Below are positions 1 through 64,000 of a stretch of DNA of 64,000 nucleotides, in pieces (positions within the stretch are counted from its first letter, which is position 1; each line of letters opens with the position of its first letter). The notes below the pieces were generated by a model. It saw only the letters and a list, made by a program, of their open reading frames with translations. It ran no database searches and had not been told where the DNA came from. Origin of the DNA: a virus; the IMG/VR virus record IMGVR_UViG_3300030688_000409, positions 33,065-97,064 of that record, one strand, 5' to 3'. A program made the position numbers and the translations under genes.

Positions 1-154
1 CCTTGCCATAGTCGATTACAGGGGTGTGGGTGGCGTACACCATCTGGCACTTCTCACAGCTAACAATCTGCTGGCCGGTGGGAGTGGTGTACAGCAATTC
101 ATTCAAGGAGTAATCGCAGCAGGGACAATGTCGTTCAGGCTTACTTGGGTTCAT
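1..154 (-). CDS. Zinc-ribbon protein, cut by the left window edge
   Basis: An ATG at 154 opens a frame that runs off the left edge, so only the first 51 residues are visible. They contain two Cys pairs, CPCC and CEKC, about 25 residues apart, which is a typical treble-clef or zinc-ribbon arrangement. The start lies inside the last codons of the upstream P-loop ATPase gene (14-nt overlap), suggesting translational coupling. No function can be assigned. Confidence 0.6.
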   Translation of the reverse strand, partial: MNPSKPERHCPCCDYSLNELLYTTPTGQQIVSCEKCQMVYATHTPVIDYGK

Positions 155-695
155 ACTTATCCTTCAGTACCTTCATCCGGTATGCTTCCTGAGCCAGACC
201 TAGATGTTCGAGGATGGGCATCACGTAATCGTTCGACCGCTCAAGGCGGATGGCATGGGGCGGGAGTACGGCTTCAATCTTGGGGGCGAAGGAGTCCGAC
301 GCTTCTCTGTCCTGCTGCACCCTGCCGGTGCCGTGGAACTTGAAGTCGTCGTTGCGGGGAAGGTAGAAGACGATGTTGTCGTACTCGTTGAAGTAGGCGT
401 GGACTACATCCACCAGTTCAGGCTTGGGGTCGGTCGCGTAGACGATGCCGAGAAGAAGGGACGTGTCAGTGACCGCGTAGTCGATGTTCTCCAGACGGGA
501 TAGCTTGCGGTTCTGCTTTGCCAGAATGTAAAGCTGGTCGGCAAGGATGTTTCCTCTGTGCTCATACACCATATCCTTTGCATACTCGCTGGCGTACTCC
601 ACGCTCAAACCCATACGCTTCATGTAGTACAGGAGCCCGTAGACGGTGGTGGATTTGCCGGTGTTCGATGCTCCGATGAGATTGATGACCTTCAT
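141..695 (-). CDS. P-loop ATPase/kinase of the AAA_28/NadR-like type
   Basis: The 184-residue protein begins with MKVINLIGASNTGKSTT, a Walker A motif (GASNTGKS) right at the N terminus, followed by a likely Walker B-type strand near residue 75 (YAVTDTSLLLG). This layout matches small phage ATPases of the AAA_28 type related to NadR-like nucleotide kinases. The substrate cannot be read from the sequence. The start overlaps the upstream stop as ATGA, with a GAGGG ribosome-binding site, so it belongs to the 0-5.9 kb minus-strand operon. Confidence 0.7.
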   Translation of the reverse strand: MKVINLIGASNTGKSTTVYGLLYYMKRMGLSVEYASEYAKDMVYEHRGNILADQLYILAKQNRKLSRLENIDYAVTDTSLLLGIVYATDPKPELVDVVHAYFNEYDNIVFYLPRNDDFKFHGTGRVQQDREASDSFAPKIEAVLPPHAIRLERSNDYVMPILEHLGLAQEAYRMKVLKDKYEPK

Positions 696-952
696 TTTTT
701 GCCCTCGGCCACATTACCCGGCCAGAGTTTGTGTTTGTTTCCACGGGCATGGTCAGCAGGGCAAGGCAACTCCACCCCTTCTGGTTCCCAGCCAGTGAAA
801 GCGATACCCCAAGCAGCGCGGAGAGCTTGCCAGTCCTTCTGCTTGTCGCAGTGTTCACACTCACCGGGAGCGTGAAGGATTCTCTGGTCACAGTGGGGGA
901 ATTGCTCGATGGAGTCGAGGATATTGATTTCGGTTTTGATTTTCTTGAACAT
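692..952 (-). CDS. Hypothetical small Cys-containing protein
   Basis: 86 residues with two Cys/His clusters: HCDQ followed by CEHCDKQKDWQ, and CPADHARGNKH. The second part, a W-x-A-L stretch then PCPADHA, resembles small phage zinc-binding proteins but no family is recognised. It overlaps both neighbours by 1-4 nt and is clearly part of the same operon. Confidence 0.55.
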   Translation of the reverse strand: MFKKIKTEINILDSIEQFPHCDQRILHAPGECEHCDKQKDWQALRAAWGIAFTGWEPEGVELPCPADHARGNKHKLWPGNVAEGKK

Positions 953-1140
953 TAGCTCTCCAGACTACATACAACGTAACTTACCCTTGGTTCCATCATG
1001 TCAGTAAGATGGTTGCTGCAAACTACAAACTCCTCATAGTCGCTATCATCCTCGGCCTGATTGTTGAACCGCCACTCAGCCGCTTCATTACACGGAAGGC
1101 CCAGACAAGTGCCATCGTCTTTAACATAGTCACACTTCAT
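952..1140 (-). CDS. Hypothetical small Cys-containing protein
   Basis: 62 residues, start MKCDYVKDDGTC, with Cys at CDY, GTC, LPC and VVCSNH. The spacing (C-x8-C...C...C-x2-H) could bind one zinc. The ATG overlaps the upstream stop and the stop overlaps the downstream ATG by one base. Function unknown. Confidence 0.55.
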   Translation of the reverse strand: MKCDYVKDDGTCLGLPCNEAAEWRFNNQAEDDSDYEEFVVCSNHLTDMMEPRVSYVVCSLES

Positions 1141-1370
1141 AGTGAAGCTCCGAACCCTATGACCGCAGCTTCAATCTTGCGAAGACGTTCAATCTCGTCT
1201 CGAATGGAACAACCAAGGTTCCGGCTAAAGGTAATGGCGTCTTCCTCATCGGCGTTGACCCACGAGATGAAGGCATCAAGAAGTAACCGACCCCTCTCCC
1301 TCTCCTGTACTGCGTATGGTGCTGTCCCCGTCGTCAGTGTCGGTGGTTGTAGCTTGTATGGTGTCATCAT
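1137..1370 (-). CDS. Hypothetical protein overlapping the helicase 3' end
   Basis: 77 residues; the helical C-terminal half (DAFISWVNADEEDAITFSRN) looks like a folded domain. The ATG at 1370 gives an overlap of about 95 nt with the helicase gene, which is long. The true start may be further downstream, but no in-frame start with a good ribosome-binding site is evident. Confidence 0.45.
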   Translation of the reverse strand: MMTPYKLQPPTLTTGTAPYAVQERERGRLLLDAFISWVNADEEDAITFSRNLGCSIRDEIERLRKIEAAVIGFGASL

Positions 1371-3063
1371 GCTTAGGTATCTCGATTCCGTGGTCTGTTA
1401 GGAACTTGGTTGCCATCTTTTTGATGTAGTCGTCATCCGTTTGAAGCTCTTCTACTATAGTTTGGTGAGGGTTTATAATCCCTTCTAACTGTTGTTTCTT
1501 AATACCCAACCGATCTGACATCACTGGGTCAGAACCGTGCTCTGAGAGAAGATAGTAGGCAGTCACAGGGTCGTCTTGACCGTCACGATGTACACGACCT
1601 ATGAATTGCTTTAGGGCTGACGGTGACCAATCCAACTCAGCAAATACAACTAGGTGACAAATATCTTGAAGTCCATCCATTCCGGCACCTGAACGAAGGG
1701 ACAGAAGCATCACCTTAGACTCTCCACTGATGAATTTCTGCTTGGAAACTTCCTTTTGAACGGAGGACTCTGACCCCGAGAACATAACAGGGTTCAAGTC
1801 TTTCAACTCTTCCATGAGGACAGAATAAACCTCCCTATGCCATAACCCAACGAGCACAGGCTCCCCCGAGGTTTCTATCAACATTCGAATGAACTCAGCG
1901 GCGTAAGGGCTCTTCGCCACCCCTGTATACTGACGCAACTTAAGGTCAAACTGACCCGCAGCTTGCATCTTCTGCCCCTTGAAATCCTGTCCTCCCTGTT
2001 TCAGGATTAGTTTAGCCAGTTCAACCGCTTGACCCTTCATCGAGTCAAGCACCTTTAGATCAGCTTCGATAAAGTGGGGAACTGAGGTGACCTCAGGAAG
2101 CTCTCGCTTCACATCTTTACGAGTGCGACGTAGCATAAGACCGGTGGCGGCGGCGTAACTGCCAAACGCCGAGGGGTCTTTGATCCTTGGCTTTTGATCC
2201 TGATAGGTACACCACTCCCGTTCAAATTCGGCCCAAGTACCCAAGGCACCGGGGCTAAGGATGTCGATGACGTTGTAGATTTCTCCGCCGAAGTTAAAAA
2301 TGGGGGTTGCTGAGAGACCCAACCTATACTCTACATTTTCTGAAATGTGTCTGGCCGCTTTGTACTTCTGAGAGTCTCGATGACGTAATTCGTGGCACTC
2401 ATCAACCACTAACCCTTTTAATACAGGGGCCAGCGTCTCGGCCCATCCTGCCAGTTTGTGATAGTTGGTGATGAACACATCTGGCAATTTACCGTTGGTG
2501 TACTTTAGGATGTCGTACGGAGTACCCTTCTTCAGGATGTGGGTGGTCAGGTCGGAGAACTTGTGAATCTCAGCCTCCCATTGCTTGGGGAGATGAGATA
2601 AGGTGACTACAAGAGCCGGACGGGTGCGAGGGTCGGTGAGCCCCGCGATTGATATTAGGGTTTTTCCTAAACCAACGTCGTCAGCCAACAGCAGACCATT
2701 ATTCGCTAACCAGAGCGAAGTTCCAGTCACCTGATAGGGTCTAGGTGGGAGTTTTAGAGTGAAGGTAGACAGGAGTTCCTGACCTGAAAGTAGCCGGTCT
2801 ACCAATGCTACTTTTTCCTTGTACTTACCAGCCTCCCCCAGCATCCTTACTTCAGCTTCGGGGGATAGTAGGAGTGGGTGGCGTTCGATAAACCACTGTA
2901 GGTCTAGGCAGTTTTCGGGTGTGGCTGAAAGTGACTGGGTGCCATACTGCCACGTGTCTATCTTCGCGAACACCCGCTTGAGGCGGATGGCGATGTGTGG
3001 TTCACAGGTGATATCAAACCTGTTCTTCTTCTTGTTATAAGTTACCGAACCATATATTTTCAA
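1276..3063 (-). CDS. SNF2-family (SF2) DNA helicase/ATPase
   Basis: 595 residues carrying the SNF2 motif set in order: a Q-like RPYQ near residue 108, Walker A (DDVGLGKT, about 128-135), motif II DECH at 221-224, motif III SATPIF at 251-256, and motif VI near residue 490 (GRVHRDGQDD). SNF2-type enzymes translocate on double-stranded DNA; phage members serve in replication, recombination or remodelling. The C-terminal tail of about 35 residues is Asp/Thr-rich and probably disordered. Family assignment is firm; the specific role is not. Confidence 0.88.
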   Translation of the reverse strand: MKIYGSVTYNKKKNRFDITCEPHIAIRLKRVFAKIDTWQYGTQSLSATPENCLDLQWFIERHPLLLSPEAEVRMLGEAGKYKEKVALVDRLLSGQELLSTFTLKLPPRPYQVTGTSLWLANNGLLLADDVGLGKTLISIAGLTDPRTRPALVVTLSHLPKQWEAEIHKFSDLTTHILKKGTPYDILKYTNGKLPDVFITNYHKLAGWAETLAPVLKGLVVDECHELRHRDSQKYKAARHISENVEYRLGLSATPIFNFGGEIYNVIDILSPGALGTWAEFEREWCTYQDQKPRIKDPSAFGSYAAATGLMLRRTRKDVKRELPEVTSVPHFIEADLKVLDSMKGQAVELAKLILKQGGQDFKGQKMQAAGQFDLKLRQYTGVAKSPYAAEFIRMLIETSGEPVLVGLWHREVYSVLMEELKDLNPVMFSGSESSVQKEVSKQKFISGESKVMLLSLRSGAGMDGLQDICHLVVFAELDWSPSALKQFIGRVHRDGQDDPVTAYYLLSEHGSDPVMSDRLGIKKQQLEGIINPHQTIVEELQTDDDYIKKMATKFLTDHGIEIPKHDDTIQATTTDTDDGDSTIRSTGEGEGSVTS

Positions 3064-3089
3064 GTTAGCTACCTTGCTTTTCTAAGCAC

Positions 3090-3359
3090 TCACGAATTCG
3101 GTACTTTAGTGCAGGGACACATGGGGTTCACACACGGAATCTCTTCCGGCTTATCCCGCATCTTCCGGTTGTATTCTGCCTTCTCCTTCGCATGGTTGCG
3201 TAGCCTCTGGATGGGTTCGGCAAGGGCTTGAACGAAGCTACCCCACTGCGACACTGACTCCAAGCAGGGGTCGCCGTCAGTCTCCCGGATGAACTTGAGT
3301 GCCTTGGTCGCCAGTGTGTCGGCAAACTCGAATATGTCAACGTCAATCTTTAGACCCAT
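3090..3359 (-). CDS. Hypothetical protein with C-terminal Cys cluster
   Basis: 89 residues, mostly helical (MGLKIDVDIFEFADTLATKA), ending in a Cys motif, CVNPMCPCTK. The start at 3359 overlaps the end of the NADAR gene by 10 nt, so the two are co-translated. No family recognised. Confidence 0.5.
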   Translation of the reverse strand: MGLKIDVDIFEFADTLATKALKFIRETDGDPCLESVSQWGSFVQALAEPIQRLRNHAKEKAEYNRKMRDKPEEIPCVNPMCPCTKVPNS

Positions 3360-3970
3360 GCTGGCAACTCGCTCCTCGTCTTGCTACAGGTTTTGCACTT
3401 GTGGGCGTTCTGCCGACAATCGGCATCACACTGCTGTGCGTCATCATTGCCGGGAGCGATGAATTCGTGGATGTGGAAGTCCGGGCTCTTTACTTCTTCA
3501 CGGACTATCATCCAAAGCTTGCCCAGCATGTTGTGGCCGTTGCCGTCCTCTCCCCAGCCCCAAAATGAATCCCGATAGGAGTCTTCAATCAACTCACGGG
3601 TACCGGTTTCCATGAGCTTACGACGCACGTACTCATGCTGATACGCCTTAGCCCTGAGCAAGTCCTGCATGATGCCAGTCCTTACATCTTCCCAATCGGG
3701 ACGACGGTACTCTGTGTACTGAGCGGCAGTCTTGAAGGCTTCGTGAGCAGAGGGAGCCTTGATGATGCTCTGTTGAATGCCGAACACGGTCAGTCTATCC
3801 AGAGCCCCCTCGGGTCTGTAGTTGAACTTCTCCCAGTGGTACGCTGCTTCAGACGTGTCGAAGCGGATACCCTTCCACTGAAGGGTGAAGGACGAGAAGT
3901 TGGACAGGACGTAGAAGTCCTGCTCGTAGAAGAATACCTGCTGGTCGGTGTCGAGTTTATGGTTCGCCAT
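3350..3970 (-). CDS. NADAR domain protein (DUF1768/YbiA-like), predicted ADP-ribose hydrolase
   Basis: 206 residues. The NADAR signature runs through the protein: FYVLSNFSSF near the N terminus, the EAAYHWEKF helix, DWEDVRTGIM, and FWGWGEDGNGHNMLGKLWM around residues 135-153. NADAR enzymes act on ADP-ribosyl or NAD-derived substrates, and some remove ADP-ribose from guanine bases in DNA. Directly upstream is a DUF4326 gene, a frequent companion. In a phage the likely job is undoing an ADP-ribosylation defence or recycling NAD metabolites (inference). The C-terminal 35 residues add a Cys/His cluster (CDADCRQNAHKCKTC) that could bind zinc. Confidence 0.85.
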   Translation of the reverse strand: MANHKLDTDQQVFFYEQDFYVLSNFSSFTLQWKGIRFDTSEAAYHWEKFNYRPEGALDRLTVFGIQQSIIKAPSAHEAFKTAAQYTEYRRPDWEDVRTGIMQDLLRAKAYQHEYVRRKLMETGTRELIEDSYRDSFWGWGEDGNGHNMLGKLWMIVREEVKSPDFHIHEFIAPGNDDAQQCDADCRQNAHKCKTCSKTRSELPAWV

Positions 3971-3976
3971 ACTAAC

Positions 3977-4414
3977 CTAATACCCCGGAACGGGGGAAGG
4001 TCGGCCCAGATAGCTAAACTTTGCCTCCCCGGAGCGTTCATCCACATGGTCTAATTCGGCTAAGAAAGCCAGCACATCCCCATGGCACAGATACTTCGGC
4101 TTACACCAGCAGCCCAAGGTCTTCCCGCGTAACTCTGGGAGACGGACAACTAAGTTGGGCATGGATAGGACGTACCTACGGTACTTCTCAAGCACGACCT
4201 TGCGGTTGCCGTCGTAGCCAAGGCGGAAGGGATTGTGCCAGTCGGACTGGGAGAACTCCAAGAACGACCGGCCAATGTAGATGTCAAACTGAGGGCTCTT
4301 CCTTACATGCACAACTGTTGTCAATTCGTTGTCCTCTAAATGAAAAATCTTCCATGCTATCCGCCGTACATAGGGTTCTAATACTGGTGATTTTTGATTT
4401 TTGACAGTTGGCAC
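3977..4414 (-). CDS. DUF4326 domain protein
   Basis: 145 residues starting with GTG at 4414. The DUF4326 pattern is clear: VVHVRKSPQFDIYIGR, then WHNPF, then LRGKTLGCWCKPKYLCHGD. Biochemical function is not established; the conserved Cys/His residues suggest metal binding or catalysis. DUF4326 and NADAR genes are often found together, and here only 6 nt separate them, so a joint role in ADP-ribose or NAD chemistry is plausible. Confidence 0.8.
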   Translation of the reverse strand: MPTVKNQKSPVLEPYVRRIAWKIFHLEDNELTTVVHVRKSPQFDIYIGRSFLEFSQSDWHNPFRLGYDGNRKVVLEKYRRYVLSMPNLVVRLPELRGKTLGCWCKPKYLCHGDVLAFLAELDHVDERSGEAKFSYLGRPSPVPGY

Positions 4415-4434
4415 TTTATACTATCGTATATCAA

Positions 4435-4608
4435 CTATTTACCCATTCCTCCGAGCAAAAGCACAACCATGGTAGCCGCGATGAGACCGCTGACGATGGC
4501 TGGGTGGCAGTTAGGGCAGATGGCACACACACCGAGGTTCAGCACCGTGGCGAGGAAGAACGCGACGGCGAAGACCATGACGGTGATGGCAAACTTACGT
4601 AGGCGCAT
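4435..4608 (-). CDS. Small two-helix membrane protein
   Basis: 57 residues, ATG at 4608. A basic start (MRLRKF) is followed by a hydrophobic stretch of about 20 residues, a short loop CAICPNCHP, and a second hydrophobic stretch ending LLGGMGK. The loop contains C-x2-C-x2-C-H and therefore also a formal CxxCH; with no other haem context this is more likely metal-binding or chance. It sits in the gap between DUF4326 and the nuclease-like gene in the same orientation. Confidence 0.55.
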   Translation of the reverse strand: MRLRKFAITVMVFAVAFFLATVLNLGVCAICPNCHPAIVSGLIAATMVVLLLGGMGK

Positions 4609-4630
4609 AGCGGCCTCATTCTAAACTTTC

Positions 4631-4999
4631 TTAGAGGAAGCTCAGCAAGAGATGGACTATGTATAGCGGTTTGTTATTCAGTGTTTCTGGTAGATTCTTG
4701 TGCTTGCTCATGGTCGTGAGAAGGACGAGTTCCTTGACCTTATCGGACTGAGCGTACCGCATGAGTTGACGGGTGACGGCGGCGAGGCTGGTACCCCCGC
4801 TGGAGTCGTCTGCTTTGCATTCTATACCGAGCGTCCCGGCAAGGAAGTCGATGCGGTCGCGGGGAGTCAAGCTGACCTCTGGTTCGAACTCCAATCCGAG
4901 GCCAGTGAGAACGAGGTTGACGCCCTGCTGCAAGTCCTTCTCGTTTTTGTACCGATACCGACAAGAATAGAGAGCTTCACATATTTCCCGTGGGTTCAC
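4631..4999 (-). CDS. PD-(D/E)XK-type nuclease-like protein
   Basis: 122 residues beginning with GTG at 4999 behind a GAGGGG ribosome-binding site. The middle reads SLTPRDRIDFLAGTLGIECK: an Asp (RID) and the E-x-K (IECK) on adjacent strands give the PD-(D/E)XK nuclease core, followed by a helix with R-Q-L. Similar small proteins act as phage endonucleases or as restriction-like relics. Active-site residues look intact. Role inferred from motif only. Confidence 0.6.
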   Translation of the reverse strand: MNPREICEALYSCRYRYKNEKDLQQGVNLVLTGLGLEFEPEVSLTPRDRIDFLAGTLGIECKADDSSGGTSLAAVTRQLMRYAQSDKVKELVLLTTMSKHKNLPETLNNKPLYIVHLLLSFL

Positions 5000-5298
5000 A
5001 TTAGCCCCTCTTTTTGAATATGACGAGCGGCTCGAATAATGTACGAGATAAATTCAGCATAGGGAGTATCGTTCTTAGCGTATTGACACTCAGAACAACA
5101 TGAGACCACGTTTAGTTCGGTGTAACCAAGACTGCTATCTTTCCTGTCCACTCCATTGCATGTGGTTTTTATTTCCCGGTTCCCTTTCCATGATTTCTTA
5201 ACTCGTTCACGAGGAGGACGCGAGGTTGGTTTTGGTCTTGGCACGGTGGCGGCTGTGGATGAATTTCTTCGCACCAGCAACATCCCTGCGTTCTCCAC
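4996..5298 (-). CDS. HNH-like fragment (C-terminal part of an HNH homing-type protein)
   Basis: The credible part is the C-terminal 60 residues: CNGVDRKDSSLGYTELNVV followed by CCSECQYAKN. This is the N-G-I-D-R ... N-V-V-x-C-C-x-x-C-N-x-A-K signature of phage HNH proteins. The N-terminal 30 residues (Arg/Pro/Ser-rich) overlap another frame and look like out-of-frame reading. The usual first Cys pair is missing here, so the gene is probably truncated or frameshifted relative to the upstream frame at 5207-5392. Confidence 0.45.
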   Translation of the reverse strand: MENAGMLLVRRNSSTAATVPRPKPTSRPPRERVKKSWKGNREIKTTCNGVDRKDSSLGYTELNVVSCCSECQYAKNDTPYAEFISYIIRAARHIQKEGLM

Positions 5299-5392
5299 GC
5301 TTCCCGTTGCAGTAGTCCTTACCGGGAGGCGGGAACTTGATGTCAGCCTTGCCGTCTGTGCGGTGGTTAGTCTTGCTCATGTGGCCACGCAT
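5207..5392 (-). CDS. Short basic protein, possibly the 5' part of a frameshifted HNH gene
   Basis: 61 residues, very basic (KKFIHSRHRAKTKTN near the end). It overlaps the HNH-like frame by 92 nt in a different frame. Joined by one frameshift near 5210-5215, the two would give one protein with a basic N-terminal domain and the NGVDR...CC..C HNH half. ATG at 5392 or 5380; the start lies inside the upstream gene's last codons. Confidence 0.4.
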   Translation of the reverse strand: MRGHMSKTNHRTDGKADIKFPPPGKDYCNGKRGERRDVAGAKKFIHSRHRAKTKTNLASSS

Positions 5393-5555
5393 CCTCGGAC
5401 TTGAGAAGGTCGATGAGTTCTTTGGCTAACTCAATCTGTCCGTCATGGTATCCATCATCGTACACGTCCTCAATATCGGACGAGGTCTCATTGATGTTGC
5501 AGGGCGTCTTCTCAGCCCAATACTTCAGCATCGTTACCAGCTTTGCATTCGTCAT
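5367..5555 (-). CDS. Hypothetical acidic protein
   Basis: 62 residues, helical and acidic (DIEDVYDDGYHDGQIELAKE). The DGYHDGQ...AKELIDLL pattern resembles short phage proteins predicted to form one amphipathic helix. Overlaps the downstream start. Function unknown. Confidence 0.5.
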   Translation of the reverse strand: MTNAKLVTMLKYWAEKTPCNINETSSDIEDVYDDGYHDGQIELAKELIDLLKSEDAWPHEQD

Positions 5556-5558
5556 AAG

Positions 5559-5855
5559 TTAGTCCGTATCCAGATTGTGTTCGCCGCACTTGGGGCACGC
5601 TGGCCACTTGCCTCCGTTAGCCGCGATAGCTTTCTTCCAGCTTGCGTGCGTCCACCACTTCTGAGTGAATGGAGCCGAGAGCCGCCAGTAGATGCACCTA
5701 GCCAACACGACCCAACTGAATTCCTTCTTCTCGGTTCGCACCATCTTGGGAAACCAGAGCCACTTGATGTCGCTCATCAGGACGGTGAAGGGGTTGTAGC
5801 TGGAAGTCCAGAAATCGTCTTGTTCCCACGGGCAGCTATGACAGTGTATGTACAT
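5559..5855 (-). CDS. Hypothetical protein with zinc-binding ends
   Basis: 98 residues. Starts MYIHCHSCPWEQDDFW and ends with ACPKCGEHNLDTD, so two Cys pairs could form one zinc ribbon by closing the ends. The middle is Trp-rich (IKWLWFPK, ARCIYWRLS). Only 5 nt separate the ATG from a -10-like TATTAT, so this mRNA may be leaderless. No family recognised. Confidence 0.5.
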   Translation of the reverse strand: MYIHCHSCPWEQDDFWTSSYNPFTVLMSDIKWLWFPKMVRTEKKEFSWVVLARCIYWRLSAPFTQKWWTHASWKKAIAANGGKWPACPKCGEHNLDTD

Positions 5856-5860
5856 ACCCT

Positions 5861-5892
5861 ATAATACGCAACCTTGGCTTATAACCGCACAA
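5861..5892 (-). promoter_or_regulatory. Candidate promoter for the 5.9-0 kb operon
   Basis: On the minus strand TTGTGC (5892-5887) is followed after 20 nt by TATTAT (5866-5861) and, 5 nt later, by the ATG at 5855. It resembles the leaderless promoter family at 33.3, 34.3 and 36.3 kb, but the hexamers and spacing are less exact. Confidence 0.4.
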
Positions 5893-5913
5893 CAGAATAT
5901 GCTTGTGGTTACG

Positions 5914-6288
5914 TTACTTACTCCAAGTGATGCCTAGTCTAGCGAGGAAGGTACGGTCGTCCATACTGATGCAGTGCTTCTTGACACATACTTTACACTG
6001 GCATTTGAGGTCAAGAGCGTGCCCGGTCTTCTGAGCACGCGGCGTGGCTCTTACTTGACCAACGACGCCAATAACAGGGATGGCAAACGGTACCTTCATC
6101 TTCAGCGGGAACGCACCGGACTCGACAAAACGCTTATGTGCCACTGCAAGGGGAGCCATACGCTGGGCAAACTCTGCGTTAGAAATCATCTTCTTCGAGA
6201 CATCCGAGTACAACTGGTACACCGCTTTGATGTGCTCGGTCAATTGCTGTTGAGAAGGTACCTGTTCCATATCTATCAATACCGCCAT
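5914..6288 (-). CDS. Hypothetical protein with C-terminal Cys/His motif
   Basis: 124 residues. A helical N-terminal part (EHIKAVYQLYSDVSKKM) is followed by a segment ending in LKCQCKVCVKKHC, a Cys-rich metal-binding candidate, and DRTFLARLGI. No family recognised. It is the first gene downstream of the sigma-like gene, after a palindromic terminator candidate. Confidence 0.5.
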   Translation of the reverse strand: MAVLIDMEQVPSQQQLTEHIKAVYQLYSDVSKKMISNAEFAQRMAPLAVAHKRFVESGAFPLKMKVPFAIPVIGVVGQVRATPRAQKTGHALDLKCQCKVCVKKHCISMDDRTFLARLGITWSK

Positions 6289-6411
6289 ATGTTACTTGGT
6301 TGTGGTTAGACAGCCGGTGACGCCTGATGTACGAGTAGGATGCGTGGGCTACGAGACCTATCCGGCAGCGAGGTCTTTCTCGAAAGCAATGAAGTTTGCA
6401 AACATAAATAT

Positions 6412-6431
6412 GTCCCCCTAATTAGGGGGAC
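6412..6431. terminator. Perfect 20-nt palindrome, terminator candidate
   Basis: GTCCCCCTAATTAGGGGGAC is a perfect palindrome 13 nt downstream of the sigma-like gene's stop codon. No clear T-run follows on the minus strand (ATATTTATG). It may act as a terminator, an RNA-processing hairpin or a dyad operator. Confidence 0.5.
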
Positions 6432-6443
6432 GATATCTACGAA

Positions 6444-7760
6444 TTATCGGGTTGTAAGCGTCACAGCTACCTTAGGCTTTTTCTTCACAAACGCGACGGC
6501 AAGCTGCTTCAACCGGTTACGGGCCTTGTTGAATTCCTTCTGGCTCATGCCAATCTCGTGGCCTTCGTGAAGCCCCTCCCTGACATCCTTAGTGGTTGCA
6601 AGCTTCTTGCAGGTCTGGCAGAACTCCTTCACTGTATCCGTCGCACTACCCGCCACATAGACAGCTTCAAGAACAGGAAACACATCCGGGTCAGTGTCAT
6701 GCACATACTCGATGAACTTATGCGCAAAGAAACTGGTCTCAGCCTTCTTTTCCTCTCGGTGGGTAGCTTCAGTTAGGTAGCTCGACTTAGAGTAAGCGTA
6801 CTCGTCAGTTACTTCACCGCGACTATCCGGGTTAGTCTCAGCTACCAAGGATACGTTACCAACCAGACAGACAGGGTTTTTTTGCCGCTTACCAAAGATG
6901 GTATTGAACTTGTTGGTGAGACAATAGTTGACATAACTCCGCCAGCGGCGTTCGCTGGCTCCGTACTGAGCGAAGGGGTCGAAGGTCTGGATGACATCCT
7001 CCTTACCTGCCAAACGGTGCTTGGAGGTCTGAGGCAGATACTTCATGTGAATAATGAGTTCCTGCACCCAGTCTTCAATGTCTTCCTCAATACCCTTACC
7101 GCCCAGCCGCCGTCGCACCCAGTTTTCAAGATAACGGGGGTAGCGTTCAAAAAACTCGCTGAAGTTCTTCGGCACAACAAACCCGTCGTCACCAATGAAT
7201 TGACCGCCTTCACTGATGTAGAAGTTGTCCCCCCTGTAGCCTTCACGCGCTGCCAGAGTAGCTTCCTTGGGAGTCTCGACTTCTACTACGACTGGATTGT
7301 TGGGCTGGCTTTGACTATCAGCCTCCGTAGCGGTCGAAGACTCGCAGGGAGTAGACTGGGTGATACCCTTCTTAGCTGACCATCGGGTCTTTTGTGCTTT
7401 CGAAATGCGCTCCTTGACCTCAGGACTCAGGTTACGAGTACGAGTCAACCAACGAGCCTTCTGAGAGTCGGAAATGCGCTTCCGAGCCTCAGGGCTAAGC
7501 TGACGCTTCTGTACCTTAGGCTCCGACGAAACTAAAGTAGAAGGTACAGCCCCGATACGAGCCAGTACCTGACTGGTGATGGGCTCCAAAAGCTGAGCAG
7601 TGATAGTCTCAGCGAGGTAATTGAGGACGACCTTAAAAGCCGTATCAACTGATTCATTAGGAACAATATTTGGTGTCTCTTTGGAGCCGACTGTCGAAGT
7701 TTCGACTTTGATTTCCGGCAACAGGTCAGGTACGCTATTCGAAACTGTAGACTGATGCAT
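6444..7760 (-). CDS. Putative phage sigma-like factor with NUMOD3-like repeats
   Basis: 438 residues from ATG 7760, which has GGAGG 5 nt upstream. Residues around 95-130 hold two copies of a LSPE(A/V)(K/R)xRIS helix motif, like NUMOD3 DNA-binding modules. The middle reads FFERYPRYLENWVRRRLGG, then EEDIEDWVQELIIHM and FDPFAQYGA...WRSYVNYCL, which resembles sigma-70 region 2. A C-terminal region (ALEAVYVAG, then helices) could be region 4. If correct it would redirect host RNA polymerase to phage promoters. Resemblance was judged by eye, so the assignment is moderate. Confidence 0.5.
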   Translation of the reverse strand: MHQSTVSNSVPDLLPEIKVETSTVGSKETPNIVPNESVDTAFKVVLNYLAETITAQLLEPITSQVLARIGAVPSTLVSSEPKVQKRQLSPEARKRISDSQKARWLTRTRNLSPEVKERISKAQKTRWSAKKGITQSTPCESSTATEADSQSQPNNPVVVEVETPKEATLAAREGYRGDNFYISEGGQFIGDDGFVVPKNFSEFFERYPRYLENWVRRRLGGKGIEEDIEDWVQELIIHMKYLPQTSKHRLAGKEDVIQTFDPFAQYGASERRWRSYVNYCLTNKFNTIFGKRQKNPVCLVGNVSLVAETNPDSRGEVTDEYAYSKSSYLTEATHREEKKAETSFFAHKFIEYVHDTDPDVFPVLEAVYVAGSATDTVKEFCQTCKKLATTKDVREGLHEGHEIGMSQKEFNKARNRLKQLAVAFVKKKPKVAVTLTTR

Positions 7761-7856
7761 CCTGCCTCCACGGCAAAACAAAACCCACGGGTTGGTGGGA
7801 CTAAGGGTTTCAACACTTCCACTACAATACCGCCGCAATCGTCATTGGACAAACAA

Positions 7857-7901
7857 AAAACGGTTTACCGAAGCTTAAATTAGAGCTTCAGTAACCGTTT
7901 T
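7857..7901. terminator. Inverted repeat upstream of the sigma-like gene
   Basis: AAAACGGTT (7857-7865) pairs with AACCGTTTT (7893-7901), with an inner GAAGCT/AGCTTC pair (7870-7875 / 7884-7889). A-run and T-run flanks make it a possible bidirectional rho-independent terminator. The rest of the 7761-8077 gap shows no credible gene; it may hold the sigma-like gene's promoter. Confidence 0.5.
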
Positions 7902-8077
7902 AGACCGCACTCAGTTGTTGACTCAACCAATACTTCACCCTCTACCCAAGACGATTACAACGTAGACTGAAATTCTTCCCGGCTGAAAGGGGGAGCATCA
8001 TCCACGTGTAGATTGGTTGTACTCTTATCTAAGACTGAAGTCAAGGGGGAGGTGGAAAGAAAAATTAGGGGTGAAAC

Positions 8078-8266
8078 TCAGTCGTCTTCGCAGCCATTAA
8101 TGTTGACTTGTACATCGGCTAGACCCCGCTTCAGGCGGGACCTGAAAACTTCGGGAGGGAGTCTGGATACCTGCTGATCGAAACGAGCGAGTGTGTCCTC
8201 AAGTGTAACACGACTCGTGAGGATAGCGAGAATCGGGGTGTTTCCTGAGAACTTATCTACTGCCAT
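8078..8266 (-). CDS. Hypothetical protein
   Basis: 62 residues starting MAVDKFSGNTPILAIL behind an AAAGGA ribosome-binding site; ends in an acidic CEDD. Mostly helical with a possible short HTH-like stretch (LEDTLARFDQQVSRL). No family recognised. Confidence 0.5.
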   Translation of the reverse strand: MAVDKFSGNTPILAILTSRVTLEDTLARFDQQVSRLPPEVFRSRLKRGLADVQVNINGCEDD

Positions 8267-8306
8267 AGATTTTCATCCTTTAATAAGGGCATTCATATTG
8301 GAATTT

Positions 8307-8708
8307 TTATTCACGTAGAGCCCCGATCAACTGTTCCACGACACGTTGGAACCCATTCATAATAGTCAACTGGTTGGCTGAAAGCACCCTCTGCTCCACC
8401 GCCATCTCCCGAATTAGGTTAAACTGTTCATGATGAACGTCTGCTTGTGTCTTGACGCTTTCCGCCAGTTGATGAACTGACTCCACGAGTTTATCCTGAG
8501 CAGCAGATTGTGCCTGTATGAGCCTTTTTAGGTCTTGGTTGCTCTCTGCGATGACCTTGGTGTTAGCATCGACCGTCGTTTTGAAAGTCATAATTTGTAC
8601 TTGTGACCAAATGAAAAGTCCCACACAAATGAAGGCCGAACCAGTTGCGGCACCGTATTGCCAGATGGGCGTAAGAGGATTTGTGGCTTGAAGCAGCATC
8701 ATAAGCAT
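8307..8708 (-). CDS. Membrane-anchored coiled-coil protein
   Basis: 133 residues. One transmembrane helix near residues 18-35 (GSAFICVGLFIWSQVQI) is followed by a long coiled coil (residues about 45-120, repeated Q/E/A heptads such as AQSAAQDKLVESVHQLAES). This architecture fits phage lysis-associated (spanin- or holin-like) or tail chaperone proteins, but nothing is diagnostic. It lies 62 nt downstream of the terminase gene in the same orientation. Confidence 0.55.
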   Translation of the reverse strand: MLMMLLQATNPLTPIWQYGAATGSAFICVGLFIWSQVQIMTFKTTVDANTKVIAESNQDLKRLIQAQSAAQDKLVESVHQLAESVKTQADVHHEQFNLIREMAVEQRVLSANQLTIMNGFQRVVEQLIGALRE

Positions 8709-8770
8709 GTGACATTGACCCTCGGAAGAAATACACGACTACACTTATGAGTTGGGTATTGAGTATTTTC

Positions 8771-11700
8771 CTAACGGCCTCTCCTATGGAAGGGGTTTCG
8801 GACTACATCACCCATAGAACTTTCCGTAATTCTTTGAATTTTTCGCATCCGCTCAAGAATCTGGAGGTCCCGCAAGATAACACCGTCCATATTAATGATA
8901 GCCCCTGAAGGGAGGTTCATTTGCTGTGCGATGAGTAGTGACTGACCGGAGGGGTCAATTTTCAAACCACCTTCTTCCATGAGCCACTTTTGAGCCTTCC
9001 ATGCACAGAGTTGAGCCGCGTCCACCATGTCATCATGGCTACCCTTTTCAAGCGGAGCCGCGACCCGAATCTGGTACTTGTTAACGTACTCAGCTTCGAC
9101 CAACCGCAGTTCCTTGAGGAACTTTGGAACGTAGGGGAACCGGCAGCGGGTATCGCGGACATAACCTTGGAGCACGAAAGCCATCTGTGAGTTCAATGTC
9201 GCCGTGAGGTTCACGAGTTCAATGTTGTGAATCTTGTTGAGTTCGAGCAACTGCACAAGCTGCTGTCCCCCGTGTTGGTCGGTTGCACCACGCCAGCAGG
9301 GCATCAGTACATTCAGAGCCTTGAGCCACGCTAGGATGTCTTCCAGCGGGAGAGCCTTGAATCCGACGTACTTCTCCAATCCCTGTATGTGTCCCACACC
9401 GGGGCCTTCAAACTTCTCCCCGACCATCATACGGTCGATGTAGTCATAGACCAAGTGAATCGGCTGTGAACCCCCGACATACTCCAAGTGGCCGATTGCG
9501 ACCGCCGTAGCGTCATGACTCATACCCAAGTCGATTGCCCAGAAATACTGGCGACCGATGTCCTTGGGATGGAAGTGAGACAGGTTGAACCGAGCAGAAG
9601 TTTCGTCGGGCTCTTCAAAACCACCATTCGTCTTGACATACTTCACATCAGTGCAAGCCTGAATTTGTGCTTCAGTCAAGTACGATTCAGAAGACTCAAG
9701 GAAGTTACCCCCGTATTCAGCCTTGAACGTGAGTGGGTTCTTGGTATACTCCGAACGCAGGGTTTCGGACAGGATGGTAGGGTTCATCTCCGCTGTGGAT
9801 AGCCGGATGGTGAATACCTTAGTCTCCTTCGCACCACGCTCCATGGCGTCCTTGTGAATGTCGAACATCTTACCGACCTTCGTCCAAGGGCTGGAGATGG
9901 AAAGCACAAGAGAGTCTTGGAAGGATTTGTATTCCTCCGGCTTCATAGTGGCCGCAGCGACGAGTTGGTCTACCCAGCCGCCCTTGAGGTCTTCCGCGTG
10001 CTTGAAGTTGACTGTAGACGGCGTGGCGGCTCCGTAGACCTCATCTGAGGATGAGCCCTTGGAGGAACGGAAGTGAGCGAACTCGTCCAGAGCGAGGAAG
10101 ATATTCGAAGGGCCACGGACGGCATTGGTTGTGCTGGCGTAGCTTTTGACGTTAATGGACGGAGTAACGTCACGCTTGTGACGGTCAGCTTCAGACACGA
10201 AGCCCATCCATGATGAACTGGAAGCCTTCAGATACGGGTTGAAGAAAGGAGCCCGGTTGATGTCTTCGCGGAGCTTGTCGTAGAGACGGTTGGCACCCTC
10301 TTCGTCCTGAGCCATGAATGTGAAGTCGATGTGCGACCCGGCGATGAGGCCGAAGTATTCCTGAGGCGACCGGATGTTTAGCAGTTTGTAGAGCTTGTAG
10401 GCACCGATGGCGGACACTACCTGAGAGTTGTGGGTGACATTGAAGTTCTTGCCGAACAAATACAGACTGGTAGGGTTGGTAGTGGTAATACACCGCATGG
10501 GCATCCTACCGACAGGTTGAATGTCAGTGATGAACCTCCATTTTTGAGTGGAGTTTACTGTACTAGGGAGTTCTGCCAATTTCCTTGGAAGACGGAAGAC
10601 CGGTAGGGTGCCTGTCCATGTTACCCTGTATTTCTCGCCGCAATCCCGGTCATTTAGGATAGCTCTGCCCTCCCCCCAATAGGGTTTCAGTCCGAGTGAA
10701 GCAGCGAGGTGGTATACCCCCTCCGCCAAACTACGATTTGTGTTTGTGAAGTCACATCGGCTGCGGCTGCAACTCCCATCTGTGTCCATCAGCCCCTGCA
10801 ACAGAGATAACCTTTGCGGCTCGGACGCCCATAGATATTGATGAGGGATGTGCTTGTTCTTCAAGACTCCAAGTTGACGCAAGGGAGAGAACAACCCCAG
10901 TACGTGCCACCGAGTGGGTGCTTTCTCGTTTTGGTAGAAAGTCATACCCGCCGATTCAAAGTAGGGTAGTATCTTGTCTGCATCTTCTGGGGCAGCGGTG
11001 ATAATCCCGCAATCGCTATTTCCATCCCCCAGCCATACCCCCAAACAGTAAGGGTCGAGAAGCAGGTCAATGTCAGGACAGGTTACTGCCTTTGCAAGTG
11101 GGATGCAGTGGTTTGTTTCCTGTTTCTTACCCACCCTTAGAGTAGCTAGGAGTTCTTCGGTAGTGCGCGTAGTGCCCCCAATGGCGTGCTTAGAACACTT
11201 GGCGGCTTTCCGGTCAACCTTGGTTAGGGTGTTCCACAGGTGACCGCCATGGGCGAATACGTGTGTACCATCATCAAAGGAGACCTTGAACGCCTCTAAC
11301 TCTTCAACTGGATGAGCGTACTTTACTTTGTAAACCTGTCCATCCTCACCGAATACGGCGTCTCCTTCTTCTAAATCGCCGTTTCGCTTACATCCATCTG
11401 GTGTTGGGATAGGCTCATCAACGTGAAGCATCTTCCCGCCACGCCGACCCGCAAAAATCGCCGCCTCTGTGAAGCCCCTCTCCGGCATGTCCCGCCAGTC
11501 ATTGACGTTGCAACGTCCTTCTTCATGAAGGATATGCAGGCACTCTTCCTCGCTGCACTCGCGAACAGGGTTCTCGCGGAACACATCCCACATCTGTACC
11601 TTAATAGGAGCGAAGTCAATTGGAACTGCGAAGATACACTTCACAATCAACCGCTGAAGCGGGTACAGTTTAATGTTCAGACCTTGTGGTGACTCGATAA

Positions 11701-11806
11701 ATTCAATGGCATTGAGAAGTTTACTCGCATCTTCTATGGCTCCATCTATGACTTTTCCAAAAACACTACTGTCTGTCGGTTTTGTAAAACGTTGCCCACG
11801 GGCCAT
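8771..11806 (-). CDS. terL: Terminase large subunit, interrupted by an intein
   Basis: 1011 residues; 676 remain after removal of the intein at residues 126-460. The ATPase P-loop is GRRGGK|SQ, with the intein inserted directly after the P-loop Lys. Walker B is IFLALDEFAHF (Asp574-Glu575). The RNase H-like nuclease half starts with AIDLGMSHDATA (Asp759) and ends with KGSHDDMVDA (Asp925/926/929), so nuclease acidic residues are present. TerL cuts concatemeric DNA and drives packaging into the prohead. Protein splicing is needed to restore the Walker A motif, so packaging depends on it. Confidence 0.95.
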   Translation of the reverse strand: MARGQRFTKPTDSSVFGKVIDGAIEDASKLLNAIEFIESPQGLNIKLYPLQRLIVKCIFAVPIDFAPIKVQMWDVFRENPVRECSEEECLHILHEEGRCNVNDWRDMPERGFTEAAIFAGRRGGKMLHVDEPIPTPDGCKRNGDLEEGDAVFGEDGQVYKVKYAHPVEELEAFKVSFDDGTHVFAHGGHLWNTLTKVDRKAAKCSKHAIGGTTRTTEELLATLRVGKKQETNHCIPLAKAVTCPDIDLLLDPYCLGVWLGDGNSDCGIITAAPEDADKILPYFESAGMTFYQNEKAPTRWHVLGLFSPLRQLGVLKNKHIPHQYLWASEPQRLSLLQGLMDTDGSCSRSRCDFTNTNRSLAEGVYHLAASLGLKPYWGEGRAILNDRDCGEKYRVTWTGTLPVFRLPRKLAELPSTVNSTQKWRFITDIQPVGRMPMRCITTTNPTSLYLFGKNFNVTHNSQVVSAIGAYKLYKLLNIRSPQEYFGLIAGSHIDFTFMAQDEEGANRLYDKLREDINRAPFFNPYLKASSSSWMGFVSEADRHKRDVTPSINVKSYASTTNAVRGPSNIFLALDEFAHFRSSKGSSSDEVYGAATPSTVNFKHAEDLKGGWVDQLVAAATMKPEEYKSFQDSLVLSISSPWTKVGKMFDIHKDAMERGAKETKVFTIRLSTAEMNPTILSETLRSEYTKNPLTFKAEYGGNFLESSESYLTEAQIQACTDVKYVKTNGGFEEPDETSARFNLSHFHPKDIGRQYFWAIDLGMSHDATAVAIGHLEYVGGSQPIHLVYDYIDRMMVGEKFEGPGVGHIQGLEKYVGFKALPLEDILAWLKALNVLMPCWRGATDQHGGQQLVQLLELNKIHNIELVNLTATLNSQMAFVLQGYVRDTRCRFPYVPKFLKELRLVEAEYVNKYQIRVAAPLEKGSHDDMVDAAQLCAWKAQKWLMEEGGLKIDPSGQSLLIAQQMNLPSGAIINMDGVILRDLQILERMRKIQRITESSMGDVVRNPFHRRGR
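10427..11431 (-). other. Class 3 intein with LAGLIDADG endonuclease inside terL
   Basis: 335 residues (126-460 of the precursor). It starts with Met-Leu-His-Val rather than Cys or Ser and ends VTHN before Ser461. Non-nucleophilic first residue plus HLW in block B (Trp191), RCI in block F (Cys439) and THN in block G (Thr458) form the W-C-T triad that defines class 3 inteins. The two endonuclease motifs are CLGVWLGDGN (near 254-263) and LLQGLMDTDGS (335-345), with acidic residues present, so homing activity may be intact. Confidence 0.88.
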
Positions 11807-11876
11807 TCAACATTCCTCTACTAGAAGAGGACAATATTGGCGAAATTACTGGAAATTTTTTAGGAAGAAAATCCCG

Positions 11877-11906
11877 TTGCAATTTGTGTGGAGTCTCTGG
11901 TATAAT
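11877..11906 (+). promoter_or_regulatory. Sigma-70-like promoter for the structured RNA / zinc-ribbon gene
   Basis: TTGCAA at 11877-11882 and TATAAT at 11901-11906 separated by 18 nt, with G-G directly before the -10. This is one of the best consensus-like promoters in the window, and it points away from terL. Confidence 0.7.
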
Positions 11907-11913
11907 TGGAGGA

Positions 11914-12051
11914 TGCGGCTCGACTAGAATTTGCCAAAAAGAAGTAAGGCCACTAACCGCTCATGGCGGGGTCTGAACGGGAGCCTCAATTCTATGTCGG
12001 GCACTTGAGGGAGGGGTGATGGGTGGTATTGCCCCTCCCACTCACCTTTTT
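11914..12051 (+). ncRNA. Structured leader RNA or small RNA with attenuator-like terminator
   Basis: Begins about 8 nt after the -10 box. A 14-bp closing helix pairs 11918-11931 with 11988-12002 (one bulged U), enclosing at least two hairpins, including CCGC-TCATG-GCGG near 11957-11969. A terminator-like hairpin GGGAGGGG (12009-12016) / CCCCTCCC (12032-12039) with CCTTTTT (12045-12051) follows. CCTCAA (11984-11989) can also pair with TTGAGG (12005-12010), which would disrupt both the closing helix and the terminator. This is a riboswitch- or attenuator-like layout; ligand or partner unknown. It may equally be a free small RNA. Confidence 0.6.
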
Positions 12052-12060
12052 GGAGGAACT

Positions 12061-12258
12061 ATGGCGAAGAGAGTATGGCAATGCGATTCATGCAAGAAGG
12101 CGAATGAACAGGAACCATGGGAGTGCCCCGGATGTGGGAACGAAACGTGTGACTCCTGCTTCGACCGTTATGCTCATTGCAGAGCGTGCTCTATGAACAA
12201 GCGTGATGAGGACTTACGGCTGGCAGCTAACGCTGCTGGGTACGACTTCGAAGCCTAA
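12061..12258 (+). CDS. Zinc-ribbon/RING-like small protein
   Basis: 65 residues starting MAKRVWQCDSCKKANE behind an ideal GGAGG (12052-12056). Cys pairs CDSC, CPGC, CDSC and CRAC suggest two zinc sites in a cross-brace or tandem ribbon, followed by a short helix. It is the only plus-strand gene here, driven by the 11.88 kb promoter through the structured leader. The longer frame from 12016 lacks a ribosome-binding site and overlaps the terminator hairpin, so the 12061 start is preferred. Its stop overlaps the convergent gene's stop. Confidence 0.75.
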   Translation: MAKRVWQCDSCKKANEQEPWECPGCGNETCDSCFDRYAHCRACSMNKRDEDLRLAANAAGYDFEA

Positions 12259-12641
12259 CGACCGAGTTTCGCCAGAACATCACGGGCGTGAGCTTGAGCG
12301 TTCTTGAACTCAGAATCCCAGTTGGTTGCTGCTGCCTTTTTGGCAGGGATAGACCCGCCCCGCTGGAAGACACCAGAGGTTGTAGGAACACGACGTAGGG
12401 ACGCGGAGACTGGTAAGGCACGGTGGGAGGTCTCGTCCACATCTTCGCCAGCTTCGATGGCCATCTCTTTGAGGGCTGATTGCACGGCAGCACGCTCTTC
12501 AGGAGAAGCGGTAGGTTCTACCGCCTCCAGAAGGTCATCAAAGCCGTCATCGGCATCAGCTTCAACGTCGATGAGGCTCAGGTGTTCCTGCCATGAGACC
12601 GAAGCTGTATCCGTTTTTACCCCACGACGTAGGTTAGCCAT
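12255..12641 (-). CDS. Hypothetical virion-region protein
   Basis: 128 residues. Acidic middle (DVEADADDGFDDLLEAVEP), a helical segment PEERAAVQSALKEMAIEAGE, and a basic/Ala-rich C terminus. Low complexity suggests a scaffold- or chaperone-like role, but no family is recognised. Lies between a structural-type gene and terL. Confidence 0.55.
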   Translation of the reverse strand: MANLRRGVKTDTASVSWQEHLSLIDVEADADDGFDDLLEAVEPTASPEERAAVQSALKEMAIEAGEDVDETSHRALPVSASLRRVPTTSGVFQRGGSIPAKKAAATNWDSEFKNAQAHARDVLAKLGR

Positions 12642-12653
12642 TCAGTGGAATCC

Positions 12654-13022
12654 TCAACTCAGCGGTACTACTTCAATAGCTCCGTTAACAATCTGCAACT
12701 CATAGTTCGTTCCAGTAGTCGCATCTGTTATTGGTATGCTGGTATTACCCGTAGATGTCCCTGAGAACAAGTTCTCCATGTCTGCCATAAACGCCTGAGC
12801 CACCGCATCATAAAGTATGTGAGGTTGAGAATTGGTGTTACCCGTGGTGGCGGCGTAGTATATCCAAACCTGATTATGATTCAACAGAGTTTCTATTCTC
12901 TGTATAGCATTAATCTCAAGCATCATTTCCAAACCTTGGGGCGAAATGTCCGGGTCTGGTTTGTACCACCAAAGAGAGGTGGTGAATGTAGGATTAAGTT
13001 GAAACCCAGATTGATTCGCCAT
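12654..13022 (-). CDS. Virion-type protein with C-terminal NGA module
   Basis: 122 residues. The last 24 residues (DATTGTNYELQIVNGAIEVV) match a module also found at the ends of the proteins at 50472-51368 and 54750-55409. The N-terminal part is predicted alpha/beta. A strong ribosome-binding site (AAGGAG) precedes ATG 13022. The shared module suggests a particle-surface or attachment protein; function unknown. Confidence 0.6.
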   Translation of the reverse strand: MANQSGFQLNPTFTTSLWWYKPDPDISPQGLEMMLEINAIQRIETLLNHNQVWIYYAATTGNTNSQPHILYDAVAQAFMADMENLFSGTSTGNTSIPITDATTGTNYELQIVNGAIEVVPLS

Positions 13023-13110
13023 TTACTCCGCCTTCTCCTTGCGCTTTCCAACTGAATTGAATTGATTTGATCTGATTTACCCTTGTTACAACGAGTTGTC
13101 TGAAAGGGCG

Positions 13111-16017
13111 TTAGTCGGAGTCCTTGGTTCCAGTCACAAATTTGTATTTTAGGAGCATAGATTCGGTGTCAATGGTCTCAGCACGGACAAAAACCTCATA
13201 CACAAATCCGCCGTCTTTTGCTTCATGCCATACGGCTGCTTGTGCAAAAGCGTCATTAACACAATCCTGCACCTGACTATCCGTGAGCTTGTCCATGAGG
13301 TACTTGACACGAGAGCCGGTGTTGATGAGATTGTAGGCCGGGTTCATGGTGCTCGGCTGTTCAATCTGTGCCAACTGAATCTCACCGAGTCCCGGAATCT
13401 TGTTCATGGGCATACGAGTGGTGGCCTTGAAGGCACCGATGAAGGCAGCGGCAACTTCGCCCATGACCTTCTTGAGGAAGAGGCCAAACTGATTCTTCTC
13501 GTCACCAGCGGCAACCTTGGCCGTGAGCGATGCGAACGCTGAACCCGGAACCATGTCGGTGCCAGCGTAGAACTCTTCGGTGAACATCGGCCCCCGGATA
13601 TCGTTCTCCTTGCGGAGGGGGGCACCTTCAAGAACCTGTGACTTACCGTCGCGACCGATACCCATACCACCAGCCGGTGATGTGGAAACGTAGCCGATGC
13701 GAGTCATGCCTTCGAAGGCATCCTCAATGGCACCGGGCAGCATCTCTTCGCCGTTCTCATCGCCGGGAACCGTGTGAGCGTCACCGGACATCTCTGCTGG
13801 CATAGGAGCGTTGCTGGCGTTCGGGTAGGAGATAAGCTCGTGCTGGAGTTGAGGGTAGAACTGCTCAATCACCTGTCCACCAATCTGCTGGGGGGCAAAG
13901 CTGAATCCTGCTGACTTCATAGAACCTTCCTTCTTGGGTGAATCGCCTACATACTCTAAAAACCATGGTGGAACACTCGCGGAGCCCCAGTTGCCCTCCA
14001 CCATTTTGTCTGTTCTGATATCAACAGACTGAATGGTGCTGTCTGGCTGGGCTTCTGCTTCCCGCTTATGCGTGTAGCCAACGACGGTTGCAAGTTCGCC
14101 CGGTTTCATCAACCAACCATCAGTTTGACTGACCCGGACAAGTCGTACACGGTCGCCGGGTTCCAAACGGGTAGAGCGGGAGCCGTCTCCATGCTCTTTA
14201 ACGATACGGAAAGCTGTCTTTGCAGGAATAACACGAACTGGATTACCTCCCGACATTGTGCTCACCTTGATTTCCGCTGCGATTTCCTTGGCATCCTCGG
14301 TACCAAATTCACCGTCGAAGCGGGTTGCCTTCTCTTCTTCAGGGACGATACGGTAGGTTTGGTCAGGTGCAACCATCACGTACTGGTCACCAACCATGAT
14401 GATGTACACACGCGAGGAAGGCTGAGTTTGGCCTTGATATGGTTCCCGAAAGTCAAGGAACTTCGGGCCGGGGCCGTCGATGTCGGACATGCCGGAGGTG
14501 ACAGGTTGGTCTTCCCCACCGATAGCTGGCGCGGCAGACTTGGGTAGATTGACAAATTTAAACGGCCATTGCTTTCCACAATCATCACATTTGTTTATGT
14601 CCCATAGGGGCTGACCCTTCTGCCACGGGTCATAGCGACGACCGTCCTTGTAGTATGCTGTGTTGTCCAACGAGCCGCAGTCAGGGCACTGGTCAGGACG
14701 AACCACCTTGAATTTATCCCCAAACTTAGCTGATGCGCCTTTGATGAAGGCATTAGCCGTCGCCACGTTGGAGAACATTAGGGTCTTCTTTTTACCCGCG
14801 ATGTTGATGATAAGTTGCGTCCCGCTACTCTTGTCCACGGTGATTTCCTTAACCTCGTTTTTAACTTCAGCTTGGGTCTGTTCAATCGGTTTGCCCACTT
14901 CCATCTCAACTTGGGTCTCAATGACTTCACGCATCGCGTTTACATTAGGACGTTCGGTGTGATGTACTGCTCCATCCAACACTTCCACTCCACCCTTGGT
15001 CGAAGCCGGAGAAGAGTTGATGCCGATATCATCCTTAGCCCCCCCTGTACCGGTAGGAGCAGGGGACATCGTTTCGAGTTGTGCATCGCTGGTAATCATA
15101 CCCTGCTTCTCTTGCTGGGCCTTGTACTTGTTGTACTTCGGATTCGTGCAGACAGCCAACGGGTCTCCATCATTGAGCCTGTAGTGGTAGTACGTGCCAC
15201 CGTTGCCCTTCACCGGGGCTTGCTCGGCGTAGGGCATCTTACCCGCACAGTATTCACATCCTTCAGCCGCTCCCTGCTTGAACGGGGCACGACGTGCCGC
15301 CTCATCCTGTGCTGACTCTTCCCTCTTTTTAGCCATAAGGGCTGAAGTGTCAGCCTTACGCTTATCAAGTTCACACTGAGAGTGGGTGGTGAAAATGTTG
15401 GTGTAGTCAGATGGGCTTCCTCCGTGGCGCTCAGCACGTTCCTTCGCCGATGGCGACAGGGTGATTGGCTTGTGGCAGATGGTGCAAAGCTTTGCTCCGG
15501 TCTTGGCAGCAAAGATTTCCGGGTGCCGTGCTCTGTCTTCAGGGGAGGGAACCGTACCACCAGTGCCGTGACAGATGTTACAAGTCTGCGGGATGCTGGA
15601 GTTGGGCTCCGTTGAACGGAACTTACCCTGTCCGTTGCAGTGCTTGCAAGCTCCGCTCGGATACATCGTTTGAGGGTTCCATGCACCAGTCTTGGTGCGG
15701 GGCGGCGGGAACTGTTTGCCGTTCTTGTCGTAGATAATGTACTCGTCTCCGTGTGCAGCCTCAGTCAACTCCGCGATGTCCTGAGGAGTGAGGTAGGGCT
15801 CATCGGTGGGGTCGGCTTCTACAGTGTTGTACAACAGTTCATGGGAGGCACACCACGGGTCTTGGCTGAGACTGCTCATGTGGTTACCGCAAGAGTGGCC
15901 GTTAGCATTCTTGGCCTCGCACTCCGGCTGCTCTTCACCAAATGACCCAGCCCAATCCTCGTACTGCTGTGAGGTTGCACCGGGCATGTTGTAGTCGGAT
16001 TTCTTATCGGTAGCCAT
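13111..16017 (-). CDS. Large multi-zinc structural-type protein (968 aa)
   Basis: The N-terminal part is rich in Cys clusters: CEAKNANGHSCGNH, a DnaJ-type pair CKHCNGQGKF...CNICHGTG near residues 125-150, CTICHKPI, CEYCAGKM, then CPDCGS...CDDCGKQW near 445-490. The second half has Lys/Ala-Ser segments (e.g. KKEGSMKSAGFSF) reminiscent of cleavage sites in processed virion proteins, and a helical C-terminal domain. The last codons overlap nothing downstream; the start overlaps the stop of the 1138-aa gene by 1 nt. Probably a head or tail structural protein; no family recognised. Confidence 0.6.
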   Translation of the reverse strand: MATDKKSDYNMPGATSQQYEDWAGSFGEEQPECEAKNANGHSCGNHMSSLSQDPWCASHELLYNTVEADPTDEPYLTPQDIAELTEAAHGDEYIIYDKNGKQFPPPRTKTGAWNPQTMYPSGACKHCNGQGKFRSTEPNSSIPQTCNICHGTGGTVPSPEDRARHPEIFAAKTGAKLCTICHKPITLSPSAKERAERHGGSPSDYTNIFTTHSQCELDKRKADTSALMAKKREESAQDEAARRAPFKQGAAEGCEYCAGKMPYAEQAPVKGNGGTYYHYRLNDGDPLAVCTNPKYNKYKAQQEKQGMITSDAQLETMSPAPTGTGGAKDDIGINSSPASTKGGVEVLDGAVHHTERPNVNAMREVIETQVEMEVGKPIEQTQAEVKNEVKEITVDKSSGTQLIINIAGKKKTLMFSNVATANAFIKGASAKFGDKFKVVRPDQCPDCGSLDNTAYYKDGRRYDPWQKGQPLWDINKCDDCGKQWPFKFVNLPKSAAPAIGGEDQPVTSGMSDIDGPGPKFLDFREPYQGQTQPSSRVYIIMVGDQYVMVAPDQTYRIVPEEEKATRFDGEFGTEDAKEIAAEIKVSTMSGGNPVRVIPAKTAFRIVKEHGDGSRSTRLEPGDRVRLVRVSQTDGWLMKPGELATVVGYTHKREAEAQPDSTIQSVDIRTDKMVEGNWGSASVPPWFLEYVGDSPKKEGSMKSAGFSFAPQQIGGQVIEQFYPQLQHELISYPNASNAPMPAEMSGDAHTVPGDENGEEMLPGAIEDAFEGMTRIGYVSTSPAGGMGIGRDGKSQVLEGAPLRKENDIRGPMFTEEFYAGTDMVPGSAFASLTAKVAAGDEKNQFGLFLKKVMGEVAAAFIGAFKATTRMPMNKIPGLGEIQLAQIEQPSTMNPAYNLINTGSRVKYLMDKLTDSQVQDCVNDAFAQAAVWHEAKDGGFVYEVFVRAETIDTESMLLKYKFVTGTKDSD

Positions 16018-19000
16018 TATTTCACCCCTACAACAATTCCGTCCTTAACCATAACTTCCGCGTACCAGCGATGGGGCTCTGGGTACCAAGGGCCTTCGAC
16101 TGTTGCCCGACCATTCATTGGGGGTTCACCCATGCCGGGGTTATAGAGAGAAATCTGCTTGCCAGACAGAACAGCTTCCCTGAAGTCCTTCTTACTCTTG
16201 AAATTCTTGCTGGCGTAAGAGCCCGTCTTTGCACCAGCGGTAATCTGTGTCGGAAGATTGTCGGCGAGGTCGGCCAGTTCGCCAAAGGTGTCGCTCATCT
16301 CTACTGCCTCATCGTGCTCGTCACCAGCGGCGGCGAAGTGCTCTGGGTTCACGGTCTTGGTTGCTTCAGGGCTGTCGGCTAGTTCAGCCTTGGCACCAGC
16401 ATCCAGTTCAGACTTCGCATCAGCAATGTCACCAGAAATAGCATCCGCCCTCTTACGAGCGATGGCAGCAAGTACCTTCACCTTTGCGGCTTCCTCAACC
16501 GACTTCACCGGCTGCTTGATGTCAGCATCGACCGATGCAGGGGACTCCACTTCGGCCTTAGCCTCAGAGATGTCCCCACTTATATCAGCAGCGGACTTGG
16601 ACGCCTGTGCCTCTTCCTGCTTCTTCAACTGCTCCTGCTGCTTCACACGCTGCATCTCACGGTACTTGTCGTCTCCCGTGGAGTCCGTTTTAGCAACCTT
16701 ATCGTCACGCAGACCGTCGTCGCAACCACCAACCTTAGCCGCTTCTTCAACGGTCTTGACCGGCTGCTTGATGTCGGCGTCAACTGTGGTCGGAGATACA
16801 ACCTCAGCCTTGGCTTCGGAGATGTCTGCGCTCACGTCGTTGCCCGTCTTCGAGGGAGGGCAGTCACACTGAGTGCTAATCTTGTTGCAACCACTGCACG
16901 AGTAGTAGTTGTCTTCCTCGCCTTCTCCGCCAATCAGCTTACGTCCGCACTTGCAAGGGAATAGGGCAGTCGCCTTCTTCGCCGCAGCCACCTTCTTCGA
17001 ACTGATGACCAATGACGGCATGACCATACCAGCTTTGAGACCGCGACGGGTCATGAACGCCTTGATAGGTGCCATCGCCTTCTTGACATCTTCAACGGTG
17101 ACGGGCACCTGACCCGGCATACTGTTGCGGCTGTTGTCCTTAGCCTTCTGTACCAGACCCATCAGCGATGACGCAGCGTGAGCCGGAAGCGGCCACGAGT
17201 GCCAACCATCGGAGTTGCTGTTGACTTCATCAGCGAACGCGGCGAGGAAGTTGCACACCGGCCCGATGATTGGGTCTTGAGCGAACCGACGCTGGGCGTC
17301 CTGAATCTCGTAGTCGTTCATCCAAGTAGCCATCTTAGCCGAGGCTGACTTGTCAGGGCGGTGTTCGTCGCAGTACATGCGTCCGTCAATCTTGACCGTC
17401 TCAGGCTTCATGCAGACCTGACCCGGACCTTTTGCCCGACCCTGAGTGTCTGTCTCGCCGACGTAAGTACGGCAACCGTGTTCACCGGGATACTGGTCAA
17501 ACGCAGCTTCCTTCGGAGTTTCCTTCTTCTCTTCCTTCGGCTCTTCAGCCTTGGGCTCCGCTGGCTTCTCGGCCTTGTCCTTGTTGAACATCTTGGACTT
17601 GAACCCGTCCTTCTTGGGAGCATCGGTCTTAGGTTCAGATTCGGAAACGCCGCTGTCGCCAGTCTCATCGCCGCCCTTGGGAGCGGAGCCTTCACCCGGA
17701 AGTTCAACCTGCGGAGCCTCACCGAAGTCTTCGGTGATAGCATCCCAGATGCTATCTTCAGTCAGATTCACGTTGGCCTTCTTGCGACGGATGGCGTACT
17801 TGTTCAGGTGGTTCTCGTTCTTCACACGTGCGGCCTTGGCGTTGGTCGAGAGTGCGTCGGTGTCATCGGTCAAGTCCAAGTCGATGGCGTCAACCACCGC
17901 AGCCACGATGTCGAAGCTGGTCTTCTTCGCTGACTTTGCTGACTCCAATGGTCGTTCCCGCAACACGTGAGCCGGGAGACCCTCAAGCTTCTCCATCATG
18001 ATGCCGCCCTTGGCTTCCCAGTAGCGGTTGGCATCCTCATAAGAAGTGCAGACTCGTCCATTCACGGTGTACTGTGGATATGACGCAGCAACCTTACGCT
18101 CTTCCTCAGCACGACGCGGCACACCGGTCTCGTCAATTGCGATACCGATAGGTGCGTCACCCTTGGTCGAGATGGTGTCAACTGCTACAGCGATAGCCTT
18201 GTTCGCATTGTCGTGAGCGGAGGTTCCCGGCCCGACGTTGGTGAACGGGGTCTCGAAAGGAGCCTCTGAGCCCATCTTCATGGCGTCTTCGTTCATCTCC
18301 TGCGTGTAGGAACCCTTCTCGCCGTAGTCAGGGCGATGACGCAGTTCTGTTCCGTCATCAAGAGCCGAAACCTTTGACAGACTATCTGCGGCCCTCTGGA
18401 GCACAGTCTTCTTTGTATTCTCATCAAAGCCCATAAATTCTTTGATGGACATACCCGCTTCTGCCAATAACGAAGACATAGGGTACCGATTAGGGTTTGC
18501 CGCAGCAGTCTTCGGCTCATCCTCTTCCTTGGTGTTTTGGATGGAGTCCTTGATGTCGGCAATTTCTGGAATCTCAGCGTTGCCGTGGTTGGAACCGTCA
18601 GGCCCCTTGTAGTCGGCCACATCTTCCATCGCATCAACCGGAGGCATGGTGACTTCATTGAGAACCGCGTCGAGTTCATCGAACACGCTCAACTCCTGAG
18701 GCTCAAGCACTTCCTGAGTGATGGCGTCCGCCGTCTTGGCGGTGAGGAAAATCTTGGTCTTCGTCCAACCACCCTGCTTCGAGAACTCAGGGTACGCAGT
18801 GAGCGGATTCTGAGTGAGGAAGGGGTAGGTCAGCTTCGGGGTGATGTCGGTAACGTCCAGCTTGTTGGTGTCCACCGTGGTCATCAATGCGTCGAACGCG
18901 GAGGAGACAGCCGGGTTGAAGTACGCCGAGAACACAAGGTGGCGGAGCAGGTTAGAGAGCTTATCGTCTTCGTCCGTGAACTTGAAGCCGATGTACTCGC

Positions 19001-19433
19001 GGATGTTCGACCAGTGAGGAGCGAAGATAACCAGCGAGGTTAAGTCGCCCTCCTCGTTCGTGAAGAACTTGTCCTTGATAGCGGCGTAGTCAGCTTGGCT
19101 GTATTCATCAAATTCGGTGTCGCCCATTTTGTTGGTGATGAGGTCTGCGGTCTCTTCGCCGAGATTCAGTTCCTTGACCACAGTGCCGTAGAGCAGGGCA
19201 ATGGGGAAGTTGTTACGAACGTCGCAGACCTTCGCCGGGACGATGAAGATGCGCCCGATGGAGATGTTCTGACGGAAACCTGAATAAAAAATCTCAAAAG
19301 ATTTTACATCGCCAGACGTGCGTGCGTCTTTCTCACCAGCCTTGACGGCCTCTACGACCTTGGCGAGGAGCCCTTCGTTGACAACGAAGGACTGGAAAGA
19401 TTTAATTGCGACTGAGTTCCCACTAGCGGCCAT
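16017..19433 (-). CDS. Large structural-type protein (1138 aa) with internal repeats and zinc motifs
   Basis: An N-terminal folded domain (about residues 1-250) is followed by a long Glu/Lys/Ala-rich region. Two Cys clusters are visible: CMKPET...CDEHRPDK, and FPCKCGRK...CSGCNKISTQCDCP. A repeat SGDISEAKAEV...VDADIKQPVK occurs twice, with a shorter third copy (SGDIADAKSEL), in the last 250 residues. Likely a virion or prohead component. Position in the operon between a possible packaging helper and the multi-zinc protein supports a structural role. Confidence 0.6.
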   Translation of the reverse strand: MAASGNSVAIKSFQSFVVNEGLLAKVVEAVKAGEKDARTSGDVKSFEIFYSGFRQNISIGRIFIVPAKVCDVRNNFPIALLYGTVVKELNLGEETADLITNKMGDTEFDEYSQADYAAIKDKFFTNEEGDLTSLVIFAPHWSNIREYIGFKFTDEDDKLSNLLRHLVFSAYFNPAVSSAFDALMTTVDTNKLDVTDITPKLTYPFLTQNPLTAYPEFSKQGGWTKTKIFLTAKTADAITQEVLEPQELSVFDELDAVLNEVTMPPVDAMEDVADYKGPDGSNHGNAEIPEIADIKDSIQNTKEEDEPKTAAANPNRYPMSSLLAEAGMSIKEFMGFDENTKKTVLQRAADSLSKVSALDDGTELRHRPDYGEKGSYTQEMNEDAMKMGSEAPFETPFTNVGPGTSAHDNANKAIAVAVDTISTKGDAPIGIAIDETGVPRRAEEERKVAASYPQYTVNGRVCTSYEDANRYWEAKGGIMMEKLEGLPAHVLRERPLESAKSAKKTSFDIVAAVVDAIDLDLTDDTDALSTNAKAARVKNENHLNKYAIRRKKANVNLTEDSIWDAITEDFGEAPQVELPGEGSAPKGGDETGDSGVSESEPKTDAPKKDGFKSKMFNKDKAEKPAEPKAEEPKEEKKETPKEAAFDQYPGEHGCRTYVGETDTQGRAKGPGQVCMKPETVKIDGRMYCDEHRPDKSASAKMATWMNDYEIQDAQRRFAQDPIIGPVCNFLAAFADEVNSNSDGWHSWPLPAHAASSLMGLVQKAKDNSRNSMPGQVPVTVEDVKKAMAPIKAFMTRRGLKAGMVMPSLVISSKKVAAAKKATALFPCKCGRKLIGGEGEEDNYYSCSGCNKISTQCDCPPSKTGNDVSADISEAKAEVVSPTTVDADIKQPVKTVEEAAKVGGCDDGLRDDKVAKTDSTGDDKYREMQRVKQQEQLKKQEEAQASKSAADISGDISEAKAEVESPASVDADIKQPVKSVEEAAKVKVLAAIARKRADAISGDIADAKSELDAGAKAELADSPEATKTVNPEHFAAAGDEHDEAVEMSDTFGELADLADNLPTQITAGAKTGSYASKNFKSKKDFREAVLSGKQISLYNPGMGEPPMNGRATVEGPWYPEPHRWYAEVMVKDGIVVGVK

Positions 19434-19592
19434 TTTATGCTCCTACTTTCATACACTTCATATTATGAAGGTGGTTGTAAACTTGTGTTACATGCGCTTC
19501 GAACGCCTCAGTAGATAGGGCACTCTTCCAGCTATTGCAGCTACCGATTACGGTCAAGAGACCAAACCTGCGATTTGTCAAATCTATGAGTT

Positions 19593-20105
19593 TCATTTCT
19601 TACCTATAGCCATAGTTTCCTTACGAATTTTCGCCTCATTTATTTGCATTTCATCACGGTAGTGCCGCATAATACTTGTTCGCAGGTCTTCTCCCACCCC
19701 AGCCTCTTTCAACGCTTTGACAAAGCTATCAACAATAACCCCCAATACATAGGTGAATTTTGCCCCGTCAAAGTTGAGAACGTCCTTCTTGCTCAAGTAG
19801 TCTGCGTCACCCAACTGCTTGCCGAGTTCACGCAACGCTCTCAGTTGCTGCTCGTAGACTTTCAACCGGGTGGTGTCCATTGGCCCATCGCCAAGGCAGT
19901 CGCTCAAGTCTTCGGCTACTCTGGCAATCTCTACGGCAATCATACGGCTGGCTTCAGCGGGGTCGTAGTTCGGGTTAGTAATGCTCTCCCGAATGTTCTC
20001 CACACGTTCCCTGCGGATACGGCGGTCTTTCTCCCGTTCCGATTCAAGCACCGTGATGCTGCCGTCTTCATTCACTTCTACACCGCTGGTATTCCTACCG
20101 CTCAT
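19593..20105 (-). CDS. Hypothetical helical protein, possible packaging or head helper
   Basis: 170 residues. Charged N terminus (ESEREKDRRIRRERVENIRE) followed by helices with ITNPNYDPAEASRMIAVEI. Size, charge and position upstream of large virion genes would fit a small terminase or chaperone, but there is no diagnostic motif. Its ATG overlaps the GIY-YIG stop by 4 nt. Confidence 0.5.
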   Translation of the reverse strand: MSGRNTSGVEVNEDGSITVLESEREKDRRIRRERVENIRESITNPNYDPAEASRMIAVEIARVAEDLSDCLGDGPMDTTRLKVYEQQLRALRELGKQLGDADYLSKKDVLNFDGAKFTYVLGVIVDSFVKALKEAGVGEDLRTSIMRHYRDEMQINEAKIRKETMAIGKK

Positions 20106-20659
20106 ACCTTCACCCTTCGCTTTTTATGAGATTCGGATATTTTTCTCCGCGTTTCATCAGACACCTTGTGCCCTAAAAGCTTACTTGAAATTCTTGCTCT
20201 CACTTCTTCCGTAACAACTTGCCCCACTAACTTACTTCGGTGGGAGGCACTCAGTTTACGCCCGGTTAGCTTCTGCGAGATTCTTGCTCTCAGTTGCTCA
20301 TCCCTTACACCACCCTTATTTGCTATCCCAATCTTCCTTTTCGTTTCTTCTGAATGGCTCCAACCTGTGATGCCTTCTCCGCCAAGAGTAAGATTGTAGC
20401 CATACTCAGACTTTGAAGATTCAAACTGTTTAATAAACTGTTGCTCTAAAATAGACAACTGTTCATTTGAATCCGCTGATGCTAACTCTTCAACTACAAA
20501 AACCTCAGCACCGTACTTTCTTATGGCCTTATGGATGTACGTCCTACTACCGTGTTTTGCGGCGGACACATGCTTAACCCATCGCGACCCGGTACTCTCA
20601 ACGGTCTTACCTACATACACTTTGCCGTTGATAGTATTTCTTACGAGGTACACCTTCAT
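20102..20659 (-). CDS. GIY-YIG homing endonuclease
   Basis: 185 residues. The GIY-YIG core reads KVYLVRNTINGKVYVGKT at the start, followed by R and H residues and YGAEVFVVEEL with the catalytic Glu region. The C-terminal half has NUMOD3-like repeats (HSEETKRKIGIANKG; two RARIS-KL repeats), which bind DNA. It sits exactly between two structural genes, overlapping the upstream stop and downstream start by 4 nt each, so the insertion preserves the operon. A free-standing, SegA-like element. Confidence 0.88.
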   Translation of the reverse strand: MKVYLVRNTINGKVYVGKTVESTGSRWVKHVSAAKHGSRTYIHKAIRKYGAEVFVVEELASADSNEQLSILEQQFIKQFESSKSEYGYNLTLGGEGITGWSHSEETKRKIGIANKGGVRDEQLRARISQKLTGRKLSASHRSKLVGQVVTEEVRARISSKLLGHKVSDETRRKISESHKKRRVKV

Positions 20660-22857
20660 AAGTCCCCTGCGTCCATCACGTTGTTCATCTGAATGTCCGC
20701 ACGAGACGGAGCACTCATGTCAATGTCGCCCTGTGGCTTGCTACCCATCAAGTCGAACTCCTTCAATATAGAACGTCCGTCTTCCGGGGCACCCGCTGCG
20801 ACCTTGTGATTCGAGGCCGTCTGGTTCATGCCGGGAAAGTGGATGAGCGTACCACCTGTCATTCCGCAATGCATACCATTGCGGAATGAGCAGGAGCCAC
20901 ACTTCTCTGCCCCAACGATGGCGTTCTGGCTACCCAGTTTGACGCCCATCTTGTTCAATACTGTGCAATCAATCTGGCTGAGAGCAATCTTTGTGTTGGT
21001 GTTCTTAAGGTTGTGTGCCCAGTCGCGGATTGCCTTGGATGCCTGTGCCGAACCGAACTTGGCAGATGCAGCCTTGAGAATCTTCGGAATGCTGTGACCC
21101 GCCTTGTGGTACTTGTCCACGGAGGCAGAGTCAAAGTGAGTGGCAGCAGTGTGACGGGTTCCACGAACCGAACCCATAGTTGTTTCCACGAACGGGTTAG
21201 TTGCACGGGTCACGCCTTCGACCGAAGCAGCCTTGTGAGTTTCCTTGCCGGTGTGAGCCTTGCAGGAAGCACACTTGGCAGCACCAACGATAGCCTCGTT
21301 GTGGATACCCACCTTCTTCAGGTAGTCCGCATCGGCCTTCGCCATGATAATCTTGCCCCGTTCCTTCTGGAGGCTGGCGACGAACTCACGGATACCGCGT
21401 GAAGCTTCGAGCGTGCCGTACTTCTTCTCGGCAGCGGCAGTTATCTGCTTCAGCGTGAAGCCCTTGACGTGAGCCTTGTGTACAAGGTTGCCGCTGAAAT
21501 GCTGGCCTTCCTTGAAGCCGTAGTTGCGTTCCTTAGTGAAGGACGACTGATGGACAATTGGAGCCTTATCGGAAGCAGCCTTGGGGGTGACTTGCTGAGG
21601 GAGACGGTTGGCAATCTGCACCAACGCAGCCTTCTTGAGGTCGGAGGGAACGCCAGCGGTTAACTTATTGACCACTGAGGTCAATTCTGAGGCCGAAGAG
21701 ACAACAGGTAGTCCATAGAGACCGCAGGACTTGGTGGAGCCGTTCTTCTTGAAGTAGGAGCAGTCAGCGCAAGCGGTAATCTGCTTGACCGACTTGGCAC
21801 GTGGGGTGATACCAGCGGACTTCCACGCCTTGTTCTGACGTACGCAGTCGTTGCTCGATGACTTCTTCGGAGCCTTCTTGACCTTGACGATATTCTCTGC
21901 ATCCGCCATGCCCGGTGTACCGTGGGCTCCGCCCATGTTGAGAACCCAAGCGTGATGGTCGGCATTGAACATAACCGCACGTCCCTTACGCTCCTGACCC
22001 TGAGGGGTGAGGATGGTAACGGTGTCGCCGGGTTCAATCTGACCTACGATGTTGCCCTCTTCCCTAAGCTGCTGCAAGACCTGCAACTCACGGTTGGAGT
22101 TGAAGAATGCGGTCTTGTCTTCAGAAGCGGTGCGACCGTACTGCGGGTTGTTGCCGTCCATGAATGTGTTCGGTTCGAGAATCTGCATCCCTGTTCCCCC
22201 GGCGTCGGAGTTGTTCAGGAACGAGTTGCTCATGTTGTTGCCCTTGTTGTAGAGTTCAATCTCGGCGGTCTTGTGGTTCGGCTCCAGATAAGCAACGCCA
22301 AGGATACCGGCGTTCTTGTGGAGGTACGTCGCAGCAGCCGTCACGTCAAACTTTTCAATCTTCGCCAGCTTCTTCAACTGTGCTGCAACCTTTGAGGGAG
22401 TAACCCCCTGATTCAAAAGCTGATGAACGTAACGCTGAATCTCTCCATCGGAACGGTTCTTCTTCTCTACCTTGCCGCCCTTGGCAGCTTCTTCGAGAGT
22501 CTGAGTGACTTCCGCCATGAGAGAGTCGTCATCGCCCACGGCAGACTTGTAGTCGTCAGAGTTAGCAGCCTGACGCAGGTTTCCACCACGAGCACCAACG
22601 AGACGAGGAGCCGCAGTCTCTTTGTCCAGCAGACGGTTCTGAAGAGTGGCCCCCTTACTTGTCGGAGGCATGGCGGTATGCTTGCTCGACCCCTCGGCGA
22701 TGGCATCCATGAAGTCGGTGTCGGCTTCGCCTCGTGTGCGTTCGAGCCAGTCGTCGCCGGAGTCCTTGGCGTCCTTCATCCCAAGGTCTTTCCAGTTAGG
22801 CTCACGGGAGTCTAAAAAGCTGTCGATAATACTAGAATACTTTGGTGTATCTGCCAT
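20656..22857 (-). CDS. Large structural-type protein (733 aa) with paralogous Cys motifs
   Basis: Three Cys clusters are spaced along the protein: ITACADCSYFKKNGSTKSCG, AIVGAAKCASCKAHTG, and AIVGAEKCGSCSFRNGMHCG. The last two are preceded by a similar segment (K-x-G-x-H/L-N-x-AIVGA), so this region is internally duplicated. Helical Lys/Ala-rich linkers separate them. Zinc or Fe-S binding is possible. The gene is flanked by two homing-type inserts. No family recognised; presumed virion protein. Confidence 0.55.
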   Translation of the reverse strand: MADTPKYSSIIDSFLDSREPNWKDLGMKDAKDSGDDWLERTRGEADTDFMDAIAEGSSKHTAMPPTSKGATLQNRLLDKETAAPRLVGARGGNLRQAANSDDYKSAVGDDDSLMAEVTQTLEEAAKGGKVEKKNRSDGEIQRYVHQLLNQGVTPSKVAAQLKKLAKIEKFDVTAAATYLHKNAGILGVAYLEPNHKTAEIELYNKGNNMSNSFLNNSDAGGTGMQILEPNTFMDGNNPQYGRTASEDKTAFFNSNRELQVLQQLREEGNIVGQIEPGDTVTILTPQGQERKGRAVMFNADHHAWVLNMGGAHGTPGMADAENIVKVKKAPKKSSSNDCVRQNKAWKSAGITPRAKSVKQITACADCSYFKKNGSTKSCGLYGLPVVSSASELTSVVNKLTAGVPSDLKKAALVQIANRLPQQVTPKAASDKAPIVHQSSFTKERNYGFKEGQHFSGNLVHKAHVKGFTLKQITAAAEKKYGTLEASRGIREFVASLQKERGKIIMAKADADYLKKVGIHNEAIVGAAKCASCKAHTGKETHKAASVEGVTRATNPFVETTMGSVRGTRHTAATHFDSASVDKYHKAGHSIPKILKAASAKFGSAQASKAIRDWAHNLKNTNTKIALSQIDCTVLNKMGVKLGSQNAIVGAEKCGSCSFRNGMHCGMTGGTLIHFPGMNQTASNHKVAAGAPEDGRSILKEFDLMGSKPQGDIDMSAPSRADIQMNNVMDAGDL

Positions 22858-22862
22858 AGGGG

Positions 22863-23159
22863 TTATACCACAGCCGAGGCTGCTTTCTCCTTCTTCAAGA
22901 GGGTTGTGAAACTCTTTACCTTATTAGCACAAGCGCGGCTACAATGCTTGCGATTGTATAGTTTGGTTACCCACCGCTTGCTCTGTTGAGTAGATAATAA
23001 CTGCACAGGGTTGCAGCAGACCTCGCAACGTGTCGGGTTCTGCCTGTACTCAGCTAGTGCTTGTTCAAACTCTGTTTTAGTACTGGAACTACCCACATAG
23101 GACTTCCCTGTGACAGTATTCAGCCAACGATAGACACCGAGATTGAAGGGGTTAGCCAT
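22863..23159 (-). CDS. Truncated GIY-YIG motif fused to a zinc finger
   Basis: 98 residues. Residues 7-25 (LGVYRWLNTVTGKSYVGSS) are the first two strands of a GIY-YIG domain, but the rest of that domain is missing. They are followed by a Cys-rich module CEVCCNPVQL...KHCSRACANK common in homing endonucleases. Probably a deletion derivative of a GIY-YIG element. It may retain only DNA binding. Lies 2-5 nt from both neighbours. Confidence 0.6.
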   Translation of the reverse strand: MANPFNLGVYRWLNTVTGKSYVGSSSTKTEFEQALAEYRQNPTRCEVCCNPVQLLSTQQSKRWVTKLYNRKHCSRACANKVKSFTTLLKKEKAASAVV

Positions 23160-23161
23160 CG

Positions 23162-23479
23162 TCAGAACGAAAGGTCGTCCAGTATCGCAGCTAGGAAACT
23201 CGCAGGATTATCCACAGGAGCAGCTTTCAAGCTTTCTCCATTATCTACCTCGTCCCCTGAAAGTCTCATGACCTTGTTTCCTTGTACTACCCAGAAATCA
23301 CGTGAAGACTCACAGATAAATTGGTTCCCTGCGACCCTTGTTAAACCAAGCGAGGCAATCTTTTGGCGAACCTCCGGCGACAGCGTAGTCTCCGAAGAAA
23401 AGTGGTTTTTGGAAAAGACGGACTCTGTGGTTTTACTCCCACCTAGTCCGAAAGATGCAGTAGCACGAAGCTTAGCCAT
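23162..23479 (-). CDS. Hypothetical protein
   Basis: 105 residues from ATG 23479, behind GAGGG. A short basic N terminus (MAKLRATASFG), then ETTLSPEVRQKIASLGLTRV, and an acidic C terminus ILDDLSF. No family recognised. It is first in the minus-strand transcript and has an ACTATGA element just upstream. Confidence 0.5.
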   Translation of the reverse strand: MAKLRATASFGLGGSKTTESVFSKNHFSSETTLSPEVRQKIASLGLTRVAGNQFICESSRDFWVVQGNKVMRLSGDEVDNGESLKAAPVDNPASFLAAILDDLSF

Positions 23480-23494
23480 TTTTAGTACCCTCAC

Positions 23495-23573
23495 CAATAG
23501 AGGTTCATAGTTCTAAAACTTTTCCCAAGAAAAACCCCGAATTATGATTTACAAACTATGACCCTCTATATCA
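23495..23573. promoter_or_regulatory. Divergent ACTATGA/CCTCTA elements between two gene starts
   Basis: On the minus strand AACTATGAACCTCTATTGG (about 23512-23494) precedes gene 23479. On the plus strand AACTATGACCCTCTATATC (about 23554-23572) precedes gene 23585. The two copies face away from each other in a 105-nt intergenic region. See the finding on the recurring ACTAY element; promoter function is inferred. Confidence 0.5.
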
Positions 23574-23584
23574 GAGGGATTCTC

Positions 23585-24349
23585 ATGCAAACGGCGAATA
23601 ATACAATCTTCAGTTCCCAAGCCGCGCTTTCTGGTGCGTGGCGGAACATCAACAACTGGTTCAATTTCTCCCTACACATCACCGGGCTCGAAGGAAACGT
23701 GTGGGTGGAAGCCTCGAATGACCCCACCGTCATGACGGACGGTCCTACCATCAGTGCTCCGGGAACTCCTGTGTTGACCCAGTACACCCCAACAGCAGAC
23801 AGCCACAAGCAGGGCATCGCTACCACGACCACCTTCTACGTGAAGAACACCTTCGTGACCGTGAACGGTGAGACTGTTGCCAGTGCAGAGGCCAACCTGT
23901 CCGTGTTAGCGGGTAACCTTCTCGTAGTTGCATCACCGGTTAAAGACGCTGGCGGATACGCCACCTCGTGGAATACCTATATCAGCACGACCAGCGGTGC
24001 TGAAGTCCTCCAGAATCTAGAAGACGGTGCTGTCATCGCACCCCTTGCCTTTGGTAAGACCTTCATTCTCTTGAACGGGGTTCAAAACAGTGGCATTACG
24101 GTACCGGGCTCCAACACTTCAGGCTCCCCCAACTCGGGTGTCAGCATCACCGGCAACTTGGCCGCTGTCAGCTATACTCCTCCGGCCCCGGCTGCGGAGT
24201 TCAACCAGCTTCAGGTCATCATTGACGCCACGAACCACCAAGCCATGATTAACCCATCGGGTATTATCTGGAATTACATCCGGGTGTGCAAAGACAGCAC
24301 CGCCAACACGCGGGTGACTACAGGGAATTTGTTTGGTCAGATTGGATGA
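23585..24349 (+). CDS. Putative virion surface/decoration protein
   Basis: 254 residues from ATG 23585, preceded by AGAGGG. Low-charge, Thr/Ser/Ala/Gly/Asn-rich, beta-strand composition throughout (ITGLEGNVWVEASNDPTVM; FVTVNGETVASAEANLS), as in tail fibre or head-fibre proteins. It is followed by a terminator region. Similar composition is seen in genes 26990 and 54750, without clear sequence identity. Confidence 0.55.
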   Translation: MQTANNTIFSSQAALSGAWRNINNWFNFSLHITGLEGNVWVEASNDPTVMTDGPTISAPGTPVLTQYTPTADSHKQGIATTTTFYVKNTFVTVNGETVASAEANLSVLAGNLLVVASPVKDAGGYATSWNTYISTTSGAEVLQNLEDGAVIAPLAFGKTFILLNGVQNSGITVPGSNTSGSPNSGVSITGNLAAVSYTPPAPAAEFNQLQVIIDATNHQAMINPSGIIWNYIRVCKDSTANTRVTTGNLFGQIG

Positions 24350-24414
24350 TTAAACAAAAGCTTTTCTGACTTCTCAGTATTATAGAACTACCAAATAAAA
24401 CCAGTATTATAGCT

Positions 24415-24525
24415 ATGCCGGTTAGCCGGTTAAAGACCATGATGGCTGAGTTGAAAGCAGGCACGTACAAGCATTGGGTTTCTGATCCTGATGCTGTGGG
24501 TAGCCTACAAAAAGAAAAGAAGTAG
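24415..24525 (+). CDS. Possible 36-aa small protein
   Basis: An ATG at 24415 gives MPVSRLKTMMAELKAGTYKH and ends EKKK-stop just before the 24.55 kb terminator. No good ribosome-binding site is visible, but CAGTATTATAG occurs twice upstream (about 24376 and 24403), which may be promoter-like. Weak support; the rest of the 24350-24546 gap has no other candidate. Confidence 0.3.
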   Translation: MPVSRLKTMMAELKAGTYKHWVSDPDAVGSLQKEKK

Positions 24526-24546
24526 CTAGGCAAATTTCTAACACAA

Positions 24547-24575
24547 GGGCAGCAACTTCGGTTGCTGCCCTTTTT
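24547..24575 (+). terminator. Rho-independent terminator
   Basis: A 10-bp stem GGGCAGCAAC / GTTGCTGCCC (24547-24556 / 24561-24570) closed by a C(TTCG)G tetraloop and followed by TTTTT. Textbook terminator for the 23.6-24.5 kb plus-strand unit, also facing the end of the convergent glycosyltransferase gene. Confidence 0.9.
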
Positions 24576-26175
24576 ACCTATCCACAATAAATATGATGCG
24601 GCTACCCTCTGGTGTCTCCACTACCTCTTCCATGTGCTCAGGGTAAATCTTGCACAGGGATTTGTAATGCGAAGAGCCCGGAACCGTAGCTACCACATAT
24701 CGGAACTTTTGGAAAAGAACTTTTACTTTAGATTCCAAGAACGTGGACTTCCATTGAGTGGGGGGCTCGTGGTACATCGGGGCATGGGTCTGTGGTGAAT
24801 TGACGACGGTCGGAGATAGAGGCAGAGCGTTGTTCAACGCTACCGACCCTCCAAACTCAAACCCTTCCTCAATCATAGGCATTGTCACGTTAGGGTGGCA
24901 GATGCAAGCCGTAACCGCAGTGTTCCATTCCGGCTGATGGTAGATGATGAGGGAGTAACGCAGGTCGTTATGTACATTAATTCCCTGCTTGTGCAAAGCA
25001 TGAGAGCACCAGCGGTCCTCCGCCGTGTCCGATGTCAGTGGTGCAGCGGCGACGATCTGCATAGCACGCTTGCTCAACCAGTAAGCCGCACCTGAAGCCC
25101 ACGAGGGATTCCCCCCACGGTTCTCCCTACCTGTATAGTCATGCTGCTGCCAGCCAGCTTGAACCAGACGCGGGACTTCTACATAAGTATCGTCGTCCAC
25201 CTTGCACACATACTCATAGCCGTTGTCGAGCACCCACTGATAGATAGCCTTCATTTTTGCCGGGAGACCAAGGTACCCGTCGTCCACATCGAGGAACACT
25301 TCATCCTCCAGCGGTTCACGAGTTGCACCGTTGCCGTAGAATATTTTGTAGTCCACCTTGTACATCGACTTAAGCCACGTCTTGCGAATCTCATCTACCC
25401 GATGCTGGTACTTATGGCACGCGACCACCGCCACGATGAACTTAGGGAGAGGTAGGGGAGCCGGAGGCGTGGACTCAGAGCCGAAGAACTCAGAGACCCC
25501 GCGCTTACGCAAGAAAATGCGATGACCCAGAGCTTTGGCACGTCCACGGAACGAAGCGTAGCGAGGGTCTTCCTTATCCCGGTTGTAGGGCAGGGTGGTG
25601 ATATTCACATCGGAGACGGCGACTACCTTCAACTCATGGTCTTTCAGGGTGAGGAACCAGTCACCATGTTCCCCCCCAATTTTCATCCGCTCGTCCCATG
25701 GGTATGGACGGATAGATTCTGTACGGGCGAGGAAATAGTTCACTACGAGGTCACATTGGGTGATGTTCCTCGTAATGTTGAGTTTAGTCTGGGCGATATA
25801 CTGGCCGGGTGCGACAATCAGGTCACCCTCGTACACGTTTCCATCCACGTGTCCGCCAGCCACGTCGATGCTCGGGTCAGCGTCAAGTACCGAGAGCAGG
25901 CGTTCGATGCCTCGACGTGCCTCGTCGGTAGAGAAGTCGAAGTCGTCGGAGCCCATCAAAAGGTATTTTGTACGTGTAGCAGCTACCCCGTGGTTTCGTT
26001 TCACCGACAGTCCCGAGTCAAACTTTAGGGATATGGTAGCTCCGGCTATGCCGCTGTCGTCTACAACCACCACCTGACATTCAGGAAGGTTCTTTTTGAT
26101 ACCTGCCAAGCAGTCCGCCAAATATCCCGGACGCAGAAAAGATGTAATGAGAATTGTTACATTAGATAGACTCAA
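24574..26175 (-). CDS. Two-domain glycosyltransferase (GT2-like plus GT31-like)
   Basis: 533 residues. The N-terminal domain (about 1-230) is GT-A fold family-2-like: VTILITSFLRPGYLADC, VVVVDDSG and GSDDFDF. The C-terminal domain (about 245-450) resembles beta-1,3-galactosyltransferases: ACHKYQ, the metal-binding DDDTYV, and WASGAAYWLSKRAM. Such enzymes add sugars from nucleotide donors; in phages targets include modified DNA bases, virion proteins or host surface glycans. The target is unknown. The start overlaps the stop of the next glycosyltransferase (ATGA-type), so the pair is co-translated. Confidence 0.75.
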   Translation of the reverse strand: MSLSNVTILITSFLRPGYLADCLAGIKKNLPECQVVVVDDSGIAGATISLKFDSGLSVKRNHGVAATRTKYLLMGSDDFDFSTDEARRGIERLLSVLDADPSIDVAGGHVDGNVYEGDLIVAPGQYIAQTKLNITRNITQCDLVVNYFLARTESIRPYPWDERMKIGGEHGDWFLTLKDHELKVVAVSDVNITTLPYNRDKEDPRYASFRGRAKALGHRIFLRKRGVSEFFGSESTPPAPLPLPKFIVAVVACHKYQHRVDEIRKTWLKSMYKVDYKIFYGNGATREPLEDEVFLDVDDGYLGLPAKMKAIYQWVLDNGYEYVCKVDDDTYVEVPRLVQAGWQQHDYTGRENRGGNPSWASGAAYWLSKRAMQIVAAAPLTSDTAEDRWCSHALHKQGINVHNDLRYSLIIYHQPEWNTAVTACICHPNVTMPMIEEGFEFGGSVALNNALPLSPTVVNSPQTHAPMYHEPPTQWKSTFLESKVKVLFQKFRYVVATVPGSSHYKSLCKIYPEHMEEVVETPEGSRIIFIVDR

Positions 26176-26840
26176 ATCAACAACCCCTTAGTGACCTTCT
26201 CTATATCTTCCCACTCAGTCTCAATATAGGACATGCTAGGCAAATATTTCTTTGACGCATTTTCAGGGTGGATTGTAGCCACCATCAAATCCAATGTGTT
26301 AAGGTCTTTCCAGTGCTCTTGCGGGATGCTGCGAAGGAACTTGCAGTCAGCACCGGAGGGTATGTCTTCGAACGGTTGCTTCTCCCACACGCTCCTTCGA
26401 GTAGCGAAGGCACCTATCCATGGCTGAGAAGTCCAATTCTGGTAGCGGTAGGCCGTCTCCGTCCCATGGATGTAGTAATACAGGCGGCTGGTTCCGGTTA
26501 CCCACACATTGGGGTCAGCGAACGGTGCCACTTGTCTAGACACCCTGTCACAACGATAGATGTCATCGTCGTCTACCACAATCAGGAACTCACCTTTGGC
26601 AAGCGCACAGCCCTCATTCATCAACTGACCGTGGTTCAATTTCACATTCGGCATCGAAACATACCGGATGCGAGGGTCCTCAGGTAGGAGGTCTTTAATT
26701 TGGTCTGTCCCATTATCAACAATTACCCACTCAAGATTTGGGTAGTCCTGTGACAAAAAATACCCCACACAGCGCGGCCAGAACTCGCGGCGGTTGTAGG
26801 TGGGGGTGATACACGAGACGAGGGGTTTAGTACCTTCCAC
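26172..26840 (-). CDS. Glycosyltransferase family 2
   Basis: 222 residues starting with GTG at 26840, with GGAGG about 9 nt upstream. GT2 features: VSCITPTYNRREFWPRC at the start, WVIVDNGT, and the DXD-type VVDDDDIYR near residue 90. The acceptor is unknown. It forms a two-gene unit with the bifunctional glycosyltransferase. Confidence 0.8.
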   Translation of the reverse strand: MEGTKPLVSCITPTYNRREFWPRCVGYFLSQDYPNLEWVIVDNGTDQIKDLLPEDPRIRYVSMPNVKLNHGQLMNEGCALAKGEFLIVVDDDDIYRCDRVSRQVAPFADPNVWVTGTSRLYYYIHGTETAYRYQNWTSQPWIGAFATRRSVWEKQPFEDIPSGADCKFLRSIPQEHWKDLNTLDLMVATIHPENASKKYLPSMSYIETEWEDIEKVTKGLLI

Positions 26841-26916
26841 CTAACCCCTCCATATAAGCCGCAATAGCCCTACGGTACTCTGCTTGGTACCTATCTGTTT
26901 TTTCTTCGTGTGACAT
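26827..26916 (-). CDS. Possible 29-aa leader protein
   Basis: Frame MSHEEKTDRYQAEYRRAIAA, 29 residues, overlapping the GTG start of the GT2 gene; its codons contain the GT2 ribosome-binding site. Could be a real coupling peptide or chance. No strong ribosome-binding site of its own. Confidence 0.35.
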   Translation of the reverse strand: MSHEEKTDRYQAEYRRAIAAYMEGLGGRY

Positions 26917-26989
26917 ATGCAGTAAATACCCAAAATTCTAACTACCAAATACTAGGTAGAAACGAAACTCTCTTTAGGAGACCCCTCAG

Positions 26990-27754
26990 ATGGCAATTTC
27001 AGTTGTTCAGAAAGCAAAGAATTTTTCAGCGTATCAGGTAAAGCCGCTGACGGTGACCCTCCCAGCAGGGACAACCGCAGGTTCGTACCTCGCTGTTGTT
27101 GTTGAAGCATCGAAGAGCGGGGCTCCCTTCAACCTTGGCTCCTTTGGTGCCCACATCCCCAACCCTATCGTCACCGACGACAAGAGCAACGTCTACACGA
27201 CTGTTGACAGCATCGTAGGCGTGTCGCAGGAAGCGAACGGTATCAACAACCCTGATGCGTCGGGCTTCTTCCCTTCGGCCTACATCTATGTCGTTGCCGC
27301 CGCGACTGGTACTCAGAACATCTCCATTGGTGCCTTCTACCCGGACGAATACATCTCGCCTATTCAGCCGGGTGGCAACCTCGCTTCGCCGCCTAACGTC
27401 AACGGTCGCCCGGTGTTCGACGGTGGTCTGCACGCTCAGGTGTTCGAGGTAGCTGGTCTTGCGACCGGTGTTGACGTTCACGGGCATGGTACCACGTATG
27501 GCTCAACTCCGCTTGGTGCTGGGTTATTCACTACTTCTGCCGTCGCTGGTATCATCATCGAAGCTGGTATCCTGATTGACTCGGCGACCATCTCCCCAGA
27601 CACCAACGTCAACTCCGTATTGCAGTATTCGCAGCGGCTCAACGCTTCAACCTTCATGGTTCAGACCCGCATCACGGGTGGAGCCGTGACAAATGCTGGC
27701 TTCGGCAACGCGCTGAAGTATGGCGGAGCGGTCGTGGGCGTGGCTCTGAAATAG
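26990..27754 (+). CDS. Putative virion surface protein
   Basis: 254 residues, ATG 26990 behind AGGAG. All-beta composition, no Cys, starting MAISVVQKAKNFSAYQVKPL and containing GSYLAVVVEAS and repeated Gly/Ala/Thr strands. Similar in style to gene 23585 and to gene 54750, suggesting a particle decoration or fibre role. Has an ACTACCAA element about 50 nt upstream and a strong terminator behind it. Confidence 0.55.
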   Translation: MAISVVQKAKNFSAYQVKPLTVTLPAGTTAGSYLAVVVEASKSGAPFNLGSFGAHIPNPIVTDDKSNVYTTVDSIVGVSQEANGINNPDASGFFPSAYIYVVAAATGTQNISIGAFYPDEYISPIQPGGNLASPPNVNGRPVFDGGLHAQVFEVAGLATGVDVHGHGTTYGSTPLGAGLFTTSAVAGIIIEAGILIDSATISPDTNVNSVLQYSQRLNASTFMVQTRITGGAVTNAGFGNALKYGGAVVGVALK

Positions 27755-27773
27755 CCTGTTATAAGTTCTCACA

Positions 27774-27806
27774 AAATAGCCCCCTATAATAAGGGGGCTA
27801 TTTTTT
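27774..27806 (+). terminator. Rho-independent terminator
   Basis: TAGCCCCC (27777-27784) pairs with GGGGGCTA (27793-27800), extended by A/T pairs and followed by six T residues. Terminates the 26990 gene. The remaining 27807-27921 stretch is the leader of the GIY-YIG gene; it holds GATTACAGG...CCTGTAAT pairing but no gene. Confidence 0.88.
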
Positions 27807-27921
27807 CATGTACATACAAGCTAAAAGTACAGTATTTAGGTAGTGTAGGTGATTACAGGCACACTTCGACTTATTACTAATCTACCTGTAATTTTTAGAT
27901 TTGTCAATAACAAAGGAAAAA

Positions 27922-28662
27922 ATGGCGGGAGTGGCGGGGGTTTACATATGGTTGAACTTGGTGAACGGTAAAGTATACGTCGGGTCAGCCAAATTTATAC
28001 CCAGAAGAAAGTCCGCTCACCTTAGAGCCCTGAAGTTGGGGAAGCATCATAGCCCTCATTTTCAAGCGGCGTGGGATAAGTATGGTGAAGCTGCGTTCCA
28101 ATTTGGAATCGTGGAAGAAGTCCTTGATGAGCTTTGGCTCCGGGCGAGAGAGACGGTTTGGATTAAACAGCTACGGTCAGCCGAGTCTGTCTATGGGTAC
28201 AACATCGCTCGTGACGGCTGGACTGCGGCTCAGCTTGAGCCCACAGAACGTCGCCGGGAAGCATGGAAGAAGAATGGTGAGCGTAAGAGGGGTGTTCAGG
28301 ACCCACCTGAGGTTAGAGCTAGAAAGAAAGCGGCAAGTCAGGGTAGAACGCCCCCAAGTCACCTGAACCATAAACACAGCGAAGAAACCAGAGCTAAAAT
28401 GCGTGCTGCATGGGCGCGAAAGAAAGCTCGTGGGTATACGTCACCTGTAACTTTTACAACAGCCGGGAGACCCTCTTGGAATAAAGGAATACCCCCTTCC
28501 AAGGAATCCCGTCAGAAACTATCCATTTCACTAAGACTAAGCTGGACTCCTGAACGCCGCGCTGCACAAGCAGAACGGGCACGCAAACAAGGCTTAGCAA
28601 ATTCAAAAAACCAACACAAAATCGGAGCTACGGAGCCGCGTTGTGTTGTGGAGGTGTCGTGA
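27922..28662 (+). CDS. GIY-YIG homing endonuclease with NUMOD3 repeats
   Basis: 246 residues from ATG 27922 (AAAGGA upstream). GIY-YIG core: AGVYIWLNLVNGKVYVGSA, then R and H residues and a WDKYGEAAFQFGIVEEV segment. The C-terminal half has NUMOD3-type motifs (HSEETRAKMRAAW; SKESRQKLSISLRLSW). Its 3' end supplies the ribosome-binding site for the next gene, so it is tightly inserted upstream of gene 28666. Confidence 0.87.
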   Translation: MAGVAGVYIWLNLVNGKVYVGSAKFIPRRKSAHLRALKLGKHHSPHFQAAWDKYGEAAFQFGIVEEVLDELWLRARETVWIKQLRSAESVYGYNIARDGWTAAQLEPTERRREAWKKNGERKRGVQDPPEVRARKKAASQGRTPPSHLNHKHSEETRAKMRAAWARKKARGYTSPVTFTTAGRPSWNKGIPPSKESRQKLSISLRLSWTPERRAAQAERARKQGLANSKNQHKIGATEPRCVVEVS

Positions 28663-28665
28663 TGA

Positions 28666-29427
28666 GTGAAAATACTCCTTACTTTCGATAGCGTGACCAG
28701 TGCCAGAGCTATGCTTCTGAGCGAGGATGAGCAACTAGAAGGCGCGACCACCATTAGCTTGGAGACGCAAGCCGACCTAGCTGAGGAAGACATCCTCAGT
28801 TTCATTAGCGAGAACTTTGAACGATTCCTGCGGACGCTCCGCTTCCTGAAGAAAGAAGACCAAGAACTTCTCCTCAGCTACTATCTGCTGTCGAAGACTC
28901 AGTCCACCCTCGCCCTCATCCACAAGTCAACGCAGACCGTTTGCAGCTTCCGTATCCGCATGGCGGTGAAAACGCTGGGCACATTCATGATGGTGGGGGA
29001 GCCCACCGAAGAACTACTACATGAGGTCTTGGAAAAGGCTGGGCTGGAGAACTCACTGGAGCCGCTAGGCATCGAATCCCCGTCGCCGAAACCCCGACTC
29101 TCCACGGTTGTGATGGAGTATGTCAGGACTCGCAACTTCCAACAGGTAGCAAATCACTTCGGGCTACACCGACCAGATGTACGTCGGGCTATGAGCAGGG
29201 CATCCAAGGCTCTCATGGACTCCAAGGACGGCAAGGAAGCTGCTGTGGCAGCGTGGCTACACTCACTCATCGACAAGGTATCACCGGTTGGAACCGGGTT
29301 CTCTAAACGCAAGGCACAGAAGATGGGGCACATATACATGAAATCTAGTGCAGTTCTCGGTCAGTTTAGGGTGAATATCGAGGACCCTGACTTTTCACAA
29401 TGGTTCGTTTCGAGAGCCAGCAGGTAG
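28666..29427 (+). CDS. Putative HTH DNA-binding protein
   Basis: 253 residues starting with GTG at 28666; the GGAGG lies in the end of the upstream endonuclease gene. Two helix-turn-helix-like segments are visible: STLALIHKSTQTVCSFRIRM near 75-95 and NFQQVANHFGLHRPDVRRAM near 155-175. The arrangement resembles sigma region 4 or small regulators. An alternative ATG at 28711 is possible. Possibly a transcription regulator of late genes (inference). Confidence 0.5.
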   Translation: MKILLTFDSVTSARAMLLSEDEQLEGATTISLETQADLAEEDILSFISENFERFLRTLRFLKKEDQELLLSYYLLSKTQSTLALIHKSTQTVCSFRIRMAVKTLGTFMMVGEPTEELLHEVLEKAGLENSLEPLGIESPSPKPRLSTVVMEYVRTRNFQQVANHFGLHRPDVRRAMSRASKALMDSKDGKEAAVAAWLHSLIDKVSPVGTGFSKRKAQKMGHIYMKSSAVLGQFRVNIEDPDFSQWFVSRASR

Positions 29428-29475
29428 ACATATTTCCGACTGACCTCGCTCGAACTCCGAGTCGAGTGTCGGGTT

Positions 29476-29510
29476 TGGTGGACTGGGGCGGAGTCGAACC
29501 GCCATCGGGT
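29476..29510 (-). other. tRNA 3'-end-like sequence (candidate attachment site or tRNA relic)
   Basis: On the minus strand GGCGGTTCGACTCCGCC forms a perfect T-arm with a canonical loop, followed by CCAGTCC, a discriminator A and CCA (end at 29476). The matching 5' acceptor strand GGACTGG is absent upstream, where the end of gene 29537 lies instead, so this is not a complete tRNA. It looks like the 3' part of a tRNA or tmRNA gene, as captured at phage attachment sites. The rest of the 29428-29536 gap shows no gene. Confidence 0.45.
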
Positions 29511-29536
29511 CCCTGTCATCCCCATAGACAAGCCAT

Positions 29537-29800
29537 CTAGCCGTTCACTTTCCGTTTCTTCTTGTCGATTCCCGGCCCTGCTTCGGCGGACGGGTTGATC
29601 TTCTCTGCCTTGGCTATCTCTTCCACCGCGAAGTATGCTCCGGCCATCGAACCTTCATAGCAGTTGATGCCGATGGGATTCCGTCTCTTCATCTCCGTCC
29701 AGAGGGCTCGGATGCAGCACGCCAGTTCGAACCATGTCATGTCTTGGCACTGGGTGAGGAAGGCATCGACCTTCTCACCTACTACGATTTCGCTAGGCAT
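29537..29800 (-). CDS. Hypothetical protein
   Basis: 87 residues, MPSEIVVGEKVDAFLTQC, helical with FELACCIRALWTEMKRRNP and a basic C terminus DKKKRKVNG. AGGAGG precedes the start in a 21-nt duplicated leader. No family recognised. Confidence 0.5.
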   Translation of the reverse strand: MPSEIVVGEKVDAFLTQCQDMTWFELACCIRALWTEMKRRNPIGINCYEGSMAGAYFAVEEIAKAEKINPSAEAGPGIDKKKRKVNG

Positions 29801-29804
29801 GGTG

Positions 29805-29825
29805 TGCGCCTCCTAAAGACGCGGG
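29805..29825 (-). repeat. 21-nt duplicated intergenic/leader sequence, copy 1
   Basis: The sequence TGCGCCTCCTAAAGACGCGGG is identical at 30229-30249. On the minus strand each copy carries AGGAGG directly upstream of a start codon (29800 and 30223) and, in copy 1, the stop of the preceding gene. Points to local duplication of a gene-junction sequence. Confidence 0.8.
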
Positions 29826-30223
29826 AAATCGAATATGTTGTTGTTCGTGCGCGACCATCCACAATCGCAGATAGAGTCGTGGAAAGCGATGAGTTTTTCG
29901 TCGCGCTGCTTCAACTTCAACAGGTCGTTGCGCTGCTTCCACAGGTCGTTGCGCTGCTTCCACAGGTCGTTGCGCTGCTTCAACAGGTCGTCGCGCTGCT
30001 TCAACAGGTCGTCGCTCTGCTTCCACAGGTCGGCCAACCAAGTTGGCATATCGGCAGGAAGAATTTCACGAAACAGTTTCTTCCGCAGTTCGATCTGCCA
30101 AGGCTCTTCTACTCTCGCCTTTGTTGTGTTGATGGTTTCGAGCCGTGAAGCATAGGACTCACCTAAAAGCTCGATAGGGAGACTCGCTTCGTGATGCGCG
30201 TGCAATGCTACGCAGGTTGCCAT
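29813..30223 (-). CDS. Protein with tandem KQRxDL heptad repeats
   Basis: 136 residues from ATG 30223. After MATCVALHAHHEASLPIELL and a helical segment, five near-perfect seven-residue repeats (KQRNDLW / KQRDDLL) form a likely coiled coil, encoded by five 21-nt direct repeats. Copy-number change by slippage would keep the frame. The first 60 residues resemble small proteins of bacterial genomes rather than phage. Function unknown. Confidence 0.55.
   Translation of the reverse strand: MATCVALHAHHEASLPIELLGESYASRLETINTTKARVEEPWQIELRKKLFREILPADMPTWLADLWKQSDDLLKQRDDLLKQRNDLWKQRNDLWKQRNDLLKLKQRDEKLIAFHDSICDCGWSRTNNNIFDFPRL
29924..30028 (-). repeat. Five 21-nt tandem repeats in a coding region
   Basis: Units start at 29924, 29945, 29966, 29987 and 30008, with the unit GTCGTTGCGCTGCTTCCACAG on the plus strand and one to three base changes between copies. 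They encode the heptad repeats of the gene at 29813-30223. No spacers, so not a CRISPR. Confidence 0.9.
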
Positions 30224-30228
30224 TGGTT

Positions 30229-30249
30229 TGCGCCTCCTAAAGACGCGGG
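30229..30249 (-). repeat. 21-nt duplicated leader sequence, copy 2
   Basis: Identical to 29805-29825. On the minus strand it supplies the AGGAGG ribosome-binding site for the heptad-repeat gene starting at 30223. Confidence 0.8.
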
Positions 30250-30261
30250 GGTGGTGCGGGG

Positions 30262-30663
30262 CTAGGCGGCGATATTGGAGTAAGTGATGTGGTTGGCCAG
30301 GTCGGAGATTTCCTTCTGCCACCCTTCGTCAGCGATGAGTCGGGCCACCAAGAGAAGAATGCGGATCACAAGTTTTTGGCGGGATGTCATTCTGTAACGC
30401 CTCCTAGCGTTGGGGTGATGCTGTTGCTTTTGTATTCCTAGCGGGATTCGAGCCTTCGCTGCAAATTGTTCTTTACTCAGTCTGAGTTTGAGTCGTGCAA
30501 GCTCAACAAAACGTGCAAACGAAACCCGTGCAGCCAGAGCATCCGTCCCGACCAAACTTGTGTTCTCGATGGCCGGGATGCCCATATGTCCTGCGGCGAT
30601 GAATGCTCCATCTTCCTCTGCCGCCATCTGGATGATCCATGCATCCTCCTCATCCCTCCTCAT
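30262..30663 (-). CDS. Decayed XRE-like HTH protein reading into a second small gene
   Basis: 133 residues in one frame. The upstream part (to about residue 75) ends with FVELARLKLRLSKEQFAAKA, the first helices of an XRE-type HTH domain, which then breaks off. The downstream part, from an internal ATG at 30390 with a strong AGGAGG, reads MTSRQKLVIRILLLVARLIA (42 residues) and looks like a separate small gene. Most likely a truncated HTH gene fused by chance to its neighbour. Confidence 0.4.
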   Translation of the reverse strand: MRRDEEDAWIIQMAAEEDGAFIAAGHMGIPAIENTSLVGTDALAARVSFARFVELARLKLRLSKEQFAAKARIPLGIQKQQHHPNARRRYRMTSRQKLVIRILLLVARLIADEGWQKEISDLANHITYSNIAA

Positions 30664-30830
30664 GACGTTCCTCCCTTCGTCAAAAACTCGGTTGCTTTCT
30701 CTGGGGTCAGCTCGAAATACAGCAATCCTTCACCGTCGCGCTCTGCTTCTATCGGCTGCATCTTGCAGGTATTTCCATAAAACCATTCCGGCTCACCCTT
30801 GTTCTGCCCCTTCGGGATCGAATGTGTGCA
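30660..30830 (-). pseudogene. Possible frameshifted small gene
   Basis: A protein-like frame without a start codon reads NKGEPEWFYGNTCKMQPIEA and continues to GLLYFELTPEKATEFL before stopping at 30660. The only upstream ATG (about 30827, MHTFDPEGAEQG) is in another frame. One frameshift near 30815 would join them. An internal ATG at 30761 would leave 33 residues. Suggests gene decay. Confidence 0.35.
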
Positions 30831-30834
30831 TCAA

Positions 30835-31047
30835 TCAATCCCACCTCGCGGTTTCGGTATCTAGCAGGTGGATGTGCATATCCTTGAGATCGCCAGCCAA
30901 AAGCAGTAAGCCGTTCTTGACCGCTTCGATGCGCTCGCGCTCCTTCTTGGTTCTCGCTGTGGCCAGTGCGGAGTTACGTAATTCGGCTTGAAACTCAATG
31001 TAGCGGATCACCTCCGCTTTTATGGCTGTTCCCTTGATGAAAATCAT
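30835..31047 (-). CDS. Hypothetical helical protein
   Basis: 70 residues from ATG 31047: MIFIKGTAIKAEVIRYIEFQ followed by a charged helix with RTKKERERIEAVKNG. The start overlaps the upstream stop (ATGA). No family recognised. Confidence 0.5.
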   Translation of the reverse strand: MIFIKGTAIKAEVIRYIEFQAELRNSALATARTKKERERIEAVKNGLLLLAGDLKDMHIHLLDTETARWD

Positions 31048-31391
31048 TGCGTCTCCATTCGGTTGGGTGCGTTCTTGATTGTTGGTTGACTCGGTGCTGC
31101 GGTGTCGCCTGTCCAGCCCCATGCACGAGCCATAGCTACAAGCTTGGGGAAGGAGGGTGCTGTTACTCGCTTGGTTGTCGGGTTCCACTTGTGCAGCTTC
31201 GCCAGTGGGAGAGCCCTATAGTCCACGAAGACTGTCTCGTTCAGAACTGCATTGTATCCGACCCAGCCTGTCAGCAGCCAGAAGCACTGGTTGGCACATA
31301 CTCCGAATCCGATGGTACGCTTCGAGCCGCAGAGCACGCAATGTGATACTTCGATGTTCCTGCGACCGACCGGGCGTACTGTAATCCTCAT
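31044..31391 (-). CDS. Hypothetical Cys-containing protein
   Basis: 115 residues: MRITVRPVGRRNIEVSHCVL, a CVLC...CANQC zinc-binding candidate, and a C-terminal segment AMARAWGWTGD. GGAG precedes the start and a -10-like TATACT lies at 31417-31412, so this may be the first gene of the 31.4-29.5 kb transcript. Function unknown. Confidence 0.5.
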   Translation of the reverse strand: MRITVRPVGRRNIEVSHCVLCGSKRTIGFGVCANQCFWLLTGWVGYNAVLNETVFVDYRALPLAKLHKWNPTTKRVTAPSFPKLVAMARAWGWTGDTAAPSQPTIKNAPNRMETQ

Positions 31392-31513
31392 AAAAGCATC
31401 TCCTACTTCTCAGTATACCAAGCACATCGCTCTTTTGGTTAGTTTTTTTTGAAAACTATTTTCTCGGTCGTACCGTTAACCTTTCTGACTATTGACCTCT
31501 TTAGTAGAGGTTC

Positions 31514-32164
31514 ATGATGACAATGCGCTATACAGTGTACCGAACACAGAACATCGCTAATGGCAGGTACTACTTTGGGGTTCACAAAACGAGAGCCCCC
31601 TATGATGGATACTTAGGGTCAGGTACGATATTGATGGGTGCAGTGAAGAAGTATGGCAAACAGGCGTTCATCAAGAACGTGTGCTTCGTCTTTGACAACG
31701 CAGAGGAAGCTTTTGCAAAAGAGTTCGAACTGATTGAGACGTACAGGGAAGACCCGCTCTGCTACAACCTGAGACAGGGAGGAAGTGGAGGTTTCGACTA
31801 CATTAACACCCATGAGTTGAGACAAGGCACCCCTTATCTCGGGAAAACTCACTCTAAGGAAAGCAAGAAACTCATGAGCGATACTAAGAAAGGAAAACCC
31901 AGTCCATTTATCAATAGGTATCATACGGAGGGGGCTAGAGCAAAGAACCGTAAAGCGCATACGATTAATCTACAGGGGCAACATTTTGGCGATGTCACCG
32001 CTATTTCCATTGTTAGCTACTCATCTACTAGAGCTAATTGGAGGGTTAAATGTGGGGTATGCGGGGAAGAAGGGATTGTGCGGAGTAGCCGGGTGCTAAA
32101 TGGAGACTCCAGCTTTATGAAGCAACACAATACTTGCGAAGACCCTCCACTTCAGATGCGATAG
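31514..32164 (+). CDS. GIY-YIG-type homing endonuclease with NUMOD3 and zinc-binding C terminus
   Basis: 216 residues. The N-terminal domain is a variant GIY-YIG core: YTVYRTQNIANGRYYFGVHK followed by YDGYLGSG and AVKKYGKQAF with a Glu helix. Then comes a NUMOD3-like HSKESKKLMSDTKKGK and a C-terminal GQHFGDVTAIS...CGVCGE module like those in the EDxHD endonuclease at 56078. Lies alone on the plus strand between two minus-strand clusters and has an ACTATTGA/CCTCT element just upstream. Lower G+C than its neighbours. Confidence 0.75.
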   Translation: MMTMRYTVYRTQNIANGRYYFGVHKTRAPYDGYLGSGTILMGAVKKYGKQAFIKNVCFVFDNAEEAFAKEFELIETYREDPLCYNLRQGGSGGFDYINTHELRQGTPYLGKTHSKESKKLMSDTKKGKPSPFINRYHTEGARAKNRKAHTINLQGQHFGDVTAISIVSYSSTRANWRVKCGVCGEEGIVRSSRVLNGDSSFMKQHNTCEDPPLQMR

Positions 32165-32451
32165 CCGTAGGCGTCGTAACGCTCACCGGGGGTGTGGTAG
32201 TTGGCGTAGCCATAGTTGGCGATGTGTCCCTCGTGGCCGGGGACAACCTTCCATACGGTGGCGGTCTCGGGCTTGCCCTTCTCATCCAGCTTGCCGGTCG
32301 GGGCGTACCCGGCGTGGTACTCATGGCGGTCACAGGCGAGGCAGTGACGCTCGTCGCGGTAATCCCACCCGCGCTCTTTGTTGTAGAGACCATTGTTACT
32401 TGCACAGGTGCGTTGACCGGGTAGGTTCACTGCGTCACGACCACACGCCAT
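32152..32451 (-). CDS. Hypothetical protein
   Basis: 99 residues, Tyr/His/Gly-rich: CLACDRHEYHAGYAPTGKL, HEGHIANYGYANYHTPGE. One CLAC pair. Its start lies inside the last codons of the upstream 50-aa gene (17-nt overlap). No family recognised. Confidence 0.5.
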   Translation of the reverse strand: MACGRDAVNLPGQRTCASNNGLYNKERGWDYRDERHCLACDRHEYHAGYAPTGKLDEKGKPETATVWKVVPGHEGHIANYGYANYHTPGERYDAYGYRI

Positions 32452-32587
32452 GGCCTTCGAGGACGATGCGGGTGTTGGTCACGCGAACGACCTTCTTCAC
32501 CTTATCGCGGGGCGTGTAGCGGTTGCCCACCCAAATGTCGTCGCCCTCTTTGATTTTGATGATGCGGGTTGCGTCCATAACAGCCAT
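32435..32587 (-). CDS. Small hypothetical protein (50 aa)
   Basis: MAVMDATRIIKIKEGDDIWV followed by a KOW/SH3-like strand pattern and RIVLEGHGVWS. AGGAG is well placed before ATG 32587. Likely a small beta-barrel; function unknown. Confidence 0.65.
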   Translation of the reverse strand: MAVMDATRIIKIKEGDDIWVGNRYTPRDKVKKVVRVTNTRIVLEGHGVWS

Positions 32588-32628
32588 GACAGGTCTCCTA
32601 GAAACGAAAGTTCACAGATTGTGAAGCA

Positions 32629-32808
32629 TTACATCTTGATGTCTTCGATGCTGTCGAACAGGTGGACACCGGGCTCCAGCTTGTTGATGTCAGCGGTGGG
32701 CTCTGGCTTGACTCGGTGGTCAATGACCTCAGGGCCTCCCGTGATGACTACTAGGAACTCGTTGTCGTCTTCAAGTGCAGTTGCTTTGATTACGATTGGG
32801 TCTTGCAT
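32629..32808 (-). CDS. Small hypothetical acidic protein (59 aa)
   Basis: MQDPIVIKATALEDDNEFLV, then VITGGPEVIDHRVKPEP, ending DSIEDIKM. GAGG precedes ATG 32808. Strand-rich, acidic; no family recognised. Confidence 0.65.
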   Translation of the reverse strand: MQDPIVIKATALEDDNEFLVVITGGPEVIDHRVKPEPTADINKLEPGVHLFDSIEDIKM

Positions 32809-32817
32809 GGTTTTACC

Positions 32818-33056
32818 TCACTTCATGGATACAACCGGAAAAGACCACCCGGTCGCCGGATTTTCATTCCAACCTACAGCCTTGCCGTTCTCAAGTTCCC
32901 ACCAGCAGTGGACGTTCATCTGAGGGCCGGGGAACTCTTTCCAGCCGTCTTCCTCGCGAACCCGGCTGTATTCTTTCACCACCGGGACATCCCACGTACT
33001 AGCTCGACGTTGCTGATGAGCTTCTTGATGCCGTCGTTGATAGTCTTCAGGCTCAT
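32818..33056 (-). pseudogene. Small gene apparently split by a frameshift
   Basis: ATG 33056 gives MSLKTINDGIKKLISNVELV and stops at 32976 after 26 residues. An overlapping frame (GTG 32982 to 32818, 54 residues) continues KEYSRVREEDGWKEFPG and MNVHCWWELENGKAVGW. The second frame is open upstream as STWDVPVVKEY, back to a TAG near 33003. A single-base change near 33000 would make one 75-80-residue protein. Sequencing error, programmed shift or two genes are all possible. Confidence 0.45.
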
Positions 33057-33058
33057 GG

Positions 33059-33319
33059 TTAGCTCACGTAGGCGGTGATTTCATAGTCGCCCGATACTTC
33101 CATTTTGTACCACGACAGGCAGAGCCAAGTGTTGACACCGACCTGCTCGTTTACCCGGCCTTCACGACCGCAGTAGATTCCCTCTTCCATGCCCTTGAGA
33201 CCAGCCTGATTCAGGATGGCGTCGATGTCGGCGATGGGGATGAAGCGGTGGTAGGTCGCCATCGCGGCGAGAAGCTTGTTCGCAATCTTACGGGCTCGGG
33301 TTTCGTTCACGTTTGCCAT
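33059..33319 (-). CDS. Small early-type protein, leaderless start
   Basis: 86 residues, MANVNETRARKIANKLLAAM, then FIPIADIDAILNQAGLKGME (EF-hand-like or helical) and a beta C terminus. The ATG lies 6 nt after a conserved -10 TATACT, leaving no room for a ribosome-binding site. Confidence 0.65.
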   Translation of the reverse strand: MANVNETRARKIANKLLAAMATYHRFIPIADIDAILNQAGLKGMEEGIYCGREGRVNEQVGVNTWLCLSWYKMEVSGDYEITAYVS

Positions 33320-33325
33320 GTCTGT

Positions 33326-33356
33326 AGTATACGGGACTAACCACGGTTATGAACAA
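33326..33356 (-). promoter_or_regulatory. Early promoter A (leaderless type)
   Basis: TTGTTC (33356-33351), exactly 19 nt, TATACT (33331-33326), then 6 nt to the ATG. Upstream A/T-rich block AAAATTTCCAAAATAG is shared with promoters at 34.3 and 36.3 kb. Confidence 0.75.
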
Positions 33357-33634
33357 CTATTTTGGAAATTTTTACTGTCCGCCGTTCTTGGCGACCATGA
33401 TGGGTGGGACTCGCAAAGGACATCAATCTCTTCGAGGCCGTTGCTGCCGTCCAGATATGCCCAAACCTGCTCAGCGTCATCGTCGGACAGGCCGGTGAGG
33501 AACTTGCGGAGGACATCCGGCATGGTGGAGGTCTCAGCGGCTGCGTCGGCGAGGTCGGCATCCTTGGCGTCTTTCGCCCACTGCGGGGCTGGTGTCCATC
33601 CAAACGGGGCGGGGACTGCGACGGGCTGTTTCAT
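33347..33634 (-). CDS. Hypothetical protein (95 aa)
   Basis: MKQPVAVPAPFGWTPAPQWA with an Ala/Asp-rich helical part (DADLADAAAETSTMPDVLRK) and GLSDDDAEQVWAYLDG. AGGAG precedes ATG 33634, so the longer Pro-rich upstream extension is not used. The coding end overlaps promoter A. Confidence 0.55.
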   Translation of the reverse strand: MKQPVAVPAPFGWTPAPQWAKDAKDADLADAAAETSTMPDVLRKFLTGLSDDDAEQVWAYLDGSNGLEEIDVLCESHPSWSPRTADSKNFQNSCS

Positions 33635-33642
33635 GGTGGCTC

Positions 33643-33774
33643 CTAGCGGGTGTGGCGGGGCTTCAGGCGGCTGAGGCGGGTTGGGTGGAGGGCTCGGTAG
33701 CAAACATCCTCTACAGAGCCCCTACGGGCGACCAGAACGGCGGTAATCGTGAGATAAAGACCAAGTATGTGCAT
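33643..33774 (-). CDS. Possible 43-aa small protein
   Basis: MHILGLYLTITAVLVARRGS, one hydrophobic helix, then a basic tail LSRLKPRHTR. Starts 4 nt after the upstream stop and ends where the next gene's ribosome-binding site begins, as expected for coupled genes. Weak ribosome-binding site. Confidence 0.4.
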   Translation of the reverse strand: MHILGLYLTITAVLVARRGSVEDVCYRALHPTRLSRLKPRHTR

Positions 33775-33778
33775 GGGA

Positions 33779-34256
33779 TTAGGCGTGCATAATCTGGCTG
33801 TTGAGGCTGGCCTTGCGGTCAGCGTTCATGGAAGGGTAGTAGGTGGCCCGGATGCCCTCGATGGGGTTGAAGGTCAGCTTGTAATCCGGGTGGAGACGGC
33901 TAGTGTCGGTGACCGCAGGGCAGGTCGTGATACTCAGAACTTCCGCACGGGCAGCAGCCTCAACCTCAGGCGTCACGTCGTATTTGAAGGACTGGAGCGT
34001 GTCCGACTTGACCGGGCTGGCATTGAGCAACGCGGCCCAATCCTCAGGCTTGATGTGAGCCGACCCGTTGTAGCTGTACAGGGCCTTGACCCAAATGTAG
34101 CCAGTCATGGCGGTAATGGTGAGAAGCTGAGATTTCCGGCAACCCGGCAGGATGCCCCATACCCGGTGGCTGGCGTAGTAACCAGTCTTGGAGTGGCTGT
34201 TGGCCGAGACTTCAATCTTGGAGGCGGTAATTTGGAGTGCGGTAGACTTCTTCATA
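33779..34256 (-). CDS. Early-type protein, leaderless start
   Basis: 158 residues from ATG 34256 (MKKSTALQITASKIEVSANS). Contains SHRVWGILPGCRKSQLLTI, then a mixed alpha/beta domain. The ATG is 6 nt after the TATACT of promoter B; a GTG two codons upstream is an alternative. No family recognised. Confidence 0.6.
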
Positions 34257-34261
34257 CCCAC

Positions 34262-34292
34262 AGTATACCGGGGCGACAGGTCTTTCGAACAA
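34262..34292 (-). promoter_or_regulatory. Early promoter B (leaderless type)
   Basis: TTGTTC (34292-34287), 19 nt, TATACT (34267-34262), 6 nt, ATG. Upstream block AAATTCCTAAAATAG matches promoter A closely. Confidence 0.75.
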
Positions 34293-34308
34293 CTATTTTA
34301 GGAATTTT

Positions 34309-34524
34309 TTACCTGTCCATCGCTTCCATGGCACGGTCTTGGGCGGCTTCCCGGCGACGGGCGAGGTAACGGGGGTCGTACTCCCAGTACCGGCCATCGA
34401 GGATGCCGAACTCAATACCGGAGTCGATGTAGTTGGCGGTCAGGATGTCCCGGCCATACCCCATGAGGAACATAGGGCGGCAGTCACCATGGACGGCTAG
34501 GGAGCGTGAGGTCTTGAGGGACAT
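34309..34524 (-). CDS. Hypothetical protein (71 aa)
   Basis: MSLKTSRSLAVHGDCRPMFL, then GRDILTANYIDSGIEFGILD and a charged helix RYLARRREAAQDRAM. Ends just upstream of promoter B. No family recognised. Confidence 0.55.
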   Translation of the reverse strand: MSLKTSRSLAVHGDCRPMFLMGYGRDILTANYIDSGIEFGILDGRYWEYDPRYLARRREAAQDRAMEAMDR

Positions 34525-34526
34525 GG

Positions 34527-34631
34527 TTAGCCCACCAGCAGGAAGGCGATGCTGCCAAGGATGGCACCCAAGGCTATGCCGTCCGCGATGACGCGAGACA
34601 TCGAGGGTGTTTCTTTGTAGAAGAGTTTCAT
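34527..34631 (-). CDS. Small membrane protein (34 aa)
   Basis: MKLFYKETPSMSRVIADGIA followed by a hydrophobic helix LGAILGSIAFLLVG to the stop. AGGAG precedes ATG 34631, and the stop is 2 nt from the next ATG. Single membrane span, C-terminally anchored. Confidence 0.65.
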   Translation of the reverse strand: MKLFYKETPSMSRVIADGIALGAILGSIAFLLVG

Positions 34632-34640
34632 GGTGGTCTC

Positions 34641-34814
34641 CTATTTCGGGAATTGAAGTACGGTGAGGTACAGGGCGTCGAAGAACACGAAGATGTGTGC
34701 GGCGAGTAGCACCATGCTACCAGCGAAAGACTTCAGGCGGAACCGGCTGACCATCAGGTGGTAGTCGGCGTAGAAGAATGCGGCCCACAGGGCGATGGTG
34801 AACCGGATTAGCAT
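34641..34814 (-). CDS. Small membrane protein (57 aa)
   Basis: MLIRFTIALWAAFFYADYHL, then a basic loop (VSRFRLKSF) and a second span SMVLLAAHIFVFFDALYL. The ATG overlaps the stop of the DUF262 gene (AAATGCTAA). Two helices; function unknown. Confidence 0.65.
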   Translation of the reverse strand: MLIRFTIALWAAFFYADYHLMVSRFRLKSFAGSMVLLAAHIFVFFDALYLTVLQFPK

Positions 34815-35674
34815 TTGGTGTTCTCCAGAACGTCGTGAGCCATGGCTTCCACGAGGGCTTCCTCGTACAGCTTGCGTGCCTTGGCGATGTGCTCTTCGGT
34901 CTGAGGTACACCGCCAACGTTGACCGAGAGGAACAGCCAGAGAACGTCCGACCGCTTGACCCGGCTGGCTTGCAGCTTGGCGTACTGCACACCCAAGTCC
35001 GTGAACGAGTGCTTGTCGCCCCGGCTGAACTGGAACCACGTCTTGCCCTTGAACGTGAAGCGGCCCTCCATGAACTCGATGATGGCGTTCATACGCTGCT
35101 TGCCGTCGATGACTTCCAGACGGTAGTCCTCGTCACGTTCGAGGAACACAAACTTGCCGATGTCCGTCCTGTCCATGATGGAGTGGATGAGACGCTGCTT
35201 GTCTTCGAGCGACCACACGTAGTCACGCTGGTAGTCCGGCGATGTGATGAAGCCCCGGTGATACGCCATGTGAACCAGTGAGTCCAGCGAGGTAGAGAGG
35301 TAGGAGGTCTGAAGGGACTCCCGGCCAAAGTTGGTGTCTTCTTCGGTGACGAGAGGCTCGACATCGTGCCACCAGCGATAGAGCGGGAGACGGCGGTTGT
35401 TGTCGAACGGCTTGCCATACTCCTGACCCACGTCTGAGCGGCTGATGTGAATCACCTTGCCGTCCATGAGAACCTCTTCGACCGTGCAGTCCACGAGGTT
35501 GCCGATGCGAACCTTCTCACCAACCTTGAAGTCGTAGTTGGGGGGGTTGACCTGAGCAAGTTGGTCGCGGATGTCACGCTGGAATGAACCCCACTCGTGG
35601 ACGCGGAAATCCTCGTAGGTCTCAGGTGCCTTGGGTGCCTTGGGTGCCTTCGGCTTACGTGTCTTTGTAGTCAT
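34808..35674 (-). CDS. DUF262-domain (GmrS-like) protein
   Basis: 288 residues. The DUF262 core is clear around residues 140-215: SPDYQRDYVWSLEDKQRLIH, SIMDR, then LEVIDGKQRMNAIIEFMEG. DUF262 domains are ParB/Srx-like nucleotide-dependent modules found in GmrSD modification-dependent restriction enzymes and in phage proteins. The N-terminal 100 residues contain an SH3/KOW-like strand region (VGEKVRIGNLVDCTVEEVL). No partner HNH domain (DUF1524) follows, so this is the DUF262 half alone; it may counter or mimic host GmrSD (inference). Confidence 0.75.
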   Translation of the reverse strand: MTTKTRKPKAPKAPKAPETYEDFRVHEWGSFQRDIRDQLAQVNPPNYDFKVGEKVRIGNLVDCTVEEVLMDGKVIHISRSDVGQEYGKPFDNNRRLPLYRWWHDVEPLVTEEDTNFGRESLQTSYLSTSLDSLVHMAYHRGFITSPDYQRDYVWSLEDKQRLIHSIMDRTDIGKFVFLERDEDYRLEVIDGKQRMNAIIEFMEGRFTFKGKTWFQFSRGDKHSFTDLGVQYAKLQASRVKRSDVLWLFLSVNVGGVPQTEEHIAKARKLYEEALVEAMAHDVLENTKC

Positions 35675-35677
35675 GAC

Positions 35678-36274
35678 CTAACTCCGGTAGTAATGGTTCT
35701 GGCTGATGTAGGCGAAGGCTTCCTTCATGTTCTTGTACGTGCGCGAACTACCGAAGCGGGTGGAGATGACCCAATACTCCCCCGTGAAGTAGAACTGCTC
35801 CACTTCGGTACACTCATCACACGTAAAGACGCCGAAGTGCTTGTGCCCAAAGTCATTCTTGGTGACATAGAGTAGCAGGGTCTTTATCGCCTGACGCTGC
35901 CGCTCGTTGTGCTTGAGACCCTCAGGGCTACGTTGCAAGTCAATCGTAATGACCCGTTGTTGGGTATCCTTCCAGACGTTGCCACAGAATACCGCCGTCA
36001 GACCTAAGTCCGTGAGGGTCTTGACGAAAGCTGTGTACTTAGCGTCCGAGGTAGGGTACGCTGCCAGCAGGAACTTCCAGTCGAGCTTCTTCTTGGCAAG
36101 GGTGAGGCGATGGGCATGTTCGATGAGGTCGTTCATGTTTGCCTGAGTCACAGCAATCTGTGCCTCAAGGGGCTTGGTCATACGCTTGATTTCCTTGTCG
36201 AGAGCCTCGACCTGCTTCTGCTCAGCCATCGCCAGAGCCATCAGGGACTTCGCGGTATGTGTCTTGATTGCCAT
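35678..36274 (-). CDS. Early-type protein with coiled coil, leaderless start
   Basis: 198 residues from ATG 36274 (MAIKTHTAKSLMALAMAEQK). Residues about 15-65 form a coiled coil (VEALDKEIKRMTKPLEAQIA); the C-terminal half is alpha/beta with a FTCDECTEVEQFYF Cys pair. ATG is 6 nt after TATACT of promoter C. First gene of the 36.3-34.3 kb transcript. Confidence 0.6.
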   Translation of the reverse strand: MAIKTHTAKSLMALAMAEQKQVEALDKEIKRMTKPLEAQIAVTQANMNDLIEHAHRLTLAKKKLDWKFLLAAYPTSDAKYTAFVKTLTDLGLTAVFCGNVWKDTQQRVITIDLQRSPEGLKHNERQRQAIKTLLLYVTKNDFGHKHFGVFTCDECTEVEQFYFTGEYWVISTRFGSSRTYKNMKEAFAYISQNHYYRS

Positions 36275-36280
36275 GGGTAC

Positions 36281-36311
36281 AGTATACCTGACGTGACACG
36301 AAGTTGAACAA
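36281..36311 (-). promoter_or_regulatory. Early promoter C (leaderless type)
   Basis: TTGTTC (36311-36306), 19 nt, TATACT (36286-36281), 6 nt, ATG 36274. The A/T block AAAAATTACCGAAATTC upstream parallels promoters A and B. Confidence 0.75.
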
Positions 36312-36343
36312 GAATTTCGGTAATTTTTTACGATGTCGGGAAA

Positions 36344-36486
36344 GCGACACAATGTTACCGGTTAAGAGCTTTTTAGCGGATAAGCGGCACAACGTTACCG
36401 GTTAGAGGGTTCTATCCCTATATGCTTTTGGGGGATTGTGAGCGCACACTAAAGTGAAATAGTTGAACTTTTTGGTAACAATGTGG
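36344..36486. repeat. Repeated CACAAYGTTACC operator- or iteron-like sites
   Basis: A 25-nt element (GCGACACAATGTTACCGGTT..) at 36344-36368 recurs at 36384-36408, exactly 40 nt downstream in the same orientation. A near-match in inverse orientation (GGTAACAATGTGG) lies at 36474-36486. The sites fill the gap between the divergent promoter C and gene 36524, as expected for operators or a replication-initiator array. The 36275-36523 gap holds no gene. Confidence 0.65.
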
Positions 36487-36523
36487 GGTTCTCGGCTCCT
36501 ATAGGGTTAAGGAGGCAATTAAT

Positions 36524-36688
36524 ATGGAGAAGTTTTTGGTTGGATTTGAAGACACCGCAGCACTGGCCGTTCCCCCTGAGATTTACGAGGTCCGGAAGCA
36601 GCGGATGAAGAGGCTCATTGAACTGGGAGCCCCTATGGTAGTCATTCGGAACGAGGCGGTCATTCTCTTGACTTGCTTCAAAACGTAA
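36524..36688 (+). CDS. Small protein (54 aa), possible regulator
   Basis: ATG 36524 behind AAGGAGG: MEKFLVGFEDTAALAVPPEI, a basic helix VRKQRMKRLIELG, and a strand MVVIRNEAVILL. It is a single-gene plus-strand transcript flanked by the repeated CACAAYGTTACC sites upstream and a terminator downstream, which suggests an autoregulated switch or early regulator (inference). Confidence 0.65.
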   Translation: MEKFLVGFEDTAALAVPPEIYEVRKQRMKRLIELGAPMVVIRNEAVILLTCFKT

Positions 36689-36690
36689 GG

Positions 36691-36716
36691 AGGGGAGCCT
36701 TTACTGGCTCCCCTTC
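36691..36716 (+). terminator. Rho-independent terminator
   Basis: GGGGAGCC (36692-36699) and GGCTCCCC (36706-36713), loop TTTACT, followed by TTCTCT. Directly after gene 36524. Confidence 0.8.
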
Positions 36717-36772
36717 TCTAACTCATGAGGGCACACGCCCCCATTATTCACTCGACCACAGTTGCAGTGTGA

Positions 36773-37585
36773 TTATAGCTCGATGCCGTACCGCTTGGCA
36801 ATACGGTTGCGGGTACGCTCACGAACGGATGCGGCCTTGTTCTCTTCAGAGCTTCCCTGTGCTTCGGGAATCTCCAGCTTGGCTGGTGCCTCAGGCTTGG
36901 CGTTGTTGTCGCGGTCAGTGATGAACGGGACGGAGCCATCGGCCTTTTTTTCCTTCTTAGTATGAATCGGGTCTTTCTCTTTCTTATGGCACTCTTCGCA
37001 GAAATCTGTGCTGTGACCTGCCGCAAACGGGGTCATTTTGTAAGCGTGAGGTTTAGTTTTAATCTTGGCTTCCTTGTCGAAAGCTTCCTCAGCCGGTTTG
37101 GCTTCAGAAGACTCAAGTTCCTTTTCGCCTTCCTCGAACTTCTCCTCGTCAACGGTAATCTTCTCTTCAGGATGTTCCTTCTCGCCTTCGACAACTTCCT
37201 TCTCACCCTCTTCGGCGAAAGCATCTTCGACCGGGGTCAGGTCGAGGTCAATACCCATGTTCTCGGCGAGAGCTTCAATCGCACCGGCAACATCATCGAG
37301 TGAGTGATAAACCTCGCTGATAGCGTCGGCCACAACTTCAGGGGCCTCTTCAGCGATACGCTTGAACGCGGTCGCGTACTTCTTGGTGGTAGCAAGACGG
37401 ACTTGGATGGAGGCAGTCTTCGGAGCCTCGATGAGGTCGAGATTGTCACGCAGGTTCGACAAGGCGTCGGCCATAGTGCCAAGAGCGTCGGCTACTTCCG
37501 CGAGAGCCACATCAGCTTCTTTCGGCTCCTCGCCAGCTACCTGACGGAGACGAGCCCACTTCGATTGTTCATTCTTACTAGCCAT
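36773..37585 (-). CDS. Virion-region protein, acidic with a zinc motif
   Basis: 270 residues. Helical N-terminal domain (VALAEVADALGTMADALSNL), a long Glu/Lys-rich low-complexity middle, then GHSTDFCEECHKKEKDPIH, a C-x2-C-H metal site, and a basic C terminus TRNRIAKRYGIEL. A small hairpin (CTGCA/TGCAG) precedes its ribosome-binding site. Resembles scaffold or internal head proteins in composition. Confidence 0.55.
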   Translation of the reverse strand: MASKNEQSKWARLRQVAGEEPKEADVALAEVADALGTMADALSNLRDNLDLIEAPKTASIQVRLATTKKYATAFKRIAEEAPEVVADAISEVYHSLDDVAGAIEALAENMGIDLDLTPVEDAFAEEGEKEVVEGEKEHPEEKITVDEEKFEEGEKELESSEAKPAEEAFDKEAKIKTKPHAYKMTPFAAGHSTDFCEECHKKEKDPIHTKKEKKADGSVPFITDRDNNAKPEAPAKLEIPEAQGSSEENKAASVRERTRNRIAKRYGIEL

Positions 37586-37629
37586 GATTCCTCCACTGCA
37601 CTTTTTGCAGTCTACAGATGGTTTCTAAA

Positions 37630-38100
37630 TTACTTTTTCTTCAACAACGGATTCTTGTAAGAGGCCGCTATAGCTACTGGTGGAGTATAAGTCGGCTGGG
37701 TGGGTTCTTCCACTTCTTCCACAGGAGTTACAGGTTCAGTAGTAACTCCCTCCCTGATTTCCTTAGCCTTCTTCTTAGCCCCACGCATCGTTCGCTCTTC
37801 GTAGGACTCACCCGTCTCCAAATCCTTCAACATGAAAGTCTTGATGCGACGGGTAGGGTCAATCTGAGTGATGGTGAAACGCTTGTCGTCGCTTTGCACT
37901 GTGTTCATCGAGACGCGGTTCCAGCCACCCCAGCCAGCCATGTGGAACAAGGCATTGGGGAGTTCTGGGACGACTGTGTGCTTCTCCTGCTCTGGCTCCT
38001 CATTGACCGCCATGGATTCCCCCATAGGGGTAGGGGCACCCGGTGCAGGAGGTACAGTCGGGGTAGTTTGCTGACGAACTGGCATGAAAGGTACGGACAT
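37630..38100 (-). CDS. Hypothetical Pro-rich protein
   Basis: 156 residues. Pro/Thr-rich ends flank a folded centre (NALFHMAGWGGWNRVSMNTV, then FTITQIDPTRRIKTFMLKDL). Starts 2 nt after the upstream stop. Likely a virion-associated protein; no family recognised. Confidence 0.5.
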   Translation of the reverse strand: MSVPFMPVRQQTTPTVPPAPGAPTPMGESMAVNEEPEQEKHTVVPELPNALFHMAGWGGWNRVSMNTVQSDDKRFTITQIDPTRRIKTFMLKDLETGESYEERTMRGAKKKAKEIREGVTTEPVTPVEEVEEPTQPTYTPPVAIAASYKNPLLKKK

Positions 38101-38102
38101 TG

Positions 38103-39533
38103 TTAGTTCCCCACTCGATCATGAGAGGGATTATTAGCATGATGGTTAAGAACGCAATCGCCGCAGAAGAGACCCTTACATGCGGGGCACTCCGTGGGGT
38201 TGTTGCCCTTGCCACAACCCTTGCAGGTCGGGCTCTCCCACATCTTCGCGGTGTGAGCAGAAGCAGCCAACGCCATACCACCAAGTTCTGCAAGTGTGTC
38301 GCCCCCGATAGCACCTATAGCCCCTTCACCTTCGCCACTGATAGGAGCTTGCATGTTGAAGCTCTTACCCTTATCATCCTGTGAGCCGCTGTCGGGAGGG
38401 GGGTTGAGGAAGTCTGCTACCGGACCCGCTACCTTCTTGTCAGGGGTACGATGGCAGCTACAGCAGTTGGAGTTACACTTGTGACCCTTATTTGATGTAC
38501 GGGTCTCGCCGCACAGAGCACACTTGTCTTCAGCCGTCTTAGCCGAAGCTGCTACTGCCATGGCTTTCTGCTTTTTGCCAATCTGCCGCATGATTTCGAG
38601 GAAGGGGTTCGGACGGTAGCCCTTGCCCTGACGCTTGATGGCGATGTCAATCAGCTTGGGGAAGTCACGCCAGACCTTCTTGAAGACAACTGGGTCTGCA
38701 CCAATCTCAGCGTTCCATTCTTCGAAAAGGGTGGACTGCTTGACCGACTCCGATGCCTTGAATGCATCGTAAATCAAATCGAACAGCACCACGTAACGAG
38801 TAGCCTGAGATTCGCCGATGTTGGTGTTAAGCCAGTTGACGAAGAAGCTGCGGAAGTGGTTGATGTCGATGTCGGTTTCGACAGCTTCATACTCACCCTC
38901 ACTCGCGTGCTCTTCCGTGTCCAACACATTAACTTCCTTGCTGTCGTCATTACCCGGCGACCACATGGAGTCCGTGTTCTCTTGACGCATGACCTTCTTG
39001 ATGTAGTTGTTGGCTTCTTCCACACGCCACATAAAAGTCTGAATCAGGAACAACGTGACCTGACGTTCTAGAGTTTCGGATTGTGTCTTCTCGGGGAAGG
39101 AGTGGATGCGTTCTTCGAACCGGCTAAGCACCTTGCGCTTTGCCAGCGCGTTAATGATGATATGGTGGATGGCCTCGTCCTGCTCTTCCTCATCGCGAGA
39201 CATAAGTTTGGGAGCGATTACTGCCGCGAACCACTTAGCCCAGTTCATGGTTTCGTCAACCGGCAGACCGGACTCACGTATGTATTCCTTTACATACTGA
39301 TCGAAGTCTTTGTTGAAAGCAACAATGTAACGCATCCAAGCAGCGTGACGTGCAAGGGCGGCAGTGACTGGAAAAAAATCAGTTGGTGGTTGGACAGGCT
39401 TGCCCTGCAAGTCGGCGAAACAGTAACGTACCGTTCCTTCGGATGCCAATTTAGACGTGCAGCGAAAGACACTCCCGTCAGCAGAATGGACGATAGCACC
39501 AGCACGGATGAGAGGGGAGAATTTGGCGTTCAT
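38103..39533 (-). CDS. Structural-type protein with C-terminal zinc ribbons (476 aa)
   Basis: The N-terminal two-thirds is helical (DFDQYVKEYIRESGLPVDE; QDEAIHHIIINALAKRKVLS). The C-terminal third carries Cys clusters: CALCGETRTSNKGHKCNSNC, and CKGCGKGNNPTECPACKGLF with CGDCVLNHH (cross-brace-like). Between them lies a Gly/Ala-rich linker. The helical part has faint similarity to sigma-type regions, too weak to call. A hairpin and an ACTAC element lie just upstream. Confidence 0.5.
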   Translation of the reverse strand: MNAKFSPLIRAGAIVHSADGSVFRCTSKLASEGTVRYCFADLQGKPVQPPTDFFPVTAALARHAAWMRYIVAFNKDFDQYVKEYIRESGLPVDETMNWAKWFAAVIAPKLMSRDEEEQDEAIHHIIINALAKRKVLSRFEERIHSFPEKTQSETLERQVTLFLIQTFMWRVEEANNYIKKVMRQENTDSMWSPGNDDSKEVNVLDTEEHASEGEYEAVETDIDINHFRSFFVNWLNTNIGESQATRYVVLFDLIYDAFKASESVKQSTLFEEWNAEIGADPVVFKKVWRDFPKLIDIAIKRQGKGYRPNPFLEIMRQIGKKQKAMAVAASAKTAEDKCALCGETRTSNKGHKCNSNCCSCHRTPDKKVAGPVADFLNPPPDSGSQDDKGKSFNMQAPISGEGEGAIGAIGGDTLAELGGMALAASAHTAKMWESPTCKGCGKGNNPTECPACKGLFCGDCVLNHHANNPSHDRVGN

Positions 39534-39603
39534 GCTTTTTCACCTACTGTAGGTTTAGAAAATATTTACCCGTGACATGGTTGACAATCAAATAAATGAA
39601 CAT

Positions 39604-39636
39604 ACGAATAACCCTCTAGTATAGAGGGTTATTCGT
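39604..39636. terminator. 15-bp perfect hairpin
   Basis: ACGAATAACCCTCTA (39604-39618) and its exact complement TAGAGGGTTATTCGT (39622-39636) around a 3-nt loop. It sits between the stop of gene 39655 and the start of gene 39533. On the minus strand it overlaps a CAACTACGAATAACC element, so it may combine terminator and promoter functions. Confidence 0.6.
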
Positions 39637-39654
39637 AGTTGACATTTCGACTGG

Positions 39655-39876
39655 TCAATCCGTGAGAGGATCGTTAGGTGCTCCGTCAGTCTTCTTATCT
39701 TCTGACATCACTGCCTTCAAAGTTTCGAGGTACTCGCTGTGATCCTCGAATGCTTGTGGGTCGTGGGGAGCACCCTTGTCGTCGGAAGCAGCGTACTTGA
39801 CGCCCATGCGGTTCAATTCCGAACCGTAAAGTGAGTTCATCGCGTCTGCGTCGGACTTTGCGATTTTCTTAGCCAT
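39655..39876 (-). CDS. Small hypothetical protein (73 aa)
   Basis: MAKKIAKSDADAMNSLYGSE with acidic helices and GAPHDPQAFEDHSEYLETLK; ends DGAPNDPLTD, echoing GAPHDPQ inside. AGGAG precedes ATG 39876. Function unknown. Confidence 0.6.
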   Translation of the reverse strand: MAKKIAKSDADAMNSLYGSELNRMGVKYAASDDKGAPHDPQAFEDHSEYLETLKAVMSEDKKTDGAPNDPLTD

Positions 39877-39955
39877 GGTAACTTTTCTCCTGTTTGAGGT
39901 CAAAATGAAATCCTCTATATAATAGAGGCTTTCATAGTTGAAAATTAGAGGTTAT

Positions 39956-40363
39956 TCACTTCTTTGGCGTTGCTGGTGGTGCTGGTGTTGCCGCGGGTGG
40001 TGCTGGTGGTGCAGCCGTTTTGTACCACGCATCCTTGCTCTGGTCATACACATAACTGGTATCCCAGCCATTGTCCTTGCGAACACGTTCGACCCATGCG
40101 GCCTCCTGCCCTTCAAGGACAGCGTACTGAGCCTTCATTTCGGACATTTTCTCCTTGTACTCTCCGCTCATGGCAGCGGCGGAGAGAGTCAAAGTCGTTT
40201 CCTTCTCGATAGCGAGAAGAACCTGAGCATGGGCAAGGGGGTCAAGCACTTTGGCCGTCACTTCAGTAGGAGTGACTGTCGGGGTCGGGGTTGGCGGTGG
40301 GGTTGACTGAGCAAGGATGCTGGTGGACACCATTGCTAAAGTAAGTAGACCGATTAGCTTCAC
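39956..40363 (-). CDS. Secreted Pro/Thr-rich protein
   Basis: 135 residues. A clear Sec signal, MKLIGLLTLAMVSTSILAQ (cleavage after AQ or LAQ), then PPPTPTPTVTPT, a helical domain with MSGEYKEKMSEMKAQYAV, and a Pro/Ala tail. Directly downstream of the holin candidate with a 4-nt overlap, so it could be a periplasmic lysis protein (spanin-like), but it lacks a lipobox and the assignment is open. Confidence 0.55.
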   Translation of the reverse strand: MKLIGLLTLAMVSTSILAQSTPPPTPTPTVTPTEVTAKVLDPLAHAQVLLAIEKETTLTLSAAAMSGEYKEKMSEMKAQYAVLEGQEAAWVERVRKDNGWDTSYVYDQSKDAWYKTAAPPAPPAATPAPPATPKK

Positions 40364-40704
40364 TGTGGGGGTTCTCCTTGGGGGGGTACTGTAGTTGTAG
40401 GTACTGTGCTCTGCTGGTTATTCTCTGCCCAGCTAGACACTTTGTTAATACCGTACAAAGCCCCACAAGTAGTGACAATAAACGTTGCTCCAGAAGTAAG
40501 AAATGCATCGAACTGTTCGATGGTAACGTACTTGTGATGAACTGAAACAGCGAAGGAGATACCGACGCCGAGAATAAAGGCAATAAGACCAGCCATGTGA
40601 ACTCGGGTTGAAGAGCCGGAACCATCCGACTCGCTATAGACAGACCTCAGCCAGCTAAACAAGGAAGAAAGAAACTTAAGTATGTAGGTAAATGCAGTGT
40701 TCAT
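40360..40704 (-). CDS. Holin candidate
   Basis: 114 residues. After a charged, Ser-rich N-terminal part (SVYSESDGSGSSTRVH) come two membrane helices: AGLIAFILGVGISFAVSV and SGATFIVTTCGALYGINK, and a short polar C-terminal tail. Size and topology match phage holin-like proteins. No endolysin is adjacent, which lowers certainty. The ribosome-binding site AAGGAG can pair with an upstream CTCC. Confidence 0.6.
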   Translation of the reverse strand: MNTAFTYILKFLSSLFSWLRSVYSESDGSGSSTRVHMAGLIAFILGVGISFAVSVHHKYVTIEQFDAFLTSGATFIVTTCGALYGINKVSSWAENNQQSTVPTTTVPPQGEPPQ

Positions 40705-40740
40705 GGAAGCTCTCCTTACTATGGAGTTTAAAGTCCAACT

Positions 40741-43700
40741 TTATTGAATGTAGCCTTTCAGAGTTCCCCCGTTAAGGGAGCTTCCCTTATGTGCAGTTAC
40801 CCCCGATGATTCCACCCCGCCTATCGATGGCGGATTTGGCCGTGTGGTGCCATAGTAATCGGTCGTCAGCCCAGTGTAGATTCCGGTGTATATTGCTGGG
40901 CTTATCCCACTGAGGTAGAAACTATTGCCAGAGCCTGCGAACGGGTTGTATACATCAAACGCTGCTTCTGAAACCCAAGTTTGCGACGGCTCACTCAACA
41001 TGAGCGGGTCGGCACAGAGGATGTGGTTCGTCCCGCAGGTATCCCCGCTTTGAACGCCGTACTCGATGTTGTACGAGGACACCATATCAACCGGATTCGT
41101 ATCATCGAAGTAGTACATATCGGGCGGGTTGCCGGGGTTGAACGGAGACGCCGTGTATGGCGAGGTGTAGCCGAGAACGATGTTGTTTGTGAAGTTGTAC
41201 GGCGTCGTCGTGCAGGCTCCGACCGTGTTGCATCCCGGCTCAAAGAAAATAGGCTGATAGCTAACGAACGTGTTGTTTGTGAAGTTGACCGTGGCCCCCG
41301 CGTCCGCAAAGTAGTCGAACAGCGGACCACCGGCGCGGCAGTAGGTTGAGAGATATGAGCCGGGAAGCCCAGTCGTGATGTTGAAGTTCTGCGCCGCCCC
41401 GGTGAGCTGGACGGACAGCCTCATGCAGTTGCCCATCATCAGGTTGTTGTCGAAGACGAGCGTAGAGTTTGCGTCCTGCCCCCACTTCCCACTCTGTCCC
41501 ATGTTGCCAATCCAAACGGAGTCTGTCAGGTTCAGATTGTGGATGAGCGTGTGTGGGCCCATGGCGCCGTCCTTCACGTTGTAGCCGATGTAGCAATGGT
41601 CGCAGGTAAAGGTATTGAGCAGAGAACCTTGCCCAGACCACGCATCGCCAAACCCGCCACTTCCTTGGTCCCAGCACGACTTCGCCGGATACGCGGTGTT
41701 GACGATTGGATACTGCTCCAGGCATCCGTTTCCGACCATGGTCACGTAGTGCTGCGTCAGTGTTGAACCAGAAGCGTCTGGAGTCGCGTACCTTTGATAG
41801 GTTCCGCTGGTTGTAGCGGAGTCGTTTGCGTGAGTGAGTGGTCCGGTGATGGTTGTTGATGTCGCGCCCGTGATGATAATGGTCTGAGCGTTGAGGTAGG
41901 TGTACGGCGCGGAGAATCCTTCCAGTTGAATGAGGTTTCCTGCAACCAAGGTATTGCTCGCTGTCAGAGTGATGACGTTACTGGTGATGGAAAATGCAGT
42001 GACTGGTTCAGCCCCTCCACCTCCGTCATCGAAGTTCCAGCCAGCGAAGGCATTGAAGTCTACGGAGACTCTGTTCAGGGTCGTAGGACCACCCAAGGGT
42101 CCACCGATCCCAAGGTTTGTGAAGCCGTGGATGTATAAATCCTGTAGTAGGATATTTGACGTAGCTTGGTTGATGATGACACCCCAGTTGGCGTAGTCAC
42201 TTGCTGGTGAGCCGGAGCTACAAGTCGATGGATACTGCTGACCTCCTCCACCAATCGTCGTACACGCACCATTGTGTGAGGTAATCTCCAGACCTTCTAC
42301 ATCAACGTATGAGCTACCACTCAAGTACAAGACTGCTCCTACTCCGAATCCTCCGAATAGCTGAGTTTCGTTACCGGAGAAAGGGTATCCAATCACAGGA
42401 GTGCAGTCCCCATCATAGGCACACCCTCCGAAGATTCTAGTAGGTTGCCCCGACGTTCCATTTTTGGGTGGAGGAATAGAGCACCCGTAGGAGGTTGTAA
42501 CTCCATGACACAGGCCGTAGGTATTATTTGGATCGACTTGACCGATTCGGCAGGCCGGTGACGCCGGGTTGACTTCATTCGGCTGGTTAGCGCAGCTACG
42601 GATGACGTACGTGTCACCGCCGTTTCCAACCCACGCTTGATTGCCATACCCGCCTGTCGTGTATAGATAGGGGGCTTCATTGAATGCACAGTGCTGATTC
42701 GGGGTTGAGCCTATAGGCGCTGTGTCCGCCGTACCATCGCAGGTACCGGTGGGGTTGTCCGTAGCATCATAGCGAGGTCCACCATTTGATCGTACGAACC
42801 ATGTCTGGGCTCCGACAAGGGTGTAAACCGCACTCACTACTGAAGAGTTCGTAAGCCCAGATTTAGTACCTATAGCCTTCACAGTCTGTGTGGAAGAGAC
42901 TGTGATCGGAGCAGAGTATGTAGACCCGCTTGAGCAGGTTCCGGGAGTTAATGCTGCGGGGGTTGAACCATCAGTCGTGTAGCAGATCGTCGCGCCACTG
43001 GTAGAATCGCTGATCGTTACTGTCTGAGTGGATGTGTATGTGCCTGTCCCCGGCGAAAAGGTTGGGTTGGCGACCGGGGTTCCTACGTCGTCGGCCACAT
43101 AAGGCGACCCAATTGAGTCGCTTGGATAGATAAACATAGCAGGCATAAGCCCAGAGACGGCGTTGTTTGACCCCGAGGTGCCCGAGCAGATGGTTGTGCT
43201 GGTGGTCACATCGGTGACTATATAACTATTTGGGGATGACCCTACCGTACCCGGCGTGAATTGAAATTTAATCGTGTGGCCTGACGCCGGTGCGGTCGAG
43301 CACCCGCCTAAATCTGCTCTAGAACCGCTACCCGCGACAATGTAGAAGACAGACCCGATATTGGGAATGTAAAAATACCCATCGCCGGTTGTGTCGGCTA
43401 CGCCTAGTCCAGAATATCCGCCCCCAGACCAATTCAAAACTGCCTGACTATAGTAGGGGTTGGTGAACGTCAGACTATTGAGTGAAACCATGCAATAGCT
43501 GCCGCCCGATGTTACAGCGGTGCCAGAAGATGCTATGCAGGTTGACGGAGCAGTGCTGTCCTGAGTCCAATGGGAGCCAAGTGTTGAGCCTGTAAAGTTG
43601 TCCGTGTAAATCGGACCAGTAGCCCATGTGTACGTGGTCATCGAGAACGGGGGGAGCGTGTCGCCGGACGGATTGCTCAACGTCGTAGGCGTAGGCTGGA

Positions 43701-46125
43701 CGATGGGGGGCGTTCCGCTGCTGATTACAGTGCTCTCATTGTTGTCCGTGATGTTCGTGCTGGTAAATACGGTCTTCGTGACTGTCCCGGTTGGAGCCGC
43801 CGCGCCTGCAAAGGTCACCGCCTCGCTGCTGGTCAGGTTCAAGTTGTAGACGATGAGCGAGTAGTTCCCCGCCCCATCCCCGAATCCAAATGCCTGCACA
43901 TACGGAACAGCGGGGTTAGCCACGATTTGATACGTGAGCGTCGTCCAGCCGGGATTGGGCTGCGCCGCTGGTGAACTGTAGGTCGGGGTTCCCGTCTGCG
44001 TGACGGCAAGCAGATTCGGCAGCATGGCGGCGTTGACCATATTCAGCGCGATTCCAGACGGCCTGTCCACCACGCTTGCATTCGTCGGCCCCGGCATGAT
44101 GCGATTAAAACCCCACAAGGGAGACTTGAGCGCACTGGAGGTACCGCAGGCTCCCGCCGTGTCGCTGGTCGCTGTATAAAAGGCGTTGGCGTCTTCCGGC
44201 AACGCAAAGGCGTTCTGTACCAGTACACCAGCATCGCGCACGCCGAGCAACATATTGAGCGTTGCATCCAAGCCTGAACCAATACCAGCTACCACGCCGT
44301 TGATGGTGCCTTGGGTGACTCCAGCCAGTCCGCATTGGGTGCCGAGGTTGGTCTCGTAGATCGCTCCCTGCACGCCGAAGTTTGATTGCGAATAGTGCTG
44401 GAGGAAGTAGGTATAGCCTGTGCCGGGAATATTAGACGACACCGAATTATAGTTTGAAAGCTCGGCGAACATCGGTCCAAAAATGTTGGCATTGGAACTG
44501 GTGTCGGTCATGATGTTGAAGACATATGGAGCGCCGTCAATGTAATCGGGGGCAGAGCCCGAACTGGCGGCTTGCGTCAAGACGTTCTGGTTCCAGCCGC
44601 CGTTATCGTTCGACTCCAACACGAAGCCGGAACCAACCATCTTCATCTTTGAGTTGTAAAAGGACGAATCCCTGAAAATCGCCGTATTCTCGCCGAGAAG
44701 GGTGCCGTAGACTAAGCCCTGATTCGCATACAGGTTCTGCCCGTTCGGGCCATTCCAAATCTCATTACCCATCTCCAGATAGATGTGGTTAAAAACCGAA
44801 GTCCATGGGGTAATCTGCCCCGAGTTGCAACGGATAGTAGTGTAAGCATTGCCATTGCCGCACGTGCCTGACAGATATGCCTCAAGACTCTGCACGTCAT
44901 AAGGGGTTGCGTAGGCGGAGAATGTTATCCACGGGTCAGCACCAATTGCAGACGCCAGTTGTAGTTGCTCTGGCCATCCAATGTCGATGATCCCGCCGTA
45001 CTGACCAAAAGTACTCGCTGCGCACATCGCACGCGACTCGTAGGGAAGCATGACATTCTCGACTGTGCATCCCCAGATGCCTCCCGTCATCAGACGTAGA
45101 ATCCCCGGCTTCAACGCTAGAAGCCGCTGGTAGACGGCGTTGCGGAACGGTGTTGTGTTGCCACCGGTGGGTGCTTCGGTGAGCGCCACGTCCTGCACAA
45201 TGACTGTGCCGCTGGCGACCGTGAGTTGGACGTTGATTCCTTCGGTTACTTGAGAGCCTGTCTCAGACGCTGTGAAGGTCTCGGTGTAGTTCGTCCACCC
45301 GGCTCCGGCAGTTGCATTAACTGTGGGAGTCACTGTCCCAGTGGTGAAATATGTACCGCCAATTCGGTTTACCTGATACGAAATCGTCGGGGTTCCTGTG
45401 GTGCCCTTGGCACGGAAGCTCAGCGTATACGACCCATTCAGGTTGATCCACACGTTACCAAGGGCAGGCTGATCGGCCTGCATGGTCAGCGTATTTGGCG
45501 CGACCATATGGAGAGCCTGCGGGGCGGTAGAAGATGGCGACAGGTCTGTGGTCTCGAAAGAGCCGTTGGCTGTGCTGCTCAAGCCAAAGTAACCCGCTGA
45601 ACTCGCCGCCGTCGATGTATACCCACCGGCGCAGGTGCTGAGAGCCGACGTACACCGCACGATCATCAAATCGCCGTTCGAGCATCCTGTTCCCCATGTG
45701 CCATGGAGAGTCTGCCCGTTGGACCCGGAGGCTGCGTCGCTTGACGTGATCGTTCCTGTCTCACCCGTGTCTGCGCCGTAAACAACCTGAAAAGTAGCTC
45801 CCTGCCAGAAGTTCGCAGGCTGTGGGGAGTACTGGTTCTGGTCAACCCATGTCGATGTGGTTCCCGAAAGGCAGGTTGTTGCCATGTTCCACATCTGCGG
45901 GTTAAAAGAACCACCCGCAGCGGCCAGCAGATTTGCCGACATCTGACCGTTGAGATAGAGCGCGCCATCGTCAAGATTGACGCCAAAGACGTGCCCATTT
46001 GGACCTGTTGGCAGGACGGATTGGATACCGCCGCCCGACGCCACGGGAATCGTGATCGTCGTCTGGGCAAAAAGAGCCCCTGAAAACAATAAAACCAAAA
46101 ATAGAACTAGGTTTTTACTTAGCAT
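40741..46125 (-). CDS. Giant secreted protein with glycoside hydrolase-like, CHB_HEX-like and beta-helix regions (1794 aa)
   Basis: Sec signal MLSKNLVLFLVLLFSGALFA, cut before Q-T-T. Residues about 185-320 look like a carbohydrate-binding jelly roll (NGSFETTDL...ALTEAP). Residues about 325-620 resemble clan-A glycoside hydrolases such as arabinofuranosidases, with YLEMGNEIWNG carrying the likely acid/base Glu455. Residues about 1015-1100 hold a CHB_HEX-type repeat (GATICYTTDGSTP). The C-terminal third is a right-handed beta-helix pattern (SYVDVEGLEITSHNG; NILLQDLYIHGF). Predicted to bind and cut plant- or bacterial-type polysaccharide outside the cell. The longest gene in the window. Confidence 0.7.
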   Translation of the reverse strand: MLSKNLVLFLVLLFSGALFAQTTITIPVASGGGIQSVLPTGPNGHVFGVNLDDGALYLNGQMSANLLAAAGGSFNPQMWNMATTCLSGTTSTWVDQNQYSPQPANFWQGATFQVVYGADTGETGTITSSDAASGSNGQTLHGTWGTGCSNGDLMIVRCTSALSTCAGGYTSTAASSAGYFGLSSTANGSFETTDLSPSSTAPQALHMVAPNTLTMQADQPALGNVWINLNGSYTLSFRAKGTTGTPTISYQVNRIGGTYFTTGTVTPTVNATAGAGWTNYTETFTASETGSQVTEGINVQLTVASGTVIVQDVALTEAPTGGNTTPFRNAVYQRLLALKPGILRLMTGGIWGCTVENVMLPYESRAMCAASTFGQYGGIIDIGWPEQLQLASAIGADPWITFSAYATPYDVQSLEAYLSGTCGNGNAYTTIRCNSGQITPWTSVFNHIYLEMGNEIWNGPNGQNLYANQGLVYGTLLGENTAIFRDSSFYNSKMKMVGSGFVLESNDNGGWNQNVLTQAASSGSAPDYIDGAPYVFNIMTDTSSNANIFGPMFAELSNYNSVSSNIPGTGYTYFLQHYSQSNFGVQGAIYETNLGTQCGLAGVTQGTINGVVAGIGSGLDATLNMLLGVRDAGVLVQNAFALPEDANAFYTATSDTAGACGTSSALKSPLWGFNRIMPGPTNASVVDRPSGIALNMVNAAMLPNLLAVTQTGTPTYSSPAAQPNPGWTTLTYQIVANPAVPYVQAFGFGDGAGNYSLIVYNLNLTSSEAVTFAGAAAPTGTVTKTVFTSTNITDNNESTVISSGTPPIVQPTPTTLSNPSGDTLPPFSMTTYTWATGPIYTDNFTGSTLGSHWTQDSTAPSTCIASSGTAVTSGGSYCMVSLNSLTFTNPYYSQAVLNWSGGGYSGLGVADTTGDGYFYIPNIGSVFYIVAGSGSRADLGGCSTAPASGHTIKFQFTPGTVGSSPNSYIVTDVTTSTTICSGTSGSNNAVSGLMPAMFIYPSDSIGSPYVADDVGTPVANPTFSPGTGTYTSTQTVTISDSTSGATICYTTDGSTPAALTPGTCSSGSTYSAPITVSSTQTVKAIGTKSGLTNSSVVSAVYTLVGAQTWFVRSNGGPRYDATDNPTGTCDGTADTAPIGSTPNQHCAFNEAPYLYTTGGYGNQAWVGNGGDTYVIRSCANQPNEVNPASPACRIGQVDPNNTYGLCHGVTTSYGCSIPPPKNGTSGQPTRIFGGCAYDGDCTPVIGYPFSGNETQLFGGFGVGAVLYLSGSSYVDVEGLEITSHNGACTTIGGGGQQYPSTCSSGSPASDYANWGVIINQATSNILLQDLYIHGFTNLGIGGPLGGPTTLNRVSVDFNAFAGWNFDDGGGGAEPVTAFSITSNVITLTASNTLVAGNLIQLEGFSAPYTYLNAQTIIITGATSTTITGPLTHANDSATTSGTYQRYATPDASGSTLTQHYVTMVGNGCLEQYPIVNTAYPAKSCWDQGSGGFGDAWSGQGSLLNTFTCDHCYIGYNVKDGAMGPHTLIHNLNLTDSVWIGNMGQSGKWGQDANSTLVFDNNLMMGNCMRLSVQLTGAAQNFNITTGLPGSYLSTYCRAGGPLFDYFADAGATVNFTNNTFVSYQPIFFEPGCNTVGACTTTPYNFTNNIVLGYTSPYTASPFNPGNPPDMYYFDDTNPVDMVSSYNIEYGVQSGDTCGTNHILCADPLMLSEPSQTWVSEAAFDVYNPFAGSGNSFYLSGISPAIYTGIYTGLTTDYYGTTRPNPPSIGGVESSGVTAHKGSSLNGGTLKGYIQ

Positions 46126-46438
46126 TGGTTACCCGAACTCCTGAAAGACCGTGTTGAACGGCGGGGATTATTATGGTTTTACCGTCCACTTTTACTCTCT
46201 GTTCATTACCAGTTTGCCTAATTTGCACGTAGGTTCCCGTTCCCGTAGCACAGGTTGAAGGCGACCCTGTGAGCGTTACCGAGTCAGCACAGGTACCAAT
46301 TTTATGATGTGCCCCGTGTGGTAGAACTATCTTATTCAGCTTCGTGTCCCCTACTATAACGTAGAGGGGGGTGAATACGATGGTCTGAGCCATCGCGGGG
46401 AGGCAGAATAGGAACAGTAGTAATCGAATATTCTTCAC
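46115..46438 (-). CDS. Small secreted protein
   Basis: 107 residues starting with GTG 46438 behind AAGGAG. Signal MKNIRLLLFLFCLPAMAQ, then a beta-rich domain with CADSVTLTGSPSTCATG (two Cys likely disulfide-bonded). The stop overlaps the start of the giant gene by 11 nt. Function unknown; a partner of the giant secreted protein is plausible. Confidence 0.6.
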   Translation of the reverse strand: MKNIRLLLFLFCLPAMAQTIVFTPLYVIVGDTKLNKIVLPHGAHHKIGTCADSVTLTGSPSTCATGTGTYVQIRQTGNEQRVKVDGKTIIIPAVQHGLSGVRVTNAK

Positions 46439-46629
46439 TGGTCGTGCTCCTTCTTCCAATTAATACCCGCGTCCCAGAATAAGACTGCGAAAGCACGCAT
46501 CTTTTCTTCCCCTGCAATTACCGGGAGCGAATCGGCGACAGGAGAAATGTGTCGCGACTTCCACCGCTCCCACTGCTTGTTGAAATGTAACCTGCTGTTG
46601 AACTGCAATCTGCTCTGCTGTTCATCCAT
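46435..46629 (-). CDS. Small hypothetical protein
   Basis: 64 residues, MDEQQSRLQFNSRLHFNKQW, Gln/Arg/Trp-rich, ending WKKEHDQ. GAGGGG precedes ATG 46629 and the stop overlaps the next GTG. No signal peptide, unlike its neighbours. Confidence 0.5.
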   Translation of the reverse strand: MDEQQSRLQFNSRLHFNKQWERWKSRHISPVADSLPVIAGEEKMRAFAVLFWDAGINWKKEHDQ

Positions 46630-46641
46630 GCCATACCCCTC

Positions 46642-49600
46642 TTAGTTAGCCTGTGTAAGAGTACAGTCCACCGTGTACCCACCGACAGTACCCGATGTTG
46701 ATACAGCATAGGTGAAGTTATTAGTCGCGAACGTTGCTACGGTGGATACCTGAATCGGTGATCCGTTGAGGTTCGGGTGCCCTGTCGTCGTGTTTAGCGC
46801 CGGGTAGGAGTAGGACTGCGCATTTCCGGCTGGGTCTGTATACCCAAGGGTAACTGTCGCTGTACCAGCCCAAGCTGTGGTAACCCAAAGAGAACAACCG
46901 TAATACCATGGCCCACTCTGGTTCTGCGAATCGTTGAACAAGGTAGTTGTGCCTATTGGACCTGTAGCAGCTATCTGACCTGTGTCGGCACGGTCTGCTG
47001 ATGTCCCGACGCCAACCGTTGGGAATCCTTCCAGATTGTTGATTGCGCCCGGTATACCCAAGTGTCCATATAGGTCGAAGTGGAAGGAATACCCGTTAGG
47101 CAGCTTAATGTCGAGAGGGTCACCCAACTGTCCGGGACCAGAAAGAATTCGTACGGCGGTGTTCCCAGTTCCAGACGTTGTATCCTGTATGTCCAAAGTA
47201 TCTGTTGGCACAAATGTAGTTGGACCAATTCCAAGGGAGCCTGCGTTAGTGTATAGGTTGCTTACACTACCGCCTGCCGCAGCGCAAGCCCCGTCGCCGC
47301 GTAGGAAGGTTGACGATGAGCAGGAACCAGACCACAACCCGTACACGTCAGCCGCTACCGCATCCGAGATTGCTCCGGTCGTAGTCGTGTTCTTGACGAT
47401 ACCTGTAGCCAGAGTAGCCCAATTCTGGTTGCTCGTTCCGAGTGTGAGAGTTGCTGTGTTAGCTACCCCCGAGCCGCCCTGAGCAGGACTCCATATGCTT
47501 GTCTCACCCGCCGCACCCACATCCCACGTTACCTTTCCGGTTGAAATTGGAACATACATATAGAACTGACCCACCGTCGGAGTACCTGACCCCGTAGCCT
47601 CGTTCAGCCCTAAACACCCGCCCGTGATTGTAGAGCATCCCGTAGGAGGAGAGACCCCTGATGAGAGGGAACCGGTGGCCGTGAGAGCTACAAACGTTGC
47701 GTCGCCACTGGCATCGATCTGCGCCGGGCATGTCCCAACTACAGTGGTGCTCGACCCGGAGCATCCGAATCCTGCGATGCCATGCACTGACAGTGGGTAC
47801 GGAACGGCATTTCCAGCCGTCCAGTTCAGCCCTACGTTGCCAACGTGGGCAGGCCACAGGCTGTAAGGGTTGTAACTATCAATCCAGACCATTCCGGTAT
47901 TGGGTCCGTTCTCGCCTCTTAGCGCGACGCCACCGGCAAAGGAATTTACCGAAGGGTAGCCAAAACCGCTTGCGTACAAGTCGATTCGGTCTGAAGTTGA
48001 ACCAATGCTGGCGAAAGACTCTCCGCTCATAAGCAGATGTCCGGCTGTGCTGCTATTGCCGAAAACACCATCCAGCGGCGCAAATGGAGCGTTCGCTGAA
48101 ATCACACCACCTTGCGTCACTCCATAATCGAGATAGCTACTGTTACAAAATGTTCCACCTGAGAAGCAAGCCGAGTTACCGTTAAACAACCACTGGCCAC
48201 TTGTGTTGCTGCTGATTGTATTTCCAGCAGGGTCTTTGAACTCCGTCATACTGGTTTGTCCGGTAGCCCAGTTGTTCCACTGAAAGGCAATACCATATGG
48301 AGATAAATTACTGATGAAGTCGGACCCAAACAGTCCAGATGTCGATCCTCCAAATCCCTCAGTTCCAGCACTCATAAAGGTTGGAGGAGCGGCTCCTTTT
48401 AGCGAACCGTCAGCGTTTAGGTAAAAACTCTCATCGTTTGCATTTTCGATATCAATAGCACCACCGTTACTAGCAGTCGCTCCGAGACCAGATTCCTGAA
48501 AAAAGAACCCTTGGCATCCGGCTTCACCAGCAGTAAGGCACCGATTTGTCCCTTGTATGAATGCGGTGCCTTGTTCATCGAAGTTAGTGTCAGAGACTAC
48601 CTCTGCTGACCACGTCCCACCGTTAGGTCCTAGCTGAAAAGTAGACGGAGGAGTTCCTGACCCAGACTTCACAATTCTTGCGGCAGGATAAAGGGTGACG
48701 TTCGATGGCGTTGTTCCCCGGTTGGCAAAGGTACAGGTTCCCCACGTTGTGTGTCCATTCAGAGAGCTATTCCAAGCTGGGAAAGTGCTGCCAGAGGTGC
48801 AAGATGAGGTAGTAATATTTTGCTGATCGTTCACACCATCAAACACGTAGGTGTTTGTGTAGTTGTACACAAATGACGTAGTAGCAGGTAGAGACACTTG
48901 CATTTGTTCAGAGTATTGTTGCGGAAGTTGAAATGGGTTGACCGACGAAGTACCTTCAGTCATATAGATAAGGTTTGTCCCATCAAGAGAATCTGTCGCC
49001 CAGTACCCCGTACGCAAGTTGTAAGGCGAGGCAAGGTCGGCTGCTGATGTTAGGTTGTGAAGATGGCTTTTCAGGACGACGACACTGACGTTCGGACGAG
49101 TAATTGGCAACGTGATTGTCTGAGTCGGAGCCGAGCCGGATACACCTGTGATTTTGGACTCTTCAAGAAACTGATTACCAATTACTGCAACGGAGTCTCC
49201 TATGCTAAAAGTACCTGACCCTCCTTGCATGGCGATGGATGTGGACACAGGAGCATCTGGCGTTGTGTTAGGCTCCAGATTCACGTTAATTGCGCATCCA
49301 CCAACTGAAGTGGTGGGAAGACCACCAGAAGTCGCCATCTGGTACATCCAATAAAGGGCTGCTGTATTGCATGGTGCAGACCACGCAGTGAATCCCGTCG
49401 AATATCCTCGCAACTGAGTAGTAACAATTGGTGCAGTAGTTTCCACAAGCTGTGATCCCGCCGAAGGCCAGCACTGCTGAGGAATACCGGGTCCACCACA
49501 ATTATGTGCCGAGAAGGTTATGTTCGGTGCTGAGTAGGTTCCAACGGTAGGTGAGTCGGGGACTGCTTCACCACCCAATTCGTGAAATGCGACATTGCCT

Positions 49601-50421
49601 TCGTCACTGGAATAAGCCCTTCCAGCTTGCGATGCATTGTAGAGATATATCCCTCCGGTATCACCTACACTAGGGGCAAAGTGCCAGATAGTCAAAGCCT
49701 GCTTTGTCGAAGCCGCCGACATATTGTCATAAATTTGAACCGTGGTGGCAGACGTTCCTTCTGCGGCTAATAGCCCATTCGATAAAGAGTAAGGTCCATA
49801 CGAGGTCATATTAAATGTATGACCTGATGTCCCATTTGTGAGTGGAGGTTGCAAGGTGTAGTTTTCCTCAAAAGCGGACAGACCTCCGTAGATCGCCCCC
49901 GGTTGAGTGAAGAATGACGCATTGGGTGCTGTGAGATTCTGAGTCGAGGTGCCCAGCGTCTGTGTAACCTGCGTAATACCCGCCGTGCTTTCGTTGATGT
50001 GTGAGGGACCACCAATAGTGTTAGCATTAGTTGCCAGACCTACATAATTGGGGGTTTGACCTACGACCGAGCCACTGCCCCCACTCCCGCTACAGGAGAG
50101 CACTCCCGCTGAAACCGTGCAGGAAGTTCCGTCTGGCTTCATAAGTCCAAGGGTTGAGTTAGTTGCGACTGGAGCATTGGAGGACAGTGCATCCCAATAG
50201 GAGGATAGAGATGCCGGAGTGTGCCCCGAGTTATTGGCGACCTTGGAGATGTAAGTCAACCCACCATAGGTAACCATGTCGTTGACGTTATAGGATATTG
50301 AGCCACTCCACGCCCCCAGATATACTACCAGCGTACGTGTAATTTGGGCGGAAAGGGGGGTGGGGGCGGCTACACCCAGTCCAACAGCCATCGCCAATAT
50401 TACCAACAAAAGTCGCTTCAT
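46642..50421 (-). CDS. Secreted tail-fibre-like protein (1259 aa)
   Basis: Signal MKRLLLVILAMAVGLGVAAP...LSAQ, followed at about residues 37-80 by a CBM5/12-like segment (WSGSISYNVNDMVTYGGLTY ... SSYWDAL) as in chitinases and tail fibres. The remainder is Ser/Thr/Gly/Asn-rich beta structure with GTSNQNWATLATGI-type repeats near 990-1020, typical of fibre shafts. Either a fibre exported through the Sec route or a secreted polysaccharide-binding protein; the signal peptide on a fibre-like protein is unusual. Upstream lies an ACTACGA element. Confidence 0.6.
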   Translation of the reverse strand: MKRLLLVILAMAVGLGVAAPTPLSAQITRTLVVYLGAWSGSISYNVNDMVTYGGLTYISKVANNSGHTPASLSSYWDALSSNAPVATNSTLGLMKPDGTSCTVSAGVLSCSGSGGSGSVVGQTPNYVGLATNANTIGGPSHINESTAGITQVTQTLGTSTQNLTAPNASFFTQPGAIYGGLSAFEENYTLQPPLTNGTSGHTFNMTSYGPYSLSNGLLAAEGTSATTVQIYDNMSAASTKQALTIWHFAPSVGDTGGIYLYNASQAGRAYSSDEGNVAFHELGGEAVPDSPTVGTYSAPNITFSAHNCGGPGIPQQCWPSAGSQLVETTAPIVTTQLRGYSTGFTAWSAPCNTAALYWMYQMATSGGLPTTSVGGCAINVNLEPNTTPDAPVSTSIAMQGGSGTFSIGDSVAVIGNQFLEESKITGVSGSAPTQTITLPITRPNVSVVVLKSHLHNLTSAADLASPYNLRTGYWATDSLDGTNLIYMTEGTSSVNPFQLPQQYSEQMQVSLPATTSFVYNYTNTYVFDGVNDQQNITTSSCTSGSTFPAWNSSLNGHTTWGTCTFANRGTTPSNVTLYPAARIVKSGSGTPPSTFQLGPNGGTWSAEVVSDTNFDEQGTAFIQGTNRCLTAGEAGCQGFFFQESGLGATASNGGAIDIENANDESFYLNADGSLKGAAPPTFMSAGTEGFGGSTSGLFGSDFISNLSPYGIAFQWNNWATGQTSMTEFKDPAGNTISSNTSGQWLFNGNSACFSGGTFCNSSYLDYGVTQGGVISANAPFAPLDGVFGNSSTAGHLLMSGESFASIGSTSDRIDLYASGFGYPSVNSFAGGVALRGENGPNTGMVWIDSYNPYSLWPAHVGNVGLNWTAGNAVPYPLSVHGIAGFGCSGSSTTVVGTCPAQIDASGDATFVALTATGSLSSGVSPPTGCSTITGGCLGLNEATGSGTPTVGQFYMYVPISTGKVTWDVGAAGETSIWSPAQGGSGVANTATLTLGTSNQNWATLATGIVKNTTTTGAISDAVAADVYGLWSGSCSSSTFLRGDGACAAAGGSVSNLYTNAGSLGIGPTTFVPTDTLDIQDTTSGTGNTAVRILSGPGQLGDPLDIKLPNGYSFHFDLYGHLGIPGAINNLEGFPTVGVGTSADRADTGQIAATGPIGTTTLFNDSQNQSGPWYYGCSLWVTTAWAGTATVTLGYTDPAGNAQSYSYPALNTTTGHPNLNGSPIQVSTVATFATNNFTYAVSTSGTVGGYTVDCTLTQAN

Positions 50422-50471
50422 TTGTCCTCCATCTTGTATATAAGAATCTCGTAGTCTGTTTTTATCTTTGA

Positions 50472-51368
50472 CTACAAAGAGATGAGGTCAAAGGCACCAT
50501 TGGTGATATAAAGCTTATAGGGGAGATTGGTTTCAATGTCAGTAAACGGCAGGTAGGGAACCCCCACTCCACTCAGCACTGGGATAAACTCCAATGCACC
50601 ACTCGTGACTTGAAGCTGGTACAAGCTGCTCGTAACCGAGTCAATCAGTATCACCTCACTCACGCCTGCTGCCACTACAACAGGGATGACAGTCACTGCT
50701 CCATCTGCAACTACAACGTTATAGGCACCCTCTGTAACGGTATCCACAAATGTGAATACAAGCACCGTAACTTGAGCCGTTGTAGTAAGTGCGAGGTGCC
50801 CCACCACGTCATAGGCGTCCAACGTAAAGAGAGTTGTTGTAGACACTCCTTCTGGAAAGAACACACTCCCAACGCCCCCTGTATCGATGAGCCCAGAGTC
50901 ATACCCCGTCGCCGTTATTCTAATTTGAACAATACCCGTGGTCTCCCAGATAAGGGTGAGGGGGACGTAAAGGGCTGTGACCGAGTTAGGGATAGCTCTA
51001 AGGATTGCAGTTGGGGTGGGGTTTGTTCCTACGTCTCCTGCGCTACTGTACCCTGCTATCAAAGCGAAGCTGGGTAACCCCCTCACCCCTGAGTCTATAA
51101 AGAAGGGTCTGGGCATGTGGTGTATGGCTTGAATCACTCCCTGTAGGTTGATTGAAGTGTCCATATAGAGCAGGTACCTATTATTTTCGACATCGAACGC
51201 GAATGTACGTACCGGGGTGAGGTACCCATCCACATACACTTCAAGGTCGCGGCGAGGGTCGAACTCCCCTAGAGGTCCTTCCTGCACAAATGGACCGAGG
51301 TAGTCATTCAGAATCCACTGGATGCGGTCAGGGTAGGGGGTATTGGTTTCAAAACTAAACATCGTCAT
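50472..51368 (-). CDS. Virion-type protein with three C-terminal NGA modules
   Basis: 298 residues. The N-terminal 100 residues form a folded domain (RIQWILNDYLGPFVQEGPLG; DLEVYVDGYLTPVRTFAFD). After beta-rich strands, three copies of a 24-residue module follow: NVVVADGAVTVIPV, YQLQVTSGALEFIPV and YKLYITNGAFDLISL. The same module ends the proteins at 12654 and 54750. Probably a tail or head-surface protein. Overlaps the SWIM-protein stop by 14 nt. Confidence 0.6.
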   Translation of the reverse strand: MTMFSFETNTPYPDRIQWILNDYLGPFVQEGPLGEFDPRRDLEVYVDGYLTPVRTFAFDVENNRYLLYMDTSINLQGVIQAIHHMPRPFFIDSGVRGLPSFALIAGYSSAGDVGTNPTPTAILRAIPNSVTALYVPLTLIWETTGIVQIRITATGYDSGLIDTGGVGSVFFPEGVSTTTLFTLDAYDVVGHLALTTTAQVTVLVFTFVDTVTEGAYNVVVADGAVTVIPVVVAAGVSEVILIDSVTSSLYQLQVTSGALEFIPVLSGVGVPYLPFTDIETNLPYKLYITNGAFDLISL

Positions 51369-53826
51369 CCCCCACCAACATAGACAGCAGTTTCATCTCT
51401 AGTGAAGTCTGCTTGCGTTTCTTCATCTTCTGTTCAACCTGTTCTTTGGTTTTACGCATGGTGCTCAACAGGTCGTCGTCCGTTGGAACGTTGTGTCCAT
51501 GCTCTGCCTTCTCAGCCTCAGTCTCATAGGGGAGCCCCTTATGCAAGTGGGGTTCCTTCTTTATCTTGTCGTGCTCCTGTTGCTCAAGCTTATGTTCTTC
51601 GTTCTCCACCATAGCGTTGAGGTCGTCTTCCCCCTCCGGCTCTTCCTTGGACACATCCTCAGTCTTCGGCGTGTCCACAACCAAGGGTTCTGTCGCGTTC
51701 TCATTACGTTCGACAACACCGGGGACTTCTTCCTCTTCGGGAGCCTTCTTACCTTCTTCCTGTTCACGCAGGGCATCGATGAGCTTTTGTTGGATGCTCT
51801 TGTTTTTCTTCTCGCGGAGCTTCTTTATCTCCTGACGCTTCTTCATCGCGTCCTGTTCCTTCTTCAGTTTCTCCGACTTCTCCGTGGGCTGTTGTTTGTC
51901 CTTGTTCCGTTTAACCGTATTCTCACGGATAATGTTCTGAATGTTGTGCTGCACAGAGGGTAGGATACGTTCCAGCACAGCCTTTTCGTGCTTGCAATTG
52001 TGTACGACCACACCATTAGCTATAAATGATTCATCTTCATCCACGGTCAAATCGTGAAAATATTCCGGGGCATCAACATCATTCGCTGAGTGAAGCACTC
52101 TAGTAAACCCATCTTGCCATACATCGGTTTCTTGGTTAGGAAGACCTGTATTCAACTGGTCGATAACATGAGTACGCAACCTACCCCTCATCAAATCAAG
52201 AAGCTGGGGGTACTGTTTGTAATTCCAGTAAAGGCGGAAATACCTGTTTTTCTTTCTAACCCCCTCCTTTTTACCCCGCCAATCTTGGTGGAGACGCCCA
52301 TGCCAAATACCCATGCTATACAGCATGGTAGATATTTGGGATACAACATGAGGAGAGATTGAATACACATATTGTTGCCCCGAAGCATCAAAATGCCCAT
52401 CCCCCAAAGCGTAAGATGACACAAGGGCTTGAATGGCCTCTGTGTTCCACTTAAACACATCAGGAGCGAGGCGCTTCGTAAGGGAGCCGCACCCCGCCAA
52501 TTGAATCATCTTAGCCGCAAACTTACCGTCATTGACAATGACATTGAGCCACTTTTTCCCCCCATAGTTGCGAAACTTAATTTGAATATCAGCTTCAGCC
52601 CCGAGAACCCCAAACAATTTGGACTGGATATCCTGCCCAAGAGTTTCGGCCTCGTCCTGATTAATCGTAAAGTTTACCCCCCATACACGAGAGGTTACCC
52701 CGTTTATATCGCATACCACTCCTTTTGTGGTGGGTCTGCCTGACTTGACCTTATTCGGGATTCCCTTTCTATATATTGGGCTACCTTCTGCCAAATAATA
52801 CCCCAGCAAAGAAGCAAAGTTGGAATCAACTTCAGTGCCTCCATCCCATTGTATTTTTGGGAAAAACAGGTACTCGTGAAACTCCAATTTATCCGATTCA
52901 ACCCACCCCAACTTGCCTTGTGAGCAGTCTTCAATTTCAGGATCGCCCACATGGGCGACCCGGTTTTGCACTCGGGATATAGTGCCCTGACTAACCCCAT
53001 ACCTCTCAGCCAGAGTGTACTGATTTTCTATACTTGAATGTATCTCAGCTATTGCTTCCTCAGAGAGTTTTCGAGAAGGACGATTACGGTGGTGACCCGG
53101 CAAGAACTTACGCCCCCACTTTACCCCCCTATAACCGAGGGGCAGTGAACCTTTACAGCCACAGAAGCAGGTTTCATTTCCTCGCACAACAGCTAGTGGG
53201 TGCTCTTTAGATACAATCAGGGGTTCGGATGCCCCTTTAGCTCTAACCTCCCGAGCTATCTCTCCAACATGTGCAGGTCGTCCAGAAACATGAGTAACTT
53301 TACGAGCACGCCCTTTATGAGTGACAACCCAATCCCCCACCTGTACATTTTCAATCAGTTTTTCAGTACCATCCCCCATCAGGACGCGGGTTCCGGGGGC
53401 TACGCATAAAACAAAATTCTTACGTAGGTCAAGCCGCTTCGTAGGAGCAGTAAGTTCCGGGCGTGGCTCACCCAGCAGGGCATCTCGCTGGTGAAGGTTC
53501 CACTGAGCCCCCCAGTAGAGATGGGCAGGGCAGCTACAATTAAGCTTCACATCAAGGTCGTTGGCGTTCTGAGTATCCTCCACCTTGTCCACGTCAAACT
53601 TCACCGTCACGTCGTGACCGGCAGGGTCTGAGTAGGACTCACGGCACTTAACGTTGTAGCGAAGAAACAACTGCTTCGGGTTCGAGTCGAGCAGGGAGGG
53701 AGTACAGCCGGGACGACGCTTGATACTAAAAGAATTCGTCTGGCTCACAAGTTCGGGTACGCTAATCGCCACTTTAGTTTGCGGGTAGCTGATGTTGCCG
53801 AGTGAGATGGTGATAAAGGAAGCCAT
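51355..53826 (-). CDS. SWIM-type zinc protein interrupted by an intein
   Basis: 823 residues; about 353 after splicing. The N-terminal part (1-140) contains LNCSCPAHLYWGAQ; after the intein, CKHEK follows. C-x-C (97, 99) plus C-x-H (611, 613) make a SWIM-like CxC...CxH zinc site that exists only after splicing. The C-terminal 200 residues are highly charged coiled coil (KLKKEQDAMKKRQEIKKLRE). Operon position among virion genes suggests a structural or DNA-associated role; function unknown. Confidence 0.7.
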   Translation of the reverse strand: MASFITISLGNISYPQTKVAISVPELVSQTNSFSIKRRPGCTPSLLDSNPKQLFLRYNVKCRESYSDPAGHDVTVKFDVDKVEDTQNANDLDVKLNCSCPAHLYWGAQWNLHQRDALLGEPRPELTAPTKRLDLRKNFVLCVAPGTRVLMGDGTEKLIENVQVGDWVVTHKGRARKVTHVSGRPAHVGEIAREVRAKGASEPLIVSKEHPLAVVRGNETCFCGCKGSLPLGYRGVKWGRKFLPGHHRNRPSRKLSEEAIAEIHSSIENQYTLAERYGVSQGTISRVQNRVAHVGDPEIEDCSQGKLGWVESDKLEFHEYLFFPKIQWDGGTEVDSNFASLLGYYLAEGSPIYRKGIPNKVKSGRPTTKGVVCDINGVTSRVWGVNFTINQDEAETLGQDIQSKLFGVLGAEADIQIKFRNYGGKKWLNVIVNDGKFAAKMIQLAGCGSLTKRLAPDVFKWNTEAIQALVSSYALGDGHFDASGQQYVYSISPHVVSQISTMLYSMGIWHGRLHQDWRGKKEGVRKKNRYFRLYWNYKQYPQLLDLMRGRLRTHVIDQLNTGLPNQETDVWQDGFTRVLHSANDVDAPEYFHDLTVDEDESFIANGVVVHNCKHEKAVLERILPSVQHNIQNIIRENTVKRNKDKQQPTEKSEKLKKEQDAMKKRQEIKKLREKKNKSIQQKLIDALREQEEGKKAPEEEEVPGVVERNENATEPLVVDTPKTEDVSKEEPEGEDDLNAMVENEEHKLEQQEHDKIKKEPHLHKGLPYETEAEKAEHGHNVPTDDDLLSTMRKTKEQVEQKMKKRKQTSLEMKLLSMLVGDDDV
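51997..53406 (-). other. Class 1 intein with LAGLIDADG endonuclease and HTH insert
   Basis: 470 residues (141-610). Starts CVAPGTRVLMGDG and ends FIANGVVVHN before Cys611, a canonical Cys1...Asn/Cys+1 splicing set; block B holds SKEHPLAV. LAGLIDADG motifs: SLLGYYLAEGSP (about 339-350) and LVSSYALGDGHFD (about 468-480). A HTH (EAIAEIHSSIENQYTLAERY...VSQGTISRVQ, about 257-287) precedes them and probably aids target recognition. Insertion is directly before the C-x-H zinc ligands. Confidence 0.9.
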
Positions 53827-53861
53827 TGACCTAGTAAGCCCTCATGATAGATTCATGTAGT

Positions 53862-54206
53862 TCAATTGTCAGAGAGACTGCGGAAGTCGAATGGGCTACT
53901 GTTGTTCTCACCGTAGAAAACAACTTGAATCCTACTGTGTAGGTTAGGTACCCCAGCGTACCCCATAGAAAGGAGGCGACGAACGACGAGGGCTCTCAGG
54001 TATTTTCGAAACCCCCTTATATTTTGGTCAGCCTTTGTGTTATTACACCACTCACAGGCGGGGAGGAGGTTGTCGATGGTGTTCTGTCCACCCATGCAGC
54101 GGGGAGTGGCATGGTCTATGGTCTTAGCTTCCCGACCACAGAACCAGCATCTCCCCTCACACTTTCTAATAGCTTCAATCCAAAGGGTTCTAGAAATGCG
54201 GGACAA
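53862..54206 (-). CDS. HNH endonuclease
   Basis: 114 residues. CEGRCWFCGREAKTIDHATP, CMGGQNTIDNLLPACEWCNN and TKAD give the HNH core with two CxxC pairs (D-H, N, and N-N ligands visible). Free-standing homing-type or packaging-linked HNH; position between two virion-type genes without disrupting them favours a mobile element. C terminus basic (RKYLRALVVRRL). Confidence 0.85.
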   Translation of the reverse strand: MSRISRTLWIEAIRKCEGRCWFCGREAKTIDHATPRCMGGQNTIDNLLPACEWCNNTKADQNIRGFRKYLRALVVRRLLSMGYAGVPNLHSRIQVVFYGENNSSPFDFRSLSDN

Positions 54207-54211
54207 GAAAA

Positions 54212-54649
54212 TTACTTCTCAGTTTCTACCGGCTCTTCAACCGGTTTTGGTTTGAGTTCGAGGAGGACTTGCTTCAAGCGGTAGGGAACCTCATCAGCGG
54301 AAAGCTCGATGGGATGAGCCTTACGACGCTTCAGTTCGCGATCCTTGTCCTCTTTGCTGGGCTCAGACGCGGCTACAGGTGTCTCTGCGACGACAGGGGT
54401 AGACTGGGGGGCTGGGGGAGGGACAAGAGCCACAGCGGGGGTATCGAGTACAGGTTCGATGAACTTGTTCTTAAGAAAGACCCCGATGCCTAGCGGCTCC
54501 TGTTTGACCACCTTCACAATCTGACCATTCCGGTATACGGTGAGTCGATTGTGATTACCCGTGTCATGCACCAGCACATCTCCCGGACGGACGTAGAAGT
54601 GGAAGTCCATGAAATCAATGGTGGTAGTTGCGACGTAACTACGCTGCAT
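54212..54649 (-). CDS. Hypothetical virion-region protein
   Basis: 145 residues. Beta-rich N-terminal domain (FHFYVRPGDVLVHDTGNHNR, then VYRNGQIVKVVKQEPL), a Pro-rich linker and a charged C-terminal helix. No family recognised. Confidence 0.5.
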   Translation of the reverse strand: MQRSYVATTTIDFMDFHFYVRPGDVLVHDTGNHNRLTVYRNGQIVKVVKQEPLGIGVFLKNKFIEPVLDTPAVALVPPPAPQSTPVVAETPVAASEPSKEDKDRELKRRKAHPIELSADEVPYRLKQVLLELKPKPVEEPVETEK

Positions 54650-54749
54650 CTTGTATCCCCTTATACCTTACTCAAGTAGGCAATTATGATTCAACACCTA
54701 CAAAAGGGGGGAATATTGGTAAAAGTAGGTTATAACCCCCTACCCCCTA

Positions 54750-55409
54750 TCAGGAGGGGGTAACATCCACGGCTCCGTTCACTATGCTTAGGACGAAGGG
54801 TGCTCCTGTTATGCTGTCTAGCACTGTAATCCCGGTTACTCCTAGTTGATAGAACCCATCTAGAGAGCACCCCCATAGGTTATTGCCGTTTCCATTACCG
54901 TTACTTCCAGTACAGATGAGCCCCGTTTGAAATGTTGGAGCTATGTAGTAACCCACCCTGAAGTAGTTCTCCCCCGAGCCCAACGTGGTGAAGGGGGAAT
55001 CTATACCAAGGTTGCCATAACCGTTGGATACCACTGCGATGCATAACTCACTGATGTAGCTGGTAGTGAGAGGAGGACTCTTCCATATGGCGTCGGGTCC
55101 GGCTCCCGATATTAGACTTCCAGTGTCGTAGGCATTGACACCGGAAAACTCCCCTACAGTCATGGCCTGTACCCCCTCCGAGCCGCTGATGGTTACAGTG
55201 GTGGGTCCGCCTACACATCTTGAGCAGTACCAGAGTCCTGTTCCGGTAGCAACCCATGTGTTACCCGCAGTGTCAGAGCAGGACGAGCCCCCTCCGCTCA
55301 TCGAGGCTATTAAAAAGTTACCCAACGTGGTGTTGGTTAGATAGGTCAACGACCGAGAGCCTCTACCAGCAAACCCCACTGAATTTGATTGTACGTATGC
55401 TATGGACAT
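54750..55409 (-). CDS. Virion surface-type protein with C-terminal NGA module
   Basis: 219 residues. Beta-rich, Gly/Ser/Thr-rich body (GNFLIASMSGGGSSCSDTAG, AMTVGEFSGVNAYDTGS) like surface adhesins, ending LDSITGAPFVLSIVNGAVDV, the module shared with genes 12654 and 50472. An ACTACCAAGG element lies about 30 nt upstream. Probably a particle-surface protein. Confidence 0.6.
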   Translation of the reverse strand: MSIAYVQSNSVGFAGRGSRSLTYLTNTTLGNFLIASMSGGGSSCSDTAGNTWVATGTGLWYCSRCVGGPTTVTISGSEGVQAMTVGEFSGVNAYDTGSLISGAGPDAIWKSPPLTTSYISELCIAVVSNGYGNLGIDSPFTTLGSGENYFRVGYYIAPTFQTGLICTGSNGNGNGNNLWGCSLDGFYQLGVTGITVLDSITGAPFVLSIVNGAVDVTPS

Positions 55410-55577
55410 CCGAAGCCGCCTAAACTTGAGTTCTGTATAAGACCTTGGTAGTCTATAAAAGGGACTTCATTCCCTTTCTGCAAAATAGTTTGAAATAACT
55501 CTTGACAAGAGTGCGGGAATCCCTTAGAAACATAGAGGGGCAACAAACCTCAATCTAGAACGGCTTCGGAGGCCAGC

Positions 55578-55685
55578 ATGAAATCCACCCCTATTAGCAG
55601 GCTTGGGCAGTCGCAAAGCTCTTGTGATTGTGACCGCAGTTGGCAAGCTCCTCATGGATGCCGGTCGATGCGCTCCAAGAGTTAG
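55578..55685 (+). CDS. Doubtful 35-aa frame in a gene-poor stretch
   Basis: ATG 55578 has GGAGG 5 nt upstream and encodes MKSTPISRLGQSQSSCDCDR, stopping at 55685. Longer frames on both strands between 55520 and 55890 look like non-coding readings. The 55410-56077 stretch is best described as a gene-poor region with this weak candidate and one strong hairpin. Confidence 0.25.
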   Translation: MKSTPISRLGQSQSSCDCDRSWQAPHGCRSMRSKS

Positions 55686-55933
55686 GGTTGCGGACGATAA
55701 CGCTGTAGGTATGACCGGCTTACCGCATGGCGCGACGGCGCTACTTCGGCCCGCTGGTACAACGCTCGAATCGAAGACAGCACGGGCCATGAAATCGCCC
55801 CTGATGGTTCCCAACTCCCCACCGATCAGGAATGCCGCTGAATTTGAGGGGATGTAACCCATGGGCAAATCCACAATCAGCACCTTTCAGCTTTTCGCGA
55901 TGTTCCCCCGAATACTTGTTCCAAAACACACAA

Positions 55934-55965
55934 GTGCCCAGTGGAGCTTAGTTTCCACTGGGCAC
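55934..55965. terminator. 12-bp perfect hairpin
   Basis: GTGCCCAGTGGA (55934-55945) and TCCACTGGGCAC (55954-55965) with an 8-nt loop. No clear T-run on either strand. Could be a terminator or a processed RNA hairpin within the gene-poor region. Confidence 0.5.
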
Positions 55966-56077
55966 CTATGCAGGAGGTAACGATGATGCATAGACTAGGG
56001 GTCGTCCAAAACCACAGCCTACAGTAACATAATACTCACAAAAAATGAGTTGATGATTTGTTCTTTCGTCGTCATAC

Positions 56078-57511
56078 CTAATTAATATTCAGTGAGAAGC
56101 GTTTCTTCCCGCTATCCCAAATACGATACCATCCCTTGGCTTCCGCTTCGGATTTCTCATCCATGCCTGCCTTGACCCTTAGAGCGTACTTGCTTTTACG
56201 AACTGAACCGTTGGTGTACGAGTAATCCGGCTTTAACTCCTCTTCGAATGTGAACCCCAGCTTTCCATAGAGCCCACCCGTGTGAAACCGATTATCACTA
56301 AAGGTGACCATTCGCTTGAATCCCATAGAGCGTAGCTCAGGAAGAGCTAGATGAAGAGCCTTTTCATGAGGATTCCATGCTTTATATTCATGATTCCAAC
56401 TAGCCCGATGCCACAGGATGACACCCTCTTCACGTTTCATAAAAACCCATACACCCACAAGTTGGGTACCATGGTGGGCAGTCACCGTCAGGCCACCGGA
56501 TGCGGCTCCGAGGTAATGGTACGCATCTAGAAAGGTTCGAGCTTCAAATGGAGTTTCATGATGGATAGCAAAAACCGGCTTGATGCGCTTCCCACTCCGG
56601 GGTTGAATCATCGAACGTACGAGTGCCTTAACTACATCAGGTTTCTCATTCCACTCATCCTGATAAATCTGGAGAAGGCGGGTTGCGCCCTGTTGTAACC
56701 ACTGAAACTTATCGGCGTCTTTAGACCCTTGAAGGTATCTCTCCGAGTGCCATATCAGTCCATGGTACTCAATAGCTAACGAGGCCGAAGGAACGTAGAT
56801 ATCCACTGTATGTCGTCTGGAAAACTGGGGAACCAAAGAGGACAAAGGGACTTCCATCTCTACCGGAACGTGGTATTCGTTACGAATGAAATCGGCAATA
56901 TGGGTGGCTGGAGAGTTCGCCATCATACCCATTCGGTGACATCCACAGGACTTAATCAGTCCTTGTACGAGGGAGTCGCCGTAAACCACTGACGTGTTCC
57001 CGCAATCACAAGTCACATTCCACTGGTACTTCCCCCCCTGACCCACTCCATGTACAGTCGTTGTCGTAAGAGCGCCGAACCGCTGCCCTTCTATGTCCTT
57101 GAAGTTAGCGAGTGTGGCTTGTTCTCTCATGTAACAACCACATGAAGACGTGTGTCCACTATTCAAGTGAGCAGTGGATACCAGTGCCATGCCCCCACAT
57201 TCACAAGAGCACTGCCAGAATGACTGACCGTTATACGACCCCTCGTTACGTTGGTGGTCTAATGTTATAACTAGAAGCCGTCCGAATTTCCTGCCCACCA
57301 TACTGGGGATACGATTCTGGCGACTCTCTTTTACCAGACAACCACATGACTTGGATAACCCTCGCAGCACAGAAGCCCACGATATTTCTTTTGTTCCACC
57401 GCAGGAGCACACGAACCGATACTTCGTATGAGACACCCTAAGATTAAGAGGTAGGTTCTCCTGCTGAGGGTCAAGACGAAGTCGGTTCCACTGCATACCC
57501 AGCATATCCAT
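56078..57511 (-). CDS. EDxHD (Vsr-like, I-Bth0305I-type) homing endonuclease
   Basis: 477 residues from ATG 57511. Three N-terminal Cys-rich modules of the type G-x-(R/K)-F-G-x-L ... CxCG ... SCGC (about 20-200) are DNA-binding domains common to phage homing enzymes. The catalytic region reads RRHTVDIYVPSASLAIEYHG, then LIWHSE, the E-D-x-H-D family core. The C-terminal part (FAIHHETPFEARTFLDAYHY ... TGGLYGKLGFTFEEELKPDY) matches the I-Bth0305I-type tail. Lies just behind the capsid gene's terminator. Confidence 0.8.
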   Translation of the reverse strand: MDMLGMQWNRLRLDPQQENLPLNLRVSHTKYRFVCSCGGTKEISWASVLRGLSKSCGCLVKESRQNRIPSMVGRKFGRLLVITLDHQRNEGSYNGQSFWQCSCECGGMALVSTAHLNSGHTSSCGCYMREQATLANFKDIEGQRFGALTTTTVHGVGQGGKYQWNVTCDCGNTSVVYGDSLVQGLIKSCGCHRMGMMANSPATHIADFIRNEYHVPVEMEVPLSSLVPQFSRRHTVDIYVPSASLAIEYHGLIWHSERYLQGSKDADKFQWLQQGATRLLQIYQDEWNEKPDVVKALVRSMIQPRSGKRIKPVFAIHHETPFEARTFLDAYHYLGAASGGLTVTAHHGTQLVGVWVFMKREEGVILWHRASWNHEYKAWNPHEKALHLALPELRSMGFKRMVTFSDNRFHTGGLYGKLGFTFEEELKPDYSYTNGSVRKSKYALRVKAGMDEKSEAEAKGWYRIWDSGKKRFSLNIN

Positions 57512-57529
57512 ACTAATACCCAAAAAGCG

Positions 57530-57557
57530 AAGGGACTGAGATTTCTCTCAGTCCCTT
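57530..57557 (-). terminator. Terminator of the major capsid gene
   Basis: On the minus strand AAGGGACTGAGA, a GAAA tetraloop and TCTCAGTCCCTT form a perfect 12-bp stem followed by CGCTTTTT. It lies 23 nt after the capsid stop and ends 19 nt before the homing endonuclease ATG. Confidence 0.88.
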
Positions 57558-57579
57558 TAACCTTATCTAGTCACCTAGA

Positions 57580-58536
57580 TTAGTTCTCGCCTACGTTCGG
57601 GGAAGCGAAGCGACCACTTACAGTCAGACGCTGTACGCCGGACGGGTTGAAGACCAAGAAGCCGAGGTTCTCGAAGATGGAGAAACCAATCTGGCGGAGG
57701 TCAGGACGGTCTGCACTCATGACGGTTAGCGGGATACGCTCTGGGATGACACCGAGGAACTCAGCGTCGGCCAGAATGTACACGCAGCCATAACCAACCT
57801 TACGGGACTGGAGCAGAGTTGCGCCCCACAGGTAACCCATAACACCGGTCTTCAAGAGCTTGCGCTGTGTCTCACGGTCGATGTTCTGCTGTGTCCACTT
57901 GAGCAAGTCAGTGTAGTCGCGGGGGTTGAAGAAGCAGAAAGCCACCGAGAGGTCGTGACGCTGAACCTGACCGAAACCATCAGCCATGCTGTTGATGTCG
58001 ATAGGAGCCGAAATCGCGATGTCCACGTTGTACACGGGGTCGGTCTGCGCCTTGCCTGCTGCGGCAGTTGCAACCGCGTCAAACAGGGTGAAAACGTAGC
58101 CGTCTTCTGCTGCACCGACTTCAGCCTTCGCCAAGTTAAGCGAACGGGCCACGAGGTCGAAGCGGCGTTCCTTAATCTGGGTGATAGGAATCATCGGGTT
58201 GGATACGATTTCGAACGTCGGAACCGTAACACGCTTCGGCTTTGTCACGCGAACGATGTCACCACCTTCTTCACCGACGACGAAGGCTTCCACGAAGCTA
58301 CCACCGGGGGCCGAGCCCACAGTCATAGCAGCAGTGTCAAATTCCTTATCGTAGATGGGCAGAGCACCATCGGGCAAAGTCTCAACCATCAGCGCCTTAC
58401 GGGCGATGGACATATAGTCACGACGACGACGAAGTGACGGGCCAAGCGAGGCAGCAAGCTTCTGACGACCACCGGCAGTCTTAAGCAACTGTCCGAGCAT
58501 CGCGGTCTGCTGCTGTGTGCGAGAAAGATTAGCCAT
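57580..58536 (-). CDS. Major capsid protein (HK97-fold candidate)
   Basis: 318 residues. An N-terminal helix with KTAGGRQKLAASLGPSL is followed by PIYDKEFDTAAMTVGSAPGG, a PTFEIVSNPMIPITQIKERR E-loop/spine-like segment, and FFNPRDYTDLLKWTQQNIDR ... VYILADAEFLGVIPERIPLT, ending FNPSGVQRLTVSGRF. Size, the VMSADRPD...FSIFENLGFLVFN end, the strong ribosome-binding site, and the gene order (protease, scaffold-like, decoration, this) fit an HK97-like capsid protein. Identified by pattern and context, not by database search. Confidence 0.7.
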   Translation of the reverse strand: MANLSRTQQQTAMLGQLLKTAGGRQKLAASLGPSLRRRRDYMSIARKALMVETLPDGALPIYDKEFDTAAMTVGSAPGGSFVEAFVVGEEGGDIVRVTKPKRVTVPTFEIVSNPMIPITQIKERRFDLVARSLNLAKAEVGAAEDGYVFTLFDAVATAAAGKAQTDPVYNVDIAISAPIDINSMADGFGQVQRHDLSVAFCFFNPRDYTDLLKWTQQNIDRETQRKLLKTGVMGYLWGATLLQSRKVGYGCVYILADAEFLGVIPERIPLTVMSADRPDLRQIGFSIFENLGFLVFNPSGVQRLTVSGRFASPNVGEN

Positions 58537-58560
58537 AATATTCCTTTTCCTTTTCTCTCG

Positions 58561-59292
58561 TTAGAGCAGTGAAGCTACGCCAAGCCAAGGCTCAGCAGCG
58601 GAAGGAACATGGGTGCAGATACCGACCGCAGGATTGCCAGAAAGCGTTCCCTTGTTGGTGGTGTCGGTGTACAGACCAATGTTGCTGTGAGTGGTTCCAC
58701 CACAGTAGATGTACTTACCGATAACAAACGTCGGCGAGTTCACTGTGTCGTAAGACTCAGAGTTGACGTTGCCCTGAAACAGGGCGCGGACAATAGGAGC
58801 CTTCTTGGAACCGGAGGGACCAATCGCACCAGCGAATTCGCCGGGACCATTGAGCAGGACGCCAAAGGGCACAAGTGCCGCAGCGGTGTCAGTGTCGGCG
58901 GGAACGATGACAGCTTCCAGCGAGGTGTTGACAGCAGGAACCTTGAGGGCAACAATCTTGCCACCGAGGTACCCAGCCGCAGTCAACGTCTGCTGGTCAG
59001 TGCCGGGGTCACCCGTGAGCACAACGTCAGGCGACCACTGAGAGTCGTTCTGTCCGTAATACCTATGTGTTATCCACTTTCGTGGAGGTAGGGCATTTCT
59101 GCCTACCTCTTATAGTTCACTATTTCCTATAAGAGCGGACTATCGCATCACCGTTTAGGTGCCCTCTCGCTTAGTCTCTCAGGCTGCACAGTAACTGTTT
59201 GTTACTTGCTTGCCCCCTGTTGGCATCTCAGCTTCCAAGTCGATCAGAGTGGGTTTATACTGGCCTAGCTATTAAGTCAGTTTAAGAGCCAT
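58561..59292 (-). CDS. Head decoration protein, split by a group I intron
   Basis: Exon 1 is 59292-59275 (ATGGCTCTTAAACTGACT, six codons, GGAG 9 nt upstream). Exon 2 is 59061-58561. Joined, the protein is about 172 residues: MALKLT followed by YYGQNDSQWSPDVVLTGDPG and a Gly/Ala/Val-rich beta domain (VPADTDTAAALVPFGVLLNG). Exon 2 alone has no credible start: the only in-frame candidate is a GTG at 59022 without a ribosome-binding site, well inside the protein. Position directly upstream of the capsid gene and size match head-stabilising proteins (gpD-like). Confidence 0.7.
59062..59274 (-). ncRNA. Group I self-splicing intron (about 213 nt)
   Basis: Minus strand. The 5' exon end CTGACT pairs with GGCCAG in the intron (P1, with a U.G at the splice site and one mismatch). 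Core elements: GAGAGACTAAGCG (R-like) and GATAGTCC (S-like) whose GACTA/TAGTC pair forms P7. Hairpins P9 (CTCTTATAG/CTATAAGAG), GGTAGG/CCTACC and CCAC-GAAA-GTGG follow. The intron ends in G (59062). TAATA near its 5' end can pair with the exon 2 start TATTA (P10). It contains no gene. Confidence 0.8.
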
Positions 59293-59496
59293 TTTGACTT
59301 TTTCTCCATGTAGAAGTTTTGAATTAGCCCTCACTCCAATTCTTAGTCGAGGAGACCGACCGTTGAACTATAGAGCAGTGACTTACTTCACATACCTATG
59401 GGGTGGGTATTGGGAGAAAGCTAGACTTACATTAAATTTTAATTTTATGCCCGTTTTTCTGTCCATAATAAATAAGTGAACTACCTATACCTTAGT

Positions 59497-60174
59497 ATGT
59501 TCATATACCTAGTTACCAACACGATAAACGGCAAAGCCTACATTGGAAAAACCTCGAAAACCGTCAAGGGACGGTGGGAAACCCACCTTCAGAACGCAAA
59601 GATGGGGTTGCCCTACCATCTATACCGAGCTATTCGAAAGTATGGGGTTGACGCTTTTCATGTACAGACTATCGCAGAATGTAATAACTCAGAACAGTTG
59701 AGCGAGTTGGAGAAGATGTGGATTTTGTTACTAGGTACTCACAGCACCAAATATGGGTACAATATGACCTATGGAGGTGAGGGGGTTACCGGAACTGAGG
59801 AGGTGCGTGAAAAAATTAGACAAAAGGCCATGGGTCGGATTCCGTCTAAAAAACAGAGAGCAGTTGCGTCAGCCCTCTTCAAGGGTAAGCCAAAGCCTAT
59901 AATTCAGCGGAAGAAAATGGCTGCTTGGTGGGATGAGACCACACCTATAGGCCAAGCTAGACGTAGTAAACAGGCGTTGGTAGCCCGTCGCGTCAATGAC
60001 ATTGAAAACAAGAAACTGAAGGACTACCTATGCCCTGACTGCGGGAATGAGTTTGAGCAAGTTACCAAAGGCGTATACGGTGGGCACCGTAAGGCGTGCC
60101 TACACTGGAAGAGAATGTCTGAGATTGTCGAAGAAGAAATTGGGCTGACCCTAGACGAGGTACTAGACTCCTAG
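59497..60174 (+). CDS. GIY-YIG homing endonuclease next to the group I intron
   Basis: 225 residues from ATG 59497 (MFIYLVTNTINGKAYIGKT). GIY-YIG core with RWETHLQNAKMG and the YGVDAFHVQTIAE segment; C-terminal zinc-binding CPDCGNEFEQV...HRKACLHW. It lies outside the intron, about 220 nt beyond the intron's 5' end, and on the opposite strand. It may be the mobility factor for the intron (inference). The 59293-59496 stretch between them holds the decoration gene's leader. Confidence 0.85.
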   Translation: MFIYLVTNTINGKAYIGKTSKTVKGRWETHLQNAKMGLPYHLYRAIRKYGVDAFHVQTIAECNNSEQLSELEKMWILLLGTHSTKYGYNMTYGGEGVTGTEEVREKIRQKAMGRIPSKKQRAVASALFKGKPKPIIQRKKMAAWWDETTPIGQARRSKQALVARRVNDIENKKLKDYLCPDCGNEFEQVTKGVYGGHRKACLHWKRMSEIVEEEIGLTLDEVLDS

Positions 60175-60271
60175 CGAAGTTTTTTCTTTATCGAGTTCCC
60201 GCAAAGCTTGGTATCTACTACTGTGAGGGCGAAAGCCCAGCTTTACGTCTAGTCTAGTCAAAAGGAAATAT

Positions 60272-60541
60272 ATGAATCAGCCATCCGATGTGTTCTACAC
60301 GGTCGTCTACGAGGACAACTCTATCAAGAAGCCACACCGCCGCCAGAAGTTCACTGGCTATGTAACCACAAAAGACATGAGGGCACTTTTTGGTGCCCCT
60401 TCACCCCAGTTGTTCAGGAATTGGGATGAGGCCAAGGAGCTACTGGACATTGCCAACCGGGACTTGGGAGTAAAGGGAGTAAATCCGACGTTCTCCGTCT
60501 TCATCATGACCTTCCGGCTCACCGAGCTGGGTGGTCGGTGA
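60272..60541 (+). CDS. Hypothetical protein (89 aa)
   Basis: MNQPSDVFYTVVYEDNSIKK, a mixed alpha/beta small protein with ATKD-type helix and NWDEAKELLDIANRDLG. AAAAGGA precedes the ATG. The 97-nt leader before it contains GGGC-GAAA-GCCC inside AAAGCT/AGCTTT pairing, a possible structured leader. Confidence 0.6.
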   Translation: MNQPSDVFYTVVYEDNSIKKPHRRQKFTGYVTTKDMRALFGAPSPQLFRNWDEAKELLDIANRDLGVKGVNPTFSVFIMTFRLTELGGR

Positions 60542-60594
60542 CGCGGGGGAGAACCGCATCCGGGATGCACGCCGCGTAGGCTATCAAGGATTTG

Positions 60595-60705
60595 GTGAAG
60601 TCGAGTTTCCGTTCGCAGTTGAGCGACGTTCACCGTGATGCATATGAAGACCCTGACTGTGAGTCGGCTGAGGGCTCTTATGAGAAAGACATTCTGGACG
60701 ACTAA
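60595..60705 (+). CDS. Possible 36-aa acidic protein
   Basis: GTG 60595 behind AAGGA encodes MKSSFRSQLSDVHRDAYEDP and ends EKDILDD just before the next gene's ribosome-binding site. The acidic, evenly used codons look coding. The overlapping frame from 60635 is a shadow of the next gene. Confidence 0.4.
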   Translation: MKSSFRSQLSDVHRDAYEDPDCESAEGSYEKDILDD

Positions 60706-60720
60706 GGAGAAACAAACATT

Positions 60721-61011
60721 ATGGGTTTTTGGAAAGACACGCTCAGGGACAGCCTTCGTCCCGTATCACTTCTCTTCTCAGCACTTGGTATCCTCTTGCC
60801 GTACTACCTCCTCGTATTTATCGCACCCCAGCACTGTGTGAGGATTGCTGTCGGGGTTCTCATCGCTAACCTTGTGGGCTATGCCGAAGGCCGGAGCAGA
60901 AACGATAGGAAGAAGTCGGAGAAGGCAGTATGTTCCCGGTTCCACAGGGAAGATGACGATGATACCTATGACGATAACTGCCCTTGCTGTCACGACCGTC
61001 CCAGCGTATAA
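60721..61011 (+). CDS. Small membrane protein with acidic Cys-rich tail
   Basis: 96 residues. Two hydrophobic helices (PVSLLFSALGILLPYYLLVF and VRIAVGVLIANLVGYAEG) and a tail DDDDTYDDNCPCCHDR. AAGGAG precedes ATG. Could be a holin-like or superinfection-type membrane protein; nothing diagnostic. Confidence 0.6.
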   Translation: MGFWKDTLRDSLRPVSLLFSALGILLPYYLLVFIAPQHCVRIAVGVLIANLVGYAEGRSRNDRKKSEKAVCSRFHREDDDDTYDDNCPCCHDRPSV

Positions 61012-61021
61012 GGCAAAAGAA

Positions 61022-61046
61022 AACGCCCCGATACTCTCGGGGCGTT
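61022..61046. terminator. Bidirectional terminator
   Basis: AACGCCCCGA / TCGGGGCGTT, 10 bp, loop TACTC, between convergent genes ending at 61011 (+) and 61069 (-). On the minus strand it is followed by TTCTTTT; on the plus strand by CCTGTTTCTG. Confidence 0.88.
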
Positions 61047-61068
61047 CCTGTTTCTGTTGTACAGAGGG

Positions 61069-63273
61069 TTAGTTGTCGTCGGAGCCGAAAAGTGCCTGAC
61101 CGATGTCGAACTTAGGGGCACCAACGGTCGGGCCACCAGCGGTACGAATCTTCTTCAGGATGGGAGCGGAAGCAGCCTTGGGAAGTTTAAGCTCGTTGGT
61201 CGAGTCCTGCTTCACACGCTTGGCACCCTGCTCTTCGGGGGTGATGTCCTCGATGGTCTCTGCCCACAGGTCGCCCGAGTGGTCGTTCTCATTGTCGCGG
61301 CCTTCACCGGTGGCTTCGTCGGACTCAAAGTGGTTGGCAGCTTCCCCGGTTGAGGACGGAACAATGTCGAACCCGTCAACACCGGCAGCTTCCTTCAGAC
61401 CAGCGATGAGAGAGGCAAGCGGATCACCGTCAGAGCCCTGCAAGGAGAACATGTCGTGCATGTCGCCCATGCCGTCGTCGTCCATCGAGGCTCCAAGGTT
61501 GCCAGAGGGAGCGAAGAAATCGTCCTCACCAGCAGCAGACTTCTCTTCACCCTCGTTCGCCAAGGAAGCGGCCTTCTCTTCCATCGCGTCGGCGTCGAAT
61601 ACCTTGGAGAAGTCGAGTTCGTCACCCTCTGGGTCACCTTCCACTACTTCGCCGTCGAGACCTTCGATTTCGCCTTCGCCTTCGCCTTCCATACCACCAA
61701 GTGCCTCTTCCTCACCCTCAAGTTTGGCGAGGTCAAGTTCCTCATCCCCCTCTTCAAGGATTTCACTTTCGATAGCCTTGATAGCAGCCTGAGCTTCGTC
61801 AATCTTCTCTTCGAGAACCTGCTTCTTCTCGTCGGTCAGAATTTCTGTTGCTTCACCCTCTGGGTCGCCGGGAACTTCTTCGGGAAACTCAGCCGGAGCT
61901 TCGATTTCACCTTCGACAGGTGCAGCAGCTTCCTCTACAGGAGCGGCCTCTGCGGGAGCAGCGGTCTCTTCAGCAGGAGGGAACTCGCCGTCAGCCTTCT
62001 TGGTGGAAGCCTTCTTGCCCTTGCAGTCGGCGTTGGTGCAGCCCTTGCAATCCTTGCCTTCGCAAGCGGTCTTCTTGGCAGCAGCCTTCTCGGTCTTGCC
62101 ATCGGACAAATTCTGGGTCTGACCCGGCTTCTCGCCAGCGTCGGGACGCTCAGCAGCCTTGGATGCGTCAATCTCCTTCGGCTCAGAGCCGTCGCGACCG
62201 TCATCATAGGTGCCTTCCTGAGGTCCGTTTTCTTTACGGTCGTCAGCCTTCTTGACGTTGGCGTTCTTCGCATCACCACTGAGTTCCGAGGACACAGCCG
62301 ACTTCTCGGACTTGAGAACGGACGGGTCTTCGAGCAAGTCGTTCAACTCGACCTTGTGGACTTCCTTGAAAGTCTCAGCAAGCTTCTGATAGTGCGCGTT
62401 GATAGCGGTCTGACGGAGCATAGCCTTGATGGCTTTTGTGCTGTTGCCCGAAAGAAGAGAAGCCGCGAGAGACTTCTGTACAGAAGTCGGTGCCGTGGGA
62501 AGCATAGTCTTGGCGATAGCCCAAGCTGAAGCTACACGGGTCTTTGCTTCCTTCGAAATTGCCTCCCGCTTGTTCTTAACCTCAGCCAGCTTTTCCTTCA
62601 GCGAGAGGTTGTTCGTATTTGCCATGTGAGTATCGCCTTTCTTCAAGTGAGAGGAGTCAGCAGCAGACCCCTTCTTATCAGAAGTTTCATAGTTGTTTTT
62701 TTGTTTGGTTTGTGCATTTTTGTTGCTTGCCACAGGTGCTTCGAGTGGTTCAGCCGGTGGAGCATCCATCGCCGCGTCGGGCATTGGCTCCAAAGCTGTA
62801 TCACCTTCTGGCGTGGCAACAGATGCATCCGCTGCCGGAACTTCGGGGGTGGGGGGTACTTCCGGCAAGGCCGGTGCCTCGGGAGCCATCGGAGCAGCGG
62901 GAGCCGCGAGGGCATCAGGAGCCATAGGCATGTCGGGGGACATCATGTCCATACCCGCATCATCACCATCGGCGATAGTTGCAAACTGTGAGTCGAGAGC
63001 GTTTAGCTCAGTCTGTACATCATCAGACCAACCCGAACCTTTGAACTTCTCCCACTCGGAGATAAGCTGTACCCGTTCACGCATAGCGCGAATCTCGGTT
63101 TCGAGTTCCTCACGTTTATCGGTGAGCAAGCTGAACTGCTCCATACCCTCGCCCTGAGGCATAGAGGCATCAAGGTCAGCGAATTCGTTATCGAGCATGT
63201 CCAGTTCAGCGAACTTAGCCTTGACGTTCGCGATAACCTTGAGAATTGATTGTGTTGCTTCTTTGTTTGCCAT
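61069..63273 (-). CDS. Acidic scaffold-like head protein (734 aa)
   Basis: Helical N terminus (ILKVIANVKAKFAELDMLDN), then an Ala/Pro/Met-rich linker (about 115-180), a Lys/Ala helical part starting near MANTNNLSLKEKLAEVKNKR, a Cys cluster TACEGKDCKGCTNADCKGKK, and a very Glu/Asp/Gly-rich region ending in DNxxx-type strands GAPKFDIGQALFGSDDN. Size, charge and place between the protease candidate and the decoration/capsid genes suggest an internal scaffold. The internal ATG (about 62624) has a ribosome-binding-site-like AAAGGC and could make a shorter product, as with some scaffold/protease pairs. Confidence 0.55.
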   Translation of the reverse strand: MANKEATQSILKVIANVKAKFAELDMLDNEFADLDASMPQGEGMEQFSLLTDKREELETEIRAMRERVQLISEWEKFKGSGWSDDVQTELNALDSQFATIADGDDAGMDMMSPDMPMAPDALAAPAAPMAPEAPALPEVPPTPEVPAADASVATPEGDTALEPMPDAAMDAPPAEPLEAPVASNKNAQTKQKNNYETSDKKGSAADSSHLKKGDTHMANTNNLSLKEKLAEVKNKREAISKEAKTRVASAWAIAKTMLPTAPTSVQKSLAASLLSGNSTKAIKAMLRQTAINAHYQKLAETFKEVHKVELNDLLEDPSVLKSEKSAVSSELSGDAKNANVKKADDRKENGPQEGTYDDGRDGSEPKEIDASKAAERPDAGEKPGQTQNLSDGKTEKAAAKKTACEGKDCKGCTNADCKGKKASTKKADGEFPPAEETAAPAEAAPVEEAAAPVEGEIEAPAEFPEEVPGDPEGEATEILTDEKKQVLEEKIDEAQAAIKAIESEILEEGDEELDLAKLEGEEEALGGMEGEGEGEIEGLDGEVVEGDPEGDELDFSKVFDADAMEEKAASLANEGEEKSAAGEDDFFAPSGNLGASMDDDGMGDMHDMFSLQGSDGDPLASLIAGLKEAAGVDGFDIVPSSTGEAANHFESDEATGEGRDNENDHSGDLWAETIEDITPEEQGAKRVKQDSTNELKLPKAASAPILKKIRTAGGPTVGAPKFDIGQALFGSDDN

Positions 63274-64000
63274 TAGCGTATGCTTCTCCCACGAAGGTCA
63301 TCTTCTTGCATTAAAACCTCGCCTAAATTAGGTGTCCGATATTCACTATCTTCTGACGCTGCTTTCGTAATCCCATCCAAACTGCTTGATTTGCGGGTGT
63401 AGGGAGTCTTAGGGCCGACCCATTCATCAGAAACGATTGACCGCTTAACTGCTCCGGGGAAGGCCGGGGTACCTACCCACGAGGCTTCCACGAACTTGAC
63501 TCCACCGTTGGGCAAAGTGTGATGACCACAGAGTTCACCTACACGACGAGAGATGCCGTCATCATCTAATAGAAATTGGCCCTTCTGGAAGTTTAAATGA
63601 ACACAATAAGAACTCTGATCGGTTACATGGGCTCCGCAAAAGGAGCAGATAACAAGGTCAGTCACGCAGCCCATCGACAGGTAACGAACTTCACCATTGC
63701 GAATGTCATTGATGAGCTTCTCGTGAGCAAGGTCGGTAGCAACAAGAATGTCGCAGAAGTAAACCCAATCTTCAGCTTCTGGGCCAAGATGAATCTTGCG
63801 GAGCACCGAGTCAAGAATATGGCCTTTCGCATACTTCGAATTTTGGAAGTGTTCAACGAAGTTGAAGGCACCAACGAAGGAGCGGTGCGACAGGCGCAAA
63901 ACCGGGTTGGACCAACCGTCGTCGTTGTTGTTGAAAAGATGAGAGGAGGAGGGGCGCACCAAATAGTCGAAAGGTGGTGCCTCTGTGGCTAAACTGCTCA
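63273..64000 (-). CDS. Prohead protease candidate with zinc finger, cut by the right window edge
   Basis: The frame is open through 64000 (upstream residues SSLATEAPPFDYLVRPSSSH), so the start lies outside the window. Visible motifs: YAKGHILDSVLRKIHLGPEA, YFCDILVATDLAHEKLINDI and VRYLSMGCVTDLVICSFCGA, followed by SSYCVHL. An Asp-I-L-V-A-T-D strand and a Ser/Cys L-S-M-G-C turn are typical of phage head maturation proteases, here with an inserted CxxC...C-x-H zinc site. The stop overlaps the scaffold-like ATG by 1 nt. Confidence 0.6.
   Translation of the reverse strand, partial: SSLATEAPPFDYLVRPSSSHLFNNNDDGWSNPVLRLSHRSFVGAFNFVEHFQNSKYAKGHILDSVLRKIHLGPEAEDWVYFCDILVATDLAHEKLINDIRNGEVRYLSMGCVTDLVICSFCGAHVTDQSSYCVHLNFQKGQFLLDDDGISRRVGELCGHHTLPNGGVKFVEASWVGTPAFPGAVKRSIVSDEWVGPKTPYTRKSSSLDGITKAASEDSEYRTPNLGEVLMQEDDLRGRSIR

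Follow-up and report, generated by a model that had tools for sequence, protein, structure and literature searches.

A predicted folded leader ahead of a zinc-ribbon gene in a moron-like cassette beside the terminase gene of a soil phage

What is a stretch of DNA with the look of a riboswitch doing beside the terminase gene of a phage? The question is raised by virus record IMGVR_UViG_3300030688_000409 (97,064 bases), of which we analysed a part of 64,000 nucleotides, positions 33,065 to 97,064 (hereafter the window). An initial annotation had read positions 11,877 to 12,060 of the window as an undescribed structured RNA with its own promoter and attenuator, placed between terL and a zinc-ribbon gene. 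Our analysis shows that the feature is real but modest, ordinary in kind and partly mis-drawn in that annotation. Promoter, leader, ribosome-binding site and zinc-ribbon gene are collinear and form a cassette read on the plus strand, opposite to terL and the next late gene. The features of the locus are the following.

8771 to 11806, minus strand: terL
11807 to 12254: gap of 448 nt between terL and the next late gene, holding the cassette
11877 to 11906, plus strand: sigma-70 type promoter by consensus match, TTGCAA-18 nt-TATAAT with a TG extension
11918 to 11931 with 11988 to 12002, plus strand: predicted closing helix P1, 14 pairs, one of them G-U, U11995 bulged
12009 to 12039, plus strand: predicted 13-bp hairpin, pair probability 0.96-1.0, dominating the predicted ensemble
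12015 to 12051, plus strand: alternative stem 12015-12023/12037-12046 with bulged C12041, then T5; terminator score d = -6.3
12047 to 12051, plus strand: T5, the T-run
12052 to 12056, plus strand: ribosome-binding site GGAGG, by sequence
12061 to 12258, plus strand: gene of a 65-aa zinc-ribbon protein with eight Cys, the start taken as 12061 in keeping with where the L005 relative starts
12255 to 12641, minus strand: late gene after terL

Among named phages in the collection, Tunturiibacter phage Tunturi_5, a 309-kb jumbo phage (PMC11924767), has the TerL closest to that of the window (49% identity in the alignment). This closest named relative suggests that the host of the present phage is probably a member of Acidobacteriota. 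The TerL of the window carries, after its Walker A motif (GRRGGK/S), an in-frame insertion with a LAGLIDADG_3 domain that resembles an intein; the TerL of Tunturi_5 is without this insertion. As to the start of the zinc-ribbon gene, a rough gene caller chose the ATG at 12019 (79 aa), and alignment with the L005 relative points to 12061. An 18-codon frame starts at 11963, and its TGA (12017-12019) overlaps the ATG at 12019, which lies in the frame of the zinc-ribbon gene.

In related phages the place beside terL looks different. L011 and L012 (TerL 67%), whose sequences agree fully over the 900 nt preceding terL, are without the cassette there: 56 nt separate terL from the homologue of the gene at 12255-12641. 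In L017 (TerL 54%) the gap is taken up by an ORF of 86 aa, and in L016 (TerL 57%) a different ORF adjoins terL. Among these four, the gap is thus empty or filled with different ORFs, as at a variable site. Searching for the zinc-ribbon protein with E up to 1 gave nothing in the L011, L012, L017 and L018 records and one weak match in the L016 record (E = 0.016, 30%), inside a 1139-aa frame. Because the cassette is missing beside terL in relatives, we conclude with considerable confidence that RNA and gene together form a moron-like accessory cassette in a variable position. Phage morons are accessory genes with their own promoter. The cassette shares with them an extra small gene, a promoter of its own that matches the consensus, and a variable site between late genes in opposite direction; it differs in its long leader, in the terminator-like stem before the gene and in being without a good terminator after it.

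The promoter at 11877-11906 is the best of six candidates between 8000 and 20000, matching 10/12 positions. Furthermore, ten stretches of the 183,684-base sister record contain 17 sites with at least 10/12 matches, and it alone among these carries the TG extension. Promoter-like sites as such are not in excess, since the six found between 8000 and 20000 compare with a shuffle mean of 6.3. The consensus-like promoter claimed for this RNA is present, with modest support from its sequence. We infer that transcription starts near 11912-11914.

We then come to the fold of the leader. A 14-bp closing helix with one bulge had been described, and P1 matches that description; its mean pair probability is 0.97 when the leader is folded alone. 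For the leader (11914-12060) the predicted folding energy is -55.6 kcal/mol (z = -2.31), which 5 of 200 shuffles equal, and a repeat run with 20 shuffles per stretch gave z = -2.24. Among 147-nt stretches of the window, 10/261 on the same strand and 15/261 on the opposite strand reach a z as low (20 shuffles each). The predicted folding of the leader thus appears modestly unusual, and a folded leader before the zinc-ribbon gene has modest support. The strongest folds of the 522 sampled stretches were 39546-39692 (z = -5.7 on the plus and -5.1 on the minus strand) and 36606-36752 (z = -3.6 and -5.0), which outfold the leader and contain hairpins at or between genes.

Parts of the leader differ in how well they fold. 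P1 with its core (11918-12003) is equalled by 2/200 shuffles, and the same region with wider ends (11912-12009) by 13/200 (z = -1.42). The 13-bp hairpin with its tail (12009-12053) is equalled by 3/200, or by 6/200 when taken from 12001. A multi-hairpin core had been drawn inside P1; P1 does enclose a core (11932-11987), but this core is weakly structured and, taken alone, 134/200 shuffles fold as well (z = +0.54). We counted helices like P1, defined as at least 14 bp with at most one G-U and a loop of 30-120. The 64-kb window holds one, against a shuffle mean of 0.87, and 60 of 100 shuffles hold at least one; with a loop of 40-80, 0/6 shuffles do. Since this frequency is near the shuffle mean, P1 is notable for its place just after the promoter and not for existing. 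When at least 80 bases of the gene are added, the predicted P1 may yield to long-range pairing, its mean probability ranging from 0.0 to 0.94 with the ends chosen. The ribosome-binding site is partly paired in the predicted ensemble (mean unpaired 0.38).

A GC-rich hairpin with a T-run had been placed directly against the ribosome-binding site of the next gene. The hairpin, T5 and GGAGG are all there, but the 13-bp hairpin ends 7 nt before T5 and does not abut it. We scored terminators with the d'Aubenton-Carafa formula, counting as a terminator a GC-rich stem directly before a T-run with d > 0. The 13-bp hairpin (d = -39.6) scores as no terminator, and the alternative stem that does abut T5 is terminator-like and weak, with a d below 0. 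The two stems share bases and are mutually exclusive. In the predicted ensemble the 13-bp hairpin has a probability of about 1 and the T-abutting stem of about 0, the read-through form being favoured by 4 to 5 kcal/mol, so that read-through is the default prediction. Thus the attenuator is unsupported as it was drawn, although there is another stem, abutting T5, that competes with the main hairpin. This stem ranks 8th among plus-strand candidates in the 64 kb. The real strands contain 8 and 7 sites as good, against a mean of 2.0 per shuffled strand (20 shuffles), and by our own arithmetic from that mean per 64-kb strand such a stem would be expected by chance in a 150-nt leader with a probability of about 0.5%. 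Seven places in the window carry nine strand-sites (3 plus, 6 minus) with d > 0. As control readings we scored canonical-looking hairpins of the phage, of which 6/10 lie above 0 (4.3 to 36.8) and 4/10 below (-0.1 to -11.8). A d of -6.3 is therefore weak, yet not disqualifying for some termination. After the zinc-ribbon gene there is no good terminator, plus-strand candidates from 12258 to 20000 reaching d = -19.1 at best. The proposed antiterminator pairing CCTCAA/TTGAGG is at chance level: one 6-mer pairing is seen against a shuffle mean of 1.0, and at least one occurs in 538/1000 shuffles. Forcing the pairing costs 12.6 kcal/mol.

Short hairpins of the form CCTCT-N-AGAGG lie at 11815-11830, 23563-23577, 31496-31510, 39613-39627 and 39912-39928. 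Ten stretches of the 183-kb sister record hold six of them, against 1-4 in each of ten shuffles. Their AGAGG arm resembles the ribosome-binding site at terL and at two plus-strand ATGs.

The zinc-ribbon protein resembles a RanBP-type Pfam family below the cut-off (19.1 vs 27 bits). Its AlphaFold model is poor (mean pLDDT 55.4) and its sequence matches in the PDB are weak (best E = 0.028). Besides identical copies, the only full-length relative is the one at L005 (60% in the alignment), which sits in a row of plus-strand genes with the upstream gene overlapping its start by four bases. R1, a covariance model built from one sequence and therefore insensitive, finds no match to the leader there. 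The relative being without such a leader, gene and RNA are not tied together, and neither looks part of the packaging module. Zinc sensing by the RNA had been put forward as a speculative option; with the L005 relative leaderless, we regard the idea as unsupported. Partial zinc-ribbon matches at L006, L007 and L026-L029 gave no R1 match. No zinc-ribbon relative was confirmed in genome contigs, where 64 stretches matched a pattern, and the phage collection yielded none with E up to 1. Tunturi_5 has a weak match (E = 0.13, 39%) over a hypothetical gene, which we judged chance.

Does the RNA itself have relatives? The DNA is identical in three other records, and these copies carry no sequence variation. 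Scanning the window with Rfam at the gathering cut-off gave 0 matches, so that no known family, riboswitches included, is recognised; with E up to 5, positions 11700-12300 gave one match, mir-9201, whose 14.7 bits (E = 4.2) fall far short of the cut-off of 95.5. Rfam gave nothing useful at loci L011, L016, L017 and L005, and a tRNA/tmRNA search found none. We ran R1 on 16 sources, nine whole records, 80 of at least 119 stretches with the P1 pattern and two more loci, several of the searched records being fragments, and it returned identical copies and L042 only; L169 gave no match. Together, R1, patterns in viral contigs and BLAST against phages and plasmids yielded no convincing diverged homologue. 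One exact 27-nt pattern was absent from bacterial genomes. BLAST against phages gave one 29-nt match for 11800-12700, lying outside the RNA, and one 19-nt match (E = 6) for 11908-12060, and against plasmids it gave none. DNA searches of ten records, the sister record aside, gave short matches only (best E = 0.048). In the literature searched, which was limited in scope, we found no description of this RNA.

Two candidates were rejected. At L042 (8094-8189, minus strand) both P1 arms recur with the same 56-nt spacing between the arm patterns, and a stricter arm pattern finds only this site and three identical copies. R1 scores it at E = 0.044 among the 80 stretches and at E = 0.002 among two loci, these stretches having been chosen for their P1 arms, and its flanks match at 23/48 positions against a mean of 11.8 (sd 3.2) among 81 distinct matches listed, L042 included and the window's own sequence excluded. 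The inside is unrelated and the arms lie in a frame of 3459 aa resembling that of a tail fibre; we take the site as chance (about 1e-4, a post hoc estimate) and as an unexplained coincidence. The other candidate, L170, has an 18-nt match to the core and a similar hairpin arm on one side after one gap. It resembles a lambdoid region, read on the opposite strand, that lies below a Q-like gene and that we take to be a late promoter leader. A 'terminator' is annotated in MF807953.1 and U82619.2. The likeness to the lambdoid late leader with its terminator is confined to this core match and arm, whereas that terminator reads on the opposite strand, the window is without the T-run and R1 does not match; we judged it chance.

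The reading that we favour, tentatively and a little short of calling it probable, is that the accessory mRNA begins with a structured 5' leader, that the default is read-through and that the 5' helix stabilises the message. A phage related to an Acidobacteriota jumbo phage would have acquired a self-contained, moron-like transcription unit, inserted in opposite direction between its terL and the late gene that follows. Its host-type promoter would make a leader of about 148 nt, counted from the putative start, in which P1 is predicted to fold at the very 5' end and the 13-bp hairpin to form next, blocking the weaker T-abutting stem. RNA polymerase would then read through by default and the zinc-ribbon protein would be translated from GGAGG-ATG at 12061, while partial termination at 12047-12051 may tune output. 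Stable 5' stems are known to protect mRNA, and the cassette RNA resembles the ompA leader with its stabilising 5' stem in having a stable helix few bases from its presumed 5' end; by this analogy, the 5' helix and the hairpin most plausibly protect and insulate the mRNA. Weighing against the leader reading are the middling significance of the fold, the possible loss of the predicted P1 when part of the gene is included, the partly paired ribosome-binding site and the want of a good terminator after the gene.

The pairing may also be mostly accidental, leaving an ordinary untranslated leader with one long inverted repeat and a GC-rich hairpin that are functionless, a reading that we find rather unlikely but take seriously. 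It gains from a leader fold only within the lowest 4-6% of the sampled stretches, from the roughly one P1-like helix expected per 64 kb, from a core that is unstructured alone and a z that drops with wider ends, and from searches that found no convincing diverged homologue. It has to accept, however, that the only strong promoter found with a TG extension is followed within 150 nt by both P1 and a T-abutting stem of so rarely expected a score. The two exclusive stems of the leader would allow a conditional terminator, that is an attenuator or riboswitch in which 12009-12039 gives read-through and 12015-12046 with T5 gives a stop, the choice lying with a ligand or protein, with the P1 core, or with a ribosome on a short frame upstream. 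The cassette is like attenuators and terminator-type riboswitches in its promoter, folded leader, exclusive stems and T-run beside the ribosome-binding site, and the rank of the T-abutting stem and the control readings below 0 are in keeping with this. It is unlike them in that this stem is weak, outscored by the sites with d > 0 and disfavoured in energy, the CCTCAA/TTGAGG pairing is at chance, Rfam finds no match and R1, patterns and BLAST gave no diverged relatives, and we consider conditional termination clearly improbable. The cassette's sole terminator-like site precedes the gene, which would fit a free small RNA that ends at T5 after about 135 nt, the gene being expressed by leak-through; as the terminator is weak and the gene with its good ribosome-binding site begins directly behind it, the chance of this reading is small. 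Somewhat of a long shot is an undescribed class of phage conditional leader, in which the P1 core, or the zinc-ribbon protein binding its own leader, picks between read-through and stop in autogenous control. RanBP-type zinc ribbons bind GGU triplets, and the alternative stems contain several of these. An RNA working with terminase in packaging had been suggested by the place next to terL, and this position, which recalls the phi29 packaging RNA near packaging genes, is all that speaks for it. Unlike the phi29 RNA, this one has no Rfam match and its cassette is absent beside terL in L011, L012, L016 and L017, which weakens the idea; R1, insensitive as it is, has no hit over the full records of L008, L011, L016 and L017 (some maybe fragments), and transcription runs away from terL. 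We give packaging a nearly negligible chance. Riboswitch, free small RNA and packaging RNA are all unsupported, each at its own low probability.

If the leader is functional, the locus would be an example of an accessory gene under RNA-level control of its own, at a variable site by terL, in a phage whose host group, probably Acidobacteriota, is little studied. As it stands, the locus mainly documents a variable accessory site, and the riboswitch-like look of a single sequence is insufficient without relatives.

Other sites of the window carry signals of their own. Two copies of GCG(A/G)CACAA(T/C)GTTACCGGTTA, operator-like, lie at 36344-36364 and 36384-36404, upstream of a small plus-strand gene (36524-36688). 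On the minus strand of 36691-36801, a promoter TTGCCA-18-TATAAT (11/12) faces a GC-rich hairpin (36714-36691) with d = -11.8 on that strand, and this region is possibly another short transcript.
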